Of a stretch of 64,000 nucleotides of DNA, positions 1-64,000 are shown in pieces. The stretch spans positions 1 to 64,000 of the forward strand of contig WQZB01000012.1 of assembly GCA_009780955.1 (NCBI GenBank), written 5' to 3'. The notes beneath the pieces are model-generated. The model searched no databases, was not told where the DNA came from, and saw only the letters and a program-made list of their open reading frames with translations. The position numbers and the translations under genes were made by a program. Positions within the stretch are counted from its first letter, which is position 1; each line of letters starts with the position of its first letter. This stretch comes from Polyangiaceae bacterium. Its GTDB lineage: Bacteria; Myxococcota_A; Polyangia; Polyangiales; Polyangiaceae.

Positions 1-34
1 GGCGTCAACGCCTCCATCTCACCATCCAGCTATC

Positions 35-943
35 ATGCCTTTCCCGCTCCCTGTGCGTAAGCCAGGAGACTTACTCCACGAGCCGAAAGAATTACTCAAT
101 AAGTCAGGAGAATTACTCCGAAAGATTCCGGAAGTAATTCCAGGGGTTAAGGAGTTTGACAGCTTGGCGCAAGACCGTCACGCGCAAGTCGTGGGAGAGA
201 TCGGGCTGGTCACAAGTGTTGTGAGCGGTGCGCTTGGTCCACCAGGTGCGGTGGCACAACTCGGAATCGATGCTGTCGTCGATAGGGTGGGCACAAAAGA
301 AGACAAATACGCCTATGGCGCCGGCCAAATGGTTGGAGCCGTGGTTACCGGCGCCGTGGGCCTTGTAGGGGTCGGTGCTGGCGTTGCCGTCGGAGGTGGA
401 AGCGGTGGCGCAGCATCGGAAGTGGCAGTGCCCCTGATGGGGGTAGGCGCGCAAACGGTGGTCACTGCGGGCGCGCTCGCCGTTGGCGCGGGCATTCTCA
501 TGTCGAGAGGCGCGGCTCCTGTTGCCAGGCCGGCTTCACCGGACGGCAGACCACGTATTGACCTTGACCATATTCTCAATGGAGGAATCAATGCTAGAGG
601 TAGAGCCGTTGGTTTCCACTGGAGAGGAAAGGGATGCACGAACCAAAATGCGCGCATCCGACCCAATACCACGCCGAGTAGACCAAACGCGCATGGCGTC
701 TATGAAGCGGAAGTCGATATATATAACCAGAGAACCGGCCAGTGGGTTAGCAAGGACCAAAAATCGTCCTTCTTCCCCGATCATTGGACCGCCAAAGATG
801 TGGAGTCAGCCATCAGCGAAGCATATGCCAACAAAACGCCCATTGGCACCAACGGTTGGGAGGGCACGACCAGCTCCGGCATGAAGATCAAAGGGTACGT
901 CAACGAAGCTGGCGAAATTACCACCGCATATCCAAAGTACTAA
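35..943 (+). CDS. EndoU-type nuclease toxin, C-terminal part or whole
   Basis: This is probably the effector of a contact-dependent or polymorphic toxin, an RNase of the bacterial EndoU family. Residues about 175-302 follow the family pattern closely: DLDHIL with His179, GFHW with His195, a GVYEAEV strand, KSSFFPDHW, a helix ending in AYAN, and a final TTAYPKY. The two His and a Lys near 240-243 are the expected catalytic set. Residues 90-160 are Gly/Ala/Val-rich, like the glycine-zipper translocation regions that precede toxin tips. The frame has no stop before the left window edge, so the ATG at 35 may be internal and this may be the tail of a much longer protein. The next gene starts three bases after the stop, the usual toxin-immunity layout. 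The EndoU call is strong; the delivery route is unknown. Confidence 0.8.
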   Translation: MPFPLPVRKPGDLLHEPKELLNKSGELLRKIPEVIPGVKEFDSLAQDRHAQVVGEIGLVTSVVSGALGPPGAVAQLGIDAVVDRVGTKEDKYAYGAGQMVGAVVTGAVGLVGVGAGVAVGGGSGGAASEVAVPLMGVGAQTVVTAGALAVGAGILMSRGAAPVARPASPDGRPRIDLDHILNGGINARGRAVGFHWRGKGCTNQNARIRPNTTPSRPNAHGVYEAEVDIYNQRTGQWVSKDQKSSFFPDHWTAKDVESAISEAYANKTPIGTNGWEGTTSSGMKIKGYVNEAGEITTAYPKY

Positions 944-946
944 GCC

Positions 947-1285
947 ATGCTAACCCTCCATTTCCATCCTGAATCTAAGGTGATCTCACTCCGAGTCACC
1001 GTCGACCCTCCCTACGACCTCGTGGCCACCTTTTTGACCGACGAAATGCATACCGCCGACGATGCGCGTGAGTATGCGGCAAGCCTCCGTGCATTTGGCG
1101 GCGATCGCTCCAAGCGCCGTGGAGGCGGTGGAAACGCGCTCTCAATCGAGGCGAATGGCGAAGTCACGCAGCTTATTACCCAATGGGAAGAGCCCGAGCG
1201 AACATGTGAGCTGCCCACCGAATGGCTCATCGACGCACTCGAGCGGTATGCATTATTCCGCGATGGGCTCGACCGACAAGCGTGA
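947..1285 (+). CDS. putative immunity protein to the EndoU toxin
   Basis: A 112-residue soluble protein with no signal peptide or membrane segment. It begins three bases after the EndoU stop codon and must be co-transcribed with it. I do not recognise the family. Small, acidic, single-domain proteins immediately downstream of polymorphic-toxin nuclease tips are normally the cognate inhibitors. Visible features are two beta-rich stretches at the N terminus (TLHFHP, ISLRVTV), a Gly/Arg-rich loop (SKRRGGGGN) and a C-terminal helix (EWLIDALERYALFRDGL). The immunity role rests on position only. Confidence 0.6.
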   Translation: MLTLHFHPESKVISLRVTVDPPYDLVATFLTDEMHTADDAREYAASLRAFGGDRSKRRGGGGNALSIEANGEVTQLITQWEEPERTCELPTEWLIDALERYALFRDGLDRQA

Positions 1286-1295
1286 AAATTCCAAA

Positions 1296-1334
1296 TTAGC
1301 GCTACTGCCGAGAATTGCCCTGCAGTAGCGCTAA
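1296..1334. repeat. 13-bp perfect inverted repeat (hairpin)
   Basis: Arms TTAGCGCTACTGC (1296-1308) and GCAGTAGCGCTAA (1322-1334) pair perfectly around a 13-base loop, ten bases after the immunity gene. There is no U-run, so it is not a classic intrinsic terminator. The CTACTG/CAGTAG core with a flanking TTA/TAA recalls the hairpins at 26568-26604 and 46356-46382, suggesting one small family at gene 3' ends. Confidence 0.6.
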
Positions 1335-1368
1335 CCATGCCGACGACGATGGCAATTCGTGCCCCGAT

Positions 1369-1412
1369 CGTTGTGGTACGTGCGCAGGCACCGCAGCGCC
1401 CAACCGAAGCAT
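1369..1412. repeat. dispersed 44-bp repeat, copy 1 (other copy at 33393-33436)
   Basis: This lies in the 332-base gene-free stretch 1286-1617, which otherwise holds only two hairpins. The segment starting CGTTGTGGTACGTGCGCAGG is nearly identical to 33393-33436, where it lies inside a larger inverted-repeat structure. Both copies are intergenic. I see no ORF that would explain the conservation. Confidence 0.6.
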
Positions 1413-1592
1413 CGATTCGCGCAGCTGTTGTGAGCGTTTCGTCGATGCGTAGACGTTGACAGCGCACTCTCACTGCAATGTTGTGGCGTTGCTGATAAAA
1501 AAAGAATTCAGCGGCTGGAAAGTCATCGAAGTCGCGATGTAGAGATTGCATGGCGCATGCAAGCGAGGCCGCCTTCAAGTTGAGTCGGGTAA

Positions 1593-1616
1593 GCCCCGGG
1601 GATTGCTCCCCGGAGC
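1593..1616 (-). terminator. GC-rich hairpin at the end of the minus-strand membrane gene
   Basis: CCGGGGA (1596-1602) pairs with TCCCCGG (1607-1613) around a TTGC loop, with two further outer pairs. It lies just beyond the stop of the minus-strand gene ending at 1618. There is no U-run, so a terminator or mRNA 3'-end role is an inference. Confidence 0.4.
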
Positions 1617-1617
1617 C

Positions 1618-3612
1618 CTACTGATAAATCCACACATGGTAATTGCGATACCCGCCTGACACGGCCTCGAGCGAAATGCGTTCGCCGGCCTCGATCTCGA
1701 CGAGCGCACTTGCTGTTCGCCACGCGCCTGGACTTGCCGGTTCGAAAGCGAGCTCGCTTGCACTTCGCCGCGTCCGCACAAAAATTGCGCCCGCATGGGC
1801 ATCGACACGAACGCGAATGCGCAAAACTTTGGGGCCTCTACCAAAGTTCGAAACGCGAAAGCTCTCGGCTAAGCCTTCGGGGATGATGCGCCCACCGTCG
1901 AAGCGGCGCTCTCCGCGTTCGTCGTTGAGGATGTCGAGCGTTGTCCAACCTCCGTGCGGCAGCGGCGGCTCGTAGGCGTGCTCATGCTCGCTGATGATGT
2001 CGGCGACGTCGAGTTCGTCGACAAGGCTTGGATCGACCGTGTGCGAGGAGTCGAGCGCGCTCCAGTCGGCGCGGTAAATGCCTTTCGTGGGGCCGGCGCA
2101 AATAATATTATTTTTTATCGTAATGCGATCGATTTCGACGCCAAAATTTACGATTTCACGAAACCAATTTGGGTAAAGCGCGAAGTACGTCGGCCGCTCG
2201 CTCGCCTCGAGCCTTTCGATGAGTTCGAGGGTTGCCGCTTCGCCAAACGTAGCAGCACGCGCAAAAGGCATGCGTTGGAAGCCGCCGAGGCCGAGCGCAT
2301 CGATCGCGCTTCGGTTCGACACGAACGGGATCGCTCCGGCATCGCCAACAAGAATGCGTGCGCCTTTTGGCGTGAGCGCGGCGAGCCTCGAGCCCGCCTC
2401 GATTTGCTGATCGCGGATGTTGGCAACGGCCTTTGCAAAATGCCTTATTTGCACTGGAAAGCGGGGCGCGGCAAGACCGATGACCGCGACGAGAGCTACA
2501 GCGCCGAGCGGCTTTGTGCGCCGCTTACGCGCAAGGGTTTCGATGCCGAGCGCAGCACCAACAAGCAAAAGAACAATGGCCGGCGCGTAGTAGCGGAAGT
2601 TATGGAATGGAGCATTACTGTTATACGAAACCAAGAGCGCCCAGGCACCAGAGCCAAGCATGCATGCTGCTGCCACGACCCGCCGCGCCTTTGATGCAAG
2701 CGCGCAAAAGGCCAACGTAGCGATCAAGAGCGGAGCCCATCGTACGATGCCAAGCTCCGCGACGATGGCCTTCATGAAAAGTACGACGAGGTTTTCGACG
2801 AATGCAACCGCGCGATCCTCGCCCGACAAATACGGATGCGATGACAGGAGTTTGAGCTGGGCTCCGGCGGACAACACACTTCCGGTTTCAATGCGGTTTA
2901 TCGTGAGAATCGTGCCGGTGGCGAGCGCGCCTGGCATGGCCACACGCACGAATGCCCAAAAACCTGACCTTAGGCGTGCGCCACGTGCGGCGAGCACTGC
3001 GAAGATCGCGACGAGCACACCTGCCTCCGGTCGAAGCAGGCACAGGCACGCTCCCCACGCCCCGAGTCGTCCTTGCGCTTGCTCTCGCGTCAGGCCCGCT
3101 CTTCGCTCGGTTGGCCGACGGCTTCGATCGAGCGCGACGAGCGCTGCTACGAGTGTTGCAATGAACGGCGCCATTTCCATTCCGCTTACGAGCGTCCAAT
3201 CAACGAGACCCACCGAAAGTGGGACCGCTGCCGCGCCCCACAAAACCCACGCAGGGCAAGGCCGCACGAGCGCATGCATCGATCGCACGAGCGACGCGAG
3301 CGACACAACGGCAACCATGGCTGCCCAAACGCCGATGAACCGACCGCGAAACCCGAAGACCCAGCCTGCGGCAAGCATCACGGCGTAAAGCGGCGAGGTC
3401 TCGCCCGACGAATAGCCCTGCCCAACAATCCACTCGAAAGGATGGCCATGTGCAAGGGCGCGAGCGAAATCGAAATGAATGAATGTATCGTCGAGTGGCG
3501 CCGGGAAGTAGCCGCGAGCAACGGCGTGGCTTGGCAGCCAGAACAGCGCGCCCACTGCACAAGCGAGTGCAAGCGCCGCGATCGATTCTTTGGCAGGTGC
3601 ATGCCTACTCAT
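1618..3612 (-). CDS. polytopic GT-C-like glycosyltransferase or related membrane protein
   Basis: A 664-residue inner-membrane protein. About ten hydrophobic segments fill residues 10-375, followed by a soluble periplasmic C-terminal half. The first loop contains PLDDTFIHFDFARAL. An acidic pair in the first extracytoplasmic loop, followed by a short helix, is the signature of GT-C enzymes that use polyprenyl-phosphate sugars. The soluble part includes KGARILVGDAGAIPF, common in arabinosyl/mannosyl transferase-like proteins of this type. The substrate cannot be read from sequence. It is transcribed alone, divergently from the TPR gene at 3653. A second protein of the same architecture lies at 61595-63394. 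Confidence 0.65.
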   Translation of the reverse strand: MSRHAPAKESIAALALACAVGALFWLPSHAVARGYFPAPLDDTFIHFDFARALAHGHPFEWIVGQGYSSGETSPLYAVMLAAGWVFGFRGRFIGVWAAMVAVVSLASLVRSMHALVRPCPAWVLWGAAAVPLSVGLVDWTLVSGMEMAPFIATLVAALVALDRSRRPTERRAGLTREQAQGRLGAWGACLCLLRPEAGVLVAIFAVLAARGARLRSGFWAFVRVAMPGALATGTILTINRIETGSVLSAGAQLKLLSSHPYLSGEDRAVAFVENLVVLFMKAIVAELGIVRWAPLLIATLAFCALASKARRVVAAACMLGSGAWALLVSYNSNAPFHNFRYYAPAIVLLLVGAALGIETLARKRRTKPLGAVALVAVIGLAAPRFPVQIRHFAKAVANIRDQQIEAGSRLAALTPKGARILVGDAGAIPFVSNRSAIDALGLGGFQRMPFARAATFGEAATLELIERLEASERPTYFALYPNWFREIVNFGVEIDRITIKNNIICAGPTKGIYRADWSALDSSHTVDPSLVDELDVADIISEHEHAYEPPLPHGGWTTLDILNDERGERRFDGGRIIPEGLAESFRVSNFGRGPKVLRIRVRVDAHAGAIFVRTRRSASELAFEPASPGAWRTASALVEIEAGERISLEAVSGGYRNYHVWIYQ

Positions 3613-3652
3613 GGCTGGGCACTAGGCTTCTGGTACTCTATTCAAGTTTGTG

Positions 3653-4144
3653 ATGAGCATGGATGCCGAACGCCTGAATTCCGAACATTGGGACGCTGTC
3701 GAACACGCCGTCGATCTGCTCCACGAGGAACGCTTCCGCGACGCACTCGAGTGTTTGCGCGATGTTCTTTCGAAGGACAACCAAAACCCTTACGCTTTTT
3801 TCTTCCTCGGTCAGGGGTTTTACGAGGTTGGCGAAATCGAGCCCGCACGCGACGCCTACCGCGCATGCTTGAAGCTCGCGCCCAAGCACCTTGGTGCGCG
3901 CGTTGCGCTTTGCCATGTTCTTCGAAAGCTTGGTGACTGCCGTGATGCCATCAAGCAAGGCATGATCGCGCTCGAACAAGCTCCCGCCGATTCCGATGCG
4001 CTTTATGCCGTGGGGCTTGCGTACCTTGCGCGCGGCGAAGATCCCGCAGCGCGACGCTACCTCGAGGCCTTTCTCAAAACGAAGCCCGAGTTCGAAGTGC
4101 GCCTGGAAGTTGAAGCACTCCTTTCCCAGATAAATCCTGGGTAA
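3653..4144 (+). CDS. tetratricopeptide repeat protein
   Basis: A cytoplasmic protein of about 163 residues made of three to four TPR units. The recognisable consensus is AFFFLGQGFYEVGEIEPARDAY, DALYAVGLAYLARGEDPAARRYL and similar pairs. TPRs form protein-binding superhelices; no partner is evident. Start choices are GTG 3650, ATG 3653 and ATG 3659, and I use the first ATG. It is divergent from the GT-C-like gene with about 40 bases between them. The stop codon lies inside a strong inverted repeat. Confidence 0.75.
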   Translation: MSMDAERLNSEHWDAVEHAVDLLHEERFRDALECLRDVLSKDNQNPYAFFFLGQGFYEVGEIEPARDAYRACLKLAPKHLGARVALCHVLRKLGDCRDAIKQGMIALEQAPADSDALYAVGLAYLARGEDPAARRYLEAFLKTKPEFEVRLEVEALLSQINPG

Positions 4145-4169
4145 CACGATTTTTACAAATCGTGTTACC
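4140..4169 (+). terminator. perfect 13-bp hairpin overlapping the TPR stop codon
   Basis: GGTAACACGATTT (4140-4152) and AAATCGTGTTACC (4157-4169) pair perfectly around a TTAC loop. The TAA stop of the TPR gene (4142-4144) is within the left arm. The stem is stable but no U-run follows, so termination is likely rather than shown. Confidence 0.6.
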
Positions 4170-4188
4170 GCGTTACCGGCTTTGCGCG

Positions 4189-4295
4189 GTAGGTGCGCGA
4201 TTCATCGCGCCCTCGGGATTGGCGATCCGCCTGCGGTTGGGCGCCATAAATGGCGCCCCTACGAATGTGTCTTGTATGGGCGACGTGCGCCCCTA
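4189..4295. repeat. REP-like GTAG hairpin cluster A
   Basis: It starts GTAGGTGCGCGATTCATCGC (hairpin GCGCGAT/ATCGCGC), continues to an opposed hairpin GGGCGCCATAAATGGCGCCC followed by CTAC (to 4262), and ends with another ...GCGCCCCTAC at 4295. Heads reading GTAG in opposite orientations around imperfect palindromes are the classic layout of REP/BIME elements mobilised by RAYT transposases. A RAYT gene is present at 50104. The last CTAC supplies the TAG stop of the minus-strand gene at 4293. Confidence 0.7.
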
Positions 4296-4889
4296 CTGGT
4301 TGCAGTTCTCGAAGCGAAACTGCGTGACCGTTTGGCAGGTACGCTGAACGGTTGGTGCCTGCGCGTTCGGGCATGTGACCTCGGCCCAAACGCGCCCCCC
4401 GTCCACTCCCTGGTACGACGTCGTGAAACTCGCGGTGCAGCCGTCCTGTGCGTAGGCCGTGCCGATGTGCGTGACCGACGTGCTGATGTTCGAATTGTCT
4501 TGGCCGGGCACGAAAAAGCCGCGGACAACGAACGAGCCACCCGTAGCGCCGGTAAGCGACGCGGAAGCTGCCACGCTGAATCCATTGCCTTGCGCCGTAA
4601 CCGTGCAATTTACACTTGCAGTGCCCTGGGCAAAGGGCGCGCCGTCGTCAACGGGCTGCCCTGGATTCGCCGGCGTGCCGTCGGGCTGGAGCAGATTCGG
4701 GTTGCCGAAGCTGCCGATTTGCAGCCAGCCATTCTGGCTGTCTGGGCAATCGGCGCTTGAATGCGTTCCTACGCTTACGTCGGCATTGAGCGTGACGCGG
4801 GGAGCCTTGGTGTTGTCACTCGAGCAGCCGGGGTTGAGCGCGATGGCGACGGTGGCAACGGACGCGGCAAGGACATAACGTCGGTTCAT
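4293..4889 (-). CDS. hypothetical secreted lipoprotein
   Basis: A 198-residue protein of unknown family. The N terminus (MNRRYVLAAS..., then a hydrophobic run ending NPGC-SS) looks like a signal peptide with a poor lipobox, as often seen in myxobacteria. The mature part is Ser/Thr/Asn-rich with paired cysteines (SADCPDSQ, ASVNCTV, DGCTASF, VTCPN, RTCQTV, FENC), suggesting a disulphide-stabilised beta domain outside the cell. ATG 4889 is chosen over an upstream GTG because a GGTGACC-like ribosome site precedes it. The stop lies within a REP-like element. Confidence 0.6.
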   Translation of the reverse strand: MNRRYVLAASVATVAIALNPGCSSDNTKAPRVTLNADVSVGTHSSADCPDSQNGWLQIGSFGNPNLLQPDGTPANPGQPVDDGAPFAQGTASVNCTVTAQGNGFSVAASASLTGATGGSFVVRGFFVPGQDNSNISTSVTHIGTAYAQDGCTASFTTSYQGVDGGRVWAEVTCPNAQAPTVQRTCQTVTQFRFENCNQ

Positions 4890-4939
4890 AAAGGTCACCG
4901 ACAATCAGTCTAACACTTAGATGCTGCGCAAGAACACGG

Positions 4940-7846
4940 TTACCGGAGTAGACCCTCCGCGTAGCGTTTCACGGCGTCCTTTATGCGGCCGCCGCTTGGC
5001 TGGCCAAGCCCCTGGATGACGCGTTTGCGAAATTGTTCTGGCCCCTTGTGCAGATCGGCTTTCGGAATGTCGGCATGGTCGTGCGAAAAGCCTTTGCCAT
5101 CGCTATCGCCATTGCCGCGATCGTCGCTGCTGTCGCCGAGCGCATCGCGTGCCATTTCGAGCTTCTGCTGCGCCTCGCGTTGGTGCGCGAGCCCCTTGTT
5201 GGCATCGCCTTGCTGAAGTGAACTTGCTGCCTCGCGCGCGGCTTGCTCGGCTCCCTCGAGCGCCTCGAGCGAGGCAGGGGGGAGTGCTTCGCGACCACGA
5301 TGCGAAAGATCGTGCGCACGTTCGGCGAGTTTGCCCTCGGCCTCGCCGTGCTCGCGCAGCTCGGGCGCCGCCCGCTCGGAAGCTTGCTTGCGCATGGCTG
5401 ACAGCTTTTCTTCCGCCCAGCGAACCTCGCCTTCGAGTGATTTGCGTGCATTTTCCACGGTTTTTTCGGGATCTGCACCGCCGAGTCGCGCCCACCTGTC
5501 GGCCGCGGCGGCGCGCTTGGCCTCCTCGAGTGCGCCCATTGCGCTTCGTCCGCTTTGCACGGCGTCGGATGCGTTGCCCTGCTCGAGCGCGCGCGCCATC
5601 TGCTCGGCGTGCTCGCGCGCGGATGCGCCCTTGCTTGTCCACGAGTCGCTTCCGCCGCCGAACGATGGCAGTGCACCTGCCGCTTCTCGCACGTTCTGCG
5701 CGTGCTTTTTCCCTTCGTCGCGCAGGGCCTTCATGTCGTCATCGTTTGCGGCGCCGGCAAGGGCCCGCGTCACTTTGTCCATCTGGCCCGCATGCTCGGT
5801 CGCGAGCTTGTCGAGTTCCTGCGCCGCCTCGTTGAAGGCCTGCTCGACATCGCTGCTTTCGCTGTCGGAATCGGCGCCCGAGCTGCCGGGGGAACCGCCC
5901 GACTCGCCTCCAGCGTGGGAAGGTCGACCACCGCGCGAGCCGAACGATGGATCTGGCTGGTGAAGGCGGGCCGCGAGATCTTGTGCGGCCAGCGCCGCGT
6001 GAAAAAGATCGTCATGCGCTCGGCTCACTCGTTTGAGATCCATTTCGACGATCTCGCCGAGATCGCGTCCAAGCGCACCGAGACGTTTCATCGACCGGCC
6101 ACCGCCGCTGAGAACCATGGTCGCCGCGCTCATTCGCTCTTCGCCGTGCGCTTTTTCGTCGGGTTTCTGCGCGATGGTGGCACCAAGAGCAAGATCGTCT
6201 GCAACGACGGCGAGCTCTTTGGCAACGTCGCGTGTGTCCTTTAAACCCATGCCCTTGATCACGGCGTCGACAACGAGTACGAGGCGCTCGGTTGCCTTGA
6301 CAACGGCTTGGCGCGTCGAAGTGCTTGGCGAGCGCGCTTGGTTGGTCATGGCTTCTTTGAGCTTGTGCATCTTGCCGCGCAGCATGGCGGCAAGGCGGCC
6401 TGGCATGCGCACGCCAGCGTGCGATGCCCCAAGAGCGTGTTCGAACTGCTCGTTGCCTTCGTCGAAGGTGCGCGCTTCTTGATCGAGAAACGCACGCCGT
6501 GCCTTGGCATCGGTCGGAACCGCGTGGGACATGCGAAAGGCAAGAGCGTCGACGAGCGCATCCCGCACCGAGCGCAGGCTATCGAGACGACGAGCTTCCG
6601 GCTCGCCAACGTCGGGCGGAACGACCGTGATAGCCTCGCTCGCGCCCCATTTCGGCCCGGTGATAAGGTCGTTATCTTTCGCTTCGACACGAATTTCGAT
6701 AGGGGCGTGGCTTTTTTTGATGAACGAGTCACTTGTCCGAAGCATGTACCCGCCGCGATCGGTCTTCGTTTCACCGTCGAGGCTTGCAAGCACACGGCGC
6801 TCTTCGCGCGCGCCGGCTCGGAGCACGAGGTGAACTTCGCGCAAACCGTGATCGTCGGTGGCGTCGTAGTGGATGGCGATTTCGGACGTGTCAGACGGCT
6901 CTACGCTGCCAGGGTTGCTACTTGCGCCAAGCACGATGCGCTTTGGTGCGCCTTCGAGAATCACCGTCGGAGCTCTGTCGGCAATGGACTCAATCGGCGT
7001 AACTTCAGGTTCGGCAATGACGACGTCGCCGAAGCGCGCAACGACGTGGAGCCTGGCCGAATCAACGAGGGTCCAGCGCGCAACGAGTCGACCCGAGCCG
7101 TCGTCCACGAACGGTACCTCCGCGTCGCCGTCGGTAAGCAGCAGCCGTCGCCCGGCATGTAGCGGATAGCCGCGCACCGTGATTTGCGTTCCGCGCGGCA
7201 GCAGGGTCTCGTTGTAAGCAAGAACGCGGTGCTCGCTTTGATGAAGGTATTCTGGCGGGCGCGCCTCCATTTCAAGCTCGGCGAGCCACTCCATGCCGAA
7301 AGGCGCCACACCTCTACGCGCAAGAAAAACGTCGAAGCCCTCGACCACGGCCCAAGGATTCGACACGCAGGAAGCAATGTTTACCGCAGCAAAGCCGACC
7401 GCAACAGCGCTCAAGACAACACCGCGATTGGCGGCTATGCGCGAAACGGTTTCCGTTGGCAGCGCCTCGAGCGAGCGCCGAACGTGGAGCTCGCCGAGCT
7501 CGATCGATGTGCCTTGCATCGGTGCGGGCTCAAGAAGCGAAAGCGCACGGATCGCCCTGCTCGTCAGCGTAGGATCGACTCGCCCAGCCACGCGACGGAT
7601 GGTGCGAACGGGATCACGGAAAATTTGCTCTTCGCGAACGCACATCGCGAGGATCACGCCGATCGGCAAAATCACGATGGCGAGCGCCGCAAACCGCCCC
7701 GGCAGCGTTCCCGTGCGTGCAACGAACATCGCGAACGTGGTTGCAAGGCAGATAACCGCGATGGCCAAGCGCCTTTGCGGACGCTGAACCGCGCTTGTCC
7801 ACGCGTCGCGCAGATTCTCGAGAGGCTTGGGCAGCGACGGTTTCAT
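4940..7846 (-). CDS. large DUF4175-like membrane-anchored coiled-coil protein
   Basis: A 968-residue protein. Three membrane segments (about 25-43, 50-69, 143-160) are followed by a beta-rich extracytoplasmic region (about 180-400) and a long, highly charged Ala/Glu/Lys/Arg-rich helical region with many short repeats. The layout matches proteins annotated DUF4175, whose function is not known. The start ATG at 7846 overlaps the stop of the kinase gene as ATGA, so the two are translationally coupled and the large protein is a plausible kinase partner or substrate. The longer in-frame start at 7912 would overlap the kinase by 70 bases and is rejected. Confidence 0.65.
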   Translation of the reverse strand: MKPSLPKPLENLRDAWTSAVQRPQRRLAIAVICLATTFAMFVARTGTLPGRFAALAIVILPIGVILAMCVREEQIFRDPVRTIRRVAGRVDPTLTSRAIRALSLLEPAPMQGTSIELGELHVRRSLEALPTETVSRIAANRGVVLSAVAVGFAAVNIASCVSNPWAVVEGFDVFLARRGVAPFGMEWLAELEMEARPPEYLHQSEHRVLAYNETLLPRGTQITVRGYPLHAGRRLLLTDGDAEVPFVDDGSGRLVARWTLVDSARLHVVARFGDVVIAEPEVTPIESIADRAPTVILEGAPKRIVLGASSNPGSVEPSDTSEIAIHYDATDDHGLREVHLVLRAGAREERRVLASLDGETKTDRGGYMLRTSDSFIKKSHAPIEIRVEAKDNDLITGPKWGASEAITVVPPDVGEPEARRLDSLRSVRDALVDALAFRMSHAVPTDAKARRAFLDQEARTFDEGNEQFEHALGASHAGVRMPGRLAAMLRGKMHKLKEAMTNQARSPSTSTRQAVVKATERLVLVVDAVIKGMGLKDTRDVAKELAVVADDLALGATIAQKPDEKAHGEERMSAATMVLSGGGRSMKRLGALGRDLGEIVEMDLKRVSRAHDDLFHAALAAQDLAARLHQPDPSFGSRGGRPSHAGGESGGSPGSSGADSDSESSDVEQAFNEAAQELDKLATEHAGQMDKVTRALAGAANDDDMKALRDEGKKHAQNVREAAGALPSFGGGSDSWTSKGASAREHAEQMARALEQGNASDAVQSGRSAMGALEEAKRAAAADRWARLGGADPEKTVENARKSLEGEVRWAEEKLSAMRKQASERAAPELREHGEAEGKLAERAHDLSHRGREALPPASLEALEGAEQAAREAASSLQQGDANKGLAHQREAQQKLEMARDALGDSSDDRGNGDSDGKGFSHDHADIPKADLHKGPEQFRKRVIQGLGQPSGGRIKDAVKRYAEGLLR

Positions 7847-9528
7847 CGTTCGCGCCCCGATGACGACGGCGCTTCGTGTTGCCACGGAAAGCCTGGAAAG
7901 GCGCTCGGCCACGGCAGTGGAATAGCGCTCGGAAACGCAGTTGGAAGGCTGCTTGGCAACGCCGACGGAAAGACAAACGGGGGCGACGAAGACGCAGCAG
8001 GTGGGGCGGAGGAGTAGGGCGCTGGAGGCTTGTTCGACGTCGGAGGTTTGTTAGGCGTCGGAGGCTTGCTTTGAGGCGCAGTTGGCGTGGCGGGGTGCGG
8101 CACTGGGATGGGACCCGGAGCAAGCGGTGTGGCCTCGGTTGCTGGGACTGCAGGTGTTGCGGGCGGTCGCGTTGCGGGCGCGGTGGTGGCGGTGGTGGGA
8201 GCAGACGGCTCGGTTGGTTCGGTTGTGTGCGGCGCGGGTGGCTCGTTTGTGCTCGTTCCAAGGACATAAGCGACAACCGCGCCCGCGCCGAGCAGAAGCG
8301 CGGTGATCGCAAGGACAATGATGGGCCCTCGGCCCCTACGAGCGTGCGGCCCACGTGATTCGTGTGATTCAAAGGGGGAGCGCGACTCGTAGAACGGAGG
8401 CCCATGCAACTGCGCGGGCGTGGCGTTGACAGATACCACGTGATTCACCACATGATTGGCATCGCCGGGAAAGCCTGCGCTGGCTCCGAATGCCGATGCT
8501 ACCGGCGTTGCTACCACCGTGCCTGTGCCGCCACCCTCCGCTTCCGCAATCGCTATGGGCGCAATGGGCGAATTGGGTGCGACGGGCGAAAAAGGTGCGC
8601 TTTGCACATTTATTTCGGCTTGGCGATCGCGTTCCTTTGCCGCTGTCGCAGCAAGCTTGGCTGTCTTGACGCGGCGCACGCCCGTCAGCGCTTCGAGTGC
8701 AAGACGCATTTCGGTGGCCGACGAAAAGCGCAGCGCAGGCTGAGGTGCCATGGCACGATGCACGAATCCAGCGAGCTCTGGAGGCGTGTCAGGTGCCGCG
8801 TGCACGAGTGGCGTGATTTCTCCGCGTTCAACCTTGATCACGACAACGTGTGGATCGTGGCTCCGCACCGGCGTTGTGCCGGCGAGCATTTCGTAGAGCA
8901 TGACGCCGACAGCGTAGAGATCTGCCGTTACATCGACTTTGTCGGCCGATTGCGCCTGTTCGGGCGCCATGTACTCGGCGGTGCCCATGAGCGTGCCGGC
9001 AACCGTAAGGTTTTTCGTTGTGCCGTTTTCACGCGGCTTCAGCTTCGCGATGCCGAAGTCAATGAGCTTGAGAACCGGGCGATCGCCATGAAAGGTGACC
9101 AGCACGTTGTCGGGTTTGAGATCGCGATGGATGACGCCGATCGCGTGTGCGGCCTCGAGCGCCTGGAGGATTTGCAATGTGTATTCGCATGCCGTAGCGC
9201 GTTCGAGCTGGCCTGCGCGCCGGATCACGCTCGACAGCGGTTCGCCTTCGAGCAGCTCCATCACGAGGTATGCAATGCCGTCGGGTGTGCGATCGACGTC
9301 GGTTACGGACACGACGTGCGGACTTCGAATTTGCGCCGACACGCGGGCTTCTTGCAGGAAGCGATCGATCACGCCTGGGCGTCGTCCAACCTCGTCGTGC
9401 AGAAACTTCATCGCGACATGCGTGCCCAGCCCAAGGTGTTCGGCCTCGTAGACCGATCCCATTCCACCTCCGCCGAGGTGGCGAAGCAGCTTGTACTTCC
9501 CGCTGATGATTTGCCCGACTTCGAGCAC
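7843..9528 (-). CDS. transmembrane Ser/Thr protein kinase (Pkn type)
   Basis: A 561-residue eukaryote-type kinase. The glycine loop is at about 19-24 (GGGGMG), the catalytic Lys at 41, the helix-C Glu near 60, HRDLKPDN at 134-141, DFG at 157-159 and APE at 188-190. All catalytic residues are present, so it should be active. A single membrane helix near residue 410 follows a juxtamembrane linker. The extracytoplasmic tail is Pro/Ala/Thr/Ser-rich with no recognisable sensor. The start is GTG at 9528. It overlaps the downstream DUF4175-like gene by four bases. Confidence 0.9.
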   Translation of the reverse strand: MLEVGQIISGKYKLLRHLGGGGMGSVYEAEHLGLGTHVAMKFLHDEVGRRPGVIDRFLQEARVSAQIRSPHVVSVTDVDRTPDGIAYLVMELLEGEPLSSVIRRAGQLERATACEYTLQILQALEAAHAIGVIHRDLKPDNVLVTFHGDRPVLKLIDFGIAKLKPRENGTTKNLTVAGTLMGTAEYMAPEQAQSADKVDVTADLYAVGVMLYEMLAGTTPVRSHDPHVVVIKVERGEITPLVHAAPDTPPELAGFVHRAMAPQPALRFSSATEMRLALEALTGVRRVKTAKLAATAAKERDRQAEINVQSAPFSPVAPNSPIAPIAIAEAEGGGTGTVVATPVASAFGASAGFPGDANHVVNHVVSVNATPAQLHGPPFYESRSPFESHESRGPHARRGRGPIIVLAITALLLGAGAVVAYVLGTSTNEPPAPHTTEPTEPSAPTTATTAPATRPPATPAVPATEATPLAPGPIPVPHPATPTAPQSKPPTPNKPPTSNKPPAPYSSAPPAASSSPPFVFPSALPSSLPTAFPSAIPLPWPSAFPGFPWQHEAPSSSGRER

Positions 9529-9559
9529 CCCGGAGTCTTATCACGCTACTGCCGGAAGG

Positions 9560-10054
9560 TCAGGCAGCTGGAGGGCCGCTTGCTTTGGCCGCTTCTACGG
9601 CTTTGGCGGTCATTTTCGAGAAGTCGACGAGTTTGATGCCAATGCGCTGGGAAACATCGAAAATCTTTGGGTCGCGGTAAAATTCACCGAAAACAATCTT
9701 GACGATGCCAGCATTCGCAATGAGGCGAAAGCAACCCCAACAAGGAGAAGCTGTGACATAGATCGCACTGCCGTCGATGCGCATGCCGTGGCGTGCAGCC
9801 TGGACAATGGCGTTTGCCTCAGCGTGAACGGTGCGAACGCAGTGGCCGTCTTCGATGAGATGGCCCTCCTCATCGCAATGCGGCAGCCCCCGAATCGAAC
9901 CGTTGTACCCTGTCGCAAGAATCGACTTGTCACGCACGATGACAGCGCCAACGTGCTTGCGGTCGCAGGTGGCACGGCTGGCAACTTCGCGTGCAATGTT
10001 CATGAAATACTCGTCCCACGAAACGCGGTGGCGCGGGCAGCCCTCGGTCGACAT
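9560..10054 (-). CDS. deoxycytidylate (dCMP) deaminase family protein
   Basis: A 164-residue zinc-dependent deaminase of the ComEB/dCMP type, which converts dCMP to dUMP for dTTP synthesis. The zinc and proton-shuttle motif HAEAN (about residue 76) and the second motif ASPCWGCFRLIANAGI, with both Cys ligands, are intact. CDRKHVGAVIVRD near residue 30 is the usual substrate-side strand. The expected SPCLxC is SPCWGC here, which keeps the ligands. It lies upstream of the kinase on the same strand, 31 bases apart. Confidence 0.85.
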   Translation of the reverse strand: MSTEGCPRHRVSWDEYFMNIAREVASRATCDRKHVGAVIVRDKSILATGYNGSIRGLPHCDEEGHLIEDGHCVRTVHAEANAIVQAARHGMRIDGSAIYVTASPCWGCFRLIANAGIVKIVFGEFYRDPKIFDVSQRIGIKLVDFSKMTAKAVEAAKASGPPAA

Positions 10055-10127
10055 GCCGCGTGTTTAGGATGCACGTCCGCCGCCGGCAATGGTTGCTCTC
10101 ATGCGCAGATGGCTGTAATCGGCTTTC

Positions 10128-10736
10128 ATGAAGAGGATTGGCGGCCGCAGGCTTGCAGCATGGGCGTTTCCTGGGGTGGCGGTGGCGATCGCAATCGCGC
10201 CAATCGTTATGGCGAGCGGCACGGCAGTCGCTGCCAATCGCGCCGATGACGCCAATCGCGATCGCGGTGCCGCAGAGGCTGCACTCAAAGAAGTCGAAGC
10301 GTCGCCAAAGAAAGATGTTGCCACGGTGTTCCTTGCCAAGGCACGCGCAGCTCTCGAGCGAGCATCGAAGCTTCGCGCAGCCGGCGATGAGCCTCACGCA
10401 CGACTCGCCGATGGCCTCGCCCTCGCGTGGGCCGAGGCTGCAAGCGACACGCTGAGGGCAGCCAGCGCCGAAGAGAAAGCGGCAGCCGCCGCGCGATCTG
10501 CAAACGACGCCGGCGCCCAGGCCGAGCGCGAACGCGCGCTACTCGAAGAAAGCATCACGCGGAGCGGGCGGCTACGCGCAGAGCTCGACGCACTCGAACG
10601 CAAATCGAAAGAAGAGCCTGCGCGCACGAGCAAAAGCGCGAGCAAAAGCGAGAACGAGAGCGCTGGCGCGGCCAAACCGAAGGCAGCCGAGAAGGCAAAC
10701 GAGGCAAGCAAGGCGAAGAATAGAGGCGCGCGATGA
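10128..10736 (+). CDS. secreted coiled-coil protein, partner of the DUF4398/OmpA-like gene
   Basis: A 202-residue protein with a cleavable-looking signal peptide (MKRIGGRRLAAWAF... ending SGTAVAA) and a helical, Ala/Glu/Arg-rich body. About 40 residues of Lys/Ser/Ala-rich low complexity close the protein. The region around VFLAKARAALERASKLRAAGDEPHARLADG resembles the DUF4398 helical-hairpin pattern. Its stop overlaps the next gene's start (ATGA at 10733), so the two form an envelope operon. Specific function unknown. Confidence 0.6.
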   Translation: MKRIGGRRLAAWAFPGVAVAIAIAPIVMASGTAVAANRADDANRDRGAAEAALKEVEASPKKDVATVFLAKARAALERASKLRAAGDEPHARLADGLALAWAEAASDTLRAASAEEKAAAAARSANDAGAQAERERALLEESITRSGRLRAELDALERKSKEEPARTSKSASKSENESAGAAKPKAAEKANEASKAKNRGAR

Positions 10737-11908
10737 TTCGAAAACTGCATGCAGTTTGGATTGGTGCGCTGATGGGGGCGCTTTCCTTGACAGCGCTCGC
10801 GTGCGGCGGCGCGGCGGCAAACGCAGGCACTGCCACCCTTGCTGACGCGGAGAAAATTCGTTCGAACCTTGCCGGTCGTGATGCCCAGAACCTTGCGCCG
10901 CAAGTGTTCGCCATGGCCGAACAAGAGCTTCAACTCGCGAAAAATGCCTTTGCGAACGGCGATAAAGTAGGCGCGGACTTGCACGCGGACCGTGCCGTTG
11001 CTGCTTACGAGCGCGCCACGATCGCGGCGAGGCTCGCACGCGCAACACACGCGCTGGAGGCCGCCAAAGAAGCTCTCGCTCAAAGTAGCGAACAGGTTGG
11101 TCGTTTCTCGCTCGAGCGTGCAAAAATTGACCAGCAGTCTGACGATCTCGAAAAAAAGCTTCGCGTTACGCGTGAAGCCGAGTTGCCGTCGCCAAGTGGT
11201 CCGGCCGATCCGCAGCGCGAGCGCGCTCGTCTTCTCGCCGCAAAGTCGCTTGCAGTAGAAGCTCGGCTCCTTTGCAGCGCCGCGCGCCTTGTTTCGCCAC
11301 GAGCCCCCGGTCTTGCGGAGGCTGAAGCAGCTGTTGCTTCCCTCGGCAATCTCGAGAGCCACACCGAAACTGCCAAGGAAAAGGCACCAATCGACGCGGC
11401 AGCGCGAGCGCGCACCGCCTGCCTTGCATCGCTCACCAAGGCTCGGAGCCGCATGGAAGGCGGCCCTGATCGGGCAGACCAACTTCTCAGCGAGCTGTCT
11501 CAATCGCTCGCTGTACCAAAAACCCGCGACCGCGCCCAAGTAGACATCACACCGTCGCGCGATGAGCGCGGTGTTGTGGTGACGTTGCACCGAGCCTTCC
11601 ACGGCGAACTGCTTTCGCGCGATGCCGAGGCTTCTGTGAAAGAGCTGGGAAGAGTTGCGGCAGCTCATTCCGATGTCGGCGTACAGGTTGTCATCCACGA
11701 CGCCGATCCGCCGTCTGCGTCCAGCATGGCGACCGACAAGAAACGAGGTGAGGCTGCCCTGCGCGCGTTGGTCGACGGAGGCGCACCTAGCGCGCGCACG
11801 ACGGTCGAACAGGCCGGTGCGAGTGCACCGCTCATTGATCCGAAGAGTGCGCATGGCCGCGAGCGCAACGCGCGACTTGAGATCGTGTTCGTGGTTGGCG
11901 GTTCGTAA
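10733..11908 (+). CDS. lipoprotein with DUF4398 N-domain and degenerate OmpA-like C-domain
   Basis: A 391-residue protein. The signal peptide ends LTALAC-GG, a good lipobox. Residues about 30-110 carry the DUF4398 pattern (LADAEKIR, MAEQELQLAKNAF, GADLHADRAVAAYERA). A coiled coil follows. The last 130 residues resemble an OmpA peptidoglycan-binding domain (KKRGEAALRALVDGG, then RERNARLEIVFV near the end), but the canonical NxxLSxxRA helix is eroded. It probably sits in the outer membrane facing the wall. It shares an operon with the preceding gene, and a better-preserved version of the same pair lies at 16025-17369. Confidence 0.65.
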   Translation: MIRKLHAVWIGALMGALSLTALACGGAAANAGTATLADAEKIRSNLAGRDAQNLAPQVFAMAEQELQLAKNAFANGDKVGADLHADRAVAAYERATIAARLARATHALEAAKEALAQSSEQVGRFSLERAKIDQQSDDLEKKLRVTREAELPSPSGPADPQRERARLLAAKSLAVEARLLCSAARLVSPRAPGLAEAEAAVASLGNLESHTETAKEKAPIDAAARARTACLASLTKARSRMEGGPDRADQLLSELSQSLAVPKTRDRAQVDITPSRDERGVVVTLHRAFHGELLSRDAEASVKELGRVAAAHSDVGVQVVIHDADPPSASSMATDKKRGEAALRALVDGGAPSARTTVEQAGASAPLIDPKSAHGRERNARLEIVFVVGGS

Positions 11909-11940
11909 TCGTAATCTAGTGGGGCCAGCGCACAACGCGC

Positions 11941-11968
11941 TTGCAACCGTTAGGTTAGCGGGTATGGT
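11941..11968 (+). promoter_or_regulatory. possible sigma70-type promoter of tRNA-His
   Basis: TTGCAA (11941-11946), a 16-base spacer and TATGGT (11963-11968) lie 15 bases before the tRNA. Both hexamers are partial matches. Position is the main argument. Confidence 0.4.
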
Positions 11969-11983
11969 AATCGTGCCTCGCAC

Positions 11984-12057
11984 GGTGGCCGTAGCTCAGT
12001 TGGTAGAGCGCTGGATTGTGGCTCCAGCTGTCGCGGGTTCAAGCCCCGTCGGTCACC
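11984..12057 (+). tRNA. tRNA-His (anticodon GTG)
   Basis: The cloverleaf is complete: acceptor GTGGCCG/CGGTCAC, D-arm with AGCTCAGTTGGTAGAGC, anticodon stem CTGGA/TCCAG around TTGTGGC, and T-arm GCGGGTTCAAGCCCCGT. The G at 11984 opposite C73 (12057) is the extra G-1 diagnostic of histidine tRNA. CCA is not encoded. The last part of the gene is duplicated 107 bases downstream. Confidence 0.95.
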
Positions 12058-12062
12058 CTATT

Positions 12063-12082
12063 GCGTATGCGTTTGCATACGC
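12063..12082 (+). terminator. hairpin just after tRNA-His
   Basis: GCGTATGC and GCATACGC pair perfectly around GTTT, five bases past the tRNA. No U-run follows. It is a likely transcript end or processing structure. Confidence 0.45.
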
Positions 12083-12145
12083 CAAGCTCCGTGGCTCTGC
12101 ACGAACTGCACTCGTCCAGCGGGGCCGGACTCGTGCAGTTACGTG

Positions 12146-12173
12146 TCAAGCCCCGTCGGTCACCCTATTGCGT
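12146..12173 (+). repeat. 28-bp duplicate of the tRNA-His 3' end
   Basis: It matches 12039-12066 exactly, starting in the T-loop (TCAAGCCCCGTCGG) and running past the gene into TATTGCGT. Exact copies of a tRNA 3' end are typical of integrase attachment sites, but no integrase lies within the window. The repeat may instead come from a local tandem duplication (see 12301-12360). It lies in the 352-base gene-free stretch 12058-12409. Confidence 0.75.
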
Positions 12174-12175
12174 CA

Positions 12176-12300
12176 AGACCGCTTTCGATTTGACGCGATT
12201 TCTTCGTTGGCGGCTGCGGTGCGGTCCTCAAAGCCGGAAGAGGCTGTTCCGGTCCGCTCCTCGCCGCCGCCTCGAACTCACGTCAACTTGAAAGCGGTCT
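12176..12300. mobile_element. MITE-like element, copy 1
   Basis: A 125-bp non-coding element. Its ends, AGACCGCTTTCGATTTGACG at the left and the complement of AGACCGCTTTCAAGTTGACG at the right, form imperfect terminal inverted repeats of about 20 bases. A second full copy with strong similarity is at 43257-43381 and a right-end fragment is at 57479-57515. No transposase is encoded, and no clear target-site duplication is visible. Confidence 0.7.
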
Positions 12301-12360
12301 AGCTCGGTGGCTTTGCTATTGCTGCAGTTCGTCCAGCTGAGCCGGACCTGTGCAGTGTCA
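12301..12360 (+). repeat. degenerate copy of the segment at 12084-12145
   Basis: Both segments start AGCTC(C/G)GTGGCT and contain CGTCCAGC(G/T)G(G/A)G, CCGGAC and GTGCAGT in the same order. In the first copy, AACTGCAC and GTGCAGTT can pair. With the duplicated tRNA end in front, this indicates an old tandem duplication that the MITE-like element later split. Confidence 0.5.
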
Positions 12361-12409
12361 ATGTCGCAAAAGTTTACTGAAACGGCGAGCAGGGGCAACA
12401 TAGTGGTTG

Positions 12410-12757
12410 ATGTGGGCTCGTTGGATAGGTTTTTTCACCCTGGTTGCGGCGCTTGCGGGTTGCGTAGATACCTTGCCCGATAGAGTGGCACTCGCGCCCG
12501 AAGCACAACGCGTCGAGATCATTTACGATGCCCCAAACCTCGAAGCTTATGAACCTGCCGGTGAAGTGAGCGCACGAACTATTGGGCACGAGCTGAGTGA
12601 GTCACGTCGTCAAACAGAATATGCGCTTCGCAACCAGGCGGGCGCGAAAGGCGCTTCCTTCGTTTTGGTGGAAGATGCAACATCCCGTGCAGCTGGGGAT
12701 TTCAGCGGGCGCATCGTTGTGTCGGCGTACGGCACGGCATTCAAGCTAGCCAAGTAG
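12410..12757 (+). CDS. DUF4156-like lipoprotein
   Basis: A 115-residue outer-membrane-type lipoprotein. The signal peptide ends LAALAGC-V, a textbook lipobox. The mature part (RVEIIYDAPNLEAYEPAGEV, then helix ALRNQAGAKGASFVLVED) follows the pattern of DUF4156 proteins (sometimes RcsF-like in annotation), in which a short Rossmann-like fold gathers an ARNAAAxxGAN-type helix. The usual Cys pairs are absent. The ATG at 12410 is preferred over TTG 12407. It is monocistronic, and a hairpin follows the stop. Confidence 0.65.
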   Translation: MWARWIGFFTLVAALAGCVDTLPDRVALAPEAQRVEIIYDAPNLEAYEPAGEVSARTIGHELSESRRQTEYALRNQAGAKGASFVLVEDATSRAAGDFSGRIVVSAYGTAFKLAK

Positions 12758-12796
12758 TTCGCCCGGATCATTCATGACACGATTGCGATATGAAGT

Positions 12797-12826
12797 GGGC
12801 AGGCACGGATGCCTTCCGCCCTGCCC
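12797..12826. terminator. hairpin between convergent genes
   Basis: GGGCAGG (12797-12803) pairs with CCTGCCC (12820-12826). It lies between the DUF4156-like gene and the convergent phospholipase-D-like gene and can serve either strand. It also resembles the GGGGCAGG...CCTGCCC arm of the REP-like family. Confidence 0.45.
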
Positions 12827-12882
12827 GTGGTCGAAACCCATGCTACTAAGCTTCGACTCATATTTCATAGCGCATCTCGCGC

Positions 12883-13983
12883 CTAGCGCAAGGTGCCGTT
12901 CTGAAAGTCTGCTTCGATGACGTCGCGAACTTTGATGACTTCGGAATGAGTGTCGGTCACAAGGCCAATCTCGCGGTTTTCGAACAAGGCCGTTGGCGTG
13001 AAGTTCTGCGAGCCAACAAAAACGAACTTGTCGTCGACAACGATCGCCTTCGCATGAATGTACGGATTGCCAAGACCGACAACGGGCACCCCCGCTTGCT
13101 TTAGCTTCGTGAGGGCGGAAACCTGCGCGGGCGTTTCGTTTCGATCGCCGGCCGCTGTCGTGACCACGCGCACCGCGATGTTCGCAGCGTGAGAAGCGAT
13201 GATGGCGTCGGTCAAGCCAGTGTCTGACAGCTCCTGCACTTCGATGTCGAGCGAGCTCGTCGCGCTTTCAATGAGTGCTTTCAACCGATCGCGCGGGCTA
13301 ACTGGCTGCGCTTGTTCTGGCGAGACGACAAGCTTGCCTCCCACGGTGATTGGCCAGCCATGATAGTCGGCCTCGAAAACGGCTTCGGCATCGGCAACAT
13401 CGTCGGCGTCGGTATCGGTTGCGATGTATTCGCGGTTCGACGTGGCGCTCGACGCCGTGAGGTTCATCGTCATGATGAGAATTTTCTCGGCGTCGATGAT
13501 CACTGCCTTTTCGTGCGTGAAGGTGTAGTCGCTTGATGCCCACACGACGTCCACGTTTGCGTTCGTCAGCGTTTTGTACGCCGAGGCGTTGGTGGTGCTG
13601 TTTGGCGGAAAGTTTTGGTTCAGAACGACTTTGACGTCTTTGCCTTCCTGGTGCAGCGAAATGAGTGCATTTTGCACATCATGGTTGGTGAGAAGGTACA
13701 TTGTCATGTGCACGCTTTTCGTAGCCGCCTTGATCGCTTCGAGGATCGGCTCGCCAGAATCCCCCGGCTCGACCTGAATCGTGACGCTGTGGCTAACCTC
13801 ATCGCCACCGGTGGGCTCGCTCGAGCCCGAATCTGTGGGTGCATGCGCGTCGGGCGGAGCGCCCGAATCCGCGCTCGAATTTGTGCCCGATGGGTCCACG
13901 GCCGGCGCGGTAACGAGGTCGGTCGTGCTGGCCGTTGTGCACGAGAGCAACGCAAACGCAAAGACGTGACGCAAGATTGCCAT
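12883..13983 (-). CDS. phospholipase D-like lipoprotein with two HKD motifs
   Basis: A 366-residue exported protein of the PLD superfamily, cleaving or transferring phosphodiester bonds in lipids or nucleic acids. The signal peptide (MAILRHVFAFALLSC) ends in a lipobox at Cys15. A Ser/Asp/Pro-rich linker follows to about residue 60. Two catalytic half-sites are present, HEKAVIID (HxKxxxxD) in the first half and HAKAIVVDD followed by GSQNFTPTAL in the second. The second half is the better match, with downstream ENREIGLV. Lipoprotein anchoring suggests a periplasmic or surface role. ATG 13983 gives the signal peptide; a longer start at 14004 adds seven residues. Confidence 0.85.
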   Translation of the reverse strand: MAILRHVFAFALLSCTTASTTDLVTAPAVDPSGTNSSADSGAPPDAHAPTDSGSSEPTGGDEVSHSVTIQVEPGDSGEPILEAIKAATKSVHMTMYLLTNHDVQNALISLHQEGKDVKVVLNQNFPPNSTTNASAYKTLTNANVDVVWASSDYTFTHEKAVIIDAEKILIMTMNLTASSATSNREYIATDTDADDVADAEAVFEADYHGWPITVGGKLVVSPEQAQPVSPRDRLKALIESATSSLDIEVQELSDTGLTDAIIASHAANIAVRVVTTAAGDRNETPAQVSALTKLKQAGVPVVGLGNPYIHAKAIVVDDKFVFVGSQNFTPTALFENREIGLVTDTHSEVIKVRDVIEADFQNGTLR

Positions 13984-14009
13984 GCACTTACCATGGACCG
14001 GCAAACTCG

Positions 14010-14777
14010 ATGCGGCCAGTCCAGCTGTTGCCCAGGGTTGCCGAGGTGGCTCCCGGTGTCTTTGAAAAGCGCCTCACGTCACGAGAGCTTGACGACGCTC
14101 ACGCTGTCATGCATTTGCGCGCCGAAGCCAAGTTGCTGAAGGCCCTTGGGGGCATCGTCACTCCGGCCTTCGTCGACGCCGGAGACGACGCGCGCGGGCC
14201 GTGGCTGCGCATGGCGCGCGTGCCGTTCCCAACCCTTGCCGAAAGGCTCGAGAACGTGGGCGGTCCGCTTGCGCCGGCATGGATCGAGCGCTGTGCCCGT
14301 GCCGCTTTCCATGCGCTTGCCGTGGTGCACGAGGCTCGGGACGATAGCGGCCCGCTTCACATCGTTCACGCTGACATCAGCCCGGCGAATCTTGCTGCCG
14401 ATAGCGATGCTAGGCACGTTGTGCTGCTTGATTTTGGGCTGTCATGCTTTCGCGGCTTCCCGCAGCGCGACGGTGCATTTCGTGGAACTATCGCATTCGC
14501 CGCACCCGAGGTTGCACGAAGCGAAGTGCCGACTCCGAAAAGCGATTTGTTTTCGCTTGCCGCGGCACTCGTTGCTGCTGCCATGGGCAAGTCGCCAAGG
14601 CCACCTTTGCCACTGCCGGCCCTCATCGCGATGGCAGCGGACGTTCCCATCGTCACGAGCGAGATCCTCGTTCTTGCGGATCGTGGTCCTGCGCACGCCG
14701 CGCTTGTTCGCTGTCTTGCTCATGATCCCGCGTTGCGTCCCGACTCGGCACGCGAGATTGCAACGATGCTTGGCTGA
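14010..14777 (+). CDS. compact Ser/Thr protein kinase-like protein
   Basis: A 255-residue soluble kinase fold, smaller than the usual Pkn catalytic domain. Visible motifs are EKRL (candidate ATP-binding Lys), RAEAKLL (helix C Glu), HADISPANL (HxDxxxxN catalytic loop), DFG in LLDFGLSCF, and APE in FAAPEVARSE followed by KSDLFSLA. The glycine loop is poor. HAD replaces HRD, as in aminoglycoside-kinase-like and some bacterial kinases. There is no membrane segment. It starts 27 bases from the divergent PLD gene. A start further upstream would overlap that gene. Confidence 0.75.
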   Translation: MRPVQLLPRVAEVAPGVFEKRLTSRELDDAHAVMHLRAEAKLLKALGGIVTPAFVDAGDDARGPWLRMARVPFPTLAERLENVGGPLAPAWIERCARAAFHALAVVHEARDDSGPLHIVHADISPANLAADSDARHVVLLDFGLSCFRGFPQRDGAFRGTIAFAAPEVARSEVPTPKSDLFSLAAALVAAAMGKSPRPPLPLPALIAMAADVPIVTSEILVLADRGPAHAALVRCLAHDPALRPDSAREIATMLG

Positions 14778-14828
14778 CGCCCACTGAATAACTGGGCCAA
14801 CATCGCGTGCTGGTCTAAAGGAGCGCGT

Positions 14829-15995
14829 ATGCATATCGAAGGGCTCGCGCAAGACACGCTTTGCATTCACGCATCTCAAGAACCCGATCCCACTTCTGGC
14901 GCGGTGATGACTCCTATCGCTCTTGCAAGCACGTTCGTGCAGAACGGCCCTGGAGAGCACAAAGGCTACGACTACTCGCGCGCAGGAAATCCAACGCGCA
15001 CAGCACTCGAAGGCTGCCTTCTAGCCCTGGAAGGCGGCAAGCACGCCGTCGCGTTTGGCAGTGGATGCGCGGCAACGAGCTCCGTTCTTCTCTCACTCAA
15101 GAGCGGCGATCATGTGCTCGTTGGCGACGACGTGTACGGCGGCACGTTCCGCATTTTCGACAAGGTTCTCAAGCCATGGGGCCTCGATGCAACGTTTCTC
15201 GATATGACCGATCCGGTAAAGGTGCGGCAAGCCATAGGTCCGCGTACACGCCTCATTTGGCTTGAAACGCCGTCGAACCCCATGTTGAAAATCTTCGACA
15301 TCGCCGCCATCGCCGAGATCGCACGCAAGGCGAACATCCCTCTTGCGGTCGATAACACGTTCGCAACCCCCATGCTTCAGCGCCCGCTCGATTTTGGTGC
15401 GAGCCTCGTTGTCCATTCGACAACGAAATATCTCAATGGCCACTCCGACGTGGTTGGCGGTGCGGTCATCGCCTCGGACGATGCCATGGCAGAACGTCTT
15501 CACTTCTTGCAAAAGTCACTCGGAGCCGTGCCAAGCCCATTTGATTGCTACATGGTCCTTCGCGGCCTCAAAACCCTCGGCGTGCGCATGAAGCAGCATG
15601 TGCATAATGCACGCATTCTCGCCGAGGTTCTCGCGAGGCATCCGCAAGTCGAGCGCGTATTTTATCCAGGTCTCACTTCGCATGCGGGCTACGCAATGGC
15701 CGCGCGCCAAATGAAGGGTCCTGGCGGCATGATCAGCTTTGACCTCAAAGGTGGTCTTGCTGCGGCCGTCGCGTTTCTGAAGGCCACGCGTATCTTCGCG
15801 TGCGCCGAAAGTCTCGGTGGAGTCGAATCGCTCGCCGAGCACCCGGCCATCATGACCCACGCGAGCCTGCCGGCCGAGGCTCGCAAAGCGCTTGGCATTG
15901 GCGACGGTTTCATTCGTCTCAGCGTCGGCATCGAGAACGTTGAAGATCTCAAGCAGGATCTAGAACGCGGCTTTCACGCGGCCCGCAACACGTAA
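14829..15995 (+). CDS. cystathionine gamma-synthase/gamma-lyase family PLP enzyme
   Basis: A 388-residue trans-sulphuration enzyme of the Cys/Met metabolism PLP family. The pyridoxal Lys is Lys200 in HSTTKYLNGHSD. The PLP-phosphate loop YSRAGNPTRTALE is near residues 49-61, and WLETPSNP (about 144) and AVDNTFATP (about 173) bind PLP and substrate. The length is that of metB/mccB enzymes. Synthase and lyase cannot be separated by eye, and no other Met/Cys gene is adjacent. A clear AAAGGAG site precedes the ATG. Confidence 0.88.
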   Translation: MHIEGLAQDTLCIHASQEPDPTSGAVMTPIALASTFVQNGPGEHKGYDYSRAGNPTRTALEGCLLALEGGKHAVAFGSGCAATSSVLLSLKSGDHVLVGDDVYGGTFRIFDKVLKPWGLDATFLDMTDPVKVRQAIGPRTRLIWLETPSNPMLKIFDIAAIAEIARKANIPLAVDNTFATPMLQRPLDFGASLVVHSTTKYLNGHSDVVGGAVIASDDAMAERLHFLQKSLGAVPSPFDCYMVLRGLKTLGVRMKQHVHNARILAEVLARHPQVERVFYPGLTSHAGYAMAARQMKGPGGMISFDLKGGLAAAVAFLKATRIFACAESLGGVESLAEHPAIMTHASLPAEARKALGIGDGFIRLSVGIENVEDLKQDLERGFHAARNT

Positions 15996-16024
15996 GGGTG
16001 TAACGGTAGCGATTTCTGCGGCAA

Positions 16025-16459
16025 ATGGGCATAGGCAATGCACCGCTGCGAAGGGTGATCCGAGCGACGCTTTGCACTCGCGCCTTAGTGGTACTCGCGG
16101 CAACACTAACCGCCTGTGCCACGATACCGCCGCCGGCGTCGCGCTTGAGCACCGCGGAAAATACCGTGCGCCAAGCGCATGCATCTGGCGCTGCGGCAGA
16201 TCCGGCTGCGAACGAGCACCTTCGGGCCGCCGAGATCGCGATCGCAGCATCGAAAGAGCTCGTGCTGCGCGGTGACAACGAGAAGGCGGCATGGGCTGTT
16301 GCGAAAGGGCAGGCCGATGCGGATCTGTCGCTTGCGCTCGCCGAAGAGGCGCAGGCCAAGAAGGCAGCAGCGCAAGCGGATGCCACGGTTCGAAAGTACG
16401 CAACCGAGCGCGGGCTCTTGACTCCCGAGGCGCCCACACCCAACGCGCGTGCGCGTTGA
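16025..16459 (+). CDS. DUF4398 lipoprotein
   Basis: A 144-residue lipoprotein with a signal peptide ending TLTAC-A. The mature body is one DUF4398 helical hairpin: ENTVRQAHASGAAADPAANEHLRAAEIAI, then a second helix rich in Ala/Lys/Gln. These proteins usually precede OmpA-domain proteins, as here, and probably work in the cell envelope. The end overlaps the region before the next gene, so both are on one transcript. Confidence 0.72.
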   Translation: MGIGNAPLRRVIRATLCTRALVVLAATLTACATIPPPASRLSTAENTVRQAHASGAAADPAANEHLRAAEIAIAASKELVLRGDNEKAAWAVAKGQADADLSLALAEEAQAKKAAAQADATVRKYATERGLLTPEAPTPNARAR

Positions 16460-16490
16460 CGCGCCCAAGTTAGATCTGCGGAGGACCGTC

Positions 16491-17369
16491 GTGAATGGTG
16501 TCGCTCATCGTTTCGCATGCGTGTTCGCTCTTCTGATCGCCGCGGCCTGCGCGCCTTCGCTGCCGCCGCCGGAGCTACGTGATGCGCGCGTGGTGTTCGA
16601 GGGCACCAAAACTAGTAGTGCATCGGAGATCAACCCCACGGGTGTTTTTGAGGCCAGCAAAGCGCTTGACACGGCCGAGATGCGCCAGCAAAAAAAACCT
16701 GGTTCGTCCGAAGCGCGTGCTCTTGCCTACATTGCGCTTCGCAAGTCTCTTCGAGCCGACGTCGACGCACGCGCCGTGCTCGCGCAGGCCGAACAGAAGC
16801 GCGCCGAAGCCGTTCTTGAACGAATGAAGCGCGGCGAGCCCGTGGACACCAAAGCGCTCGTTGGCACGAGCGAGAGTGTGTCGACCGACATTCAGCGCGA
16901 CAACGCCGAGCGGAACGACGAGCGAAACGATGACATGGCCGCCGCGAGTCCCGAAAGCAAAGCGAAAAACAAACTTGCAAGCATTGGCGAGCTTGCAAGC
17001 GTCAAGGACGATTCGCGCGGTATGGTTGTTACCATTGCTGGCGGTGCGCTCGCTCCCAACGATGCTGCTCTGACGCCTTCGGTCCGCGATGGGCTCAACG
17101 AAGTGGCTGTGGCTCTCGAACAAATGCCAGACCGATCCATTGCCGTGTATGGCTACAGCGACGCTGCGGGCTCGGACGAAGGCAGTGTCGAGCTGTCGCG
17201 CGAGCGCGCCGAAGCCGTGCGGCGTCATCTCGTGTCGCGCGGCATTGAGCAAGAGAGGATTCGCGCGGAAGGGCGCGGCAAGCAATCCCCTATCGCGAGC
17301 AACGCAACCCCCGACGGTCGCGCGGCGAACCGGCGCGTCGAGATTGTTGTTGAGAATAGCTCACCATAG
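16491..17369 (+). CDS. OmpA-family lipoprotein (peptidoglycan-binding)
   Basis: A 292-residue outer-membrane-type lipoprotein with lipobox IAAAC-AP. A helical DUF4398-like middle (about 40-170) precedes a canonical OmpA C-domain (about 180-290). That domain has VYGYSDAAGSDEGSVELSRE, RAEAVRRHLVSRGI, AEGRGKQSPIASN and NRRVEIVVE, including the Asp and Arg that bind diaminopimelate. It should tether the outer membrane to the wall. GTG 16491 is chosen because GGAGG lies six bases upstream; the ATG at 16449 would overlap the previous gene. Confidence 0.82.
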   Translation: MNGVAHRFACVFALLIAAACAPSLPPPELRDARVVFEGTKTSSASEINPTGVFEASKALDTAEMRQQKKPGSSEARALAYIALRKSLRADVDARAVLAQAEQKRAEAVLERMKRGEPVDTKALVGTSESVSTDIQRDNAERNDERNDDMAAASPESKAKNKLASIGELASVKDDSRGMVVTIAGGALAPNDAALTPSVRDGLNEVAVALEQMPDRSIAVYGYSDAAGSDEGSVELSRERAEAVRRHLVSRGIEQERIRAEGRGKQSPIASNATPDGRAANRRVEIVVENSSP

Positions 17370-17415
17370 TTCACGGTGGCGGCGAAGCGCGCGCGTGGCG
17401 CTTTGCCATGGCGTT

Positions 17416-17520
17416 GTAGGGGCGCCATTCATGGCGCCCGAATTCATGGCGCCTAACCGCGGCATTTTTGGAATTCATACCATTGGTAGATCCCGAGGGC
17501 GCGATGAATCGCGCCCCTAC
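17416..17520. repeat. REP-like GTAG hairpin pair B
   Basis: GTAGGGGCGCCATTCATGGC at the left and GCGATGAATCGCGCCCCTAC at the right are opposed hairpins with GTAG/CTAC outer ends, separated by about 55 bases containing a further partial copy. It fills most of the intergenic space between the OmpA gene and the next gene. Confidence 0.7.
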
Positions 17521-17571
17521 ACACAGAGGTATGTTCCTTGCTGGGCTCGGAGGTAGTTCGAGGAGAGAGAC

Positions 17572-17952
17572 ATGGATCAAATCTACGGCAACGGGAAGGG
17601 CCCAGGGCAAGCTCGTCACGCGCACCGCGCGGCCGATGCGCGCGTCGCCCTTCGCAATCGCGTCGACAGCGCACGCGACATGCTCGAAAACATGCGCGAT
17701 CAAGCGGAAGTTGCATTCCGTGACCGGCCGTACCTCGTGCCCGTTGCGGCGTGCGCCGTTGGTGTTGGGTTCGGGCTACTCATGGGATCGCGCATTATGC
17801 GCCTGCTGGTCCTTACAACGGTCGGCGCTGTGCTGAGCGATATGTTCGGCGGTGAGATTCGGCGCTTTGGACGCGATTTCGTCGACGACTTGCAGGGGCG
17901 TCTTTCGCAAGGCTCGCAAGGCAACGATCCGAGTAGGCCGCCGTCGATTTAA
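17572..17952 (+). CDS. small membrane protein, DUF883/ElaB-like
   Basis: 126 residues: a charged helical N-terminal half (RVALRNRVDSARDMLENM), then RDRPYLVPVAACAVGVGFGLLMGSR, a glycine-zipper membrane segment like that of ElaB/YqjD (DUF883) proteins, a second hydrophobic stretch and a polar tail. In that family the protein anchors to the inner membrane and may bind ribosomes. The similarity here is limited to the membrane segment. A strong GAGGAGAGAG ribosome site precedes the ATG. Confidence 0.6.
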   Translation: MDQIYGNGKGPGQARHAHRAADARVALRNRVDSARDMLENMRDQAEVAFRDRPYLVPVAACAVGVGFGLLMGSRIMRLLVLTTVGAVLSDMFGGEIRRFGRDFVDDLQGRLSQGSQGNDPSRPPSI

Positions 17953-17973
17953 TTTATGTAATCTACATATTGA

Positions 17974-18525
17974 TTACGGCAAGGATTGGACGGTTTTCCC
18001 TTTCGGTTTGACCTCGACGATCTTGTCTTTCATTGGCGCGAGCAATGCGTAGAGGTCCGCTCGCTCAACCTCGCCAACGGAATTCTCTTCCATGGCAGCC
18101 TTGAACGCCCAAATGAATGCGTCCCACTCGGCGTCGGTAATTCTCAAACCTTTGTGGGCTGATTTCATATCTTTGCCAGTGTATGTGCAGTCGCCGCCCG
18201 TCTCTTGGCAAAGCTGTTCGGTGAAGTGCTCGCGAAACTTCTCTGTGCGTGCTTTTGATAGCCGCGCAAAACGCTTCTTTGTGATCTCGTTGCCAGCGAG
18301 GTTCTTCATAAACGAATCAACGATCTTCGTGATGGCGTCTTTGCCGCCAACACGATCGTAAAGCGATTTCGGAGGGGACGGTTCCGGCACTGGGGTATTT
18401 TCGACTCCGGCGTTGCTCGGTGCTGCAATGGGCTCGGGCGACTTGGGCGGGTGCTTGCTGCCGCACGCAGAGACGAAGGTACACGCGACGATGAGGACCG
18501 AACAAGCGAGCGATCGAGTGTACAT
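17974..18525 (-). CDS. exported lipoprotein truncated haemoglobin (group I-like)
   Basis: 183 residues. A lipoprotein signal peptide (lipobox VSAC, Cys21) and a Pro-rich linker precede a truncated globin fold from about residue 55. YDRVGGKDAITKIVDSF is the A/B-helix start, KRFARLSKARTEKFREHFTEQLCQETGG the C to E region, and KSAHKGLRI provides the proximal haem-ligand His124. The distal B10 position, normally Tyr, appears to be Met73. Truncated haemoglobins bind O2 or NO and are nearly always cytoplasmic, so an outer-membrane or periplasmic location is unusual. Confidence 0.8.
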   Translation of the reverse strand: MYTRSLACSVLIVACTFVSACGSKHPPKSPEPIAAPSNAGVENTPVPEPSPPKSLYDRVGGKDAITKIVDSFMKNLAGNEITKKRFARLSKARTEKFREHFTEQLCQETGGDCTYTGKDMKSAHKGLRITDAEWDAFIWAFKAAMEENSVGEVERADLYALLAPMKDKIVEVKPKGKTVQSLP

Positions 18526-18638
18526 CGTAGGCTCCGGCTCTGGCTTTCTGGCCGCTTCTAGCTTCTAAAACGGCCTTGATCGCCCATGTATAGGCCTCGA
18601 GAACGAAATGGGTCCAGAAAAAAGCCGTAGGGTAACGC

Positions 18639-19151
18639 TTACTCCGATGTTTGCTCCACGGAGCGCTTGACCATTTTGCGGTGGGTTAGACGTTTCTTGA
18701 GGGCTCCCATGTGGTCGATCATCAGCACGCCTTCGAGGTGATCGCACTCATGTTGGACCGCGACGGCGAGCAGGCCGTCGGCGTTGAGCTCAAACCACTT
18801 GCCCTCCCGATCCTGCGCGCGAACCTTGACCGTTGCGGCGCGATCGATCTCTTCCTGAACGCCCGGGAAGCTGAGGCATCCTTCTTTCCAGATCACTTTG
18901 CCGCTGCGTTCGAGAATTTGTGGGTTGATAAACACGCGCAGATCGCTTGGCTCGTTTTCATCGGCCACGTCCACAACGAACAGCTGAAGCGCCTCGCCAA
19001 TCTGGTTGGCGGCAAGGCCAACGCCGGGAGCTGCGTACATCGTTTCGGCCATGTCGTTGATTAGCGCTTGCAGCTCGGGAGTAAATGCCTCGACCTTCTT
19101 GCCGGTCGAGCGAAGGCGCTTGTCGGGGTAGTGGATAATGGTTCGGATCAT
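18639..19151 (-). CDS. def: peptide deformylase
   Basis: 170 residues, usual length. It removes the N-formyl group from nascent proteins. All three motifs are present: GVGLAANQIG (43-52), EGCLSFPG with metal ligand Cys92, and QHECDHLEG with His134, Glu135 and His138. Phe replaces the common Val/Tyr in EGCLSxP, a tolerated change. It is the most downstream gene of the minus-strand housekeeping block, separated from ribD by a REP-like cluster. No fmt is adjacent. Confidence 0.93.
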   Translation of the reverse strand: MIRTIIHYPDKRLRSTGKKVEAFTPELQALINDMAETMYAAPGVGLAANQIGEALQLFVVDVADENEPSDLRVFINPQILERSGKVIWKEGCLSFPGVQEEIDRAATVKVRAQDREGKWFELNADGLLAVAVQHECDHLEGVLMIDHMGALKKRLTHRKMVKRSVEQTSE

Positions 19152-19196
19152 CGTCGAATAATTGTTAGCTTAGGCGCCGAGATATGTCGGTGCGAG

Positions 19197-19280
19197 CGCG
19201 CCCCTACGGGGGCGGCCACAGGGGGCCGCCCCTACGAATGCGTTTTGTTGGTTGTAGGGGCAGACCCCCGTGTCTGCCCT
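19197..19280. repeat. REP-like GTAG hairpin cluster C
   Basis: It contains a GGGGGCGGCC...GGCCGCCCC hairpin ending CTAC, a short spacer ACGAATGCGTTTTGTTGG, then GTAGGGGCAGACCCCCGTGT running into CTGCCCT. The order of hairpin, spacer and second hairpin is the same as at the end of the array inside the RAYT gene (50493-50560), so the two share an ancestor. It lies between def and ribD. Confidence 0.75.
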
Positions 19281-19303
19281 GCCTCGACTTCGCATCAACC
19301 TTT

Positions 19304-20497
19304 TTACTCGGGATAAATCAGTGGTCCATGCACGTATGCGTCGTGACCAACGAGCTCCCATGCTGGCGATGCAATGCGCGGGGCTTGTTGTGGCGTGTCT
19401 GGGCCGGCCCAATCGACAGCGCCTGCTCGGCCTCGAGGACCGAGCAGAATCGGAGCCACGAACACGTGAAGTTCGTCGGCGAAGCGGCCAGCAAGGAAGC
19501 TTCCGGCAAGCTCCGCCCCGCCCTCGACCATGAGCGAAACAACCCCTCGTTGAGCGAGCGCGCGCAGCGCCGAGAACATGTCGATACGCCCTTCGGTTGA
19601 CTGCGGTGAGCGAAGACACGTTACGCCGAATGAGGCAAGCTCAGTTTCGGCGTTTTGTGACGCGTCGAGACCACAGAGCACCAGGGTTGATGTTTCGCGG
19701 GCGGTTGTGACAAGACGCGACGATGTTGGAAGCCGAAGCTTGGTGTCGAAAATCACGCGCGTTGGGTTGTCGCCAGGGACATCGCGTACGGTCAGGCGCG
19801 GATCGTCGGCTAGTGCCGTTGCGATACCAACCGCCACCGCGTCGCTGTACGATCGTAAAAGGTGAACTTTGGCGCGTGCGTCGGCGCCGGTAACCCACTT
19901 CGATGCGCCGCTTCGTGTGGCAATGCGACCGTCGAGTGAGAGCGCAAGCTTGAGCGATACGTATGGCAAGCCCGTGGTGACGTACTTTTCCCAGCGCGCG
20001 ATGACCAAACGCGCTTGCGCTTCGCGCACACCAACAACAACCTCGATGCCGGCGCGCTGCAGCTTTTCGATTCCTTGGCCGTCAACGTGAGGGTTCGGAT
20101 CGCGCACGCCAACAACGACGCGCGCCACCTTGGCGGCGATGATCGTGTCGGTGCACTGTGGCGTGCGGCCTTGGTGGTTGCACGGCTCGAGGGTCACGAA
20201 AAGGATTGCGCCATTGGCCTTGTCGCCTGCCGCGCGCAAGGCTGCCACTTCGGCATGGTCACCACCCGCGCGCTCGTGGTGAGCCGCGGCAATGAGCTGA
20301 CCATTTTTGACGACGATGGCGCCAACGTGAGGGTTGGGCGATGGGTTGCCATTTCGCGCATGCGTGAGCGCGAGATCCATCCACCGGTCGTCCTCGGTGC
20401 GCGGCGCGACGGGCGAGGGAGAGCTCGAAACAGGAGGCAGTTCGTCGTGGTTCTGCGGCGAGTGTGGGTTACTTGGGTCCATCACGATCCCCATCAC
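19304..20497 (-). CDS. ribD: bifunctional riboflavin deaminase/reductase RibD
   Basis: A 397-residue two-domain enzyme for steps two and three of riboflavin synthesis. The deaminase domain (about 40-180) has GDHAEVAAL and LEPCNHQGRTPQC zinc motifs. The reductase domain (about 185-395) has YVSLKLALSLDGRIA, SKWVTGADAR and VEGGAELAGSFL, which bind NADPH and substrate. Its first codons overlap the nrdR stop (GTGATG over TGA), with GTG 20497 and ATG 20494 both possible. No ribE/ribBA lies in the window, and I see no FMN riboswitch in front. Confidence 0.93.
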   Translation of the reverse strand: MMGIVMDPSNPHSPQNHDELPPVSSSPSPVAPRTEDDRWMDLALTHARNGNPSPNPHVGAIVVKNGQLIAAAHHERAGGDHAEVAALRAAGDKANGAILFVTLEPCNHQGRTPQCTDTIIAAKVARVVVGVRDPNPHVDGQGIEKLQRAGIEVVVGVREAQARLVIARWEKYVTTGLPYVSLKLALSLDGRIATRSGASKWVTGADARAKVHLLRSYSDAVAVGIATALADDPRLTVRDVPGDNPTRVIFDTKLRLPTSSRLVTTARETSTLVLCGLDASQNAETELASFGVTCLRSPQSTEGRIDMFSALRALAQRGVVSLMVEGGAELAGSFLAGRFADELHVFVAPILLGPRGRAGAVDWAGPDTPQQAPRIASPAWELVGHDAYVHGPLIYPE

Positions 20498-21024
20498 GAT
20501 CCGTGGCGCCGTTCGACGGGCACGGATCTCGCTAAGCGCGTGCTGCTGCCGCTAGTTTGGTCGGTTTGCTCGGCAAGCTCGGCGAGTCGGTCGATTTCTG
20601 TGCGCAGTTCGTCGATGTCGCGGAACTGGCGATAAACACTTGCAAAGCGCACGTACGCAACAGGATCAATCGCACGCAGCCGTGCCATCACGAGCTCGCC
20701 AAGGCGCTTGGAGCTTATCTCTTTGTCGCCGATGTCAATGAGTTCGCGTTCCAGTGTGTCAACGGTTTCTTCGAGACGCGCAAGGGGCACGGCGCGCTTG
20801 TCGCACGCGCGGCGTAGGCCTCCTAGAACCTTCTGCCGATCGAACACCTCGCGGCGACCGTCTTTCTTCACGACGAGCGGCAGGACCTCTTCGACGCGCT
20901 CATACGTCGTGAAGCGCCGCACGCAGACTTCGCATTCGCGTCGCCTACGAATCACGTCACCGTTCGTGGATGCGCGCGAATCGGTGACTTTCGTGTCGGG
21001 CGCCGTGCAGAACGGACACTTCAT
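20494..21024 (-). CDS. nrdR: transcriptional repressor NrdR
   Basis: A 176-residue repressor of ribonucleotide reductase genes. A zinc ribbon (MKCPFCTAPDTKV and RRRECEVCVRRFTTYERVE) is followed by an ATP-cone (VVKKDGRREVFDRQKVLGGLRRAC) that senses ATP/dATP. The ATG at 21024 puts MKCPFC at the N terminus, as in all NrdR; the longer frame belongs to fabF antisense. It lies between fabF (one base after its stop) and ribD (4-base overlap). The nrd genes themselves are not here. Confidence 0.93.
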   Translation of the reverse strand: MKCPFCTAPDTKVTDSRASTNGDVIRRRRECEVCVRRFTTYERVEEVLPLVVKKDGRREVFDRQKVLGGLRRACDKRAVPLARLEETVDTLERELIDIGDKEISSKRLGELVMARLRAIDPVAYVRFASVYRQFRDIDELRTEIDRLAELAEQTDQTSGSSTRLARSVPVERRHGS

Positions 21025-21025
21025 T

Positions 21026-22270
21026 TTAGCCTTCGAAGCGGGAAAACACGAGCGAGCAGTTCGTGCCGCCGAAGCCAAACGAGTTGTTGAGGGCATGGCG
21101 CACGCGTCGCTCACGCGTTGTAAGTGCAACGAAGTCCAGGGGACACTCTGGATCTTGATCGGTGAGGTTGATGGTTGGTGGAATCTTTCCTTCCAGAATG
21201 GCGAGCGCGCAGATCGCGCTTTCTACCGCGCCCGCTGCACCAAGAAGGTGACCTATCATCGACTTCGTCGAGCTCACCCAAAGCTTCTTCGAAAGTGCGT
21301 AGTCGCCAAACACACCCGCGATGGCTTCCGACTCGGCGATATCACCTACAGGCGTGGAAGTGCCATGCGCGTTGATGTAGTCGACTTCATCAACCGCGAT
21401 ACCAGCGTCTTTCAGCGCCATTTTCATGGCGCGTTGCGCGCCTTCGCCGTGAGGCGCCGGCTGCGTGAGATGATTGGCGTCGCTGGAAGCGCCGTAGCCT
21501 GTAATTTCCGCGTAGATCTTGGCACCGCGTTTTTTCGCACGCGTGAGAGGCTCGAGAACGAGGATGCCGGAGCCTTCCCCAACGACAAAACCATCGCGCC
21601 CTTTGTCGAACGGGCGGCTTGCTAGAGGTGGATCGTTATTGCGCTTTGACAGCGCGTACATCGCCTCGAACCCGCCAATGCCAACCGGCGTGACCGTGGC
21701 TTCCGCGCCGCCGGCGACCATCAATTGTGCACGCCCGCGACGAATCCACTCGAACGCTTCGCCAATGGCGTGAGCGCCGCTCGAGCACGCACTCGTTGTG
21801 CAGTAGCTCGGACCGCGCAGCCCGTAGGCCATGGAAACCTGTCCTGCGGCGAGGTTCGCGATGATGCCGGGGATGGAGTACGGGCTAACTTTCTGCGGCC
21901 CCTTTTCCATCAACGTTTGCTTCGTTTTTTCGAATGTGAACAGACCGCCAAGGCCAACACCAATGAAGCAGCCTGCTTCGTCGCGCTCTGCGTCAGTTAG
22001 CTCGAGCCCCGAGTCTTCTATCGCCATGCTGGCTGCACCAAGCGCAAACTCGGTGAAGCGATCCATTTCTTTAAGCTTTTTCTTTTCGATGAAGCGCGTC
22101 GCATCCCAACCTTTGACCTCGCCCGCGATGTGCACCCGGAAGCTTGAGGAATCAAAATGGGTGATTTTGCCGATGCCACTCGTTCCGGCAAGCAGTGCCT
22201 GCCAGGACTCGGAACAACCGATCCCTAAAGGAGTGACAAGACCAAGGCCAGTGATGACGACGCGTTCCAT
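21026..22270 (-). CDS. fabF: 3-oxoacyl-ACP synthase II
   Basis: A 414-residue condensing enzyme that elongates acyl-ACP with malonyl-ACP. The catalytic Cys162 is in TTSACSSGAH, with the two His in NAHGTSTPVGD and STKSMIGHLLGAAGA. The N terminus MERVVITGLGLVTPLG is typical. The acpP stop lies 38 bases upstream, the usual acpP-fabF pairing. Confidence 0.95.
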   Translation of the reverse strand: MERVVITGLGLVTPLGIGCSESWQALLAGTSGIGKITHFDSSSFRVHIAGEVKGWDATRFIEKKKLKEMDRFTEFALGAASMAIEDSGLELTDAERDEAGCFIGVGLGGLFTFEKTKQTLMEKGPQKVSPYSIPGIIANLAAGQVSMAYGLRGPSYCTTSACSSGAHAIGEAFEWIRRGRAQLMVAGGAEATVTPVGIGGFEAMYALSKRNNDPPLASRPFDKGRDGFVVGEGSGILVLEPLTRAKKRGAKIYAEITGYGASSDANHLTQPAPHGEGAQRAMKMALKDAGIAVDEVDYINAHGTSTPVGDIAESEAIAGVFGDYALSKKLWVSSTKSMIGHLLGAAGAVESAICALAILEGKIPPTINLTDQDPECPLDFVALTTRERRVRHALNNSFGFGGTNCSLVFSRFEG

Positions 22271-22308
22271 GGGCTCAAATCTGGTGAATTGGTGACAGCC
22301 GGCGAAAG

Positions 22309-22551
22309 TTATTTCTTCGCGTGCTTGTCGATGTAATCGATCGCGTCTTGCACAGTTCGGATCTTTTCCGTGTCTTCGTCCGGAATGTCGATCTCGAAAG
22401 CTTCTTCGAACGCGAGGACGAGTTCCACCAAACCGAGTGAATCGGCGCCGAGATCCTCGATGAACGTGGATTCTGGCTTGATGTCTTTCTCCTCGACGTC
22501 GAGCTGCTCTTGGATAATTCGCTTGACCTCGCTCGCGATGTCCTGGGCCAT
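22309..22551 (-). CDS. acpP: acyl carrier protein
   Basis: An 80-residue acidic carrier of fatty acid synthesis. The phosphopantetheine attachment is Ser38 in [15 protein letters not shown] 22551 is chosen over an in-frame start six codons upstream because AGGGAA lies just before it and the product then has the usual length. The 209 bases between fabG and acpP are long for this operon and may hold an extra promoter, although I see no convincing hexamers. Confidence 0.95.
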
Positions 22552-22760
22552 TCGTTGTTCCCTCTTCAATGTCCGTCAGAATAAAGACCCAGAGCTTGTG
22601 CCCTGAGCGAAAGGAGAAGTAATGATGAGATGAGATGTGCGGCTGCCCCGCACGAGTCGCTTTCTACACAGCCTTTTGGGCGTCTGCAACAACGCCATTG
22701 GCTCCTGGCTGTCGGGAAAGTGTGTGGCTGGCGCCACTGCGACGCGTCAAGTTCCACGCC

Positions 22761-23507
22761 TTACACGTACATTCCCCCGTTGACACGAAGAACTTGACCG
22801 GTGATGTACGCCGCCTCGTCACTTGCGAGAAAAGCGCATGCCGCGGCGACCTCGCGGCTCGTTCCCGTGCGCGCAAGAGGTACGGCCTTGATGATTTGCT
22901 CTTTCATCTGGCTTGTCATCGAGCTTGTCATGTCGGTGTCGATGTAGCCGGGGGCAATCGCGTTGACCGTAATGTTGCGCGAGGCAAACTCGCGCGCGAT
23001 TGACTTCGCCGCGCCGATGAGCGCCGCCTTCGTTGCCGCGTAAGCGGTTTGGCCTACGTTGCCCATTTCACCCACGACGCTCGACAGGAAAATGATTCTC
23101 CCGGCTCTCGCGCGCATCATGATTTTCGTGGCGGCGCGCGCCGAACGGAGAGACCCCTTGAGGTTTACTTGCACGAGGCGATCGACGTCTTCGTCTTTCA
23201 GGCGGAGCAAAAGGCCGTCGATCGAGATTCCGGCGTTGGCAACGAGAATGTCGAGTCGACCATGCCGTTTCGCCACGCTTTCAATGGCCGGCTCGACGGC
23301 GTTCGTGTCGGCAACGTCGAAGCCGACGATCTCCGCGCGGCCGCCTTTGGCAACAATGCCGTCGGCAACTTCGCGCGCCTGGGCCTCGCCCTTGACGTAA
23401 TTGACAACGACCGTGGCACCTTGTTCGGCAAGCCCTTCGCAGATTGCACGACCAATGCCGCGCGAGCCACCAGTTACCAACGCAACTTTGCCGTCAAGCT
23501 TGAACAT
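22761..23507 (-). CDS. fabG: 3-oxoacyl-ACP reductase
   Basis: A 248-residue short-chain dehydrogenase that reduces 3-ketoacyl-ACP with NADPH. The cofactor loop GGSRGIGRA is near residue 12. The catalytic Ser is in [11 protein letters not shown] and the YAATK pair follows. [11 protein letters not shown] and the C-terminal [11 protein letters not shown]-type end ([14 protein letters not shown]) fit FabG. The ATG at 23507 gives [14 protein letters not shown]; the longer frame is spurious. Confidence 0.93.
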
Positions 23508-23541
23508 ATCTTCTTCCTTGTATTGTGGCTTTGCGCCTTCT

Positions 23542-24513
23542 TTAAGACACAGATGACGAAAGAAAGGCATCTAGCCCGTGGATGCCTGCGATGTCACCGA
23601 CGCTCGTGACTTTCATGTCTTTCGCGATGCGCCTCGCGAGACCTGCGAGCACCTTACCCGGCCCAATTTCTATGGCGTGCGTGACGCCTTCCATGTGCAT
23701 GAGGGCAATGGCTTGCTCCCAACGCACAGCCCCGTCAACCTGACGAACGAGCAGCTCTTTCACGCGCGATGGCTCGGTGTTCGGTCGCGCATCGACGTTT
23801 GCGACGACCGGAAAGGCGAGCGGTTTGATGTCGATTTTGTCGAGCTCCTCGGCCACGGCAACTGCTGCGGGCGCCATGAGCGCGCAGTGGAAAGGGGCGC
23901 TTACCTTGAGAGGGATCGCTCTTCCCTTTTCGTCCCCAGCAAGTGACGAGGCGCGGGCCACGGCGCGTGCGGTGCCAGCGATGACGACTTGTCCGGGCGC
24001 ATTGAAGTTTGCGCACGAAACAACGCCGTAGTCGTTACCCTCGGCGTCTTTGTCGCTGGCAACGTCGCGGCAGATGCGCTCGATGCGGCTTGCGTCGAGC
24101 CCCATGATGGCTGCCATGGCTCCTATGCCCTGCGGGGTGGCTTCTTGCATCGCGCGGCCGCGGGCGCGCACGACACGCACCGCGTCTTCGAGTGAAAGCG
24201 CGCCGGTTGCGACGAGCGCCGAGTATTCACCGAGCGAGTGGCCGGCCACGAAACGAGGTTCGGGTAGATTCGTGTATTTTTCACGCATTGCTGCGAGCAC
24301 GGCCATGCTCATGGTGACGAGCGCGGGCTGCGCGTTTGCCGTGAGCGTGAGCGTGTCTTCGGGGCCTTCGAGGATGATCTTCGAAAGTGGCTGACCGAGC
24401 GCTGCATCGACGCGTGCGAAAATATCGCGTGCCGCGGGCGAGGCATCGAGGAGATCTTTGCCCATGCCGACGGCTTGGGAACCCTGGCCAGGAAAGAGCC
24501 ACGCAATTTGCAT
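23542..24513 (-). CDS. fabD: malonyl-CoA:ACP transacylase
   Basis: A 323-residue enzyme loading malonate onto ACP. The nucleophile is Ser93 in [27 protein letters not shown] is at the N terminus and SAPFHCALM carries the catalytic His. ATG 24513 is the family start. It is normally preceded by plsX and fabH, but here a lipoprotein gene precedes it instead. Confidence 0.94.
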
Positions 24514-24551
24514 AAACGCGCAAAATAGCGCACGTGCTGCTACGCGCCTAG

Positions 24552-25682
24552 CTACTTCGTGGTGCGGGCTTTTGCGCTCGGACCTTTGCTCGGACCTTTG
24601 GCGGGTCGGCTGACAAAGTCGATGACGTTGTGCGTTGTCACGTGGTTGTCGCCGTTTTGCGTGTGGACCGTCATGGCCATGTCGGTGGCTGTCTGGATCG
24701 TGGCTCCGCCTACTAGGCGCGTGAGCGCAATGGTGACTTTGCCTTGGCCTTTGCCAGACATCGAATCGAGTGTAGCCGTTGTGCCGGGTGGCAGGCGCTT
24801 GCCGTCGATTGGCTGGTTTGGCGGTGCCAGCATTTCGATGTTGACGTTGGCGCTCACGGCATTCGTCGAAAGTTCGGTAAGCTCGTAGTTTGTCGTGTTT
24901 TGCCAGGTCGCGCCCGCCACAGGAAGCTGCGTAGTGACTACCCAACGTGCGCCAACACCGACGTCTTCTTCAGGCAGTGGCGCATAGATCTTGCGGATCG
25001 AGTCGCGCATGTTCTCGAGCATTTGACTGAGTGACTCGGAGGCATTGCTGCCAGGCTCGAAGTCAACGTCGGAGGCAACACCACGCGCAGAGATCGTGGC
25101 ACGACCACGCAGACCGACGATGCCCGCGAATTGTTTGGTGAGCTGTTCACGCATTTCGCTTGGCACCTGCACGTCGTTGAGGATATCGGCACGTTCGACT
25201 TCGAATGCAACGCGCGTAACACTTCCGTTTGCGTTTGCCGTTTTTTCCTTTGCTTCGCTTTTTATCAACATGCGCATGGTCGGCATCGTGACGTGCGCGG
25301 ACGGTTTTTCGTCCATGGCCATGTCCACCGTGACCTTCATGTCCATTTCGAGCCACTCAGGCGCGCCGACTTTGAAGGCGTAGCGCAGCGCACGCCGCGG
25401 AGCCTTGCCGGGGTCGAGCACACGGACCGTTGGCGCGGTTTGAGCGGGAGCCGTAGCCGCAGTCGCGTTTTGCGCGTCAGGCTTTGGCGTACTGGCAGGC
25501 GATGCGCTTGGCGCAGGCGAATCCGCGTTGGCCGACGCGGATTGTGTGTCGGCGTTGGGTGTGGACGCGGGCGCCTGTTGTGGTGACTGGGGCGATTGGG
25601 GCGCCTCAGAAGGGCTTCCGCAAGCAACGAACAAGCCGAGCGCACAAATCGTGAGCAGATGAGTGGCTCGCGAGAGCTTCAT
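24552..25682 (-). CDS. lipoprotein of unknown function inserted in the fab cluster
   Basis: 376 residues. The signal peptide ends LFVAC-GS (lipobox). A Pro/Ser/Ala/Gln-rich linker of about 80 residues follows, then a beta-rich domain (RRALRYAFKVGAPEWLEMDMKV onward) ending KTHNVIDF-like strands. The domain broadly resembles DUF6263-type lipoproteins; I am not certain. It occupies the slot usually held by plsX-fabH between rpmF and fabD. It is 3 bases from rpmF and 38 from fabD, so it is in the operon. Confidence 0.6.
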   Translation of the reverse strand: MKLSRATHLLTICALGLFVACGSPSEAPQSPQSPQQAPASTPNADTQSASANADSPAPSASPASTPKPDAQNATAATAPAQTAPTVRVLDPGKAPRRALRYAFKVGAPEWLEMDMKVTVDMAMDEKPSAHVTMPTMRMLIKSEAKEKTANANGSVTRVAFEVERADILNDVQVPSEMREQLTKQFAGIVGLRGRATISARGVASDVDFEPGSNASESLSQMLENMRDSIRKIYAPLPEEDVGVGARWVVTTQLPVAGATWQNTTNYELTELSTNAVSANVNIEMLAPPNQPIDGKRLPPGTTATLDSMSGKGQGKVTIALTRLVGGATIQTATDMAMTVHTQNGDNHVTTHNVIDFVSRPAKGPSKGPSAKARTTK

Positions 25683-25685
25683 CGT

Positions 25686-25874
25686 CTACTTGGCGTTTTT
25701 GGCGGTAGTGACCTCGCGCCCCTTGTAGTGACCGCACGCGGCGCATGCGCGGTGTGGCGTTACGGGTTCGCCGCAATTCGGGCACGCGATGAGCTGCACG
25801 GCAATGACCTTGTCGTGGTTCGCGCGTCGCATGTTGCGCTTTGATCGGCTCGTTCGTCGCTTGGGGACAGCCAC
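25686..25874 (-). CDS. rpmF: 50S ribosomal protein L32
   Basis: A 62-residue L32 starting MAVPKRRTSRSKRNMRRA with the zinc-ribbon pair CPNC and CAAC intact, so this is the zinc-binding form. The start codon is GTG. It follows the yceD-like gene with a 12-base gap, the usual yceD-rpmF order. Confidence 0.95.
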   Translation of the reverse strand: MAVPKRRTSRSKRNMRRANHDKVIAVQLIACPNCGEPVTPHRACAACGHYKGREVTTAKNAK

Positions 25875-25886
25875 GGCTAGACTCCT

Positions 25887-26531
25887 CTATGACTTCGTTT
25901 CTTTTGCGTGGAACTTGAGCAGCGGCACAAGCCGCGGGTCGATGCCTTTTTTTTCGGAAGGAGCAGACGGCTCCTTGGGGGCGGAGGACATACCCGGGCA
26001 GGCCTCGGAGCACAAGGGGATCATCGGAATTCCGAGGATTATCTCGTCGCGGACAAGGTCGTCGAGCACGACTTGCTCGCCATCGTACGGCAGCGTATCG
26101 GCTTCTTCCGAGGAAAACTCGTACTCGGCTTCGACGTGGGGCTCGTGATGTGCGTGATGGTCGTGGTGGTTACCCGCGGCGCTAGGCCCTTTGCCAGTGC
26201 CTTTCGACGGCGAGTGCGACGGCGCGTGGTCGTGGATGCGATGGGACGGGACGTAAAGAACGGTGATGTCGGACTGCAATGGGTAGTCGTACAAGTTCAG
26301 GCAACGCGCACAGGGCACGCGCAGGTTCACATCGAGCGTGCCGTGAACCGCCACGTCGTGGCCGCTTTTCGATACACGAAGGGCAAGCACGCCGTCGGTG
26401 TCAGATGCGGTTGCGCTGTCGACATCGTCTTCGAGCGCCTGGCGTATCCAAGCCGAACGAACGATGAACCGAAATTCTTCTCCGCCGGCGTCGAGATCCG
26501 TCACCGAGATTGTGAATTCATGATGGCTCAT
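25887..26531 (-). CDS. YceD/DUF177 family protein
   Basis: A 214-residue protein linked to 23S rRNA accumulation in known relatives. The DUF177 core is seen in VPCARCLNLYDYPLQSDITVLYVP and the ...ILGIPMIPLCSEACPG end, with the paired Cys motifs. A His-rich insertion (NHHDHHAHHEPHVE) near residue 125 is unusual and could bind metal. It precedes rpmF as in most bacteria. Confidence 0.85.
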   Translation of the reverse strand: MSHHEFTISVTDLDAGGEEFRFIVRSAWIRQALEDDVDSATASDTDGVLALRVSKSGHDVAVHGTLDVNLRVPCARCLNLYDYPLQSDITVLYVPSHRIHDHAPSHSPSKGTGKGPSAAGNHHDHHAHHEPHVEAEYEFSSEEADTLPYDGEQVVLDDLVRDEIILGIPMIPLCSEACPGMSSAPKEPSAPSEKKGIDPRLVPLLKFHAKETKS

Positions 26532-26567
26532 GGTTTTCTTAGCCTGTTAGGAAGCGAGCTCACCTCC

Positions 26568-26604
26568 TAACACTACTGCCGGGAAACTCCCGACAGTAGT
26601 GTTA
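26568..26604. repeat. nested hairpin between yceD-like gene and peptidase gene
   Basis: The outer arms are TAACACTACTG (26568-26578) and CAGTAGTGTTA (26594-26604), and the inner arms CGGGA/TCCCG. The right end contains the TAA stop of the minus-strand peptidase gene. The related structure CGGGA...TCCCG-G-CAGTAATGTTA occurs at 46356-46382. It may act as a transcript end. Confidence 0.6.
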
Positions 26605-27459
26605 ATCGAGGATCTTGTTGGGATCACCGAGGAACTCGAAGTGCATGGTGTCTTGAAGAACGTCGTGGCCAAGCCAGTAGAAACCGTAGCGCTCGAATGT
26701 GTCGACCCATGATTTGGGCATGGCCATTCGTTCCCAAACGGTTTTATTTTTCGCTTTGCAAAGAGGGTGATTCGGCCACGGTGCAACGCAGCCGCAGCAG
26801 GTATTCTTGTCGGGCTCAATGTCGATGGCAATGCCATAGACATGGTTCGACACTTCGAGGCCTCGATACGTGTTCCTGAAGCGAATGCCACCTGCGCTAT
26901 GCGGCCTGTATTCGTCTGCGGCGCCGTTTGCCTTGAGCGCGGCCTCAACGCATTTGAGTGCGGGAATGATCTTCTCGTGCACTTGGATTGTTAGGCCCAT
27001 AAAGGTTGTCGACTTTGCGTAAAACTTGGGTGGGTGCGGATTCGCTTTTGGGCTACCAAAGCCTGCAAAATGGCCGTAGGTTGTCGTGCGATACTGGATG
27101 GCATTTTCAAGCTGCTGGCGCCCGTGTTTGATGACCTCGGGATCTTTCGAATTTGGAAACCAGTTCCCACGGATTAGGAATGGTTGTGCGGCCTGCTCCC
27201 GGCATGTTGCCGTTTTGCCGTCGGCAGTTGTGATGGTCACAGCGTGGCCATCCCTCTTCGGCGTAGCAGGCGTGTCAGCGTGAGGGAGCGCTGCGACGCT
27301 TTCGTTTTTCGCGGCTGGTGCCCCGCCGTCCTCGAGAGCAAGCGCGGCAGCGTTGGGTTTGCGGTCGTCGCCGCGTGCGCTGCGCATTTCGGTGAGTGTG
27401 GCCATGGCCACGCCAATCAATAAGAATGGCGCAATCAAGCGCCTTGCAAAAGGATACAT
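26602..27459 (-). CDS. M15-type D-Ala-D-Ala carboxypeptidase/endopeptidase-like protein
   Basis: 285 residues. It has an N-terminal membrane or signal segment (RRLIAPFLLIGVAMATL) and a C-terminal zinc peptidase domain. SNHVYGIAIDIEP gives the His and Asp zinc ligands, and DTMHFEF the third His region. Two adjacent Cys (TCCGC) and GIRFRNTYRG are also present. It probably trims peptidoglycan peptides in the periplasm. The ATG at 27459 is used because it yields the signal segment. The gene starts 73 bases from the GNAT stop on the same strand. Confidence 0.75.
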   Translation of the reverse strand: MYPFARRLIAPFLLIGVAMATLTEMRSARGDDRKPNAAALALEDGGAPAAKNESVAALPHADTPATPKRDGHAVTITTADGKTATCREQAAQPFLIRGNWFPNSKDPEVIKHGRQQLENAIQYRTTTYGHFAGFGSPKANPHPPKFYAKSTTFMGLTIQVHEKIIPALKCVEAALKANGAADEYRPHSAGGIRFRNTYRGLEVSNHVYGIAIDIEPDKNTCCGCVAPWPNHPLCKAKNKTVWERMAMPKSWVDTFERYGFYWLGHDVLQDTMHFEFLGDPNKILD

Positions 27460-27532
27460 CGCATCCGCTTTTACCTTGACTTGTGTGGATGTGCCATTCG
27501 TCCGGAAAAATATTCGCGTGAGCTCGCGTGAG

Positions 27533-28060
27533 CTAGCGGCGTGCTTCGTAGCGTACGACCTCGCCGAGGGCCTCATGCTCTTCGAGGCCCATGCGCACAC
27601 AACCGGCTTTTTCAAGTACCCGGATCGAAGCCGAATGCCATGGTGGAGTCGTGGCTGCAACACATTGGACCCCTGGCTGGGCAAGCGCCCATGCAACCAT
27701 GGCCCGTGCTGCTTCGCTCGCAATGCCGGCGCGCTGCCACCGCTCTTCAACGCCGTAACCGATTTCAACAACACCTGCAGAATTGGGTGCGCCGTGGAAC
27801 ACGATGCTGCCGACCACACGGCGATGGGGAGCGCGCATAACCATCAGTCGATTGCCCCAGAGGCGGTTCGTTGGGTCGGCACGGATCGCCTCGAGCGACG
27901 CGCTAAAAGCTTGCTCGACCAGACCGCGCCCCGGCCACACTGAAGGAACACGTGCGCGAGTTATTGCCTCGAGCTCCGCACGGTCGTCTCGGAATACGGC
28001 TTCGACGATCTCGAGCGTGATCGGCTCGAGCGATAACCTCGACGTGACGATGATTCCCAT
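27533..28060 (-). CDS. GNAT acetyltransferase, RimJ/RimL-like
   Basis: A 175-residue N-acetyltransferase using acetyl-CoA. The acceptor is unknown. TSRLSLEPIT at the start, VEIGYGVEERWQRAGIASEAARAM (acetyl-CoA loop QRAGIA) and NSASIRVLEKAG-like HSASIRVLEKAGC are the expected motifs. ATG 28060 is chosen; the upstream part of the frame overlaps the divergent promoter region of the MarR gene. Confidence 0.82.
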   Translation of the reverse strand: MGIIVTSRLSLEPITLEIVEAVFRDDRAELEAITRARVPSVWPGRGLVEQAFSASLEAIRADPTNRLWGNRLMVMRAPHRRVVGSIVFHGAPNSAGVVEIGYGVEERWQRAGIASEAARAMVAWALAQPGVQCVAATTPPWHSASIRVLEKAGCVRMGLEEHEALGEVVRYEARR

Positions 28061-28110
28061 GCGCCTGCCATGGTAACTGCAAACGGCCCGCGCGAGGGGC
28101 ACGCTTGACG

Positions 28111-28140
28111 TTGACACGAGGTGTCGAAACAGCGGATATT
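28111..28140 (+). promoter_or_regulatory. promoter with palindrome between its hexamers
   Basis: TTGACA (28111-28116), an 18-base spacer and GATATT (28135-28140) point to the MarR gene. The palindrome GACAC-GAG-GTGTC (28113-28125) overlaps the -35 box, a good place for autorepression by MarR. The operator role is inferred. Confidence 0.5.
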
Positions 28141-28183
28141 TTGCATACGAAAGATCTCCGCTTGCGCGCATGACGCCTCGCGG

Positions 28184-28693
28184 ATGCCTACAAATCAACA
28201 CGTGATTCCCGAATTCAAAAGCGAAGTGGACCAGGTGCTCGAGGCCATTCTCTACCTTTACACAGAGAGCCGTCGCATCACTAAAGAGCTTGCCAGGCGC
28301 GCCGATCTCACCAGCCCGCAGCTCGCTGTCGTCAAGGTGCTCGAGCAGGTCGGCGACATGTCGCTGTCCGAGCTTTCGGAGAAGATCAGCGCGCAGAACA
28401 GCACGGTCACGGGCATCATCGATCGGATGGAGCGCGGAGATCTCGTCATGCGGGAGCGCTCGAAGGAAGACCGGCGTATCGTCATCATTCGGCTTACAGA
28501 CAAGGGGCGCGAGCTTGCGCGTGCGATTCCCATTCCGCCGATGGAAATCCTTCGCAGCGCACTCGGAAGTCTGAGTGCCGCGGAAATGGGTGATTTAATG
28601 CGCATTACAACCAAACTTGCCCGCCACGTAAAACATATTGTCCATCGTGACTTCAACGACACCAACTCGGATCGCAAACCGGTTTCGAGTTGA
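28184..28693 (+). CDS. MarR family transcriptional regulator
   Basis: A 169-residue winged-helix regulator. The helix-turn-helix runs through LTSPQLAVVKVLEQVGDMSLSELSEKI, the recognition helix through NSTVTGIIDRMERG, and the wing is RERSKEDRRIVIIRLTDKG. N- and C-terminal helices would dimerise. MarR proteins usually release DNA on binding a phenolic or oxidant ligand. It is divergent from the GNAT gene with a palindrome between them, and 96 bases upstream of glnS. Confidence 0.88.
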   Translation: MPTNQHVIPEFKSEVDQVLEAILYLYTESRRITKELARRADLTSPQLAVVKVLEQVGDMSLSELSEKISAQNSTVTGIIDRMERGDLVMRERSKEDRRIVIIRLTDKGRELARAIPIPPMEILRSALGSLSAAEMGDLMRITTKLARHVKHIVHRDFNDTNSDRKPVSS

Positions 28694-28789
28694 TGCTTCG
28701 CCGCGGCGCGCACGGCGCCGCGCTCGAGTATGGGTGTGAAACTCCTCGGCTCGCGAAAGCAGCTCGTTTCGCCTATCTTGGCGCACCCA

Positions 28790-31138
28790 ATGTCCGAAAA
28801 CGCGTCTGCACCACACGACTTCATTCACGAAATGATTCGCGCCGACGTGGCCGCCGGAAAGCACGGCGGCAAGGTTGTCACGCGCTTTCCCCCCGAGCCA
28901 AATGGCTTTTTGCACATTGGTCACGCCAAGGCCATCTGCATCGACTTTGGCGTCGCGAAAGACTTCGGCGGCCGATGCCATTTGCGCATGGATGACACGA
29001 ACCCAACGACGGAAGACGAATCGTACGTGCAAGCCATTGCGCGCGATGTCCGGTGGCTCGGCTTCGAATGGGGCACGCATATGTATTATGCATCCGATGC
29101 ATTCGAGCGCTATTACGAGCTCGGGCAGAAGCTCATTCGACTCGGGCGCGCGTACGTCTGCGATTTGTCGGAGGAAGAGTTCTCAAAGAACTACCGCGGC
29201 ACGATCACAGAGCCCGGCAAAGAAAGCCCGTACCGCAAGCGCAGCGTGGTCGAGAACCTCGACTTGTTCGAACGCATGCGCAAAGGCGAGTTCAAAGACG
29301 GCGAGAAAGTTCTTCGCGCCCGCATCGACATGTCTTCGCCGAACATGAAAATGCGCGATCCGCCGCTCGTGCGCATCAAGCACACACGTCATTACCGCGC
29401 GGGTAATGCATGGTGCATCTATCCGCTTTACGATTTTGCTCACTGTCTCGAAGATTCGTTCGAAGGTGTCACGCACTCGCTTTGCACGCTCGAATTCGAA
29501 AGCGCGCGCGAACTCTACGACTGGGTGATTCGCGCAACCGAGGTGCCGCACGTTCCAAAACAGACCGAGTTTGCACGTCTGAACCTTACCTACACGGTGA
29601 TGAGCAAGCGACTTCTCAAAGCGCTCGTCGACGGCCATTTCGTGCGCGGTTGGGATGATCCGCGCATGCCGACCCTTGCCGGGCTGCGCCGTCGGGGTGT
29701 TACACCCGAAGCCATTCGCGAGTTTTGCTACCGCATTGGCGTGTCGCGAAACTTGTCGACCGTTGAAATGGAATTGCTCGAGCATACCGTGCGCGAAGAT
29801 CTCGATTCGCGTGCTCCGCGTGCCATGGCAATTCTTCGGCCTCTCAAAGTGGTCATCGAAAGCATTGCCGAAGGCGCGCCGCCCGAAATGCTTCCCGCGC
29901 CGTTTTGGCCAGCGGGCACGACGCCTGCGCCGGGTGTCAAAGCCGGAATGCGCGAGCTGCCGCTAACGCGTGATATCTACATTGAACGCGAAGACTTCGC
30001 CGAGACTCCACCAAAGGGCTGGCGGAGGCTCGCGCCAGGGTGCGAAGTGCGCCTTTTTTATGCCTACGTCATCACGTGCACGAAGGTCGTCAAGAACGAG
30101 GCGGGCGACATCATCGAGCTTCGCGCGATTCACGATCCGTCCACACGCGGGGGCGTGCCCACACCAGGCAAGCGCGTCGATGGCACGATCCAGTGGGTGA
30201 GCGCAACGCACGGCAAGAAGGCCGAAGTGCGCCTTTACGATCGGCTTTTTCGCGCCCCGTTGCCAGGTGAAAATGGTCGCGATTGGCTCGGCGATCTCAA
30301 CCCGCACTCGCTCGAAATCGTGGAAGCGGTAGTGGAACCCGCGCTGGCCGATGCCGCGCCAGGTGATCGTTACCAGTTCACTCGTCTGGGATACTTTTTC
30401 GCCGACGATGACAGCAAACCAGGCGCGTCAGTATTCAACCGCACGGTTATGTTGAAAGATAGCTGGGCGAAAGTCATTGCCAAAGAGAAGGACTCGGGCG
30501 CCCCGCCGTCATCGCCGAAGGCAAAGGCTGAGGGAGGCTCGAGGCCATCCAAGCCGCCGCCTCGGGATGGCACGGTCCCCGAGCTCTCGAGCGATGCCAA
30601 AGCGCTTGTCGCAAGCCATGGTCTGTCGGAAACCGAGGCACGCGTGATTTCGCAAGAGCCAGCGTTGAAAGCAATTTTCAAGGATACGCTCCGCGATTGT
30701 CCCGCGATGCTCAAGCCCGTTGCAAGCTTGCTCGCGAACGATGTGCTCGGTGAGTTGCACGCGCGAAAGCTCGAAGCCTTGCCATTCGGTGCGAAAGAAA
30801 CCGTCGAACTCGTGGCTCTCGTGTCCGATGGGCGCATATCAACCAAGCAGCGGAAGGAAGTGCTCGTCGCGATGATCGACGGCTGCGTTCGTTCGCCGCT
30901 TGCCATTGTAACGGCCGGTGGAATGAAGCAAATTGCCGACGCCGACGCACTTGGACCGATCGTTGATCAAGTCCTTGCTGCGAGCGCCGACGCCGTGGCT
31001 AGGTACCGTGCCGGCAACGCGAACGTGATGGGCGCGCTCGTCGGGCTCGTGATGAAAGCAAGCAAGGGGCAGGCGAACCCAAAACTCGTGTGCGAGTTGC
31101 TCAAGCAAAAGCTTGGCGGAGCAACCCCTTGCCCTTGA
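28790..31138 (+). CDS. glnS: glutaminyl-tRNA synthetase fused to a C-terminal YqeY (GatB/YqeY) domain
   Basis: A 782-residue class I synthetase charging tRNA-Gln directly. FPPEPNGFLHIGHAKA (HIGH at 42-45) and VMSKRLLKALVDG (KMSKS equivalent, about residue 270) are intact. After the anticodon-binding beta barrels, a Pro/Ser/Lys linker (about residue 600) leads to a YqeY domain. That domain ends GNANVMGALVGLVMKASKGQANPKLV in two overlapping matches to the family, followed by ELLKQKLG. A similar fusion is known in Deinococcus, where it aids tRNA binding. ATG 28790 is preferred to 28730, which adds 20 unsupported residues. Confidence 0.93.
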   Translation: MSENASAPHDFIHEMIRADVAAGKHGGKVVTRFPPEPNGFLHIGHAKAICIDFGVAKDFGGRCHLRMDDTNPTTEDESYVQAIARDVRWLGFEWGTHMYYASDAFERYYELGQKLIRLGRAYVCDLSEEEFSKNYRGTITEPGKESPYRKRSVVENLDLFERMRKGEFKDGEKVLRARIDMSSPNMKMRDPPLVRIKHTRHYRAGNAWCIYPLYDFAHCLEDSFEGVTHSLCTLEFESARELYDWVIRATEVPHVPKQTEFARLNLTYTVMSKRLLKALVDGHFVRGWDDPRMPTLAGLRRRGVTPEAIREFCYRIGVSRNLSTVEMELLEHTVREDLDSRAPRAMAILRPLKVVIESIAEGAPPEMLPAPFWPAGTTPAPGVKAGMRELPLTRDIYIEREDFAETPPKGWRRLAPGCEVRLFYAYVITCTKVVKNEAGDIIELRAIHDPSTRGGVPTPGKRVDGTIQWVSATHGKKAEVRLYDRLFRAPLPGENGRDWLGDLNPHSLEIVEAVVEPALADAAPGDRYQFTRLGYFFADDDSKPGASVFNRTVMLKDSWAKVIAKEKDSGAPPSSPKAKAEGGSRPSKPPPRDGTVPELSSDAKALVASHGLSETEARVISQEPALKAIFKDTLRDCPAMLKPVASLLANDVLGELHARKLEALPFGAKETVELVALVSDGRISTKQRKEVLVAMIDGCVRSPLAIVTAGGMKQIADADALGPIVDQVLAASADAVARYRAGNANVMGALVGLVMKASKGQANPKLVCELLKQKLGGATPCP

Positions 31139-31141
31139 TTT

Positions 31142-32257
31142 TCACGGAATGCTTTTGCAGCAGCGAAAACCAAGATGGTAATTGACGTGCCGCGCGTCTT
31201 CGATTTTTTCAACGTGCCAGCGCGGATCGAAATTGCAATGATCAGGATAGGCGCCGGCTTTGTTGGGTGTGCTTTCGGGAGTGGGCTCGTTCGGTTCGCG
31301 CGCGAGCTCATTGTAAAACCATGCGCTGCCCTTGAGCTGGGTGTACACGTTTTCTCCTTCGCGGCGCAACATGACCTCGGCCACGTTGCCGTGCTGGTCG
31401 TAAACGCCGAAGCGTGAACGGCATTGTGGGTACGATCCCGACGGCTCGGTTTCCGTGGCGCACGTGTCCCAGGCGGTTTTTGCATCGCGGGCGTTGCACG
31501 GACGGTGGTGGCCGCGGTTCGTGTTGCAGATATCGAGATCGAGCCTATCTCCGTAAGCATAACGACGATCGCTGCCGCCATCGGGATCGCCACGGCAGGC
31601 GATGTTCCATTCGGTTTGTGAGCAAAGGCGCTTGCCTTGGAGCTCGCATACCTTCTTGGCATTCGTTGGCGGTGTCCAAACCATGGGCAGTTCGCATGCC
31701 TGATTTGGAAATTCGAAAATATCAATACAAAACCATGGCTCTTTCCCTTTTATCCACACCGGTACCATGTTCTCAGCGGCACATGTCGCGTGCTGTTCGG
31801 GGGATTGCAACACGACGTTTTTCAGGCCCGCAAGGCATTGCTCTTTGCTTATCGTGTGGAGGGCAATGGCTTTGTTTCCTTGGTTCATGTACGAGGGGCC
31901 ACCCGGACCAAACACGCGCCGCAAGAAGAGGTCGGGCAAAATCGTTTTCTTCTCTTTGTCCGTCATGGGCTTGATCTCGAATAGCGAGAGAAGCTCGCTC
32001 GTGGTCTCGCGATGGTTTGCCATCGGATCCGTGAGCGCATTCGACGCGTCGGCTTTCCCTGCGATTTGCCCTGCGTCTGGGACGGTGGGTCGACCCGTGG
32101 ATGGAGTACTTGCGTCATGCACACTTCGAGCAACCGTCGCACCGGTAAGGTGCAGCGGTTCGTCGAGATTGTTCTCGCTGTGGGCCGCTCCCGGACGACA
32201 CGATACACCTAAGCTCGCCACCGCAAACACCGCAGTGCGTCCTAGCGTTTCGAGCAT
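31142..32257 (-). CDS. SUMF1/FGE-like lipoprotein
   Basis: 371 residues. The signal peptide ends SLGVSC-RP (lipobox). The C-terminal half is the formylglycine-enzyme/C-lectin fold: FCIDIFEFPNQ, GKRLCSQTEWNIACRG, YAYGDRLDLDICN, FGVYDQHGNVAEVM and GSAWFYNE to LGFRCCKSI. The active-site Cys pair expected in the GGSWxC/RxAxR region of true FGE is not seen at that place (KGSAWFYNE), so it is probably a non-catalytic surface or binding relative. It is convergent with glnS, three bases apart. Confidence 0.75.
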   Translation of the reverse strand: MLETLGRTAVFAVASLGVSCRPGAAHSENNLDEPLHLTGATVARSVHDASTPSTGRPTVPDAGQIAGKADASNALTDPMANHRETTSELLSLFEIKPMTDKEKKTILPDLFLRRVFGPGGPSYMNQGNKAIALHTISKEQCLAGLKNVVLQSPEQHATCAAENMVPVWIKGKEPWFCIDIFEFPNQACELPMVWTPPTNAKKVCELQGKRLCSQTEWNIACRGDPDGGSDRRYAYGDRLDLDICNTNRGHHRPCNARDAKTAWDTCATETEPSGSYPQCRSRFGVYDQHGNVAEVMLRREGENVYTQLKGSAWFYNELAREPNEPTPESTPNKAGAYPDHCNFDPRWHVEKIEDARHVNYHLGFRCCKSIP

Positions 32258-32332
32258 GAAACGATCCTACAACGCGCAGACTCCGATGCCCCTTCCATAG
32301 CGATGGCCGTTGGCATAGTTTCGTCGTACCCA

Positions 32333-33298
32333 ATGGCGGAGGATTTTTACTCGGTGCTGGGCGTGCCGCGTGGGGCCGACGCTGCCACCATCAAGAAAGC
32401 GTACCGGAAGCTCGCGCGCGATCTGCATCCAGACAAAAACCCGGGCAACAAGTCGGCTGAAGCGCGCTTCAAATCCGTCAACCGCGCTTACGAAGCGCTG
32501 GGCGATGAGAAGAAGCGCAAGCTTTATGACGAATTCGGCGAAGATGCCCTACACGAAGGCTTCGACGCTGAAAAGGCCCGCGCGTACAAGCAGTGGCAAG
32601 GGCGCGCCGGTAGCGGCGGCTTTGGCGGTGGCGGGCGAGTAAACCTCGAAGATCTTTTTGGCGGTCAGGTGGCCGGTGGCAATGTCTACGGCGGCGATCC
32701 GTTCGCGGATCTCTTTGGGCGTGCGCGTTCGCGCGGCCCAATGCCCCCCATGAAAGGGCAAGACTTCGAGCAGGAGATCACGGTCAACTTTGAATCGGCC
32801 ATGCGCGGAACGCAGCTTCAATTGAAAAGGTCCGGGCAGGCCGAACCGGTCATTGTGCGTATTCCGCCCGGTGCCGACTCTGGCAGTCGCGTTCGCATTT
32901 CGGGGCAAGGAGGCCCGTCGCCAAGCGGCGGGCCAAGTGGCGATCTGATTCTTGTCATCCATGTCGAACCGCATCCGCTGTTCGAGCGAAAGGGCGATGA
33001 TCTTTACCTCGATGTGCCCATCACCGTGAGCGAAGCCGTCAAAGGCGCGCAGGTGAAGGTGCCAACATTCCATGGCCCGGTCGTGGTGAAAGTGCCGCCC
33101 GGAACGCAAAGCGCGACAAGGCTGCGGGTGCGTCGAAAAGGTGTTGCTCGCAAAGGTCGCGAGACCGGCGATCTCTATTTGCGCTTCATGGTGCATGTGC
33201 CAACGGGTGGGTCGTCCGAGCTCTTGCGAATCGTTGGCGAACTCGAGCGCTTCGAGATTTCCAATGTGCGGGATGTACTAGACAAATTTAATATCTAG
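32333..33298 (+). CDS. DnaJ-family co-chaperone, CbpA-like (no zinc finger)
   Basis: 321 residues. The J-domain MAEDFYSVLGVPRG has HPD at 32-34 and stimulates DnaK. The Gly/Phe-rich linker is residues about 90-125, and the two C-terminal beta domains run from GQDFEQEITVNFESA through IRIPPGADSGSRVRI-like and VPTFHGPVVVKVPPGTQ to the end. The four CxxCxGxG repeats of DnaJ are absent, as in CbpA. ATG 32333 is the family start. Confidence 0.9.
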   Translation: MAEDFYSVLGVPRGADAATIKKAYRKLARDLHPDKNPGNKSAEARFKSVNRAYEALGDEKKRKLYDEFGEDALHEGFDAEKARAYKQWQGRAGSGGFGGGGRVNLEDLFGGQVAGGNVYGGDPFADLFGRARSRGPMPPMKGQDFEQEITVNFESAMRGTQLQLKRSGQAEPVIVRIPPGADSGSRVRISGQGGPSPSGGPSGDLILVIHVEPHPLFERKGDDLYLDVPITVSEAVKGAQVKVPTFHGPVVVKVPPGTQSATRLRVRRKGVARKGRETGDLYLRFMVHVPTGGSSELLRIVGELERFEISNVRDVLDKFNI

Positions 33299-33324
33299 CC
33301 CGCTTTCGCTTTGACGTGCTCTGC

Positions 33325-33467
33325 GAGCATGGTTACCAGCCGTCGCGAGCGACGTGAGGCCAAGGCGGGCCCGAGGAGCCCGCGTAAGCGTACGTTGTGG
33401 TACGTGCGCAGGCACCGCAGGGCCCAACGAAGGCATTGCGGCGCGCGGCAGGCTGGTAAACATGCTC
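33325..33467. repeat. 143-bp intergenic element bounded by 17-bp inverted repeats
   Basis: GAGCATGGTTACCAGCC (33325-33341) and GGCTGGTAAACATGCTC (33451-33467) are inverted with one mismatch. The interior holds the 44-bp repeat shared with 1369-1412 (here 33393-33436) and a CGTCGCGAGCGACG hairpin. Just outside, 33300-33317 resembles one terminus of the MITE-like element. It lies between dnaJ-like and histidine kinase genes and is not coding. Confidence 0.6.
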
Positions 33468-33486
33468 TAACGGGGGAGGGGGGAGC

Positions 33487-35265
33487 GTGAGCCAGCAAGA
33501 CGACGTCGAACCGCGCGAGCCACGCGATATGTACGCCCGCGCTCTCGAGCACATGACGGAAGTGCTCCTCACGGAGACAGACACCTCGCGCCTGCTCGAT
33601 CAGCTTGCCCGCATCACGGGCGAAACGCTGTCGGTCGACCGCTCGCTCATCGTCGACATGCGCACCAAGGAAGGTAGGGCCATCATTCTTTGCGAGTGGC
33701 TCAACCCAAATGTCGAGATCACCCCCACGAAAGGCGCGTATCCGACCTCGATTTTTAGCGCCGGCGAGGCCGAATTGAGGAAGAGCCGTCGCCCGCTAGA
33801 GAGTCATGCGGCAGCGCCCCATCCAGCCCTTGTGTCCGACAGCTCGGCGGCATTGCTTCACGGCCAGATGGCGATTCAGAGCCTTCTCTTGGTCCCCTTC
33901 GATTTCGGCCTGTCGGGCTACCATTTTTTCGCCTTCCACCAAGTCACCCGCGCGCGCCCTTGGCAGCCGCGCGCGCTCGAGTTTTTGCGCGTTGCCACTC
34001 GCCACGTGAGTCTTGCACTCATGCAAAATGCAATGATCGCCGCGCGGGCCGAGAGCGAGCGTGCCATGCACGAAGCGCAAAAAGCCGATAGCGTTGCCCT
34101 GTTTGCCGGCAGCGTGGCACACGACTTTGGCAACCTTCTTGGCATCGTCATGGGTGCGGTGAGTCGCGCGCGAGAGGCGCTTGAGCCCGATGCTCCATTT
34201 GCGGCGAGCCTCCACGACGCCGAGCGCGCTGCAAACGAGGCGGCCGAACTCGCCAAGCAACTGCTTGCCTACGCAGGCAAGGCGCACCGCACGGCAAGCG
34301 ACGTCGATTTTTCGGCGCTCGTCGGCGAGATGCAAGATCTCCTGCACGCTGCAGTTGGCAGCGTGCGCCTCTCGCTCTCGTGCGACACCGGAACGTGCTT
34401 CGTCCACGGCGACGCGGCGCAACTGCGGCAAATCGTGATGAACTTCGTCCTCAACGCAGCCGAGGCCGTGGGCAACGCTCCCGAGGGAGCCATTGCGGTT
34501 GCCGTTCGACGCGAGACGCCGGCGGATGCAAGCCCGGCGCCTTCGACGGTGGTGTTGTCGCCATTGCCGCCGCGTGAAGGCGAAAGACTTCCGAGGGTTG
34601 TGCTCGAGGTGCGCGACAACGGCAAGGGCATCGATCCCGATGTACAAAAGCGCATCTTCGAACCTTTCTACTCGACCAAAACCAAAATAAGTGGTCGCGG
34701 TCGCGGTCTTGGCCTTGCTGCGGTGAGCGGCATCGCAAAAACCCACGGTGCAGAGCTCCGTGTCGAAAGCGCCGTTGGAAAAGGAACGACATTTACCATG
34801 CTGCTCCCTGCGACCCTTCCGCCGACAGCGGCCGCAGAGCCATCGGCTGAAAGGCATTCGCGGACGACACGAACGATGACTGCGGAATCGAACAATGCAC
34901 AATGCACAATCTTGCTCATCGACGACACGGACAACATGCGAAAAATGTCCGCTCGCCTGCTCCATGAGCTTGGCTATCGCGCGTTTGCTGAAAACAGCGG
35001 CGTAGCTGGTGTTGACACGCTCAGAAAGCATGGGCATGCCGTCTCGGCGGTGCTGCTCGACTGGAGTATGCCGCCACCCGGGGGTCGAGAAACGTTTCAG
35101 CATTTGCGCGAGCTCTGCCCCGACCTTCCTATCGTGATCATGAGCGGCTACGCCGAAAGCGTTGCGCACGATCTGCTCGACGGCGGTAGAACCACCTTCC
35201 TCGAGAAGCCGTTCACGCGCGACGAGCTCGGTGCTGCGTTACGAGCGGTCATCGGGCGCGCGTGA
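33487..35265 (+). CDS. soluble hybrid histidine kinase (GAF-like, HisKA, HATPase, receiver)
   Basis: 592 residues and no membrane segment, so it is a cytoplasmic sensor. Residues about 15-180 look like a GAF domain. The phospho-acceptor is His212 in SVAHDFGNLLGIVMG. HATPase motifs are MNFVLNAAEAVG (N box), VRDNGKGIDP (G1), FYSTKTKISGRGRGLGLAAVSGIAK (F/G2) and GKGTTFTMLLP. A C-terminal receiver (from TILLIDDTDNM, about 475) has the phospho-Asp in VLLDWSMPP and Lys in LEKPFTRDEL. The start is GTG 33487, after a GGGGGAGGGG ribosome site. No separate output protein is adjacent. Confidence 0.88.
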   Translation: MSQQDDVEPREPRDMYARALEHMTEVLLTETDTSRLLDQLARITGETLSVDRSLIVDMRTKEGRAIILCEWLNPNVEITPTKGAYPTSIFSAGEAELRKSRRPLESHAAAPHPALVSDSSAALLHGQMAIQSLLLVPFDFGLSGYHFFAFHQVTRARPWQPRALEFLRVATRHVSLALMQNAMIAARAESERAMHEAQKADSVALFAGSVAHDFGNLLGIVMGAVSRAREALEPDAPFAASLHDAERAANEAAELAKQLLAYAGKAHRTASDVDFSALVGEMQDLLHAAVGSVRLSLSCDTGTCFVHGDAAQLRQIVMNFVLNAAEAVGNAPEGAIAVAVRRETPADASPAPSTVVLSPLPPREGERLPRVVLEVRDNGKGIDPDVQKRIFEPFYSTKTKISGRGRGLGLAAVSGIAKTHGAELRVESAVGKGTTFTMLLPATLPPTAAAEPSAERHSRTTRTMTAESNNAQCTILLIDDTDNMRKMSARLLHELGYRAFAENSGVAGVDTLRKHGHAVSAVLLDWSMPPPGGRETFQHLRELCPDLPIVIMSGYAESVAHDLLDGGRTTFLEKPFTRDELGAALRAVIGRA

Positions 35266-35268
35266 GGC

Positions 35269-36722
35269 TTATTGCTTTCGATTTTCGGCGAGCAGTCTCT
35301 CAGTCCCAGCGGCCGTCCGTCGGTACTGCTGCTTCGGGCTCCGGGGCTTGTCGGGGATGGTCATCTCCAGCAGGCCAGCCTCAAGCAGGGGGACCAAGAC
35401 TTGGTCCCGGAAACGCGTTTTATTCTTCTGGCCTGAGGGTGCCATAAGCTTAGGTAAAGATCTTGGCTTCGTTGTAATTTCAAGCACTTGAACTTGGTCT
35501 GTACTTAGGACGGGCTTAGGACCGACTTGGGACAGGCTTGATGCCATAAGATTTTTGTTTCGTTGCAATTTCAAGCACTTGAACTTGGTCTGTACTTAGG
35601 ACGGGCTTAGGACCGACTTGGGACAGGCTTGGGACAGGCTTGGTGCCATCCGGCAGAATCTCTGCGTGGAAGGACATCGTCGTGACCCCCATGTCGACCT
35701 TGAACGTTGGCGCCTCGATTCCCCACGCGCGGCACTCATCGATCACGCGATTGGTGCCCCGGCCCCAGACCTCGATGGCTCCCGTGCGGTGGAAGGCGCC
35801 CGCAACATGCGGGTTCCGAGGCTTCGATGGATGATCGACGGAGAGCTGCTCCGCACGTAGCCCAAACGGCAGATCGCCGACACTACGCACCTCGATGTGA
35901 TCGTCGAACACCGCGATGGCGACGTACGAACTTGGATCGCTGAGATCGCGGTGGATGACCGCGTTGATGATGATTTCACGGAGCGCCTCAGGCGGCACGG
36001 GCTGGCGGTCCTCGCGGAAGATGCTGCCCTTAGGGAAGCGCCCAGCGAGCGGCAAGATGCGATCGAGCCACGCGATGGCTTCGCGCACCATCGCGAAGGC
36101 GTGCATGTGTTCCTGCTTGTTGTCCAGAATGTCGCCGGTGATCTTCGTGCCGCGAAAGCGCCCAAGCTTGAGCAGCGCTTGCGGGTAGTTGGGCAGGAAC
36201 TTAGTTCCGTAAAGCATTTGCGCGGCCTGCGTGATCTGGCCATCGATGCGCAGGCCGAGGCGATCGAGGATGTCGCCAATGTCCATGCTTGTTCCGGCCG
36301 ACAGACGCCGATGCTCGATGGCGCTGGCGCGCGTGCGGAGGATCTCCTCGTTGTCGAGATCTTTGAGGCGCACACCGACGGCGGGCTGATTCTCCCAGCG
36401 ATGACGGCTGTGATTCCGGTCGAGCATCAGCCGTGCGTACTCGTCTTGCGCCATCACCGTGGTCGTTGAGCCGACGCGTTTGTACGGCTTGCCCTCGAAG
36501 ATAAACGGAACGAATTCTCTCGCCGATGGCGCTTCGAGCGCGATCACGGTGCGCCCGTCGCCGACGTCGATTCGGTCGATCTCGACTCGCGCCGGAGGAC
36601 TGACCACAGGCGCTCCGCGCCAGGCTCGGCGGCGCGCAAGGCGACCGCACTCTCGGAGAGCTGTTCACGAAGTGGTGTTCGATCGCGTTCTCGAACGCTC
36701 GCTCGGTGTGCTTGGCGATCAT
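35269..36722 (-). pseudogene. broken AlbA_2/ATP-binding regulator joined to an HsdR N-terminal scrap
   Basis: Reading on the minus strand, it opens MIAKHTERAFENAIEHHF, the typical first residues of type I restriction subunit R, overlapping the rhuM stop as ATGA. That homology stops after about 20 residues. From about 36600 a different frame encodes the later part of a putative DNA-binding/ATP-binding regulator: FEGKPYKRVGSTTTVM, IINAVIHRDLSDPSSYVAIAVFDD, FGLRAEQLSVDHPSKPRNP and WGRGTNRVIDEC. Its usual N-terminal domain is missing. Near the 3' end a 91-bp tandem duplication shifts the frame, and the winged-helix C terminus (RDQVLVPLLEAGLLEMTIPDKP) continues in another frame to 35269. It is not expected to be functional. 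Confidence 0.75.
35470..35649. repeat. 91-bp tandem duplication inside the pseudogene
   Basis: TTCAAGCACTTGAACTTGG starts at 35481 and again at 35572, and the surrounding sequence matches from about 35470 to 35541 and 35561 to 35632. A period of 91 is not a multiple of three, so it breaks the frame. The second unit also holds a short CTTGGGACAGG direct repeat. Confidence 0.8.
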
Positions 36723-37762
36723 GGCTTCTCCTTCTGCCGGCGCGAGGTTCGCTTCGACTCGATGCGCCTCACCTCGGCCTCGAAGTCGCTTTCGAACTCG
36801 CGGTCCTGCCTCACGCGGAACTCCGCGTACCGCTCCGCGGCAAGCCGATCGGCGACCTCTTTGGACACGCGCCCCGCGTTCGTGAGTACATCGTACTCGT
36901 TGAACTTTAGGAAGGCGTCGAGGCGCTGCACCCAGTTCGCCATCTTCATCGGGATCTGTCGTGCCGCTTGGTTCTCGGCGTAGTCGAGATACATCGACAC
37001 GATGCGTTCGAGTTCATTGACCTCGCGTTCGATCAGGTAGTTCTTGGCGACGGTCACATCGCTCTTGAGGATCTTGCCCTTCGGCGCGTTCTTCCAAGTC
37101 GTGAGCCCCATCGAGGGCTTCTTTGCGTCGGCTCGCGCGGCGATCAGCTCGGCGGCGGTTTTCCCGGTCACTGCCCAGTGCAGCTTGTTCTGCACGGTCT
37201 TGAAGAACGTTTTTGTTGTCTCGGCGTGCGCGTCGTAGTCGATGCTGCACTGCTCGTAGATGTCGGTGATCTTCAGGTAAAAGCGGCGCTCGCTGGCGCG
37301 GATCTCGCGGATCCGCTCGATCAGCTCGTCGAAGTAGTCTTTGCCGAAACGCTTGTTGAGTTTCAATCGTTCGTCGTCGAGCACGAAGCCCTTGACGATG
37401 AACTCGCGCAGGGTCTGCGTTGCCCAGATGCGAAACTGCGTGGCTTGAGCGCTGTTGACTCGGTAGCCGACCGAGATGATCGCGTCGAGGTTGTAGAACT
37501 CGATCTCGCGACGAACGTCGCGAGAGCCTTCCCGTTGAACTCTCCAAATTATTTGGAGAGTTGCCTCCGGAGTCAGCTCCCCCGAGGCGTAGATCTCCTT
37601 CAAGTGGTAGCTGATCGTACGGAGGTCGACACCGAACAGCTCGGCCATGCGCCTTTGATCGAGCCAAAAGGTCTCTGACTCGTAGATCACCTCGACCCGC
37701 ACGGCGTTGTTTGCTGTGCGGTAGAGGATCATTTCACCTTCTGTTGGGGGTTGCTCCATCAT
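36719..37762 (-). CDS. RhuM family protein, full length
   Basis: A 347-residue RhuM (virulence protein/KilA-like accessory) family member. These genes commonly ride in type I restriction operons, and their role is not established. The N-terminal HTH-like stretch is TFWLDQRRMAELFGVDLRTISYHLKEIY. The core is YNLDAIISVGYRVNSAQATQ and FRIWATQTLREFIVKGFVLDDERL, followed by helical [19 protein letters not shown] and a long C-terminal domain. A 25-bp palindrome lies within codons for ATLQIIWRV. It begins 26 bases after RNase R and ends overlapping the HsdR-like scrap, so hsdM and hsdS are missing from this locus. Confidence 0.88.
   Translation of the reverse strand: MMEQPPTEGEMILYRTANNAVRVEVIYESETFWLDQRRMAELFGVDLRTISYHLKEIYASGELTPEATLQIIWRVQREGSRDVRREIEFYNLDAIISVGYRVNSAQATQFRIWATQTLREFIVKGFVLDDERLKLNKRFGKDYFDELIERIREIRASERRFYLKITDIYEQCSIDYDAHAETTKTFFKTVQNKLHWAVTGKTAAELIAARADAKKPSMGLTTWKNAPKGKILKSDVTVAKNYLIEREVNELERIVSMYLDYAENQAARQIPMKMANWVQRLDAFLKFNEYDVLTNAGRVSKEVADRLAAERYAEFRVRQDREFESDFEAEVRRIESKRTSRRQKEKP
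37538..37562. repeat. 25-bp perfect palindrome inside the first rhuM
   Basis: Arms AACTCTCCAAAT and ATTTGGAGAGTT sit around a single T. The palindrome at the same codons of the second rhuM (49883-49907) has different bases but is equally perfect. It lies about 70 codons into the gene, just after the HTH-like region. Confidence 0.9.
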
Positions 37763-37788
37763 GCGATCTTGGTCTTTTGAAAGCAGTC

Positions 37789-40029
37789 TTACCGCTTTTC
37801 CTTAGCTTTTTTGCCTTTGTGGGCGCGCTGAATCTTCTTCGTCTTGCCCTTTTTGCGATCCGCCTCTGGCTTGCGTTTGCCTTTGCGAAAGTCCTTTGTG
37901 TTGTGATTCTCTTTTGACTTTTTGCGCTTGTCACGCTTGCGTTCCTTGCCGCGCGCTCGGTGCTCCTCTTGTCGCGTTTGCCGCTCGCCGGCTTCACCGA
38001 GCACGCGTCGCCCATACACGGTACGCCGCAAGATCGCCGCGTCCGTCACGGTGACGAGCATTCGATCGCCAAGGCCGATGACCTCGCCCGAACGCGCGGC
38101 ACGAGCCAATAGGCCATCGTCGTCGATCACGAAGTGTGGTCCCAAGTCTTCGGTGCGCACGAGCACATCGACGAACGGATCGCCCAGCGTGACGAATGCG
38201 CCTTTGCCCACGAACGCGGAAACTGCACCTTCGAACGACTCACCAATGCGATCGATCATGTAAAAGCATCGGTACACGTCGACAATCTCCCGCTCGACTT
38301 CCATCACGCGCCGCTCGGCCATCGATGACTGCGACGCGGCCAAGGCAAGCTGCTCGGTCTTGGCAACATGGGCAAGCGCCATGCTTCGTGCGCGCTCATC
38401 GTGTTCGAGCGCCGCATGCACGATGCGATGCACGACAAGATCTGGGTAGCGCCGGATGGGAGAGGTGAAATGCAAGTACGCCTCCGACGCGAGGCCGAAG
38501 TGCCCAAGGTTCGACACGTCGTACGCGGCCTGCTTCATGGAACGAAGAAGGAGGTTGTTCAGGACGTCGGGCAGCGTGAGCCGCGAGAACATCTTGAGCA
38601 GCTTCGACAGTGCCTTTGGTGTTTGCGTGGACTCGACATCAAACTCGACACCAAGCCGTTCGCACATGGCGCTCAGCCGATCGAGCTTCTTCGGATCTGG
38701 AGGCAGGTGCACACGGAAGACGCCAGGCAAGCCGCGGTCGAGCAGCCATCGCGCAACGACTTCGTTGGCGAAGATCATGAGCTCCTCGATGAGCTGGTAG
38801 GCCTGCTTCACGCCGGGGTCTTGTGCGCGCCGAGTGATTGAAGTGGGTTTGCCTTCGGCGTCGAGCTTCACGACGACCTCGGGCAGATTGAAATCGAGCG
38901 CGCCTCGTTTCATGCGCCGCGCGCGAAGGCGCTGCGAACACTCGTAGGCAACGCGCAATCCTTCGACCATTTTTTCGGCCATGGGCTGCCGCGGCGGCTC
39001 GCTAGACAGGCCGAGCGCTCGCGCCACGCCGCCGTACGTGAGCTTCGCTGCACTTTTCATGAAGCCGCGCACGACGCGTGATTTTTTCACACGCCCTTTT
39101 GCATCGAGCTCGGCGTGTACGCAAAGACAGAGCCGCACGACGTTGGGCAAAAGTGAGCAGAGATTCGACGACAGTGCGCGCGGCAGCATTGGGATTGCGC
39201 GATCGGGCAAGTAAATGCTGCACCCACGTGCGCGCGCCTCGTCGTCGATCTGCGTTCCGGGTTGCGCGTACGAGCTTACGTCGGCGATCGCGACCCAGAC
39301 TTCGTAGCCGCCCGCAGGCGTGCGCGCGACCCACACCGCGTCGTCGTGATCGCGCGCGTCCTCGGGATCGATCGTTGGCAGCTCGAGGTGCGTGAGATCT
39401 TCTCGCCCCTCGAGCATGGAAGCGGGGACTTCGAGCCCGAAAGCTTCGGCCTCGTCGATCGCGAGCTCGGAGTGCACCTCGCTCACCTGTGCGAGCAGGA
39501 GAATTTTCTTGATCTCGACGGCAAGCTCGCCCGGTGCGCCGAGCACCGCGAGAATTTTGCCTTCGGGATTTTCGTCCTGCAACGATGGGAAGCGTGTAAT
39601 TTGCACAATAACGACTTGACCGTCGAGCCCGCTGTTGCCTTCGCCACTTTGCCGATCGACATGTAACGAGAGAGCAATGGGGCCTCGCACGCGTGGATCG
39701 TCTGGTTCAACCCAAGCGCTTTTTCCGCGACGCCGGAGAATGCCCGAGATGCGCTGGTTGCCGCGCTCGAGGATCTCGGTGATGTGTCCCTCCGCACCGC
39801 GTGCCCCTCGCGCGGTGATCTCCATGGCAACGCGATCGCCGTGCATGGCGCCCGAAAGGCCATCAGCCGGGATGAATACGTTGTCTCCGGTTGCCGTGGA
39901 ACTCGCCACGAAACCAAAACCGCGCGGGTTGACGCTGAGGATGCCTTCGCGACGCTCGTTGCTTTTGCGGCTGCTATGTTGGCGTGCGCGCATTTTCTCG
40001 GGCTGCGTGCGAGGCAGGGGCTTTTTCAT
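37789..40029 (-). CDS. rnr: ribonuclease R (RNase II/R family)
   Basis: A 746-residue 3'-5' exoribonuclease. Order: basic N-terminal tail, cold-shock domains (GFGFVASSTATGDNVFIP near 35), RNB catalytic domain with DPEDARDHDDAVWV carrying the metal-binding Asp set, HFTSPIRRYPDLVVHRIV, an S1 domain (FEGAVSAFVGKGAFVTLGDPFVDVLV), and a Lys/Arg-rich tail of about 60 residues that would help bind structured RNA. ATG 40029 has AGGGGAAACG in front; the longer frame start at 40080 is rejected. Confidence 0.94.
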   Translation of the reverse strand: MKKPLPRTQPEKMRARQHSSRKSNERREGILSVNPRGFGFVASSTATGDNVFIPADGLSGAMHGDRVAMEITARGARGAEGHITEILERGNQRISGILRRRGKSAWVEPDDPRVRGPIALSLHVDRQSGEGNSGLDGQVVIVQITRFPSLQDENPEGKILAVLGAPGELAVEIKKILLLAQVSEVHSELAIDEAEAFGLEVPASMLEGREDLTHLELPTIDPEDARDHDDAVWVARTPAGGYEVWVAIADVSSYAQPGTQIDDEARARGCSIYLPDRAIPMLPRALSSNLCSLLPNVVRLCLCVHAELDAKGRVKKSRVVRGFMKSAAKLTYGGVARALGLSSEPPRQPMAEKMVEGLRVAYECSQRLRARRMKRGALDFNLPEVVVKLDAEGKPTSITRRAQDPGVKQAYQLIEELMIFANEVVARWLLDRGLPGVFRVHLPPDPKKLDRLSAMCERLGVEFDVESTQTPKALSKLLKMFSRLTLPDVLNNLLLRSMKQAAYDVSNLGHFGLASEAYLHFTSPIRRYPDLVVHRIVHAALEHDERARSMALAHVAKTEQLALAASQSSMAERRVMEVEREIVDVYRCFYMIDRIGESFEGAVSAFVGKGAFVTLGDPFVDVLVRTEDLGPHFVIDDDGLLARAARSGEVIGLGDRMLVTVTDAAILRRTVYGRRVLGEAGERQTRQEEHRARGKERKRDKRKKSKENHNTKDFRKGKRKPEADRKKGKTKKIQRAHKGKKAKEKR

Positions 40030-40103
40030 CGTTTCCCCTCCTACCACGATAGCCGGAAGGACTTTCGGCCGTCGTGCCACGCGATATCTTCTGCCTCGTC
40101 GCC

Positions 40104-41138
40104 ATGCGCAAGCATCTGTCCTTCTGCCTGGTCATTGCCTTTTCGATTCTGGCACTCGTCGTAAGCGCCATTCTGTTCATCGATTACGTCAAGCCGCAGG
40201 CTGTGTTCTGCGACGAACAAGGCGGTTGCGGAGCCATGAAGCATACGAGTATCGCTTACCCGTTTCGTGTGCCTGCACCGGTCTTTGGTATCTCTGGGTT
40301 TCTCGCCATCGCGCTGACTCAGCTCGCGGCTGGTCGCCGTGCGCGCATTGCGCAAGCCGTGCTCGCCGTAACCGGCGCCCTCGTTGCGCTCTACTTTCTT
40401 TACGTGCAAGCGACGATGAAAACGGTCTGTCCGTATTGCGCCGTTGTCGATGTCTCGGCGCTCGTCATCGCCGGGCTTTCCATCGCGCGCCTCGTTCGCG
40501 GCACCGATCCGCCTGCTGGCAAAATGATTCCAGGCGGCACGGCCATCGCGCTTGCTGCCAGCATCGCGATCCCCATTGGCATCGGTGTCACGAAAAGGCC
40601 GCTGCAAGGCAACGTTCCCGATGTCATCATGCAAGAGATCCGCGAGGCTCCTCGCGGCAAGCTCACCGTCATCGACTTTGCCGACTTCGAATGCCCGCAT
40701 TGTCGCAACGTGCATCGCGAGCTCGCGGCGCTGCTCGAGGAGCACAAAGACAAAATTTACCTTGTTCGCAAGCATGTTCCTCTTTCCATGCATCCGCATG
40801 CAATCAACGCGGCGCGCGCAGCGGTGTGCGGCGAGCTTATGGGCAAGCGCGATGAGATGGCCGATGCGCTTTTCGTCGCGGGCGATCTGTCACCCGCGGG
40901 CTGCGAGGCCATTGCCAAGGATCTCCACCTCGACATCGAGAAGTTCCGCGCGTGCGTGGAATCACCGGCCACCCGAGCACGCATTGAAGCCGACCGCGCC
41001 ACCTTTCAAGCAGCTCACGGTCGCGGCCTGCCCACGCTTTGGTTTGGCACAACGCAGCTCGTAGGTGCTCACGACCGCGATACATTGCGCAAGGCCCTTG
41101 AAAGTTCCCTCAAAGAGCTTGAAGAGCCTAAACGCTAA
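40104..41138 (+). CDS. VKOR-DsbA fusion: vitamin K epoxide reductase domain plus thioredoxin-like disulphide oxidase
   Basis: A 344-residue membrane protein making disulphide bonds in exported proteins. The VKOR domain (1-135) has four to five helices, loop Cys36 and Cys42 (FCDEQGGCGAM) and the quinone-side CPYC at 109-112. After a further membrane segment (about 145-162) comes a DsbA-like thioredoxin fold with CPHC at 197-200 and a cis-Pro region GLPTLWFG. Electrons should flow from CPHC to the VKOR Cys and on to quinone, replacing DsbA/DsbB. It is divergent from rnr. Confidence 0.88.
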   Translation: MRKHLSFCLVIAFSILALVVSAILFIDYVKPQAVFCDEQGGCGAMKHTSIAYPFRVPAPVFGISGFLAIALTQLAAGRRARIAQAVLAVTGALVALYFLYVQATMKTVCPYCAVVDVSALVIAGLSIARLVRGTDPPAGKMIPGGTAIALAASIAIPIGIGVTKRPLQGNVPDVIMQEIREAPRGKLTVIDFADFECPHCRNVHRELAALLEEHKDKIYLVRKHVPLSMHPHAINAARAAVCGELMGKRDEMADALFVAGDLSPAGCEAIAKDLHLDIEKFRACVESPATRARIEADRATFQAAHGRGLPTLWFGTTQLVGAHDRDTLRKALESSLKELEEPKR

Positions 41139-41235
41139 TGTTCGTGCCGCTCGGCTCTCGCGATCCGCGCTAAGATCCGCACTCTATCCAACAATACTCT
41201 CGGCTTTGGTACATTTTCTATCGAGGTTTTGCCTC

Positions 41236-41856
41236 ATGAAATTGCGTTCCCATTCGCCTCTGCGCGTTCTCGTTCCTGCGGTTGCTCTCGTTCTTTCTGC
41301 CGGCACCGCCTGCTCTTCCGGCGGCCGGCGCGTTGTACGCGGCGCCGATGATCCAAGTGTCGACGCCCCGGCGCTGTCGACCCGGCTCGACAAGGAAGAT
41401 GTGCAGCGCGCGCTGTCCCAAACACTCAACAAACTGCGCGTCTCGCCGGTCATGAACGAGTGGCGCTCGTCGAGTCCGCCACCGAATGTGGCGGTGTTCC
41501 CCTTTGCGAACGACACCAGCGAGCACATCGACTCCATGCTGGGCGCCATGCTGAACGAAACCGAGACGTGGCTCGTCGAATCGAACGTAGTGCAAATGCT
41601 CGCGCACAACCGACAGAATGACATTATTTCTGAGGTCGAGGGTCAGCAGAATCCAGTTTTCAATCCAGCGCATGCCGCAAGGTATGGCAGGCAGCTCGGC
41701 GCCAAATACTTCATTACAGGCAAAGTTTCAGCCTCCGACGAGCGCACCCGGGGTATGCGTCGTGTGCAATACTTCGTCTTTTTTCAGGTTATCGAGGTTG
41801 AAACGAGCGCCATCAAGTTCCAAGCGAAAACGTACATCACGAAAGCCATCGAGTAA
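41236..41856 (+). CDS. LpoB-like lipoprotein (penicillin-binding protein activator type)
   Basis: 206 residues. The signal peptide ends SAGTAC-SS. The mature domain follows LpoB/YcfM: NVAVFPFANDTSEHIDSMLGAMLNE, SNVVQMLAHNRQNDIISEVEGQQNP, then RQLGAKYFITGKVSASDE. In enterobacteria LpoB reaches from the outer membrane to activate PBP1b. It overlaps no gene and is followed after four bases by a second lipoprotein gene; an lpoB-like/COG3014-like pair is a recurrent arrangement. Confidence 0.8.
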   Translation: MKLRSHSPLRVLVPAVALVLSAGTACSSGGRRVVRGADDPSVDAPALSTRLDKEDVQRALSQTLNKLRVSPVMNEWRSSSPPPNVAVFPFANDTSEHIDSMLGAMLNETETWLVESNVVQMLAHNRQNDIISEVEGQQNPVFNPAHAARYGRQLGAKYFITGKVSASDERTRGMRRVQYFVFFQVIEVETSAIKFQAKTYITKAIE

Positions 41857-41860
41857 CCGC

Positions 41861-43258
41861 GTGAGCAGCCGCGCCGTGCGTTTCCCTCGCTGTTTTCGAA
41901 TCGCGTCGTGCCACCAGGTATTCGCCAAGGTATTTGGCGTTGCAGCCCTCGTGGTGGCGCCATGGCTCCTTGGCTGCGCAGGGCATTCCGAGCGCACGCT
42001 GCCCATGCGTACGGCGCTCGACGCGGGCGATGCGAAAGGCGCGATTCGGATGCTCAATCACGAGCTCGATGTTGCGAATAGCAAAGAGCTACCAGAAAAT
42101 ATCCATGGCGATCATGCCATTCTCGTTCTCGACCGAGGCAGCATCCAGCAAGGGATCGCCGAATTTCCCCTGTCGAAACGCGATTTCGAAGCGGCCGACA
42201 AAGCCATCGACATGCTCGATCTCGCGCACAACGCGGGCGACTCGATTGGCGAGTACATCTTCAGCGGATCGTCGGGCAAATATCGGGCTCCTCCCTACGA
42301 GAAGCTCATGATCAACACGCTGAACATGCTCAATTACCTTGAAACGCGCGACCTCAACGGCGCGCGAGTGGAGGCACGCCGCCTAAGCGTCATTCAGAAT
42401 TATTATCGCGATTCGCTTGCGCAGCAAGACAACCCCGTGCTCGGCTTGGGAAGCTTGCTTGCGGGTTTTGCTTTCGAAAAGAGCGGCAGCACCGACGAGG
42501 CTTTGCGCTACTACGACGAGGCACTTGCGTTCACCGGCTTTGGCACGCTCGAAGACGCCGTGCAGCGGCTTGCTCGGCAAGGCACCTACCGGAGTCCGCG
42601 CATCACTTCGATCTTGTCGAATGTGGAAAAGAAAGCGCCGCAAGACAATGACACCGGCGACGTGCTCTTCGTCGTCGGCTACGGGCGCGTTCCGCACAAA
42701 ATTCCTCAGCGTATCCCAATTGGCCTTGCGCTTACCATGTTCTCGGGCTCACTTTCCCCGGGCAACGTTTCGGCGGCCAATCGGCTTGCGGCGCAGGGGC
42801 TTGTAACATGGATTAATTTTCCATCGCTCGCGCCAGGGAAAGGGAATCACGAGATCCCGTGGTGCCGTATCGACGGCAGTGACGTGCCCCTGGAAGAAGC
42901 CGTCAATGTCGATCGTGAAGTGCGCACGGAGTGGAAGAAAATCGAAGGCAAAATCATCGTGAGTGCCATCACTCGCCTCGTTGCACGCACGGCACTTGGC
43001 CAGGGAATCAACACGGCAGCTGGCAACAGCATTTTCGGTGTGCTCGCATCGCTTGGTACGCAGGCCACACTTACAGCGCTCGACACGCCCGACACACGAA
43101 GCTGGGAAACATTGCCGGCGCGCGTTGCCGTGGCGCGCGTGCGCTTGCCGGCAGGCAAGCACAGCGCGATCATCGACGCGCGTGGATGGCAACGCAGTCA
43201 GGAATTCGTGGTCGAGAAAAACGGGTGGGTGGTGATCTCGCTCATGGCTTTACGGTAA
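41861..43258 (+). CDS. COG3014-like lipoprotein with TPR-like helices
   Basis: A 465-residue protein. The signal peptide (VFGVAALVVAPWLLGC-AG) has a clear lipobox. The body has helical pairs resembling TPRs (GDAKGAIRMLNHELD, FEADKAIDMLDLAH-like, SGSTDEALRYYDEAL) and a C-terminal domain with VLFVVGYGRVPHKIPQRIPIG and a glycine-rich helix (AGNSIFGVLAS). It matches the COG3014-type proteins found beside LpoB-like genes. Starts are GTG 41861 or GTG 41876. The TAA stop lies at the left end of a MITE-like element. Confidence 0.75.
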   Translation: MSSRAVRFPRCFRIASCHQVFAKVFGVAALVVAPWLLGCAGHSERTLPMRTALDAGDAKGAIRMLNHELDVANSKELPENIHGDHAILVLDRGSIQQGIAEFPLSKRDFEAADKAIDMLDLAHNAGDSIGEYIFSGSSGKYRAPPYEKLMINTLNMLNYLETRDLNGARVEARRLSVIQNYYRDSLAQQDNPVLGLGSLLAGFAFEKSGSTDEALRYYDEALAFTGFGTLEDAVQRLARQGTYRSPRITSILSNVEKKAPQDNDTGDVLFVVGYGRVPHKIPQRIPIGLALTMFSGSLSPGNVSAANRLAAQGLVTWINFPSLAPGKGNHEIPWCRIDGSDVPLEEAVNVDREVRTEWKKIEGKIIVSAITRLVARTALGQGINTAAGNSIFGVLASLGTQATLTALDTPDTRSWETLPARVAVARVRLPAGKHSAIIDARGWQRSQEFVVEKNGWVVISLMALR

Positions 43259-43381
43259 CCGCTTTCGATTTGGCGCGATCTCTTCGTTGGCGGCTCCGGT
43301 CCGGTCCTCAAAGCGCAAGGAGGCTGTTCCGGTCCGGTCCTCGCCGACCGCCTCGATCTCGCGCCAACTTGAAAGCGGTCT
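43257..43381. mobile_element. MITE-like element, copy 2
   Basis: 125 bp. It matches copy 1 (12176-12300) throughout, including CTTCGTTGGCGGCT and AGGCTGTTCCGGTCC. The ends CCGCTTTCGATTTGGCGCGA and the complement of TCGCGCCAACTTGAAAGCGG are inverted repeats with about three mismatches. The left end touches the stop codon of the COG3014-like gene and the right end lies ten bases from the stop of the next gene, so it fills the convergent intergenic space. Confidence 0.75.
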
Positions 43382-43390
43382 AAAGGACGG

Positions 43391-44518
43391 TCAGTGCCGC
43401 TTATTGTGTTTGGCGACCAGTGCCAGATAGTCCGGTATGGGGGTTGGCTCGTCTGACATGGGGCCTCTGCGTGCACGCTCGGCGTAGGGCTCGAGCCCTT
43501 CGACCATCGTACAGACTTCGTCTTTCGCCGTTGCCGTTGGGTCGACCTGCCAATCGCCGAGCGCGCATGCGAGATCGTCCAGGCGATGGCCACGCAGATG
43601 CCCGCGCATCACGAGATCGCCGTAGCTGCGTGCGAGCGCGTCGCCGTCGAAGCGATGCTGCGTGACGAGTTCGGCGGCCACGCGAAGCACGCTGCTCGCA
43701 CGGAGCCGCCCATCTTCGAGAAGCACGAATGCGGCTTGAAGATAATTATAAAATGGCACGACCCTTGGACCATAAACGTGGAAATCGCCCGGTGGTGTTT
43801 GCTGCTCGAGATGAATGAAAACGCGCTCGACCACCTCGTGCGAGGTTGCCAAAGTGCGTACGTAATTCGATATTTGCTCGCGCACGTCGTCGTAAACGCG
43901 ACCGCGCTTGCAGATTTCATTCACCAGATCCTCTTTCGCGCGGCCAGCCATGATGTCGGCGTACAGCGAATAGACGAAAGCGTCGGCCTCGGCGTCGTCG
44001 CCGAAAAGCGTTTCGTGCACCTCGCTCGAGGCAGGGCCAGCGTTGCTGCGCTCGTTCAACAAAGCCGGGAGCTTGTAACCAAGCTGGTCGCGCAGCGCGC
44101 GAAAACGTAGCCTTAGCAAGTTTTTCAGGTTTGGTTTGAGAACAAAGCTGTCCCAAACAATGCCATCGAGGCGAAGCTTGTCTTCGAGTCGTCGGCGCAT
44201 TTGCTCGGGCGAGCCGGACAAGATGTGAATCGACACACCCATCTTCGACAGCTCGCGGAGGAGTGTGGCTGCACCTGGGTTCGTGCGTTTTTCGTCGGCG
44301 CGCTCGAACGCGGTGCGAAGCAGATCCCCCACGGTTTCGAATTCTGTGCGCAGATAGGTTTTGTCGAGATCCCAGCGCGAGATGTGGCTCACACCACGGC
44401 TCAATCCTTCTTCCGGCAAGTCCACGGAAGCCGGCTGATGCGCTGGATGCGCAGCGTCGTGGACGTCGTCTTGAGCACCGATTTCCCTCGGTGTAGAAGG
44501 CGGCTTGTCGCTCGGCAT
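43391..44518 (-). CDS. HAD-type phosphatase, App1/DUF2183-like
   Basis: A 375-residue cytoplasmic protein. RWDLDKTYLRT near residue 50 is a DxDxT phosphatase nucleophile motif, HILSGSPEQMRRRLEDKL supplies the motif II Ser and FGDDAEADAFVY the motif IV Asp pair. This layout matches phosphatidate-phosphatase App1-like (DUF2183) proteins, though the substrate is unverified. The C-terminal 150 residues are helical. It is divergent from recQ with about 30 bases between starts. Confidence 0.65.
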   Translation of the reverse strand: MPSDKPPSTPREIGAQDDVHDAAHPAHQPASVDLPEEGLSRGVSHISRWDLDKTYLRTEFETVGDLLRTAFERADEKRTNPGAATLLRELSKMGVSIHILSGSPEQMRRRLEDKLRLDGIVWDSFVLKPNLKNLLRLRFRALRDQLGYKLPALLNERSNAGPASSEVHETLFGDDAEADAFVYSLYADIMAGRAKEDLVNEICKRGRVYDDVREQISNYVRTLATSHEVVERVFIHLEQQTPPGDFHVYGPRVVPFYNYLQAAFVLLEDGRLRASSVLRVAAELVTQHRFDGDALARSYGDLVMRGHLRGHRLDDLACALGDWQVDPTATAKDEVCTMVEGLEPYAERARRGPMSDEPTPIPDYLALVAKHNKRH

Positions 44519-44549
44519 CGCAGCGCTATGGTACTTCAGGGTTGCTGAA

Positions 44550-46355
44550 GTGAACCGTGAAATTTGGCCGGAGTCGTTGCGTTCGATCGATCGCTGTTCG
44601 CCGGAGCGCCCGAGTGATCTTCATGCGCTGCTCGAGTCACACTTCGGTTTTTCGTCGTTTCGCTCGCAGCAGGAAGATGTTTGTCGTGCGGTTCTAGCGG
44701 GCAAAGACGTCGTTTTAGTGATGCCCACTGGCGCTGGCAAATCGCTCTGCTACCAGCTTCCTGGCATTGCGCGTGGCGGAACCACGCTTGTCATCAGTCC
44801 GCTCATTGCGTTGATGGAAGATCAAGTCGCACAGCTCGCCGCGCGCGGTATTGCGGCCGAGCGCATTCACTCGGGGCGGAGCCGGCTCGATTCGCGTGCA
44901 TCATGCAAGCGTTACCTCGAAGGGGCGCTCGATTTTCTTTTCATCGCACCCGAAAGGCTGCGTGTGCCAGGGTTTCCAGAGATGCTTGCGCGGCGCAAGC
45001 CCACGCTCGTGGCCGTTGATGAGGCGCATTGCATCTCTCAGTGGGGTCATGACTTTCGTCGCGACTACCGCATGCTTGGTGCACATCTTCCTCGGCTTCG
45101 CCCGGCACCCATCATCGCGCTCACGGCCACAGCCACACCGGCCGTGCAGAACGACATTGCCGCCGAGCTCGCGCTCTGTGCCCCCTTGCGTTTCATCCAT
45201 GGATTTCGTCGAACCAACATCGGCGTCGAGATCGTAACGCGCAGTCCCAGCGAACGTGCCCGCGTGGTCTGTCGCGTACTTGGCGACGGCGGGCGGCGGC
45301 CTGCCATTGTGTATGCGCCAACGCGTAGTAACGCCGAAGATCTCGCCAAAGAGCTCTCACGTTCGATTTCGGTCGCCGCTTACCACGCGGGCCTCAGCGC
45401 CGAGGTACGCGAGAATGTGCAGCAACAATTTCTCGAAGGAAAAATCGATTGCATCGTTGCCACGATCGCATTCGGCATGGGAATCGACAAGGCCAACGTT
45501 CGCACTGTGATTCACACCGCGCTGCCCGCAACCATCGAGGGCTACTACCAAGAGATCGGCCGCGCCGGTCGCGATGGCAAGCCGTCGAGAGCCCTGCTTC
45601 TTCATTCGCCGGTCGACACGAAGATCCACGCGTTCTTCCTCGAGCGCGACTACCCCCAAACCGAGATTCTTTCAGACATTACGAAGCACTTGGCGCACGA
45701 CAATTTGCCTTTGGGCGATCTCGAAGCGCATTGTAACCTCGCGCCCGAGATTTTTGCGCGAGCGCTCGACAAGCTTATCGTACACGGTGGTGTCGTGGTC
45801 GAAGGCGGCATGGTCCGCGCGGGCACCGGCAATTGGCGGAGCGCCTACGAGCGTCAGCGCGATCACAAACGCGAGCAGCTCGACAAAATGCGCCGTTTCG
45901 CGGATAAGCCAATGTGTCGGATGCTCAGCATGGTGGAACACTTCGGAGATCAGAACGACACCGGCGAGCCGTGTGGGATCTGCGACGTGTGCGCGCCCAC
46001 GGCATGCATCGCCGAATCGTTTCGCGCGCCACGTGCTGCCGAGCAGGCTGCCGCAACGCGCATTCTCGAGGCTCTTCGCGAGCGCGATGGGCGGGCGGTG
46101 GGGCAACTTCATCGCGATGTGTTCGCCGATGGTTCACTCGACCGCCGCGCGCTCGAGCACGTTCTCGGTGCACTTGCTCGCGCCAACGCCGTTCGTATCG
46201 CGTCCGACTCTTTCGTCAAAGACGGTGTCACAATTCCTTTTTTTCGCGTGTGGCTTGCAGGCAAATCGCATGGAAGCGCGTTGCCATCGGACATGCGGAT
46301 TGTGGGCGACAGTGCGCAGCGAACAGGTAAGGTCCGGCGGCGCGCGAGAGCTTAG
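44550..46355 (+). CDS. recQ: ATP-dependent DNA helicase RecQ
   Basis: A 601-residue 3'-5' helicase. Motif 0 (LESHFGFSSFRSQQEDV), Walker A PTGAGKSLCYQLP, DEAH in AVDEAHCISQWGHDFRRDY, motif VI QEIGRAGRDGKPS, then the RecQ zinc region with Cys spaced as CRML...EPCGICDVC. A winged-helix-like C terminus follows. No HRDC domain is evident, so it is a short RecQ. GTG 44550 is chosen because a TTG start at 44505 would overlap the divergent gene. Confidence 0.92.
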   Translation: MNREIWPESLRSIDRCSPERPSDLHALLESHFGFSSFRSQQEDVCRAVLAGKDVVLVMPTGAGKSLCYQLPGIARGGTTLVISPLIALMEDQVAQLAARGIAAERIHSGRSRLDSRASCKRYLEGALDFLFIAPERLRVPGFPEMLARRKPTLVAVDEAHCISQWGHDFRRDYRMLGAHLPRLRPAPIIALTATATPAVQNDIAAELALCAPLRFIHGFRRTNIGVEIVTRSPSERARVVCRVLGDGGRRPAIVYAPTRSNAEDLAKELSRSISVAAYHAGLSAEVRENVQQQFLEGKIDCIVATIAFGMGIDKANVRTVIHTALPATIEGYYQEIGRAGRDGKPSRALLLHSPVDTKIHAFFLERDYPQTEILSDITKHLAHDNLPLGDLEAHCNLAPEIFARALDKLIVHGGVVVEGGMVRAGTGNWRSAYERQRDHKREQLDKMRRFADKPMCRMLSMVEHFGDQNDTGEPCGICDVCAPTACIAESFRAPRAAEQAAATRILEALRERDGRAVGQLHRDVFADGSLDRRALEHVLGALARANAVRIASDSFVKDGVTIPFFRVWLAGKSHGSALPSDMRIVGDSAQRTGKVRRRARA

Positions 46356-46382
46356 CGGGACGAAGTCCCGGCAGTAATGTTA
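46356..46382. repeat. CGGGA/TCCCG hairpin between convergent recQ and hsdR
   Basis: CGGGA (46356-46360) and TCCCG (46366-46370) are followed by GCAGTAATGTTA. The right half nearly repeats the hairpin at 26580-26604. It lies between the recQ and hsdR stop codons and could terminate both. Confidence 0.45.
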
Positions 46383-46388
46383 GGTGGT

Positions 46389-49300
46389 CTACGAGGGAGT
46401 GCTCGCCCAGGAGTTTGAGAACAGCTCGGCCTGCTGCAGCACGGTGTTTGCCGCTGCCTCCTGCTTGTCGGGAGGGTAGCCGTACCTGCGCAAAATGCGC
46501 TTCACAATGACGCGCAGGTTGGCCCGGACCGACTCTTTCACCATCCAGTCGATGGAGACATTCTGCTTTACGGTGCTGACCAACTCGCGCGCAATGGTGC
46601 AAAGCATTTCATTGCCAAGCACTTTCACAGCACTGTCGTTCACTTCGAGCGCATCGTAGAAAGCCAACTCATCGCTCGTGAGCCCCAACTCCTCTCCGCG
46701 CTTCTGGGCGGCCTGTATGTCCTTGGCGAGCCCGATCAACTCCTCGATGATCTGTGCGGATCCGACGGCGCGATTTTGGTAGCGACGCACGGACTTCTCG
46801 AGAAGTTCTGCGAACGAGCGCGCCTGGACGAGATTGTGTTTGGAGCGCGCCTTCACCTCGTCGTCGAGCAGTTTGCGAAGCAGCTCCACAGCGAGGTTCT
46901 TGTGCTGCATGCCGCGCACGTCCGCGAGAAACTGGTCTGAGAGGATGGAGATGTCGGGGTTCTTCAGACCCGCAGCAGCGAAAATGTTGATGACCTGATC
47001 GCTCGCGATTGCCTTCGATACGATCTGCCGAATGGCATAGTCGATGGCGCCCGCCGACCTCGTGTCGCCGATCTGCGTTTTGGCAATCGCAGATCTCACG
47101 GCCTGGAAGAAGCCGACATGGTCGCGAATACGGATCGCCTCCTCGTGAGGCACCGCAAGAGCGAATGATCGCGACAGCTCGGTCACGACTTGGAGCAGTC
47201 GGTCTTTGCCGCTTTCTTGCGCAAGTACGTGCTCGCACGCAGCGGGTAGCAGAGAGAGCCGCGCACCGGGTGATCCCTCCGTCCACGCACTCCAATCGAA
47301 GCCGTGGAAGATCTCCAAGCAGACTTCGTAGCGTTCCAGCATGAGCGCCACGGCCTGCGCCTTATCGAACGCGGTTTCGCCGTAGCCGCCGCTCTCTGTG
47401 TATGTGTGAAGGGCTTTCTTGAGTTGGTCGGCGAGGCCCAAGTAGTCGACGACGAGGCCACCGGGCTTGTCGCGAAACACGCGATTCACGCGCGCAATGG
47501 CCTGCATGAGGCCGTACCCCTGCATCGGCTTGTCGATGTACATGGTGTGCATGCATGGGGCGTCAAACCCCGTGAGCCACATGTCGCGCACGACAACGAG
47601 CTTGAGCGGATCGCTCGGATCCTTGAAGCGCTTGGCGAGTCGTTCTCGCTCTTGCTTCGTACGAATATGCTGTTGCCAGTCGCTCGGATCCGAGGCCGAG
47701 CCGGTCATCACGATCTTGATCGCACCCTTGTCGTCGTTTTCGGCGTGCCATTGAGGACGCAGCGCTACGAGCGCGTTGTACAGGTCAACGCAAATGCGGC
47801 GACTCATGCAAACGAGCATCGCCTTGCCGTCGATCACTTCGAGACGCGCTTCGAAGTGTCGTACGAGATCCTTGGCGATGAGTGCGAGCCGACGATCGGT
47901 ACCGACCAAGGCTTCGAGCGCAGACCATTTCGTCTTCAGCTTCTCGCGACCTGCCAGTTCCTCGCCCTCGGTCACCTCGTCGAAGGCTTCGTCGAGGTGC
48001 GGCAGTTCCTCTTTCTTCAGCGCTAGCCTAGCGAGGCGACTCTCGTAGTAGATGGGGACCGTGGCGCCGTCTTCGACCGCACGATGGATGTCGTAGATGC
48101 TGACGTAGTCACCGAAGACCGCGCGCGTGCTCTTGTCGGCCGCTTCGATGGGCGTGCCGGTGAAGCCGATAAACGACGCGTTTGGAAGCGCATCTCGCAT
48201 GTGGCGAGCGAAGCCGTCGATGAACTCGTACTGGCTTCGGTGCGCCTCATCGGCAATGACCACGATGTTCGAGCGGTTTGAAAGCAAAGGAAACGAGTCG
48301 CCTCTCGTTTCCGGCATGAACTTTTGGATCGTCGTGAACACGATACCGCCCGATGCGACCCTGAGCAGTTCACGCAAGTGAGCACGGTCTTTCGCTTGCT
48401 CCGGCCTTTGGCGAAGGAGATCTTTGCAGCGTGCGAACGTGCCGAAGAGTTGCTCGTCAAGGTCATTGCGATCCGTGAGCACGACGAGCGTTGGGTTCCG
48501 CATTGCCGGGTGCAGCACGACTCGGCCCGCATAGAACGCCATTGTCAGGCTCTTGCCCGAGCCCTGGGTGTGCCAGACGACGCCCACACGGCGATCGCCT
48601 TGCAACGATGACGCCGTGAGGGTCGCGTCGAGGGCACGCGCCACGGCGTGAAATTGGTGGTAGCCCGCCATTTTCTTGATAGCGGTGTCGCCGTCGTTCT
48701 CAAAGACAATGAAATAGCGAAGCAGATCGAGCAGCCGCCGCTTGTCGAAGACGCCGCGGATCAGCACTTCGAGTTGAGGCATTGTTTTCGGCGCAAGCTC
48801 CTCGCCATCTATGGTGCGCCACGGGGAGAAGCGCTCTCTGTTCGACGATAGCGTGCCGATGCGTGCGTCGAGCCCGTCGCTCACGACAAGGAGCTCGTTG
48901 AAGACAAAGAGCGCGGGCAGCTCTTGCTTGTAGGTTTGGAGCTGCTGAAACGCATTCCAGATCGTGGCGTTCTCGGAGGCTGCGTTTTTCAGCTCGATGA
49001 CGGCGAGCGGCAGGCCGTTGACGAATATAACGATGTCGAGACGACGATTGTGCCCGCCTTCGGTGACGGTGAACTGATTGACGACGAGCCAGTCGTTGTT
49101 GTCTGGCGCGTCGAAGTCGACGACGCGCACCGGATCGTAGCCGATGGTGCCATCGGGCCGTAGGTACTCTACGCCGACGCCGTTGACGAGGTAGTAGTGT
49201 AGCTCGCGGTTCGCATCGATCAGCTGGGCAGACGAGATGCGCGTGAGTTTGCGAAAGGCTTCGTCGATGCCCTCCGGTGAAACGGTGGAATTCAGGCGTG

Positions 49301-49466
49301 TGAGCGCCTCGCGAAGACGGTTTGCGAGCACCACGTCGGCGTACGAACTCCGTTCAGCAGCGGGCTCGCCAGGCGCGATGGTGGGGCCCGCAACGGCGGT
49401 GTAGCCCAGCGCGGCGAACCATTCGAGCGCAGCTTTTTCAACGACGGATTCGGTGAAGGCGGTCAC
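46389..49466 (-). CDS. hsdR: type I restriction enzyme R subunit (HsdR)
   Basis: A 1025-residue motor and nuclease subunit. The N-terminal PD-(D/E)xK nuclease is RRLDIVIF (Asp144) with VIELK (Glu158, Lys160). Helicase motor: Walker [34 protein letters not shown] in [19 protein letters not shown], and [16 protein letters not shown] (motif VI). The C-terminal third is the helical coupling domain. The GTG start at 49466 overlaps the rhuM stop (GTGA). The longer frame to 50201 is out-of-frame noise over rhuM. All catalytic residues are visible, so the system looks functional. Confidence 0.93.
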
Positions 49467-50107
49467 GGCTTCTTCTTCTGCTTCGGGGCCTTCGACACGG
49501 CGGCGGCCGTAAGGCCTGTCGCAGCGAAATGCATCTTGTTCTGCATCTTCGCGAAGAAGATTTGAGCCTCGCGATCTCTCTCTCCGTAATCGGAGGCGAG
49601 GGCGAAGATCTCCCGCACGCGCTGATAGACGCGCGCCTCGCTCGCGCGGATCTCGCGGATGCGCGCGAGCAATTCGTCGAAGTAGTCTGCGATCCGGTCG
49701 GTTCGCTTCAGTCGCTGATCGTCGAGCGTGAATCCTTTGACGAGATACTCGGTGAGTCGGGCGGTCGCCCACTGTCGGAACTGCGTGCCGCGATGACTCC
49801 GCACGCGGTAGCCAACGGCGAGCACCACGTCGAGGTTGTAGTGTTCGATCTCGCGAGAAACCGAGCGATTCCCTTCGGTTCGAACTATCCGGAATTTCCG
49901 GATAGTTGCTTCCCGGCTTAGCTCGTCCTCCTCGTAAATATTCACGAGGTGCTCGTTGATGGTGCGTACATCCTTGTCGAACAACTCGGCGATCAGGGAC
50001 TGCGTCAGCCAGATCGTCTCGCCCTCGAAGCGGCACTCGATGCGGGTCCGGCCATCCTCGGTTTGATAGAGGATCAACTCGGATTTGGGAGGCGGCTGGG
50101 AGGTCAT
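49463..50107 (-). CDS. RhuM family protein, C-terminally shortened
   Basis: A 214-residue relative of the protein at 36719, clearly alignable from [14 protein letters not shown] to [18 protein letters not shown], then ending in a Lys-rich tail. It lacks about 130 C-terminal residues of the longer copy. HTH-like [40 protein letters not shown] and [24 protein letters not shown] are conserved. It is coupled to the RAYT gene upstream and hsdR downstream by 4-base overlaps. It contains a 25-bp palindrome at the same codons as the other rhuM. Confidence 0.85.
49883..49907. repeat. 25-bp perfect palindrome inside the second rhuM
   Basis: Arms AACTATCCGGAA and TTCCGGATAGTT sit around a single T. The register and codon position are identical to those of 37538-37562, and four bases per arm differ with full compensation. 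Confidence 0.9.
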
Positions 50108-50847
50108 CGCCAGTCATCCATAATGCGCATGACGCGAGTTGTTCCCAAAATGGAAACAAGTGGGTTTTCGCTATCCGACGCCCATTGCGCGGGATTGTCA
50201 CGGACGTATTGGCGGATGTGATTCAATGAGTCTTCATCGCGGATGATGTGCTCGTAGTAGTTGCGCTGCCACAGGCGACTCTGGAATGGCGTCCATCCGG
50301 CATGGCGAACACCATCGATGTACCGCTTCATCGTCAACGTCTTGAATCGTTGGACAACGACGCCCAAGGACATTGTACCAGCCAATGCAGGGCGGCCACG
50401 GGGGGCCGCCCCTACGAATACGTTGTCCCGCGCACCTACGGGGCGGCCACGGGGGGCCGCCCCTACGAATACGTTGTCCCGCGCACCTACGGGGCGGCCA
50501 CGGGGGGCCGCCCCTACGATTACGTTGTTGGCTGTAGGGGCAGGCCCCTGTGCCTGCCCTGCGTTGTGTCCTGATTCGACCGATAACACCACGATGCCGT
50601 GGAGGTGATTTGGCATGACGACGAAATCGTCTGTTGCGACGCCGGCATAGTGCGCAGATAACCCATTCCACACCTCGGCGATCATTCGTCCTGCATCATT
50701 CAATCGCATCTCTCCGTCGACGATCTCACCGAATAGACACGCCCGTTGGTGGGCGCAGATCGTTACAAGATAGGCCCCTGTCCGCGCGTAGTCGTAGCCT
50801 TTCATGCGGATGGACCTGCGGTGATGGCGAGCGCGGTCGAAGGCCAT
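50104..50847 (-). CDS. REP-associated tyrosine transposase (RAYT, IS200-like Y1 family) with internal REP units
   Basis: A 247-residue Y1-type HUH transposase-like enzyme that nicks single-stranded REP hairpins. The N-terminal block is [18 protein letters not shown] and [16 protein letters not shown]. The HUH motif is MPNHLHGIV, and the tyrosine lies in [19 protein letters not shown]. Between them a linker has grown by three in-frame copies of a 17-residue unit, [17 protein letters not shown], encoded by REP-like DNA. It overlaps hsdS upstream (TGATG) and rhuM downstream (ATGA). Both catalytic motifs are intact, so it may still be active. Confidence 0.9.
50391..50560. repeat. array of three 51-bp REP-like units plus one GTAG hairpin, within RAYT
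   Basis: GGCGGCCACGGGGGGCCGCC starts at 50391, 50442 and 50493, a 51-base period, each unit followed by CCTACGA(A/T)TACGTTGT. A GTAGGGGCAGGCCCCTGTGC hairpin ends the array (50534-50560). The period is divisible by three, so the transposase frame is kept. The last unit plus spacer plus hairpin matches 19211-19280. Confidence 0.85.
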
Positions 50848-52068
50848 CACGCCAATTCCACTTCTTTTTCGGCATCGGCAACCGAAAGTTCGCCTGAGAG
50901 CAGGCGCGGCAACAGCTCGTCGCGAAGCCGCGCAAGGTGGTTTCCCTCAACCTCGTTCGCAGCGATCCTTTGCATATTCACCGAAACGGCTTCACCAAAG
51001 CGTCGCGTCAGAGCTTGCGGCGGAACAAGACAGCGCAGCGTCCCAAGCCGCACGCGACCCAGCTCGGTCTGACCCGTTGAACCTTCGCCGAGCGCTTCGA
51101 TTTCGGACTCTCGCTCAATGAGGCTTGAACCGAGAAACAACGGGTCAACACTCGAAGCGGCACGGACGATCGTGACGTGAGAGTCGACGATCGTATCCTC
51201 AGGAAGGAACCAGACTTGTGCAACACGACCGAGTGTCCCAACTCCGGTTGAGTTGATCAGAATATCCAAGTCTCGGACCAATTTATTGTCGATGCTCTTT
51301 CGTGCCGGATCGTGTCGACGTGTCTTGCTGAAGTCGACCCGATGATCACGAATGCACTTTTGGTTAAGAACGCAAACACCTCCGACTTCAAGATATGCCG
51401 GTCCGATACCTCGAGTCAGATGCGAGGAGAGCTCATTCAACGGAGCGATGCACCACCCCCTCGGAATCAACCCCAACTCCGACTCCACAAACTCGCTCGG
51501 AAACAGCTTCGCTGTCTCCGCATCCATCCCGCTCGGCGCGCGACCTTTGGCTTTCTCGTGCACCGGGTCGAAGTCGACGAACCACGACTTGAAGAGCGCC
51601 CGCGCCATCGCCTCTAGCGTCTCGTTCATCCGGCGATTCAGTTCGATTTTGTCGTCGAGGGTGCCGAGGATGCGAGCGATTGCGCATTGCTCGGCGAGCG
51701 GCGGGACTTCCAATTCTCGCATATACACGGCCGCACGGGTCGTTGATGGAATCGGCGAACCATCATCGATCTCGCCGAGTTTGTGATACTTGATAGCATA
51801 GTATAACCATTTAATATCCATTTCATATTTCGGCACAACGAAATACGCTGTGTCGATAACGAAAAAGGATTTGGCTGAAAATTCAACTCCTCGATAGGCT
51901 CCTTTTCGACCAAGAATAACGCCAGGTCCTTCAACCAATGGCTGATGAGTCCAGCCAATGGGGCCGTTGCTCCCGTACACGCGATATGGACCGGTCGAAG
52001 ATGCGTGACTTCTCAACGCTTTACCATATTCGAGCGAGACTTCGTCTCCCCAAGTTGATTGGCGCCAC

Positions 52069-52079
<11 letters not shown>
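50847..52079 (-). CDS. hsdS: type I restriction specificity subunit (HsdS)
   Basis: A 410-residue two-TRD protein defining the recognition sequence. The first target domain runs from about residue 1 to 130 ([20 protein letters not shown]) and ends at the conserved spacer helix [29 protein letters not shown] in two pieces. The second target domain starts at LGLIPRGW (about 210) and ends [10 protein letters not shown] with a matching helix [19 protein letters not shown]. It overlaps hsdM by 11 bases. Both halves appear intact. Confidence 0.92.
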
Positions 52080-53688
<1,609 letters not shown>

Positions 53689-53755
53689 CACGGCTTCGTA
53701 TTCCAGACCGTCGCAAGGCTCAACGATCGTGCGGTAGCGAGGCGCGCGAGGCCCT

Positions 53756-54004
53756 CTAAGAAATGATCTCGTAGTCCTCGATCACGGGGTTCGCGAGCAT
53801 CTCGTCGGCCATTTTCGCGAGGCGATCTTTCATGCCAAGGCTGGCGGCGTCATTATCGACGGCGTCGATGTCCATCTCAATGAGTTTGCCCACGCGGACC
53901 GTGCGAACGCCTTCGAAACCAAGCTTGCCAAGGGCGCGGCGCACGGCATCGCCTTGGGGATCGAGAACCTCGGATTTCAACCGGACGAGCACGGTGACCT
54001 TCAT
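53756..54004 (-). CDS. purS: phosphoribosylformylglycinamidine synthase subunit PurS
   Basis: An 82-residue small subunit of the three-part FGAM synthase (PurSQL) of purine synthesis. The expected pattern is complete: [38 protein letters not shown], and [16 protein letters not shown]. It follows purC on the same strand, 23 bases apart. purQ and purL are not in the window. Confidence 0.93.
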
Positions 54005-54027
54005 TGTTGAATCTTTCCAGGCAGCAA

Positions 54028-55005
54028 TTATGTGTACAGTCCAAGGTTCTTTGCGATGCGGGCGAGCGGCGGGCTTGTGTCGGGCTCGAAAGGAGCGGCC
54101 GTGATGCGCTCGAACGCTTCGATATATCGCTTGGCGGCGCCGATGCGAATCTCGGGCGGCAGCGGCGGTGGTGTGCCGTTGCCTTGGTAGCCGAGCGCCG
54201 TGAAGTAGCGACGCACGAAATCTTTGTCGAGCGGTTCGGGATCGAGGCCCGCGGCGAAACGCTCATCGTACGTGCCGGACAGCCAGAAACGCGATGAGTC
54301 GGGCGTGTGGATTTCGTCGATGACGACAAGGTCGCCGGAGGCCGTTTTTCCGAACTCGTACTTCGTGTCGACGAGGATGAGCCCGCGCTCGGCGCAGATC
54401 GTTTGCCCGGCCTCGAACAGGGTCATGGCCATGGTAGCGGCGGCGTCGAAATCGTCGGCGGAGATGGTATCGTTCGCGAGGCTAGCGAGAATGTCTTCGC
54501 GCGAGGCGCTTACGTCGTGCGCGCCATGTGCGGCCTTCGTTGCTGGCGTGAGCAGCGGACGCGCAAGCTTTTGGTTTTTCTTGAGGCCGTCGGCAAGAGC
54601 ATGCCCACAAAAGCTTCGCTTGCCTGCCGCGTAGTGTGTCCACATGCTCGTTGACGTTGAGCCCGTGATGAACCCGCGTACGACAAATTCGACCGGCAGC
54701 GGCTTGCACTCGATGCACTCGAGCACGTTCGGATCGGGCACGCGCACGAAATGGCTTTTTATGATGTTCTTCGTTTTCTCAAACCAATAAGCCGCAATAA
54801 GATTTAATATTTGTCCTTTAAACGGAATGGTTCCCAAAACCTGATCGAATGCGCTGATTCGATCGGTGACAACGATGAAGCGCTCGTTACCGCGGCTGTA
54901 GTTGTCGCGAACTTTGCCTTCGTAGCGCACGCCAAGACCCTCGAAGTGCGTAGCTTCGAGGGTGTGATCGAGGTGGGCTCTCAGTAGATCGCCTGTGACC
55001 TTCAT
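54028..55005 (-). CDS. purC: SAICAR synthase
   Basis: A 325-residue ATP-dependent ligase joining CAIR and aspartate. VRYEGKVRDNY and VVTDRISAFDQVLG form the nucleotide-binding start, VVRGFITGSTSTSMW the family signature, and DTKYEFGKTASGDLVVIDEIHTPDSSRFW binds ATP/Mg. The length is that of the longer, eukaryote-like PurC (about 300) rather than the 240-residue E. coli form. ATG 55005 is chosen. Confidence 0.94.
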   Translation of the reverse strand: MKVTGDLLRAHLDHTLEATHFEGLGVRYEGKVRDNYSRGNERFIVVTDRISAFDQVLGTIPFKGQILNLIAAYWFEKTKNIIKSHFVRVPDPNVLECIECKPLPVEFVVRGFITGSTSTSMWTHYAAGKRSFCGHALADGLKKNQKLARPLLTPATKAAHGAHDVSASREDILASLANDTISADDFDAAATMAMTLFEAGQTICAERGLILVDTKYEFGKTASGDLVVIDEIHTPDSSRFWLSGTYDERFAAGLDPEPLDKDFVRRYFTALGYQGNGTPPPLPPEIRIGAAKRYIEAFERITAAPFEPDTSPPLARIAKNLGLYT

Positions 55006-55021
55006 TGCAGCTGCCAATCAC

Positions 55022-55576
55022 TTACTTCGTGAGGCGTATGTCAACGCGGCGATCTTTTCGCCAGCCCTCTTCGTCTTTGCCCGTTGCGTCGAGCGCACCG
55101 CGCGATGTTTCGCGCATTTTGTCGGCCTGAACGCCGAGATGACCCAAATACGTGTGCACCTGACGCGCGCGCTTGGCCCCAAGCGTCATGTTGTACTCGG
55201 TTTCACCGCGTGGATCGGCGCGGCCAACGAGATCGACGGTGCGGCCTGTGAGCGGGCCTGTGGTGAGGCACTTCGCAACTGCCTCGAGCACGTTTTTCTC
55301 ACCCGGCGTAAGTTCGTCGGAGTTGAAGTCGAACTTCGGAGCTTGTTCGACAGGGTTCTCGAATTTGATGTTGCACGCTTTGACAATGTCGTTGTCGACG
55401 TTCACATCCATCTTGTCGTTGTTCGGCGCCGCCCTCATGCCGGCCGATGCCGTGTCGTTGTGCGTCGTTGTTGTGTTGGCCCCAGCTACTTTCGGTGGGA
55501 GCTTTTCGTCTTCACCGCATGCGAACCCTGCGAGGGTAAAAAGAATGACGGGGGCAGCCAATATCAGGTTTTTCAT
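55022..55576 (-). CDS. Pal-like OmpA-domain lipoprotein
   Basis: 184 residues with a signal peptide ending LAGFAC-GE. The C-terminal OmpA domain (about 85-184) has FDFNSDELTPGEKNVLEAVAKCL, VDLVGRADPRGETEYNMTLG, KRARQVHTYLGHLGV and RKDRRVDIRL. This binds peptidoglycan from the outer membrane, as Pal does. No tol genes are adjacent, so equivalence to Pal is unproven. Confidence 0.8.
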   Translation of the reverse strand: MKNLILAAPVILFTLAGFACGEDEKLPPKVAGANTTTTHNDTASAGMRAAPNNDKMDVNVDNDIVKACNIKFENPVEQAPKFDFNSDELTPGEKNVLEAVAKCLTTGPLTGRTVDLVGRADPRGETEYNMTLGAKRARQVHTYLGHLGVQADKMRETSRGALDATGKDEEGWRKDRRVDIRLTK

Positions 55577-55664
55577 GTGCTAATTTCCCTCTCGGAGGCT
55601 CGGTGGAGATGTGCAAACCCACCAGCATGCATCAATAATCCACAATCCACAGCGTGTGCCGCTT

Positions 55665-56102
55665 TTATTGCCCATACTTCGCGATCAACCGGCCGAGTCG
55701 CGGTACCGCCTGCTCGACGTTCTTCTTTGCCGTGCCGCGAAGCTTTTCATAGGCGCCTTTGGCCACGCCGCTTTTCGCGCGCGCTGCTTTCGCGTCAGTG
55801 ATGGAAAGCAGCGCGTCGGCAACGCGACCGCTGTTCGACGAAAAGAAGTCTGCCACGGGCTTGTTCTGCGACTTCGCATCGGCAAAAATTGGCTCGAGAA
55901 CTCTTGCAAACTCCGGGATGAGATCGGAAACCGTTCCCTCGACAAAGCCAGGCTTGATGCCTTTGACCGCCGCGTACCCCGCTTTGATAGCAAGCCCGGA
56001 GATCCCTCCTTTGTCTTTCACCTCGGCGTCGATGAGCGCGCAGCAATCTTTGACGATTTGGGGCTTTTGCGATTGGTCCGTAAAGGCATCGACAAGAGAC
56101 AT
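55665..56102 (-). CDS. small helical protein, DUF6918-like
   Basis: A 145-residue soluble all-helical protein without motif residues. MSLVDAFTDQSQKPQIVKDCCALIDAEVKDKGG and AIKAGYAAVKGIKPGFVEGTVSDLIPEF (shown here in pieces) recall the DUF6918 group of unknown function, from memory and uncertain. ATG 56102 is preferred; the longer start adds an unlikely extension. It is separated by 88 bases from the Pal-like gene. Confidence 0.55.
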   Translation of the reverse strand: MSLVDAFTDQSQKPQIVKDCCALIDAEVKDKGGISGLAIKAGYAAVKGIKPGFVEGTVSDLIPEFARVLEPIFADAKSQNKPVADFFSSNSGRVADALLSITDAKAARAKSGVAKGAYEKLRGTAKKNVEQAVPRLGRLIAKYGQ

Positions 56103-56175
56103 TTCTGGGCCTCGCTCGGGTGTTGAGAATGGCAAATTGCGTGAAAGAAGCAAACTTCATTAGCACATACGCGAG

Positions 56176-57288
56176 TCAGCGGGGATGCGCTTCGATGGCG
56201 CGCCGGTACCGTTCGCGCCGGCCCGCATCTTTGAGGATTTCGTAGGCCTCTTCGAGCACCAGAGTGATCTTGCGCACATCGCTATCGAGATCGTGCAGTC
56301 TAGGCGTAAGGATTCGCGAAGGCTCGAAGGCCCGACGAAGCTCGAGGAAGGCGCGGCGCACTTCGTAGCTCGTCGCTGATCGCATGATGCCGAGCACCGC
56401 AAAGTAGTCGCCCTCATCGACGAGTTCGAGGCGCGCACGGACTCGGGCGCGCACGGCTTGCTCGTCGAGGACCGCGTCGGATGCACTTTCCTGACGACGA
56501 CCACGACGAGCAGAGTCTGGTGCATGGACGATTTCGAGCACGCCGAGAAGCGACAGCGCATACACAATCGAAACGATTTCCCCATCTGCCGTGCGCGCCA
56601 GCAAATCGCCGACGGTTTTGCCGTGAGCTTGCGACAAAAGCTCGAGTTCGAGATCGCCAATGTTGCATTTTGCAAGCATTTCGGCGCGCAGACCATCGGC
56701 GATTCGACTCGACTCGCTACCAAGCGCTTCGAGCGCCTCGTCGGACGATACAGCGCGCCGCACGAGTTCCACGAAAACCCCTGGTCCCTTGGATGTACCA
56801 AAGACGCTCAGCTCGGCGCGGATGGGAGCTGGTGGTTCGACCTCGAACGCCGCCCTGCCACCGGGCAAGCCAAGGATGACCGAGGCGATCCATTCCGCAT
56901 GGGCGCGAAGTACGACCCAAAGCTCGTCGCGGCTGATCCAACCGTGAGCCACGAGCGCGGCGCCTGCATGCCGGCCGTAGGGAGGAAGTCGCGAAGTGAG
57001 CTCGTCGATCGGCTCGCGCGGCAGCTGCCCACGAGCCGCGAGGAAATGCACGAGCGACTCGTGCTTGCCGTCGGACGACGCTGTCACGAGATCGCCGTCA
57101 CGCAGCACTACGCGCCGAACAACGCCATTGTGTTCAAAGCAGAGCGAGCCAGATTTGCCGAGTGCCACGCCATGCGCGAAAAACCGCCGGGCGTCGTCGG
57201 CGCTGAGAATTTCGACGGGCGCGGGTGCACGTTCCGACGGGGCGCTTGTGTCGCCCGACTGCGAACCGGTTCGTGACTCGCTGGACAT
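56176..57288 (-). CDS. DUF4388-like protein with a degenerate C-terminal J-domain
   Basis: 370 residues, soluble. The N-terminal domain (about 30-130: GSLCFEHNGVVRRVVLRDGDLV, GKHESLVHFL) follows DUF4388/PATAN, a common myxobacterial signalling module. A central helical region follows. The last 75 residues fold like a J-domain (DYFAVLGIMRSATSYEVRRAFLELRRAFEPSRI, then AYEILKDAGRRERYRRAI), but HPD is replaced by EPS, so it should not stimulate DnaK. ATG 57288 is chosen. It follows a 42-codon TatA-like gene by 16 bases. Confidence 0.7.
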   Translation of the reverse strand: MSSESRTGSQSGDTSAPSERAPAPVEILSADDARRFFAHGVALGKSGSLCFEHNGVVRRVVLRDGDLVTASSDGKHESLVHFLAARGQLPREPIDELTSRLPPYGRHAGAALVAHGWISRDELWVVLRAHAEWIASVILGLPGGRAAFEVEPPAPIRAELSVFGTSKGPGVFVELVRRAVSSDEALEALGSESSRIADGLRAEMLAKCNIGDLELELLSQAHGKTVGDLLARTADGEIVSIVYALSLLGVLEIVHAPDSARRGRRQESASDAVLDEQAVRARVRARLELVDEGDYFAVLGIMRSATSYEVRRAFLELRRAFEPSRILTPRLHDLDSDVRKITLVLEEAYEILKDAGRRERYRRAIEAHPR

Positions 57289-57304
57289 GGCCCACCCGCT
57301 GCTC

Positions 57305-57433
57305 TCAATCTTCTTTGGCCTTCTTGGGTGCTCGAGACAGGCGCGCCACGATCTTCGGCAACCGACCCGCCAAATAGATGAGAGAAAAAATGAACGCCGA
57401 AAAAACAATCTCGCCGCGCGTCAAACCAAACAT
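57305..57433 (-). CDS. 42-residue TatA-like single-span membrane protein
   Basis: Translation gives MFGLTRGEIVFSAFIFSLIY, then LAGRLPKIVARLSR and a Lys-rich end. This is one membrane helix, a Leu-Pro hinge and a short amphipathic helix, the TatA/TatE pattern, though shorter than any normal TatA (about 60-90 residues). AGAGGGG six bases before the ATG is a strong ribosome site, which argues for a real gene despite the size. It is in tandem with the DUF4388/J-domain gene. No TatB/C genes are nearby. Confidence 0.65.
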   Translation of the reverse strand: MFGLTRGEIVFSAFIFSLIYLAGRLPKIVARLSRAPKKAKED

Positions 57434-57478
57434 TACCCCTCTTTGTTACCATGGCAGTGCCGCGGCGCGCGCGGTGAT

Positions 57479-57515
57479 GGACCGCCTCGATTTCGCGCCA
57501 ACTTGAAAGCGGTCT
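57479..57515. mobile_element. MITE-like element, right-end fragment
   Basis: 37 bases matching copy 2 at 43345-43381 with one difference (GACCGCCTCGATTTCGCGCC and on to AACTTGAAAGCGGTCT). The rest of the element is absent. It lies upstream of treT. Confidence 0.65.
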
Positions 57516-57563
57516 GATGCCGCGATTGTTCACGGCCACCTCGTCGCTACGTTGCACACGGTG

Positions 57564-59012
57564 ATGTTCGAAGAGATTCAGGTGAGCGAACCCATCGGCC
57601 TCGAGGCCTACGAGAGCGAAGTCCATCTGTACGCCGATGTTGCCGCTTTGCGCGCCGAGGCCACGAGGCTTGTTCCCAAGTTGCGCGGCCGAACGGTGTG
57701 GATGGTGAACTCCACCTCACAAGGTGGTGGTGTCGCCGAGATGATGCCGAAGCTCGTGAGCCTGCTCGTCGAGGTTGGCGTGCGCTGCCGATGGGGTGTC
57801 ATTCGCTCTGACCGCGCGGCCTTCTTTCCGCTCACGAAACGCATTCACAACATGCTTCATGGGCAAGATGGCGGCACACTCGACGCGCACGATCGCGCTC
57901 TATTCGAATGTGTCAACCACCGCAATGCAAGCGACCTTGGCAGCATGATTGCCCCTGGCGACATTCTTGTCGTTCACGATCCCCAGCCTCTTGCTCTCGG
58001 CGCCTTGCTCAAAAAAAACCATGACATCACGACGATTTTTCGGACCCACATCGGCCTCGAGCACGAAACTCCGATAACGCAGCAAGCGTGGGCGTTTCTG
58101 AAACCGTATGCCGAAACGTACGACGCTACCGTTTTCACGGCCGAAGCCTACGTTCCGCCATTCCTTGCGGCACGCGCCACGACGATTCGCCCAAGCATCG
58201 ATCCATGGAGCCACAAGAACCGCGATCTGACACCACACAAGTTGATGGGTGTATTATGCAATGCAGGATTGCAAAGGGTCACGCAACCGGTTCTCACGCC
58301 GGCGTTCGAGCATCAAGCAGTGCGCCTTGGTGAAGGCGGTGACCCACTCGAAGACATCGGGCTTTTCTTTCGTCCCATCGTCACCCAGGTTTCGCGTTGG
58401 GACAGGCTCAAGGGCTATCACCCGCTCTTGCTCGCGTTCGTCGAGCTAAAAAGGCGGCTCGCTCGCGGCGCGATTCGCCTTGGCGATCGTCATGCGCGGC
58501 GCATCGAGCTTGCGCGGCTCGTGCTCGCCGGCCCTGATCCATCGAGTATCCAAGACGATCCGGAAGCCCATGACGTTCTTCGCTCGCTCACCACGTCATA
58601 CGCGGAGCTTTCACCCGAGCTCCGAAATGACATCGCCATCGTTACTTTGCCAATGCAGTCGCGCAAAGAGAACGCGCTCATTGTCAACGCCGTCCAACGC
58701 TGTTCGACCGTCATCGTGCAAAACTCGCTCGAGGAAGGCTTCGGGCTTACCGCAACCGAAGCCATGTGGAAGCGCGCTGCGGTTCTCGGCACCCACGCCT
58801 ACGGTCTGCGCTGTCAAATCCGCGATGGCATTGACGGCTTGCTCACGAAAAACCCGGAAGATCCGAATGAGATTGCCGATCATCTCGACGCGCTGCTTGC
58901 CGACGGACACCTGCGCGAACTCATGGGCAACGCTGCCCAGCGCCGCGTTCATGCTGAATCGCTCGTGTTCTCGCAGGTCGCCGCCTGGCTCCGTCTTTTC
59001 GATGCGCTGTAG
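57564..59012 (+). CDS. treT: trehalose glycosyltransferring synthase-like GT4 enzyme (TreT)
   Basis: A 482-residue retaining glycosyltransferase resembling TreT, which joins NDP-glucose and glucose to give trehalose. VWMVNSTSQGGGVAEMMPKLV near residue 35-55 is the family's GG loop. FRPIVTQVSRWDRLKGYHPLL starts the nucleotide-binding C-domain, and VQNSLEEGFGLTATEAMWK holds the ExxxxxxE motif. Possible starts are TTG 57552, GTG 57561 and ATG 57564. The TAG stop is the TAG of a REP-like GTAG head. It is convergent with ppk. Confidence 0.85.
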   Translation: MFEEIQVSEPIGLEAYESEVHLYADVAALRAEATRLVPKLRGRTVWMVNSTSQGGGVAEMMPKLVSLLVEVGVRCRWGVIRSDRAAFFPLTKRIHNMLHGQDGGTLDAHDRALFECVNHRNASDLGSMIAPGDILVVHDPQPLALGALLKKNHDITTIFRTHIGLEHETPITQQAWAFLKPYAETYDATVFTAEAYVPPFLAARATTIRPSIDPWSHKNRDLTPHKLMGVLCNAGLQRVTQPVLTPAFEHQAVRLGEGGDPLEDIGLFFRPIVTQVSRWDRLKGYHPLLLAFVELKRRLARGAIRLGDRHARRIELARLVLAGPDPSSIQDDPEAHDVLRSLTTSYAELSPELRNDIAIVTLPMQSRKENALIVNAVQRCSTVIVQNSLEEGFGLTATEAMWKRAAVLGTHAYGLRCQIRDGIDGLLTKNPEDPNEIADHLDALLADGHLRELMGNAAQRRVHAESLVFSQVAAWLRLFDAL

Positions 59013-59087
59013 GGGCGCGATTCATCGCGCCCTCGGTATTGCCCAATGGAAAATGCCGCGGTCGGGCGCGATGAATCGCGCCCCTAC
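59009..59087. repeat. REP-like GTAG hairpin pair E between treT and ppk
   Basis: GTAGGGGCGCGATTCATCGC (59009 on) and GGGCGCGATGAATCGCGCCC followed by CTAC (to 59087) are inverted copies about 28 bases apart. The left GTAG contains the treT stop and the right CTAC the ppk stop, so the element exactly bridges two convergent genes. Confidence 0.8.
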
Positions 59088-61540
59088 ACGTCGTCGTTGC
59101 GTGGGCGTCGCCGCTGTGCGCGAGGAACCTTGCCTTCGAGCGGTGAGCGTTGGGCTGTTGGCGTCATGTGAAAGCGGCTCGACGGCCGAGCAGCTTGATC
59201 GGCAACTTTGACCTTGTCGCGCGTTTGCTCGACGAACTTTTGCTGACTTCGAACCACGGGCGCGCCCGGCCGAAGCTGCGCGCGTACGTAAGCGCCGTTC
59301 GACTCGAGCAGCCAACCTTTGACGTTGTCAGCCCACGAGATGCCCAAGATTTCGATGAGGCGCGTGCGGATCTGCGGATCGTCGATGGGAATCATGACTT
59401 CAACGCGGCGGTGGAAGTTTCGTGGCATCCAGTCTGCGCTTGAAATGTAAACTTCGTCTTTGCCAGCATTGGCGAAATGGAAAACGCGACCGTGCTCAAG
59501 ATACCGATCGATGATCGCACGCACCTCGATGTTCTCGCTGACGCTAGGCACCCGAGGTCGTAAGCAACAAATGCCACGGACAAGCAAAGAGATCGGCACG
59601 CCTGCTTGCGACGCGCGGTAAAGCGCCTCGATGACGTCTTCGTCGACGAGGGAGTTCATTTTCGCGACGATGCGTGCGGGTCTGCCATGGCGTGCATGTT
59701 CGGCCTCGCGCGCGATGAGCCCAAGGATGGCCTCGTGCAGACCAAGCGGCGCGACCACGAGCGAGTTCCACGTCGTTGGCGCGCTGTAGCCCGTGAGCAG
59801 GTTGAACAGCGACGATGCGTCGGCGCCGATGCTTGGGCGTGCCGTGAGCAGAGCGACGTCGGTGTAAAGACGCGAGGTCGTCGTGTTGTAGTTGCCCGTT
59901 GAAAGATGGACATAACGGCGAAGGCCTCCGCGCTCGCGGCGAATGATGAGCAAGCACTTCGCGTGTGTTTTTAGGCCTAATAGGCCGTAGACGACGTGCA
60001 CGCCGCTTTGCTCGAGCGTGCGCGCCCAAACGATGTTCGACTCTTCGTCGAAGCGTGCTTTCAATTCAACGATGGCCGTGACTTGCTTGCCCGTTTCGGC
60101 CGCGCGCGCCAGGGCCTTGACAATGGGCGAGTCGCCGCCAGCGCGATAAAGCGTTTGCTTGATGGCGAGCACATCGGGATCTTCCGCTGCGCGCGTGATG
60201 AGTTCGACGATCGGCTCGAAAGACTCGTAAGGGTGGTGCAAAAGAATGTCGCCTTCGCGAATGACCGCGAAGATGTCGTCGGCGTCGCGCAGCGGGGCTG
60301 TGACTAGGGGGCTGTATGGGTCGTCGCGCAAGTCGCGACGCTCGTCACGCGGCACCCAGCTCATGAGATCTGCCACGTTGAGAAACGGCGTGCGGTACAC
60401 GTCGCGATCCGGATCGAGCTTGAGCGCGCGAACGAGCTTGGCGAGCGAGTCTGGGCTTGGCTCGCCTGCTACCTCGAGGCGGACTGCAGCACCGCGCTCG
60501 CGGCGACGCAATTCTTGCTGGATTGTTTGAAGGAGATCTTGCGCTTCTTCTTCGTCGATCTCGAGGTCGAAGTTGCGCGTGACTCGGAAGGAATAAACGC
60601 CCTTCAACCGTACGCCTGGGAAAATGGCGCCCACGTGACGCGCGATGAGATCTTCGAGGAGCACGTACGCGTGCCGTGCTCGCCGGCCGTCGATGCGCAC
60701 GCCCGATACGTCGAGCAACCGAGGTAGCATCATGGGTACTTGCACAACGCCGAAGCCAGGCTCGTTCTCGCCCTCGCGTGAGAACATGACGCCGAGGTTC
60801 AGGCTCTTGTTGCGCACGTGCGGGAAAGGATGCCCTGGATCGATTGCGATCGGCGTGAGGATCGGAAACGTTTCGTTGTGAAAGCGTTCGTCCATCACGG
60901 CGAGCAGGTCGGCCGGGAGCTCTTCGGGTTTGAGCAGAACGAACGTGCCGTCGGCGGCGAGGCGCGGCAGCAAGTTGCCCACCAGGCTAGAGGCTTGCTG
61001 CGCCATGAGCTCGTGAGCGCGCACCGAAATTTTTACGAGTTGCTCGTGTGCGGTGAGACCGTCAGCAGCAAGCTCCCCAACCTCGCCGGTGATCTGCTGC
61101 TTGAGGCCGGCAACGCGAACCATGAAAAATTCGTCGAGATTCGACGCAACAATGGCGTGAAACTTCAATCGCTCGAGCAGCGGCACAGGCTCGTTTTCAG
61201 CCTCGGCAAGCACGCGCGCGTTGAATTCGAGCCACGAGAGTTCTCGATTCAAGTAGAGCGAGGTTGCGCGCAGATCAGGCACCTGGGACGCCTGGTCGGA
61301 GGTAGCCGGCAGACTGGAGGAAGAAGAAGCGGCCTCTGGGTAGCTGGGCGCTACGGCCGGTGACGACAGCGGTGCCGGTGGAATCGATGGATCCGATGGC
61401 GCAGGGGATGGCACCGGTGCCAATGGCTTTCCGGCTGCTGCGCTGCTCGTTGCGATTGTGCCCGGCGATGCCGCCAACACCGGAGGGGGATTCGGCGTTG
61501 ACGCGATTGACGCGGGCGCGCGTTCGCCTGGAATTTTCAT
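59084..61540 (-). CDS. ppk: polyphosphate kinase 1
   Basis: An 818-residue enzyme that makes polyphosphate from ATP. A low-complexity Pro/Ala/Ser N-terminal extension of about 80 residues precedes the core YLNRELSWLEFNARVL. The phospho-His region is KTHAKCLLIIRRERGGL (HxK), and a second conserved region is SSADWMPRNFHRRVEVMIP. The core length is normal. The C terminus has an extra tail of about 55 residues (RSQQKFVEQTRDKVKVADQ to RRRPRNDDV). ATG 61540 is used. Confidence 0.94.
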   Translation of the reverse strand: MKIPGERAPASIASTPNPPPVLAASPGTIATSSAAAGKPLAPVPSPAPSDPSIPPAPLSSPAVAPSYPEAASSSSSLPATSDQASQVPDLRATSLYLNRELSWLEFNARVLAEAENEPVPLLERLKFHAIVASNLDEFFMVRVAGLKQQITGEVGELAADGLTAHEQLVKISVRAHELMAQQASSLVGNLLPRLAADGTFVLLKPEELPADLLAVMDERFHNETFPILTPIAIDPGHPFPHVRNKSLNLGVMFSREGENEPGFGVVQVPMMLPRLLDVSGVRIDGRRARHAYVLLEDLIARHVGAIFPGVRLKGVYSFRVTRNFDLEIDEEEAQDLLQTIQQELRRRERGAAVRLEVAGEPSPDSLAKLVRALKLDPDRDVYRTPFLNVADLMSWVPRDERRDLRDDPYSPLVTAPLRDADDIFAVIREGDILLHHPYESFEPIVELITRAAEDPDVLAIKQTLYRAGGDSPIVKALARAAETGKQVTAIVELKARFDEESNIVWARTLEQSGVHVVYGLLGLKTHAKCLLIIRRERGGLRRYVHLSTGNYNTTTSRLYTDVALLTARPSIGADASSLFNLLTGYSAPTTWNSLVVAPLGLHEAILGLIAREAEHARHGRPARIVAKMNSLVDEDVIEALYRASQAGVPISLLVRGICCLRPRVPSVSENIEVRAIIDRYLEHGRVFHFANAGKDEVYISSADWMPRNFHRRVEVMIPIDDPQIRTRLIEILGISWADNVKGWLLESNGAYVRAQLRPGAPVVRSQQKFVEQTRDKVKVADQAARPSSRFHMTPTAQRSPLEGKVPRAQRRRPRNDDV

Positions 61541-61594
61541 GGCTTGTTCCACTCTACCGCGGGTTTGGCGACACGTGTGTGTGACGAAAGTGTT

Positions 61595-63394
61595 TCAGAG
61601 TCGATCGCGGCGCAGCCAAACGCGAATTGTATCAAAATTCGCAGCCTCGACGTAGTGTTCGAAGACCCATGCGGCCGCGGTGGGGCAGTGGACATGGAAG
61701 TCGGTGACCGCGTCGGGAAAGCTCATGAGCGGCGAGCGGCCCACAAAAACGAATGCCGGCGGTGGCGTGCGCTCGAGGCGACGGAGCAAGTCGCGCTCAT
61801 GATCATCGCGCATCGCCTGAATCGTGCGCGCTTGCTCGGGCGTTGGGTGAAGCCCTTGTGGTTCGGGACTTCCGGCAAGGGCTGCGTCGACGTTGAGGTC
61901 GTAGGCGTAAATGTAAGGGGTAGCGCTTTTTCGATTGGCAAGGAAGAGCACATAAGGGTCCATGCCGTAGGTTTGCACGGCCTCTTCGGGTGTTGTTCGT
62001 GCAGCAACGAAGGCGGCGGCTTGACGGAGTGCAAACGGAAAGAAGTCGACACGCTCAAACGGCAAAAGGCGCTCTTCGCTTTCGAGCGATGCTGGGTCGC
62101 GCGCGATTGGAACGGGTGGGTAGGGAAGGCGTTCGAGCGCGCTGTAAGCTCGAACGCCAAGGGCGATCGCCAGCGCCGTGGCACCGGCGCGTGCACCGAT
62201 CCCCAACGCATTGAGTTTCAATGCATCTGCGTGCACCCATGCACAGTGGACGATCGCGAGCAGCGCGAGGGCCGTGCCAAGCGACACCGGATGGAAGTGG
62301 TAGGGAAACCCTTTGGCTTGAATGACGACCGACGCAAGCCCGGCAAGCGGCATGGTTGCCAGCAAAAGCATGCGCCGCGGCATTCTTTGGGTCATGACGA
62401 GCACGGCGATGGCGACCGAAGCCGCGATCGCGCTCATGCTCGTCGGGCCGTAGTACAAAAAAAGTATCGTGTTGGGCGATTGCGGCCAGATGAAGCGGTA
62501 CATCGCCGGTATGTCAACGAACGTGATGCGCGCCCAGGCGACAACGTCACCGCGCCCAAAAAGATAGGCGACCGCAGTCGCAACACCGATCGCCGCGCCC
62601 GAGAAAAACCATGCAAAGCGCGTTCGCTTCGAAACGGCCATATCGCCCGTGAAAAGCGTGAAAAGCTGGCCAAGTGTGAAAAGTATGAACGTGGGTTTGC
62701 CGAGCCACGCAATGGCCGAAGTCGCCCCCGCGCCAAAGAGCAGCGCGCGCGGGTGAGAGGCGCGTCCCAAGGCGAGAAGCTCTAACCCCATAGAGGTAAC
62801 GACGAACCAATCGAAGAAGCTTTCACGTTGCGCGGTATTCCAAGAGCCGTAGGCAACGTACTGCGCTATCACAATGGCCCACGCGGCAAGCGCCATCGAC
62901 GCGATGCGAAGCCACGGCATGCGGCGGACTCGACTCGAGGCAGATGTCGATGCAGGTGCCTCGCCGATCGCACCGCAATACGCGATCGCGCCACCGCAAA
63001 ATGCTGCCGTAAGCCCGGTCACCACGAGATCGATGACGCGAAAACGGTGCTCGTTCGCCCCGCCAAGTGCGAGCATGATTTCATGCACCATCGGTACGAG
63101 CGGGCCGTTAACGTCGCGCACATCGCGGTACATCACTTGACCATGTCGTGAAGCTGCCCACGCGATGTACTGAAAAATCCCGTGGTCGCGGCCAAGCGTC
63201 GCCCACGATGCGCGTGCCAAGGCCTCCGGAAGCCGGACCATAACAGGCAGTGCGACGAAGATCCCTGGCGCAAGCGCACGCATAGCGTCGCGTAACCGCG
63301 CGCGATAGGCCATTTGAAAGCGGTCTACCCTCGAGCGCGATTGTGTGCGAATCTTTTCGCCGCTTTCCGTCGGAAACGAGTTTTCGAGAGCCAT
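61595..63394 (-). CDS. polytopic GT-C-like membrane protein
   Basis: 599 residues with about ten hydrophobic segments between residues 40 and 440, then a soluble tail. The first loop LGRDHGIFQYIAWAASRHG and RDVRDVNGPLVPMVHEIML fits the acidic loop and helix of GT-C glycosyltransferases; donor and acceptor are unknown. The start is uncertain: ATG 63394 or ATG 63313. The segment 63313-63326 resembles the terminus of the MITE-like element, so the shorter start may be the ancestral one. It is divergent from the DHH gene. Confidence 0.65.
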   Translation of the reverse strand: MALENSFPTESGEKIRTQSRSRVDRFQMAYRARLRDAMRALAPGIFVALPVMVRLPEALARASWATLGRDHGIFQYIAWAASRHGQVMYRDVRDVNGPLVPMVHEIMLALGGANEHRFRVIDLVVTGLTAAFCGGAIAYCGAIGEAPASTSASSRVRRMPWLRIASMALAAWAIVIAQYVAYGSWNTAQRESFFDWFVVTSMGLELLALGRASHPRALLFGAGATSAIAWLGKPTFILFTLGQLFTLFTGDMAVSKRTRFAWFFSGAAIGVATAVAYLFGRGDVVAWARITFVDIPAMYRFIWPQSPNTILFLYYGPTSMSAIAASVAIAVLVMTQRMPRRMLLLATMPLAGLASVVIQAKGFPYHFHPVSLGTALALLAIVHCAWVHADALKLNALGIGARAGATALAIALGVRAYSALERLPYPPVPIARDPASLESEERLLPFERVDFFPFALRQAAAFVAARTTPEEAVQTYGMDPYVLFLANRKSATPYIYAYDLNVDAALAGSPEPQGLHPTPEQARTIQAMRDDHERDLLRRLERTPPPAFVFVGRSPLMSFPDAVTDFHVHCPTAAAWVFEHYVEAANFDTIRVWLRRDRL

Positions 63395-63406
63395 GAAGAT
63401 CACGCT

Positions 63407-64000
63407 ATGAACGAACCGGTTCGTCGTTTGCCGTTGCCGAATCAAGACCGGGCAGAACGCGCGCGCGGGTTCGCCGAAGCGCTTTCGCAGGCGCGGGGCA
63501 AGCACCTGCTCGTTGCCCTACGCGGCCACCCCGATCCCGACGGAATCGCGTCCGCCCTTGCCCAGGCCCACATTGCCGCGCGGCTCGGGGTTGGAAAAAC
63601 AACGATTGGCTATTGCCACGAGCTCAGTCACCGCGAGAACCGGGCACTCGTGAAGCTTTTGAACGTCGAGCTCAAAAAGATGAAGTCCGTTGGTGACGTC
63701 GAGAAGGTCGATTTCATCAGCCTCGTGGATGCGAACGATCTCGATCCGGAACTTGCCGGCACCGACGGCATCGAGGTTCTCACCATTGTCGACCACCATC
63801 GGGCATCGGTGCCGCCACGTGCGCGCTTTGTCGACATGCGTAGCGATGTCGGCGCCACAGCCACCATTTTCGTCGAGTACCTCATGGAGCTGTTCCCGAT
63901 GTCGCCCGAGCAAGACGACGATCGGCGCGTTGCCACTGCGCTGATGCACGGCCTTGCTACCGACACCGACGACTTTACGGTCGCTCGCACCACCGATTTC
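63407..64000 (+). CDS. DHH-family phosphoesterase, 5' part (runs off the window)
   Basis: Open from ATG 63407 to the right edge (198 codons, no stop). GHPDPDGIASALAQA near residue 45 is the DHH motif I, VDAND motif II and IVDHHRAS the diagnostic DHH motif III. HGLATDTDDFTVARTTDF follows, as in NrnA-like oligoribonuclease/pAp-phosphatase proteins. It probably cleaves phosphodiesters of short RNA or pAp, but the C-terminal DHHA1 domain is outside the window. It starts 12 bases from the divergent membrane gene's first ATG. Confidence 0.85.
   Translation, partial: MNEPVRRLPLPNQDRAERARGFAEALSQARGKHLLVALRGHPDPDGIASALAQAHIAARLGVGKTTIGYCHELSHRENRALVKLLNVELKKMKSVGDVEKVDFISLVDANDLDPELAGTDGIEVLTIVDHHRASVPPRARFVDMRSDVGATATIFVEYLMELFPMSPEQDDDRRVATALMHGLATDTDDFTVARTTDF

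Follow-up and report, generated by a model that had tools for sequence, protein, structure and literature searches.

Tandem copies of a tRNA-His 3′ end, the second split by a MITE, in a Polyangiaceae genome

Introduction

Behind the tRNA-Tyr genes tyrT and tyrV of Escherichia coli lie head-to-tail repeat units that follow the tRNA directly, each opening with a tRNA 3′ end that starts inside the T-loop. At tyrV, which served as our yardstick, the units are 178 bp long and begin with the tRNA-Tyr 3′ end, the shared stretch running from position 58 (A58) for about 27 nt or more, and the repeat region contains the annotated small RNA RttR. Repeats of this kind behind tyrT are so far known as an oddity of one locus.

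Genomic islands in tRNA genes (tDNA islands of the Islander class) likewise show a displaced tRNA 3′ fragment, in like orientation and with a boundary in the T-loop; the length filter applied to them is 2–200 kb (PMC4383910).

Here, we describe a locus in a myxobacterial genome where two units stand directly 3′ of an intact tRNA-His gene, each with the 3′ end of that tRNA and each starting inside the T-loop (at T55; other cases start at 55–58). It differs from the E. coli repeats in its tRNA, in its 107-bp unit and its two copies, in a flank that has no homology to theirs, and in that this flank has diverged and been split by a miniature element (MITE). The locus adds a new case to the tyrT-type repeats, and a wider pattern surrounds it.

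Materials and Methods

The window analysed is the whole stretch of 64,000 nt at positions 1–64,000 (forward strand) of contig WQZB01000012.1, GenBank assembly GCA_009780955.1, from a genome placed near Labilithrix-type Polyangiaceae; coordinates below refer to it unless a contig is named. Tandem tRNA-His ends were sought by a family-wide pattern search of 108 genomes. Names of neighbouring genes are readings of their translations rather than database matches.

Results and Discussion

The tRNA-His locus

Features of the locus, and of comparable loci in relatives, are collected in Table 1. Whole-genome searches revealed a single histidine tRNA gene in this genome and one other match to it, on contig C28 (75% over 57 nt, E 3.6e-4), which we regard as another tRNA. 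The tRNA-His was the sole Rfam match at the locus.

Table 1: Coordinates of features at the tRNA-His locus and of RNA-gene loci sharing a hairpin in two relatives.
Feature	Position or locus	Strand	Evidence or remark
tRNA-His (GTG), intact	11985–12058	+	ARAGORN, Rfam, whole-genome searches
Copy 1 of 28-nt core: T55 of T-loop to tRNA end, plus 8 nt of flank	12039–12066	+	
Copy 1 flank: 16-nt extra stretch (12067–12082), then second hairpin, right arm ending at junction (12145)	12067–12145	+	
Copy 2 of 28-nt core: truncated tRNA 3′ end, no tRNA gene	12146–12173	+	
MITE, terminal inverted repeats GACCGCTTTC...GAAAGCGGTC	12177–12299	+	123 bp
Flank of copy 2, containing a hairpin; identity to 12084–12139 about 79%	12301–12356	+	
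TCAA after copy 2	12360–12363	+	sequence
Probable upstream region of lipoprotein gene 12407–12757	12363–12406	+	right edge of tRNA segment
tmRNA loci with shared hairpin	L223, L227		G250 and G262
tRNA-Pro loci with shared hairpin	L224, L226		G250 and G262
tRNA-Gln locus with shared hairpin	L225		G250

The initial annotation had reported a 28-bp recurrence of the tRNA end, and this proved exact: 12039–12066 and 12146–12173 form an identical direct repeat with a spacing of 107, leaving 79 bp between the copies. Exact repeats of at least 20 nt spaced within 300 bp number only three in the 64-kb window, this one included. As copy 1 stands, the tandem unit is thus 107 bp long; it opens at T55 in the tRNA-His T-loop and closes at a hairpin foot. 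The degenerate recurrence claimed for the segment after the tRNA was also borne out, for 12084–12139 against 12301–12356 (56 bp): the local alignment score was 58, compared with a maximum of 42 in 2000 dinucleotide shuffles of both segments, and the two are separated by a 1-nt indel and about 12 substitutions, five of them clustered. The second flank, starting at 12301, lies in register with copy 1. One correction is needed: 16 nt (ATGCGTTTGCATACGC) at 12067–12082 are absent from copy 2; in copy 1 they complete, with the preceding bases, a perfect 8-bp hairpin.

Hairpins are predicted to fold in both copies. The junction hairpin was discarded as independent evidence in this genome, since a comparable hairpin ends at 5–6% of random window positions. 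A genome search found no further copies of the flank hairpin elsewhere in this genome, and a promoter and terminator scan of the locus returned nothing, including no U-tract terminator.

With copy 1 constrained as part of a tRNA, the chance of an identical 28-nt core beside a flank that differs by about 14–21% was estimated by hand at about 2–7%. Either gene conversion or some special role of the core may lie behind this, although gene conversion is not required.

The MITE within the second copy

A MITE does split copy 2, as initially annotated, although its length is 123 bp rather than the 125 bp given. The family is abundant and dispersed over the genome: a genome search found at least 40 copies at 91–97% identity, and the terminal repeats gave 262 matches in the 4.2-Mb genome against one for a control pattern. 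Among 42 elements collected to define boundaries, lengths of 122–124 bp predominated, the ends were those listed in Table 1 and TA flanks were frequent. The copy at this locus is flanked by AA (12175–12176) on the left, probably a decayed TA, and by TA (12300–12301) on the right. Terminal inverted repeats, TA flanks, small size and high copy number are shared with IS630/Tc1-type MITEs that target TA, and together they are the signature of that class. Elsewhere in the window, TA-flanked members of the family occur at 43258–43381 and 57480–57515 (partial match).

Other tRNA genes of this genome and tRNA-His loci of congeners

Among the 43 tRNAs of this genome, no other has a copy of its end nearby. 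At a distance, a tRNA-Leu end of at least 40 nt on contig C61 recurs 7.0 kb on, beside an integrase. Tyrosine integrases lie immediately 3′ of tRNA ends (Met, Ser, Gly, Leu, Lys) on contigs C10, C44, C4, C18, C61, C1 and C3 of this genome (G000).

No short tandem copy of the tRNA-His end was present in the congeners examined, and no unduplicated state was found among close strains. In the congener G003, 21 nt of the tRNA-His end are repeated exactly at a distance of 9.9 kb on the 3′ side of the gene (L086, C6:130590–140496), and the interval holds no PF00589 integrase; G008 has a contig whose end falls inside a tRNA-His 3′ end, with other DNA behind. For these two reasons, integrating elements of the genus probably make use of the tRNA-His site.

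Tandem RNA-gene ends across the family and at E. coli tyrV

Tandem tRNA-His ends were found in three of the 108 genomes: this one, G250 and G251. G250 carries six copies (five matching intervals) with a 105-bp period, and G251 two with a 73-bp period. Of the congeners of G250, G262 has one unit with a degraded distal end and G030 has no tRNA-His unit. Tandem copying of tRNA ends is thus a recurrent kind of event, found in two other genera. The comparison of relatives proposed in the initial annotation accordingly gave a divided answer, with no unsplit duplication in the congeners examined but comparable ones in other genera of the family. The arrays of G250, G262 and G251, all from the same GTDB family, resemble our locus in starting at T-loop position 55–56, in their unit length (73–118 bp) and in containing native tRNA flank within the unit. 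Behind the last copy of the G250 array (L201/L229, C1:9343568–9344502) and of its G262 counterpart (L204/L228) stands a palindromic repeated element.

The G250 unit ends in a hairpin (CGTTCCTGTAC...GTACAGGAACG), and the further matches inspected in G250 and G262 sit behind tmRNA, tRNA-Pro or tRNA-Gln sequences. In each case, the 3′ end of the RNA in question is repeated right after the hairpin, from T-loop position 55 or 56 onwards. The tmRNA loci and one tRNA-Pro locus were identified by eye, since ARAGORN detected no more than the tRNA-Gln and the G262 tRNA-Pro, and the tRNA-Gln copy start (C56) was read by hand. At the tmRNA and tRNA-Pro loci, the last copy retains part of the native flank, as tandem duplication predicts. 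One hairpin thus recurs across several tDNAs in G250 and G262, whereas the hairpin of our genome is unrelated to it and confined to a single locus. At T-loop base 59, the tRNA-His genes of G250 and G262 differ, while each agrees with its own copies (concerted evolution).

Copies started at tRNA position 55–58 in all ten tabulated units, E. coli tyrV included, of which about seven are independent, as G250 and G262 share loci.

History and proposed mechanism

The best history, and one that we consider very probable, is a partial tandem duplication of the tRNA-His end followed by insertion of the MITE into copy 2. This order, already put forward in the initial annotation, is supported: with the MITE left out, copy 2 aligns to copy 1 without a break, and because it reads through in register, the element came after the duplication. 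The endpoints, one in the T-loop at T55 and one at a hairpin foot, agree with those of comparable repeats elsewhere in the family and, roughly, with those of E. coli tyrT. Weighing against this history are the identical core beside a diverged flank, the lack of significance of the junction hairpin in this genome, the absence of the unduplicated state from close strains and the T-loop boundary, which integrase att sites commonly share.

In outline, a head-to-tail duplication took in the T-loop from T55, the 3′ end, the trailer and the foot of the downstream hairpin, leaving tRNA-His intact and copy 2 as a truncated end. The flanks then diverged, and a TA-targeting MITE entered copy 2 between tRNA end and flank. 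The likely trigger is strand exchange, or a switch of template, that linked the exposed T-loop to the downstream hairpin region; we infer such a strand switch. TCAA opens both copies in the T-loop and also stands 3′ of the hairpin of copy 2. It may represent the microhomology of the duplication, and with TCAA in both places, microhomology-assisted tandem duplication would explain both junctions. Endpoints in the T-loop fit a template switch between hairpins and a recombinase exchange at the T-loop equally well.

On a wider scale, we suggest, tentatively and with the balance of probability against it, that a specific duplication process, in Polyangiaceae and perhaps also in E. coli, prefers T-loops of tRNA and tmRNA genes as its 5′ endpoint. 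In this proposal, a recombinase or a hairpin-guided replication switch would join the foot of a downstream hairpin to position 55–58 and so produce tandem arrays, with G250 and G262 using one conserved, tDNA-restricted hairpin at several tDNAs.

Alternative explanations

An enzyme that recognises a hairpin together with a T-loop might instead move or multiply segments running from the T-loop to the hairpin, our window holding a decayed product. What suggests this is that, at the His, Pro, Gln and tmRNA loci of G250 and G262, one and the same hairpin directly adjoins the T-loop copy start (position 55 or 56). We nonetheless consider it unlikely for the present locus, given a hairpin restricted to that locus, the lack of an identified enzyme and the failure of viral, phage and plasmid searches to return a relative.

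A lost integrative element, the alternative raised in the initial annotation, would make the two 28-bp copies the attL and attR of an element in tRNA-His that had been deleted down to 79 bp. Some of the evidence fits: a T-loop start is a usual att boundary (PMC4383910), the downstream 3′ fragment has the same orientation as the tRNA, and several tyrosine integrases lie directly behind other tRNA genes of this genome. The distant tRNA-His end copy in G003 and the G008 contig end point the same way, although the G003 interval lacks a tyrosine integrase (as judged by PF00589 only). The reading is weakened because homologous flanks follow the distal and the proximal copy, which fits tandem duplication rather than the edge of an island. 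The spacing of 107 bp also falls far short of the 2-kb minimum for tDNA islands, and the 79 bp between tRNA and fragment contain no tyrosine integrase. We regard an island remnant as improbable; the tRNA-His repeat does not need a lost island as its cause.

Retention of the repeats for a useful trailer transcript, in the manner of RttR behind E. coli tyrV, or as a double terminator, seems very improbable. RttR is an annotated small RNA in a comparable region and the predicted hairpins fold in both copies, but the flank has been free to diverge, no U-tract terminator was found and Rfam recognises only the tRNA. Function of copy 2 is unlikely because it consists of a truncated tRNA end with a drifting flank and is split by the MITE, and we infer that it has none. 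A misjoin of contigs at the high-copy MITE, conceivable in a 112-contig assembly in which the 123-bp element is many times repeated, is hardly credible, since copy 2 resumes in register on the far side of the MITE, as it would not after a random misjoin.

Significance of tRNA-end copies

That one T-loop boundary recurs behind the His, Pro, Gln and tmRNA genes of a distantly related group points to a general, island-free process that generates copies of tRNA ends. Such copies can pass for att sites or seed attachment sites. They may also be donors from which tRNA ends are rewritten, because base 59 in G250 and G262 differs between the species and agrees within each tRNA and its copies.

Gene order and other repeats in the window

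In congeners, the gene order is tRNA-His, a divergent lipoprotein gene (where found) and then phospholipase-D-like, kinase-like and cystathionine gamma-synthase-like genes. This cluster lies 5′ of tRNA-His in congeners and 3′ of it here, and the genes upstream of the tRNA here (OmpA-like, 10733–11908, and its neighbours) form a separate locus in relatives; the tRNA cassette has therefore been flipped or moved. From gene order, the tRNA-His locus (11985–15995) is a rearrangement breakpoint. The right edge of the tRNA cassette coincides with the end of copy 2, and a motif in the adjoining 12363–12406 resembles, by eye, a GAACTTTAC-like stretch that precedes the orthologous lipoprotein gene of relatives.

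Two other short tandem repeats occur in the window, at 35457–35631 (84 nt twice, period 91) and 50390–50542 (51 nt three times). Another palindromic repeat family (GTAGGGGCGCGATTCATCGCGCCC) is represented, in both orientations, at 4183–4264, 17410–17522 and 59003–59089.
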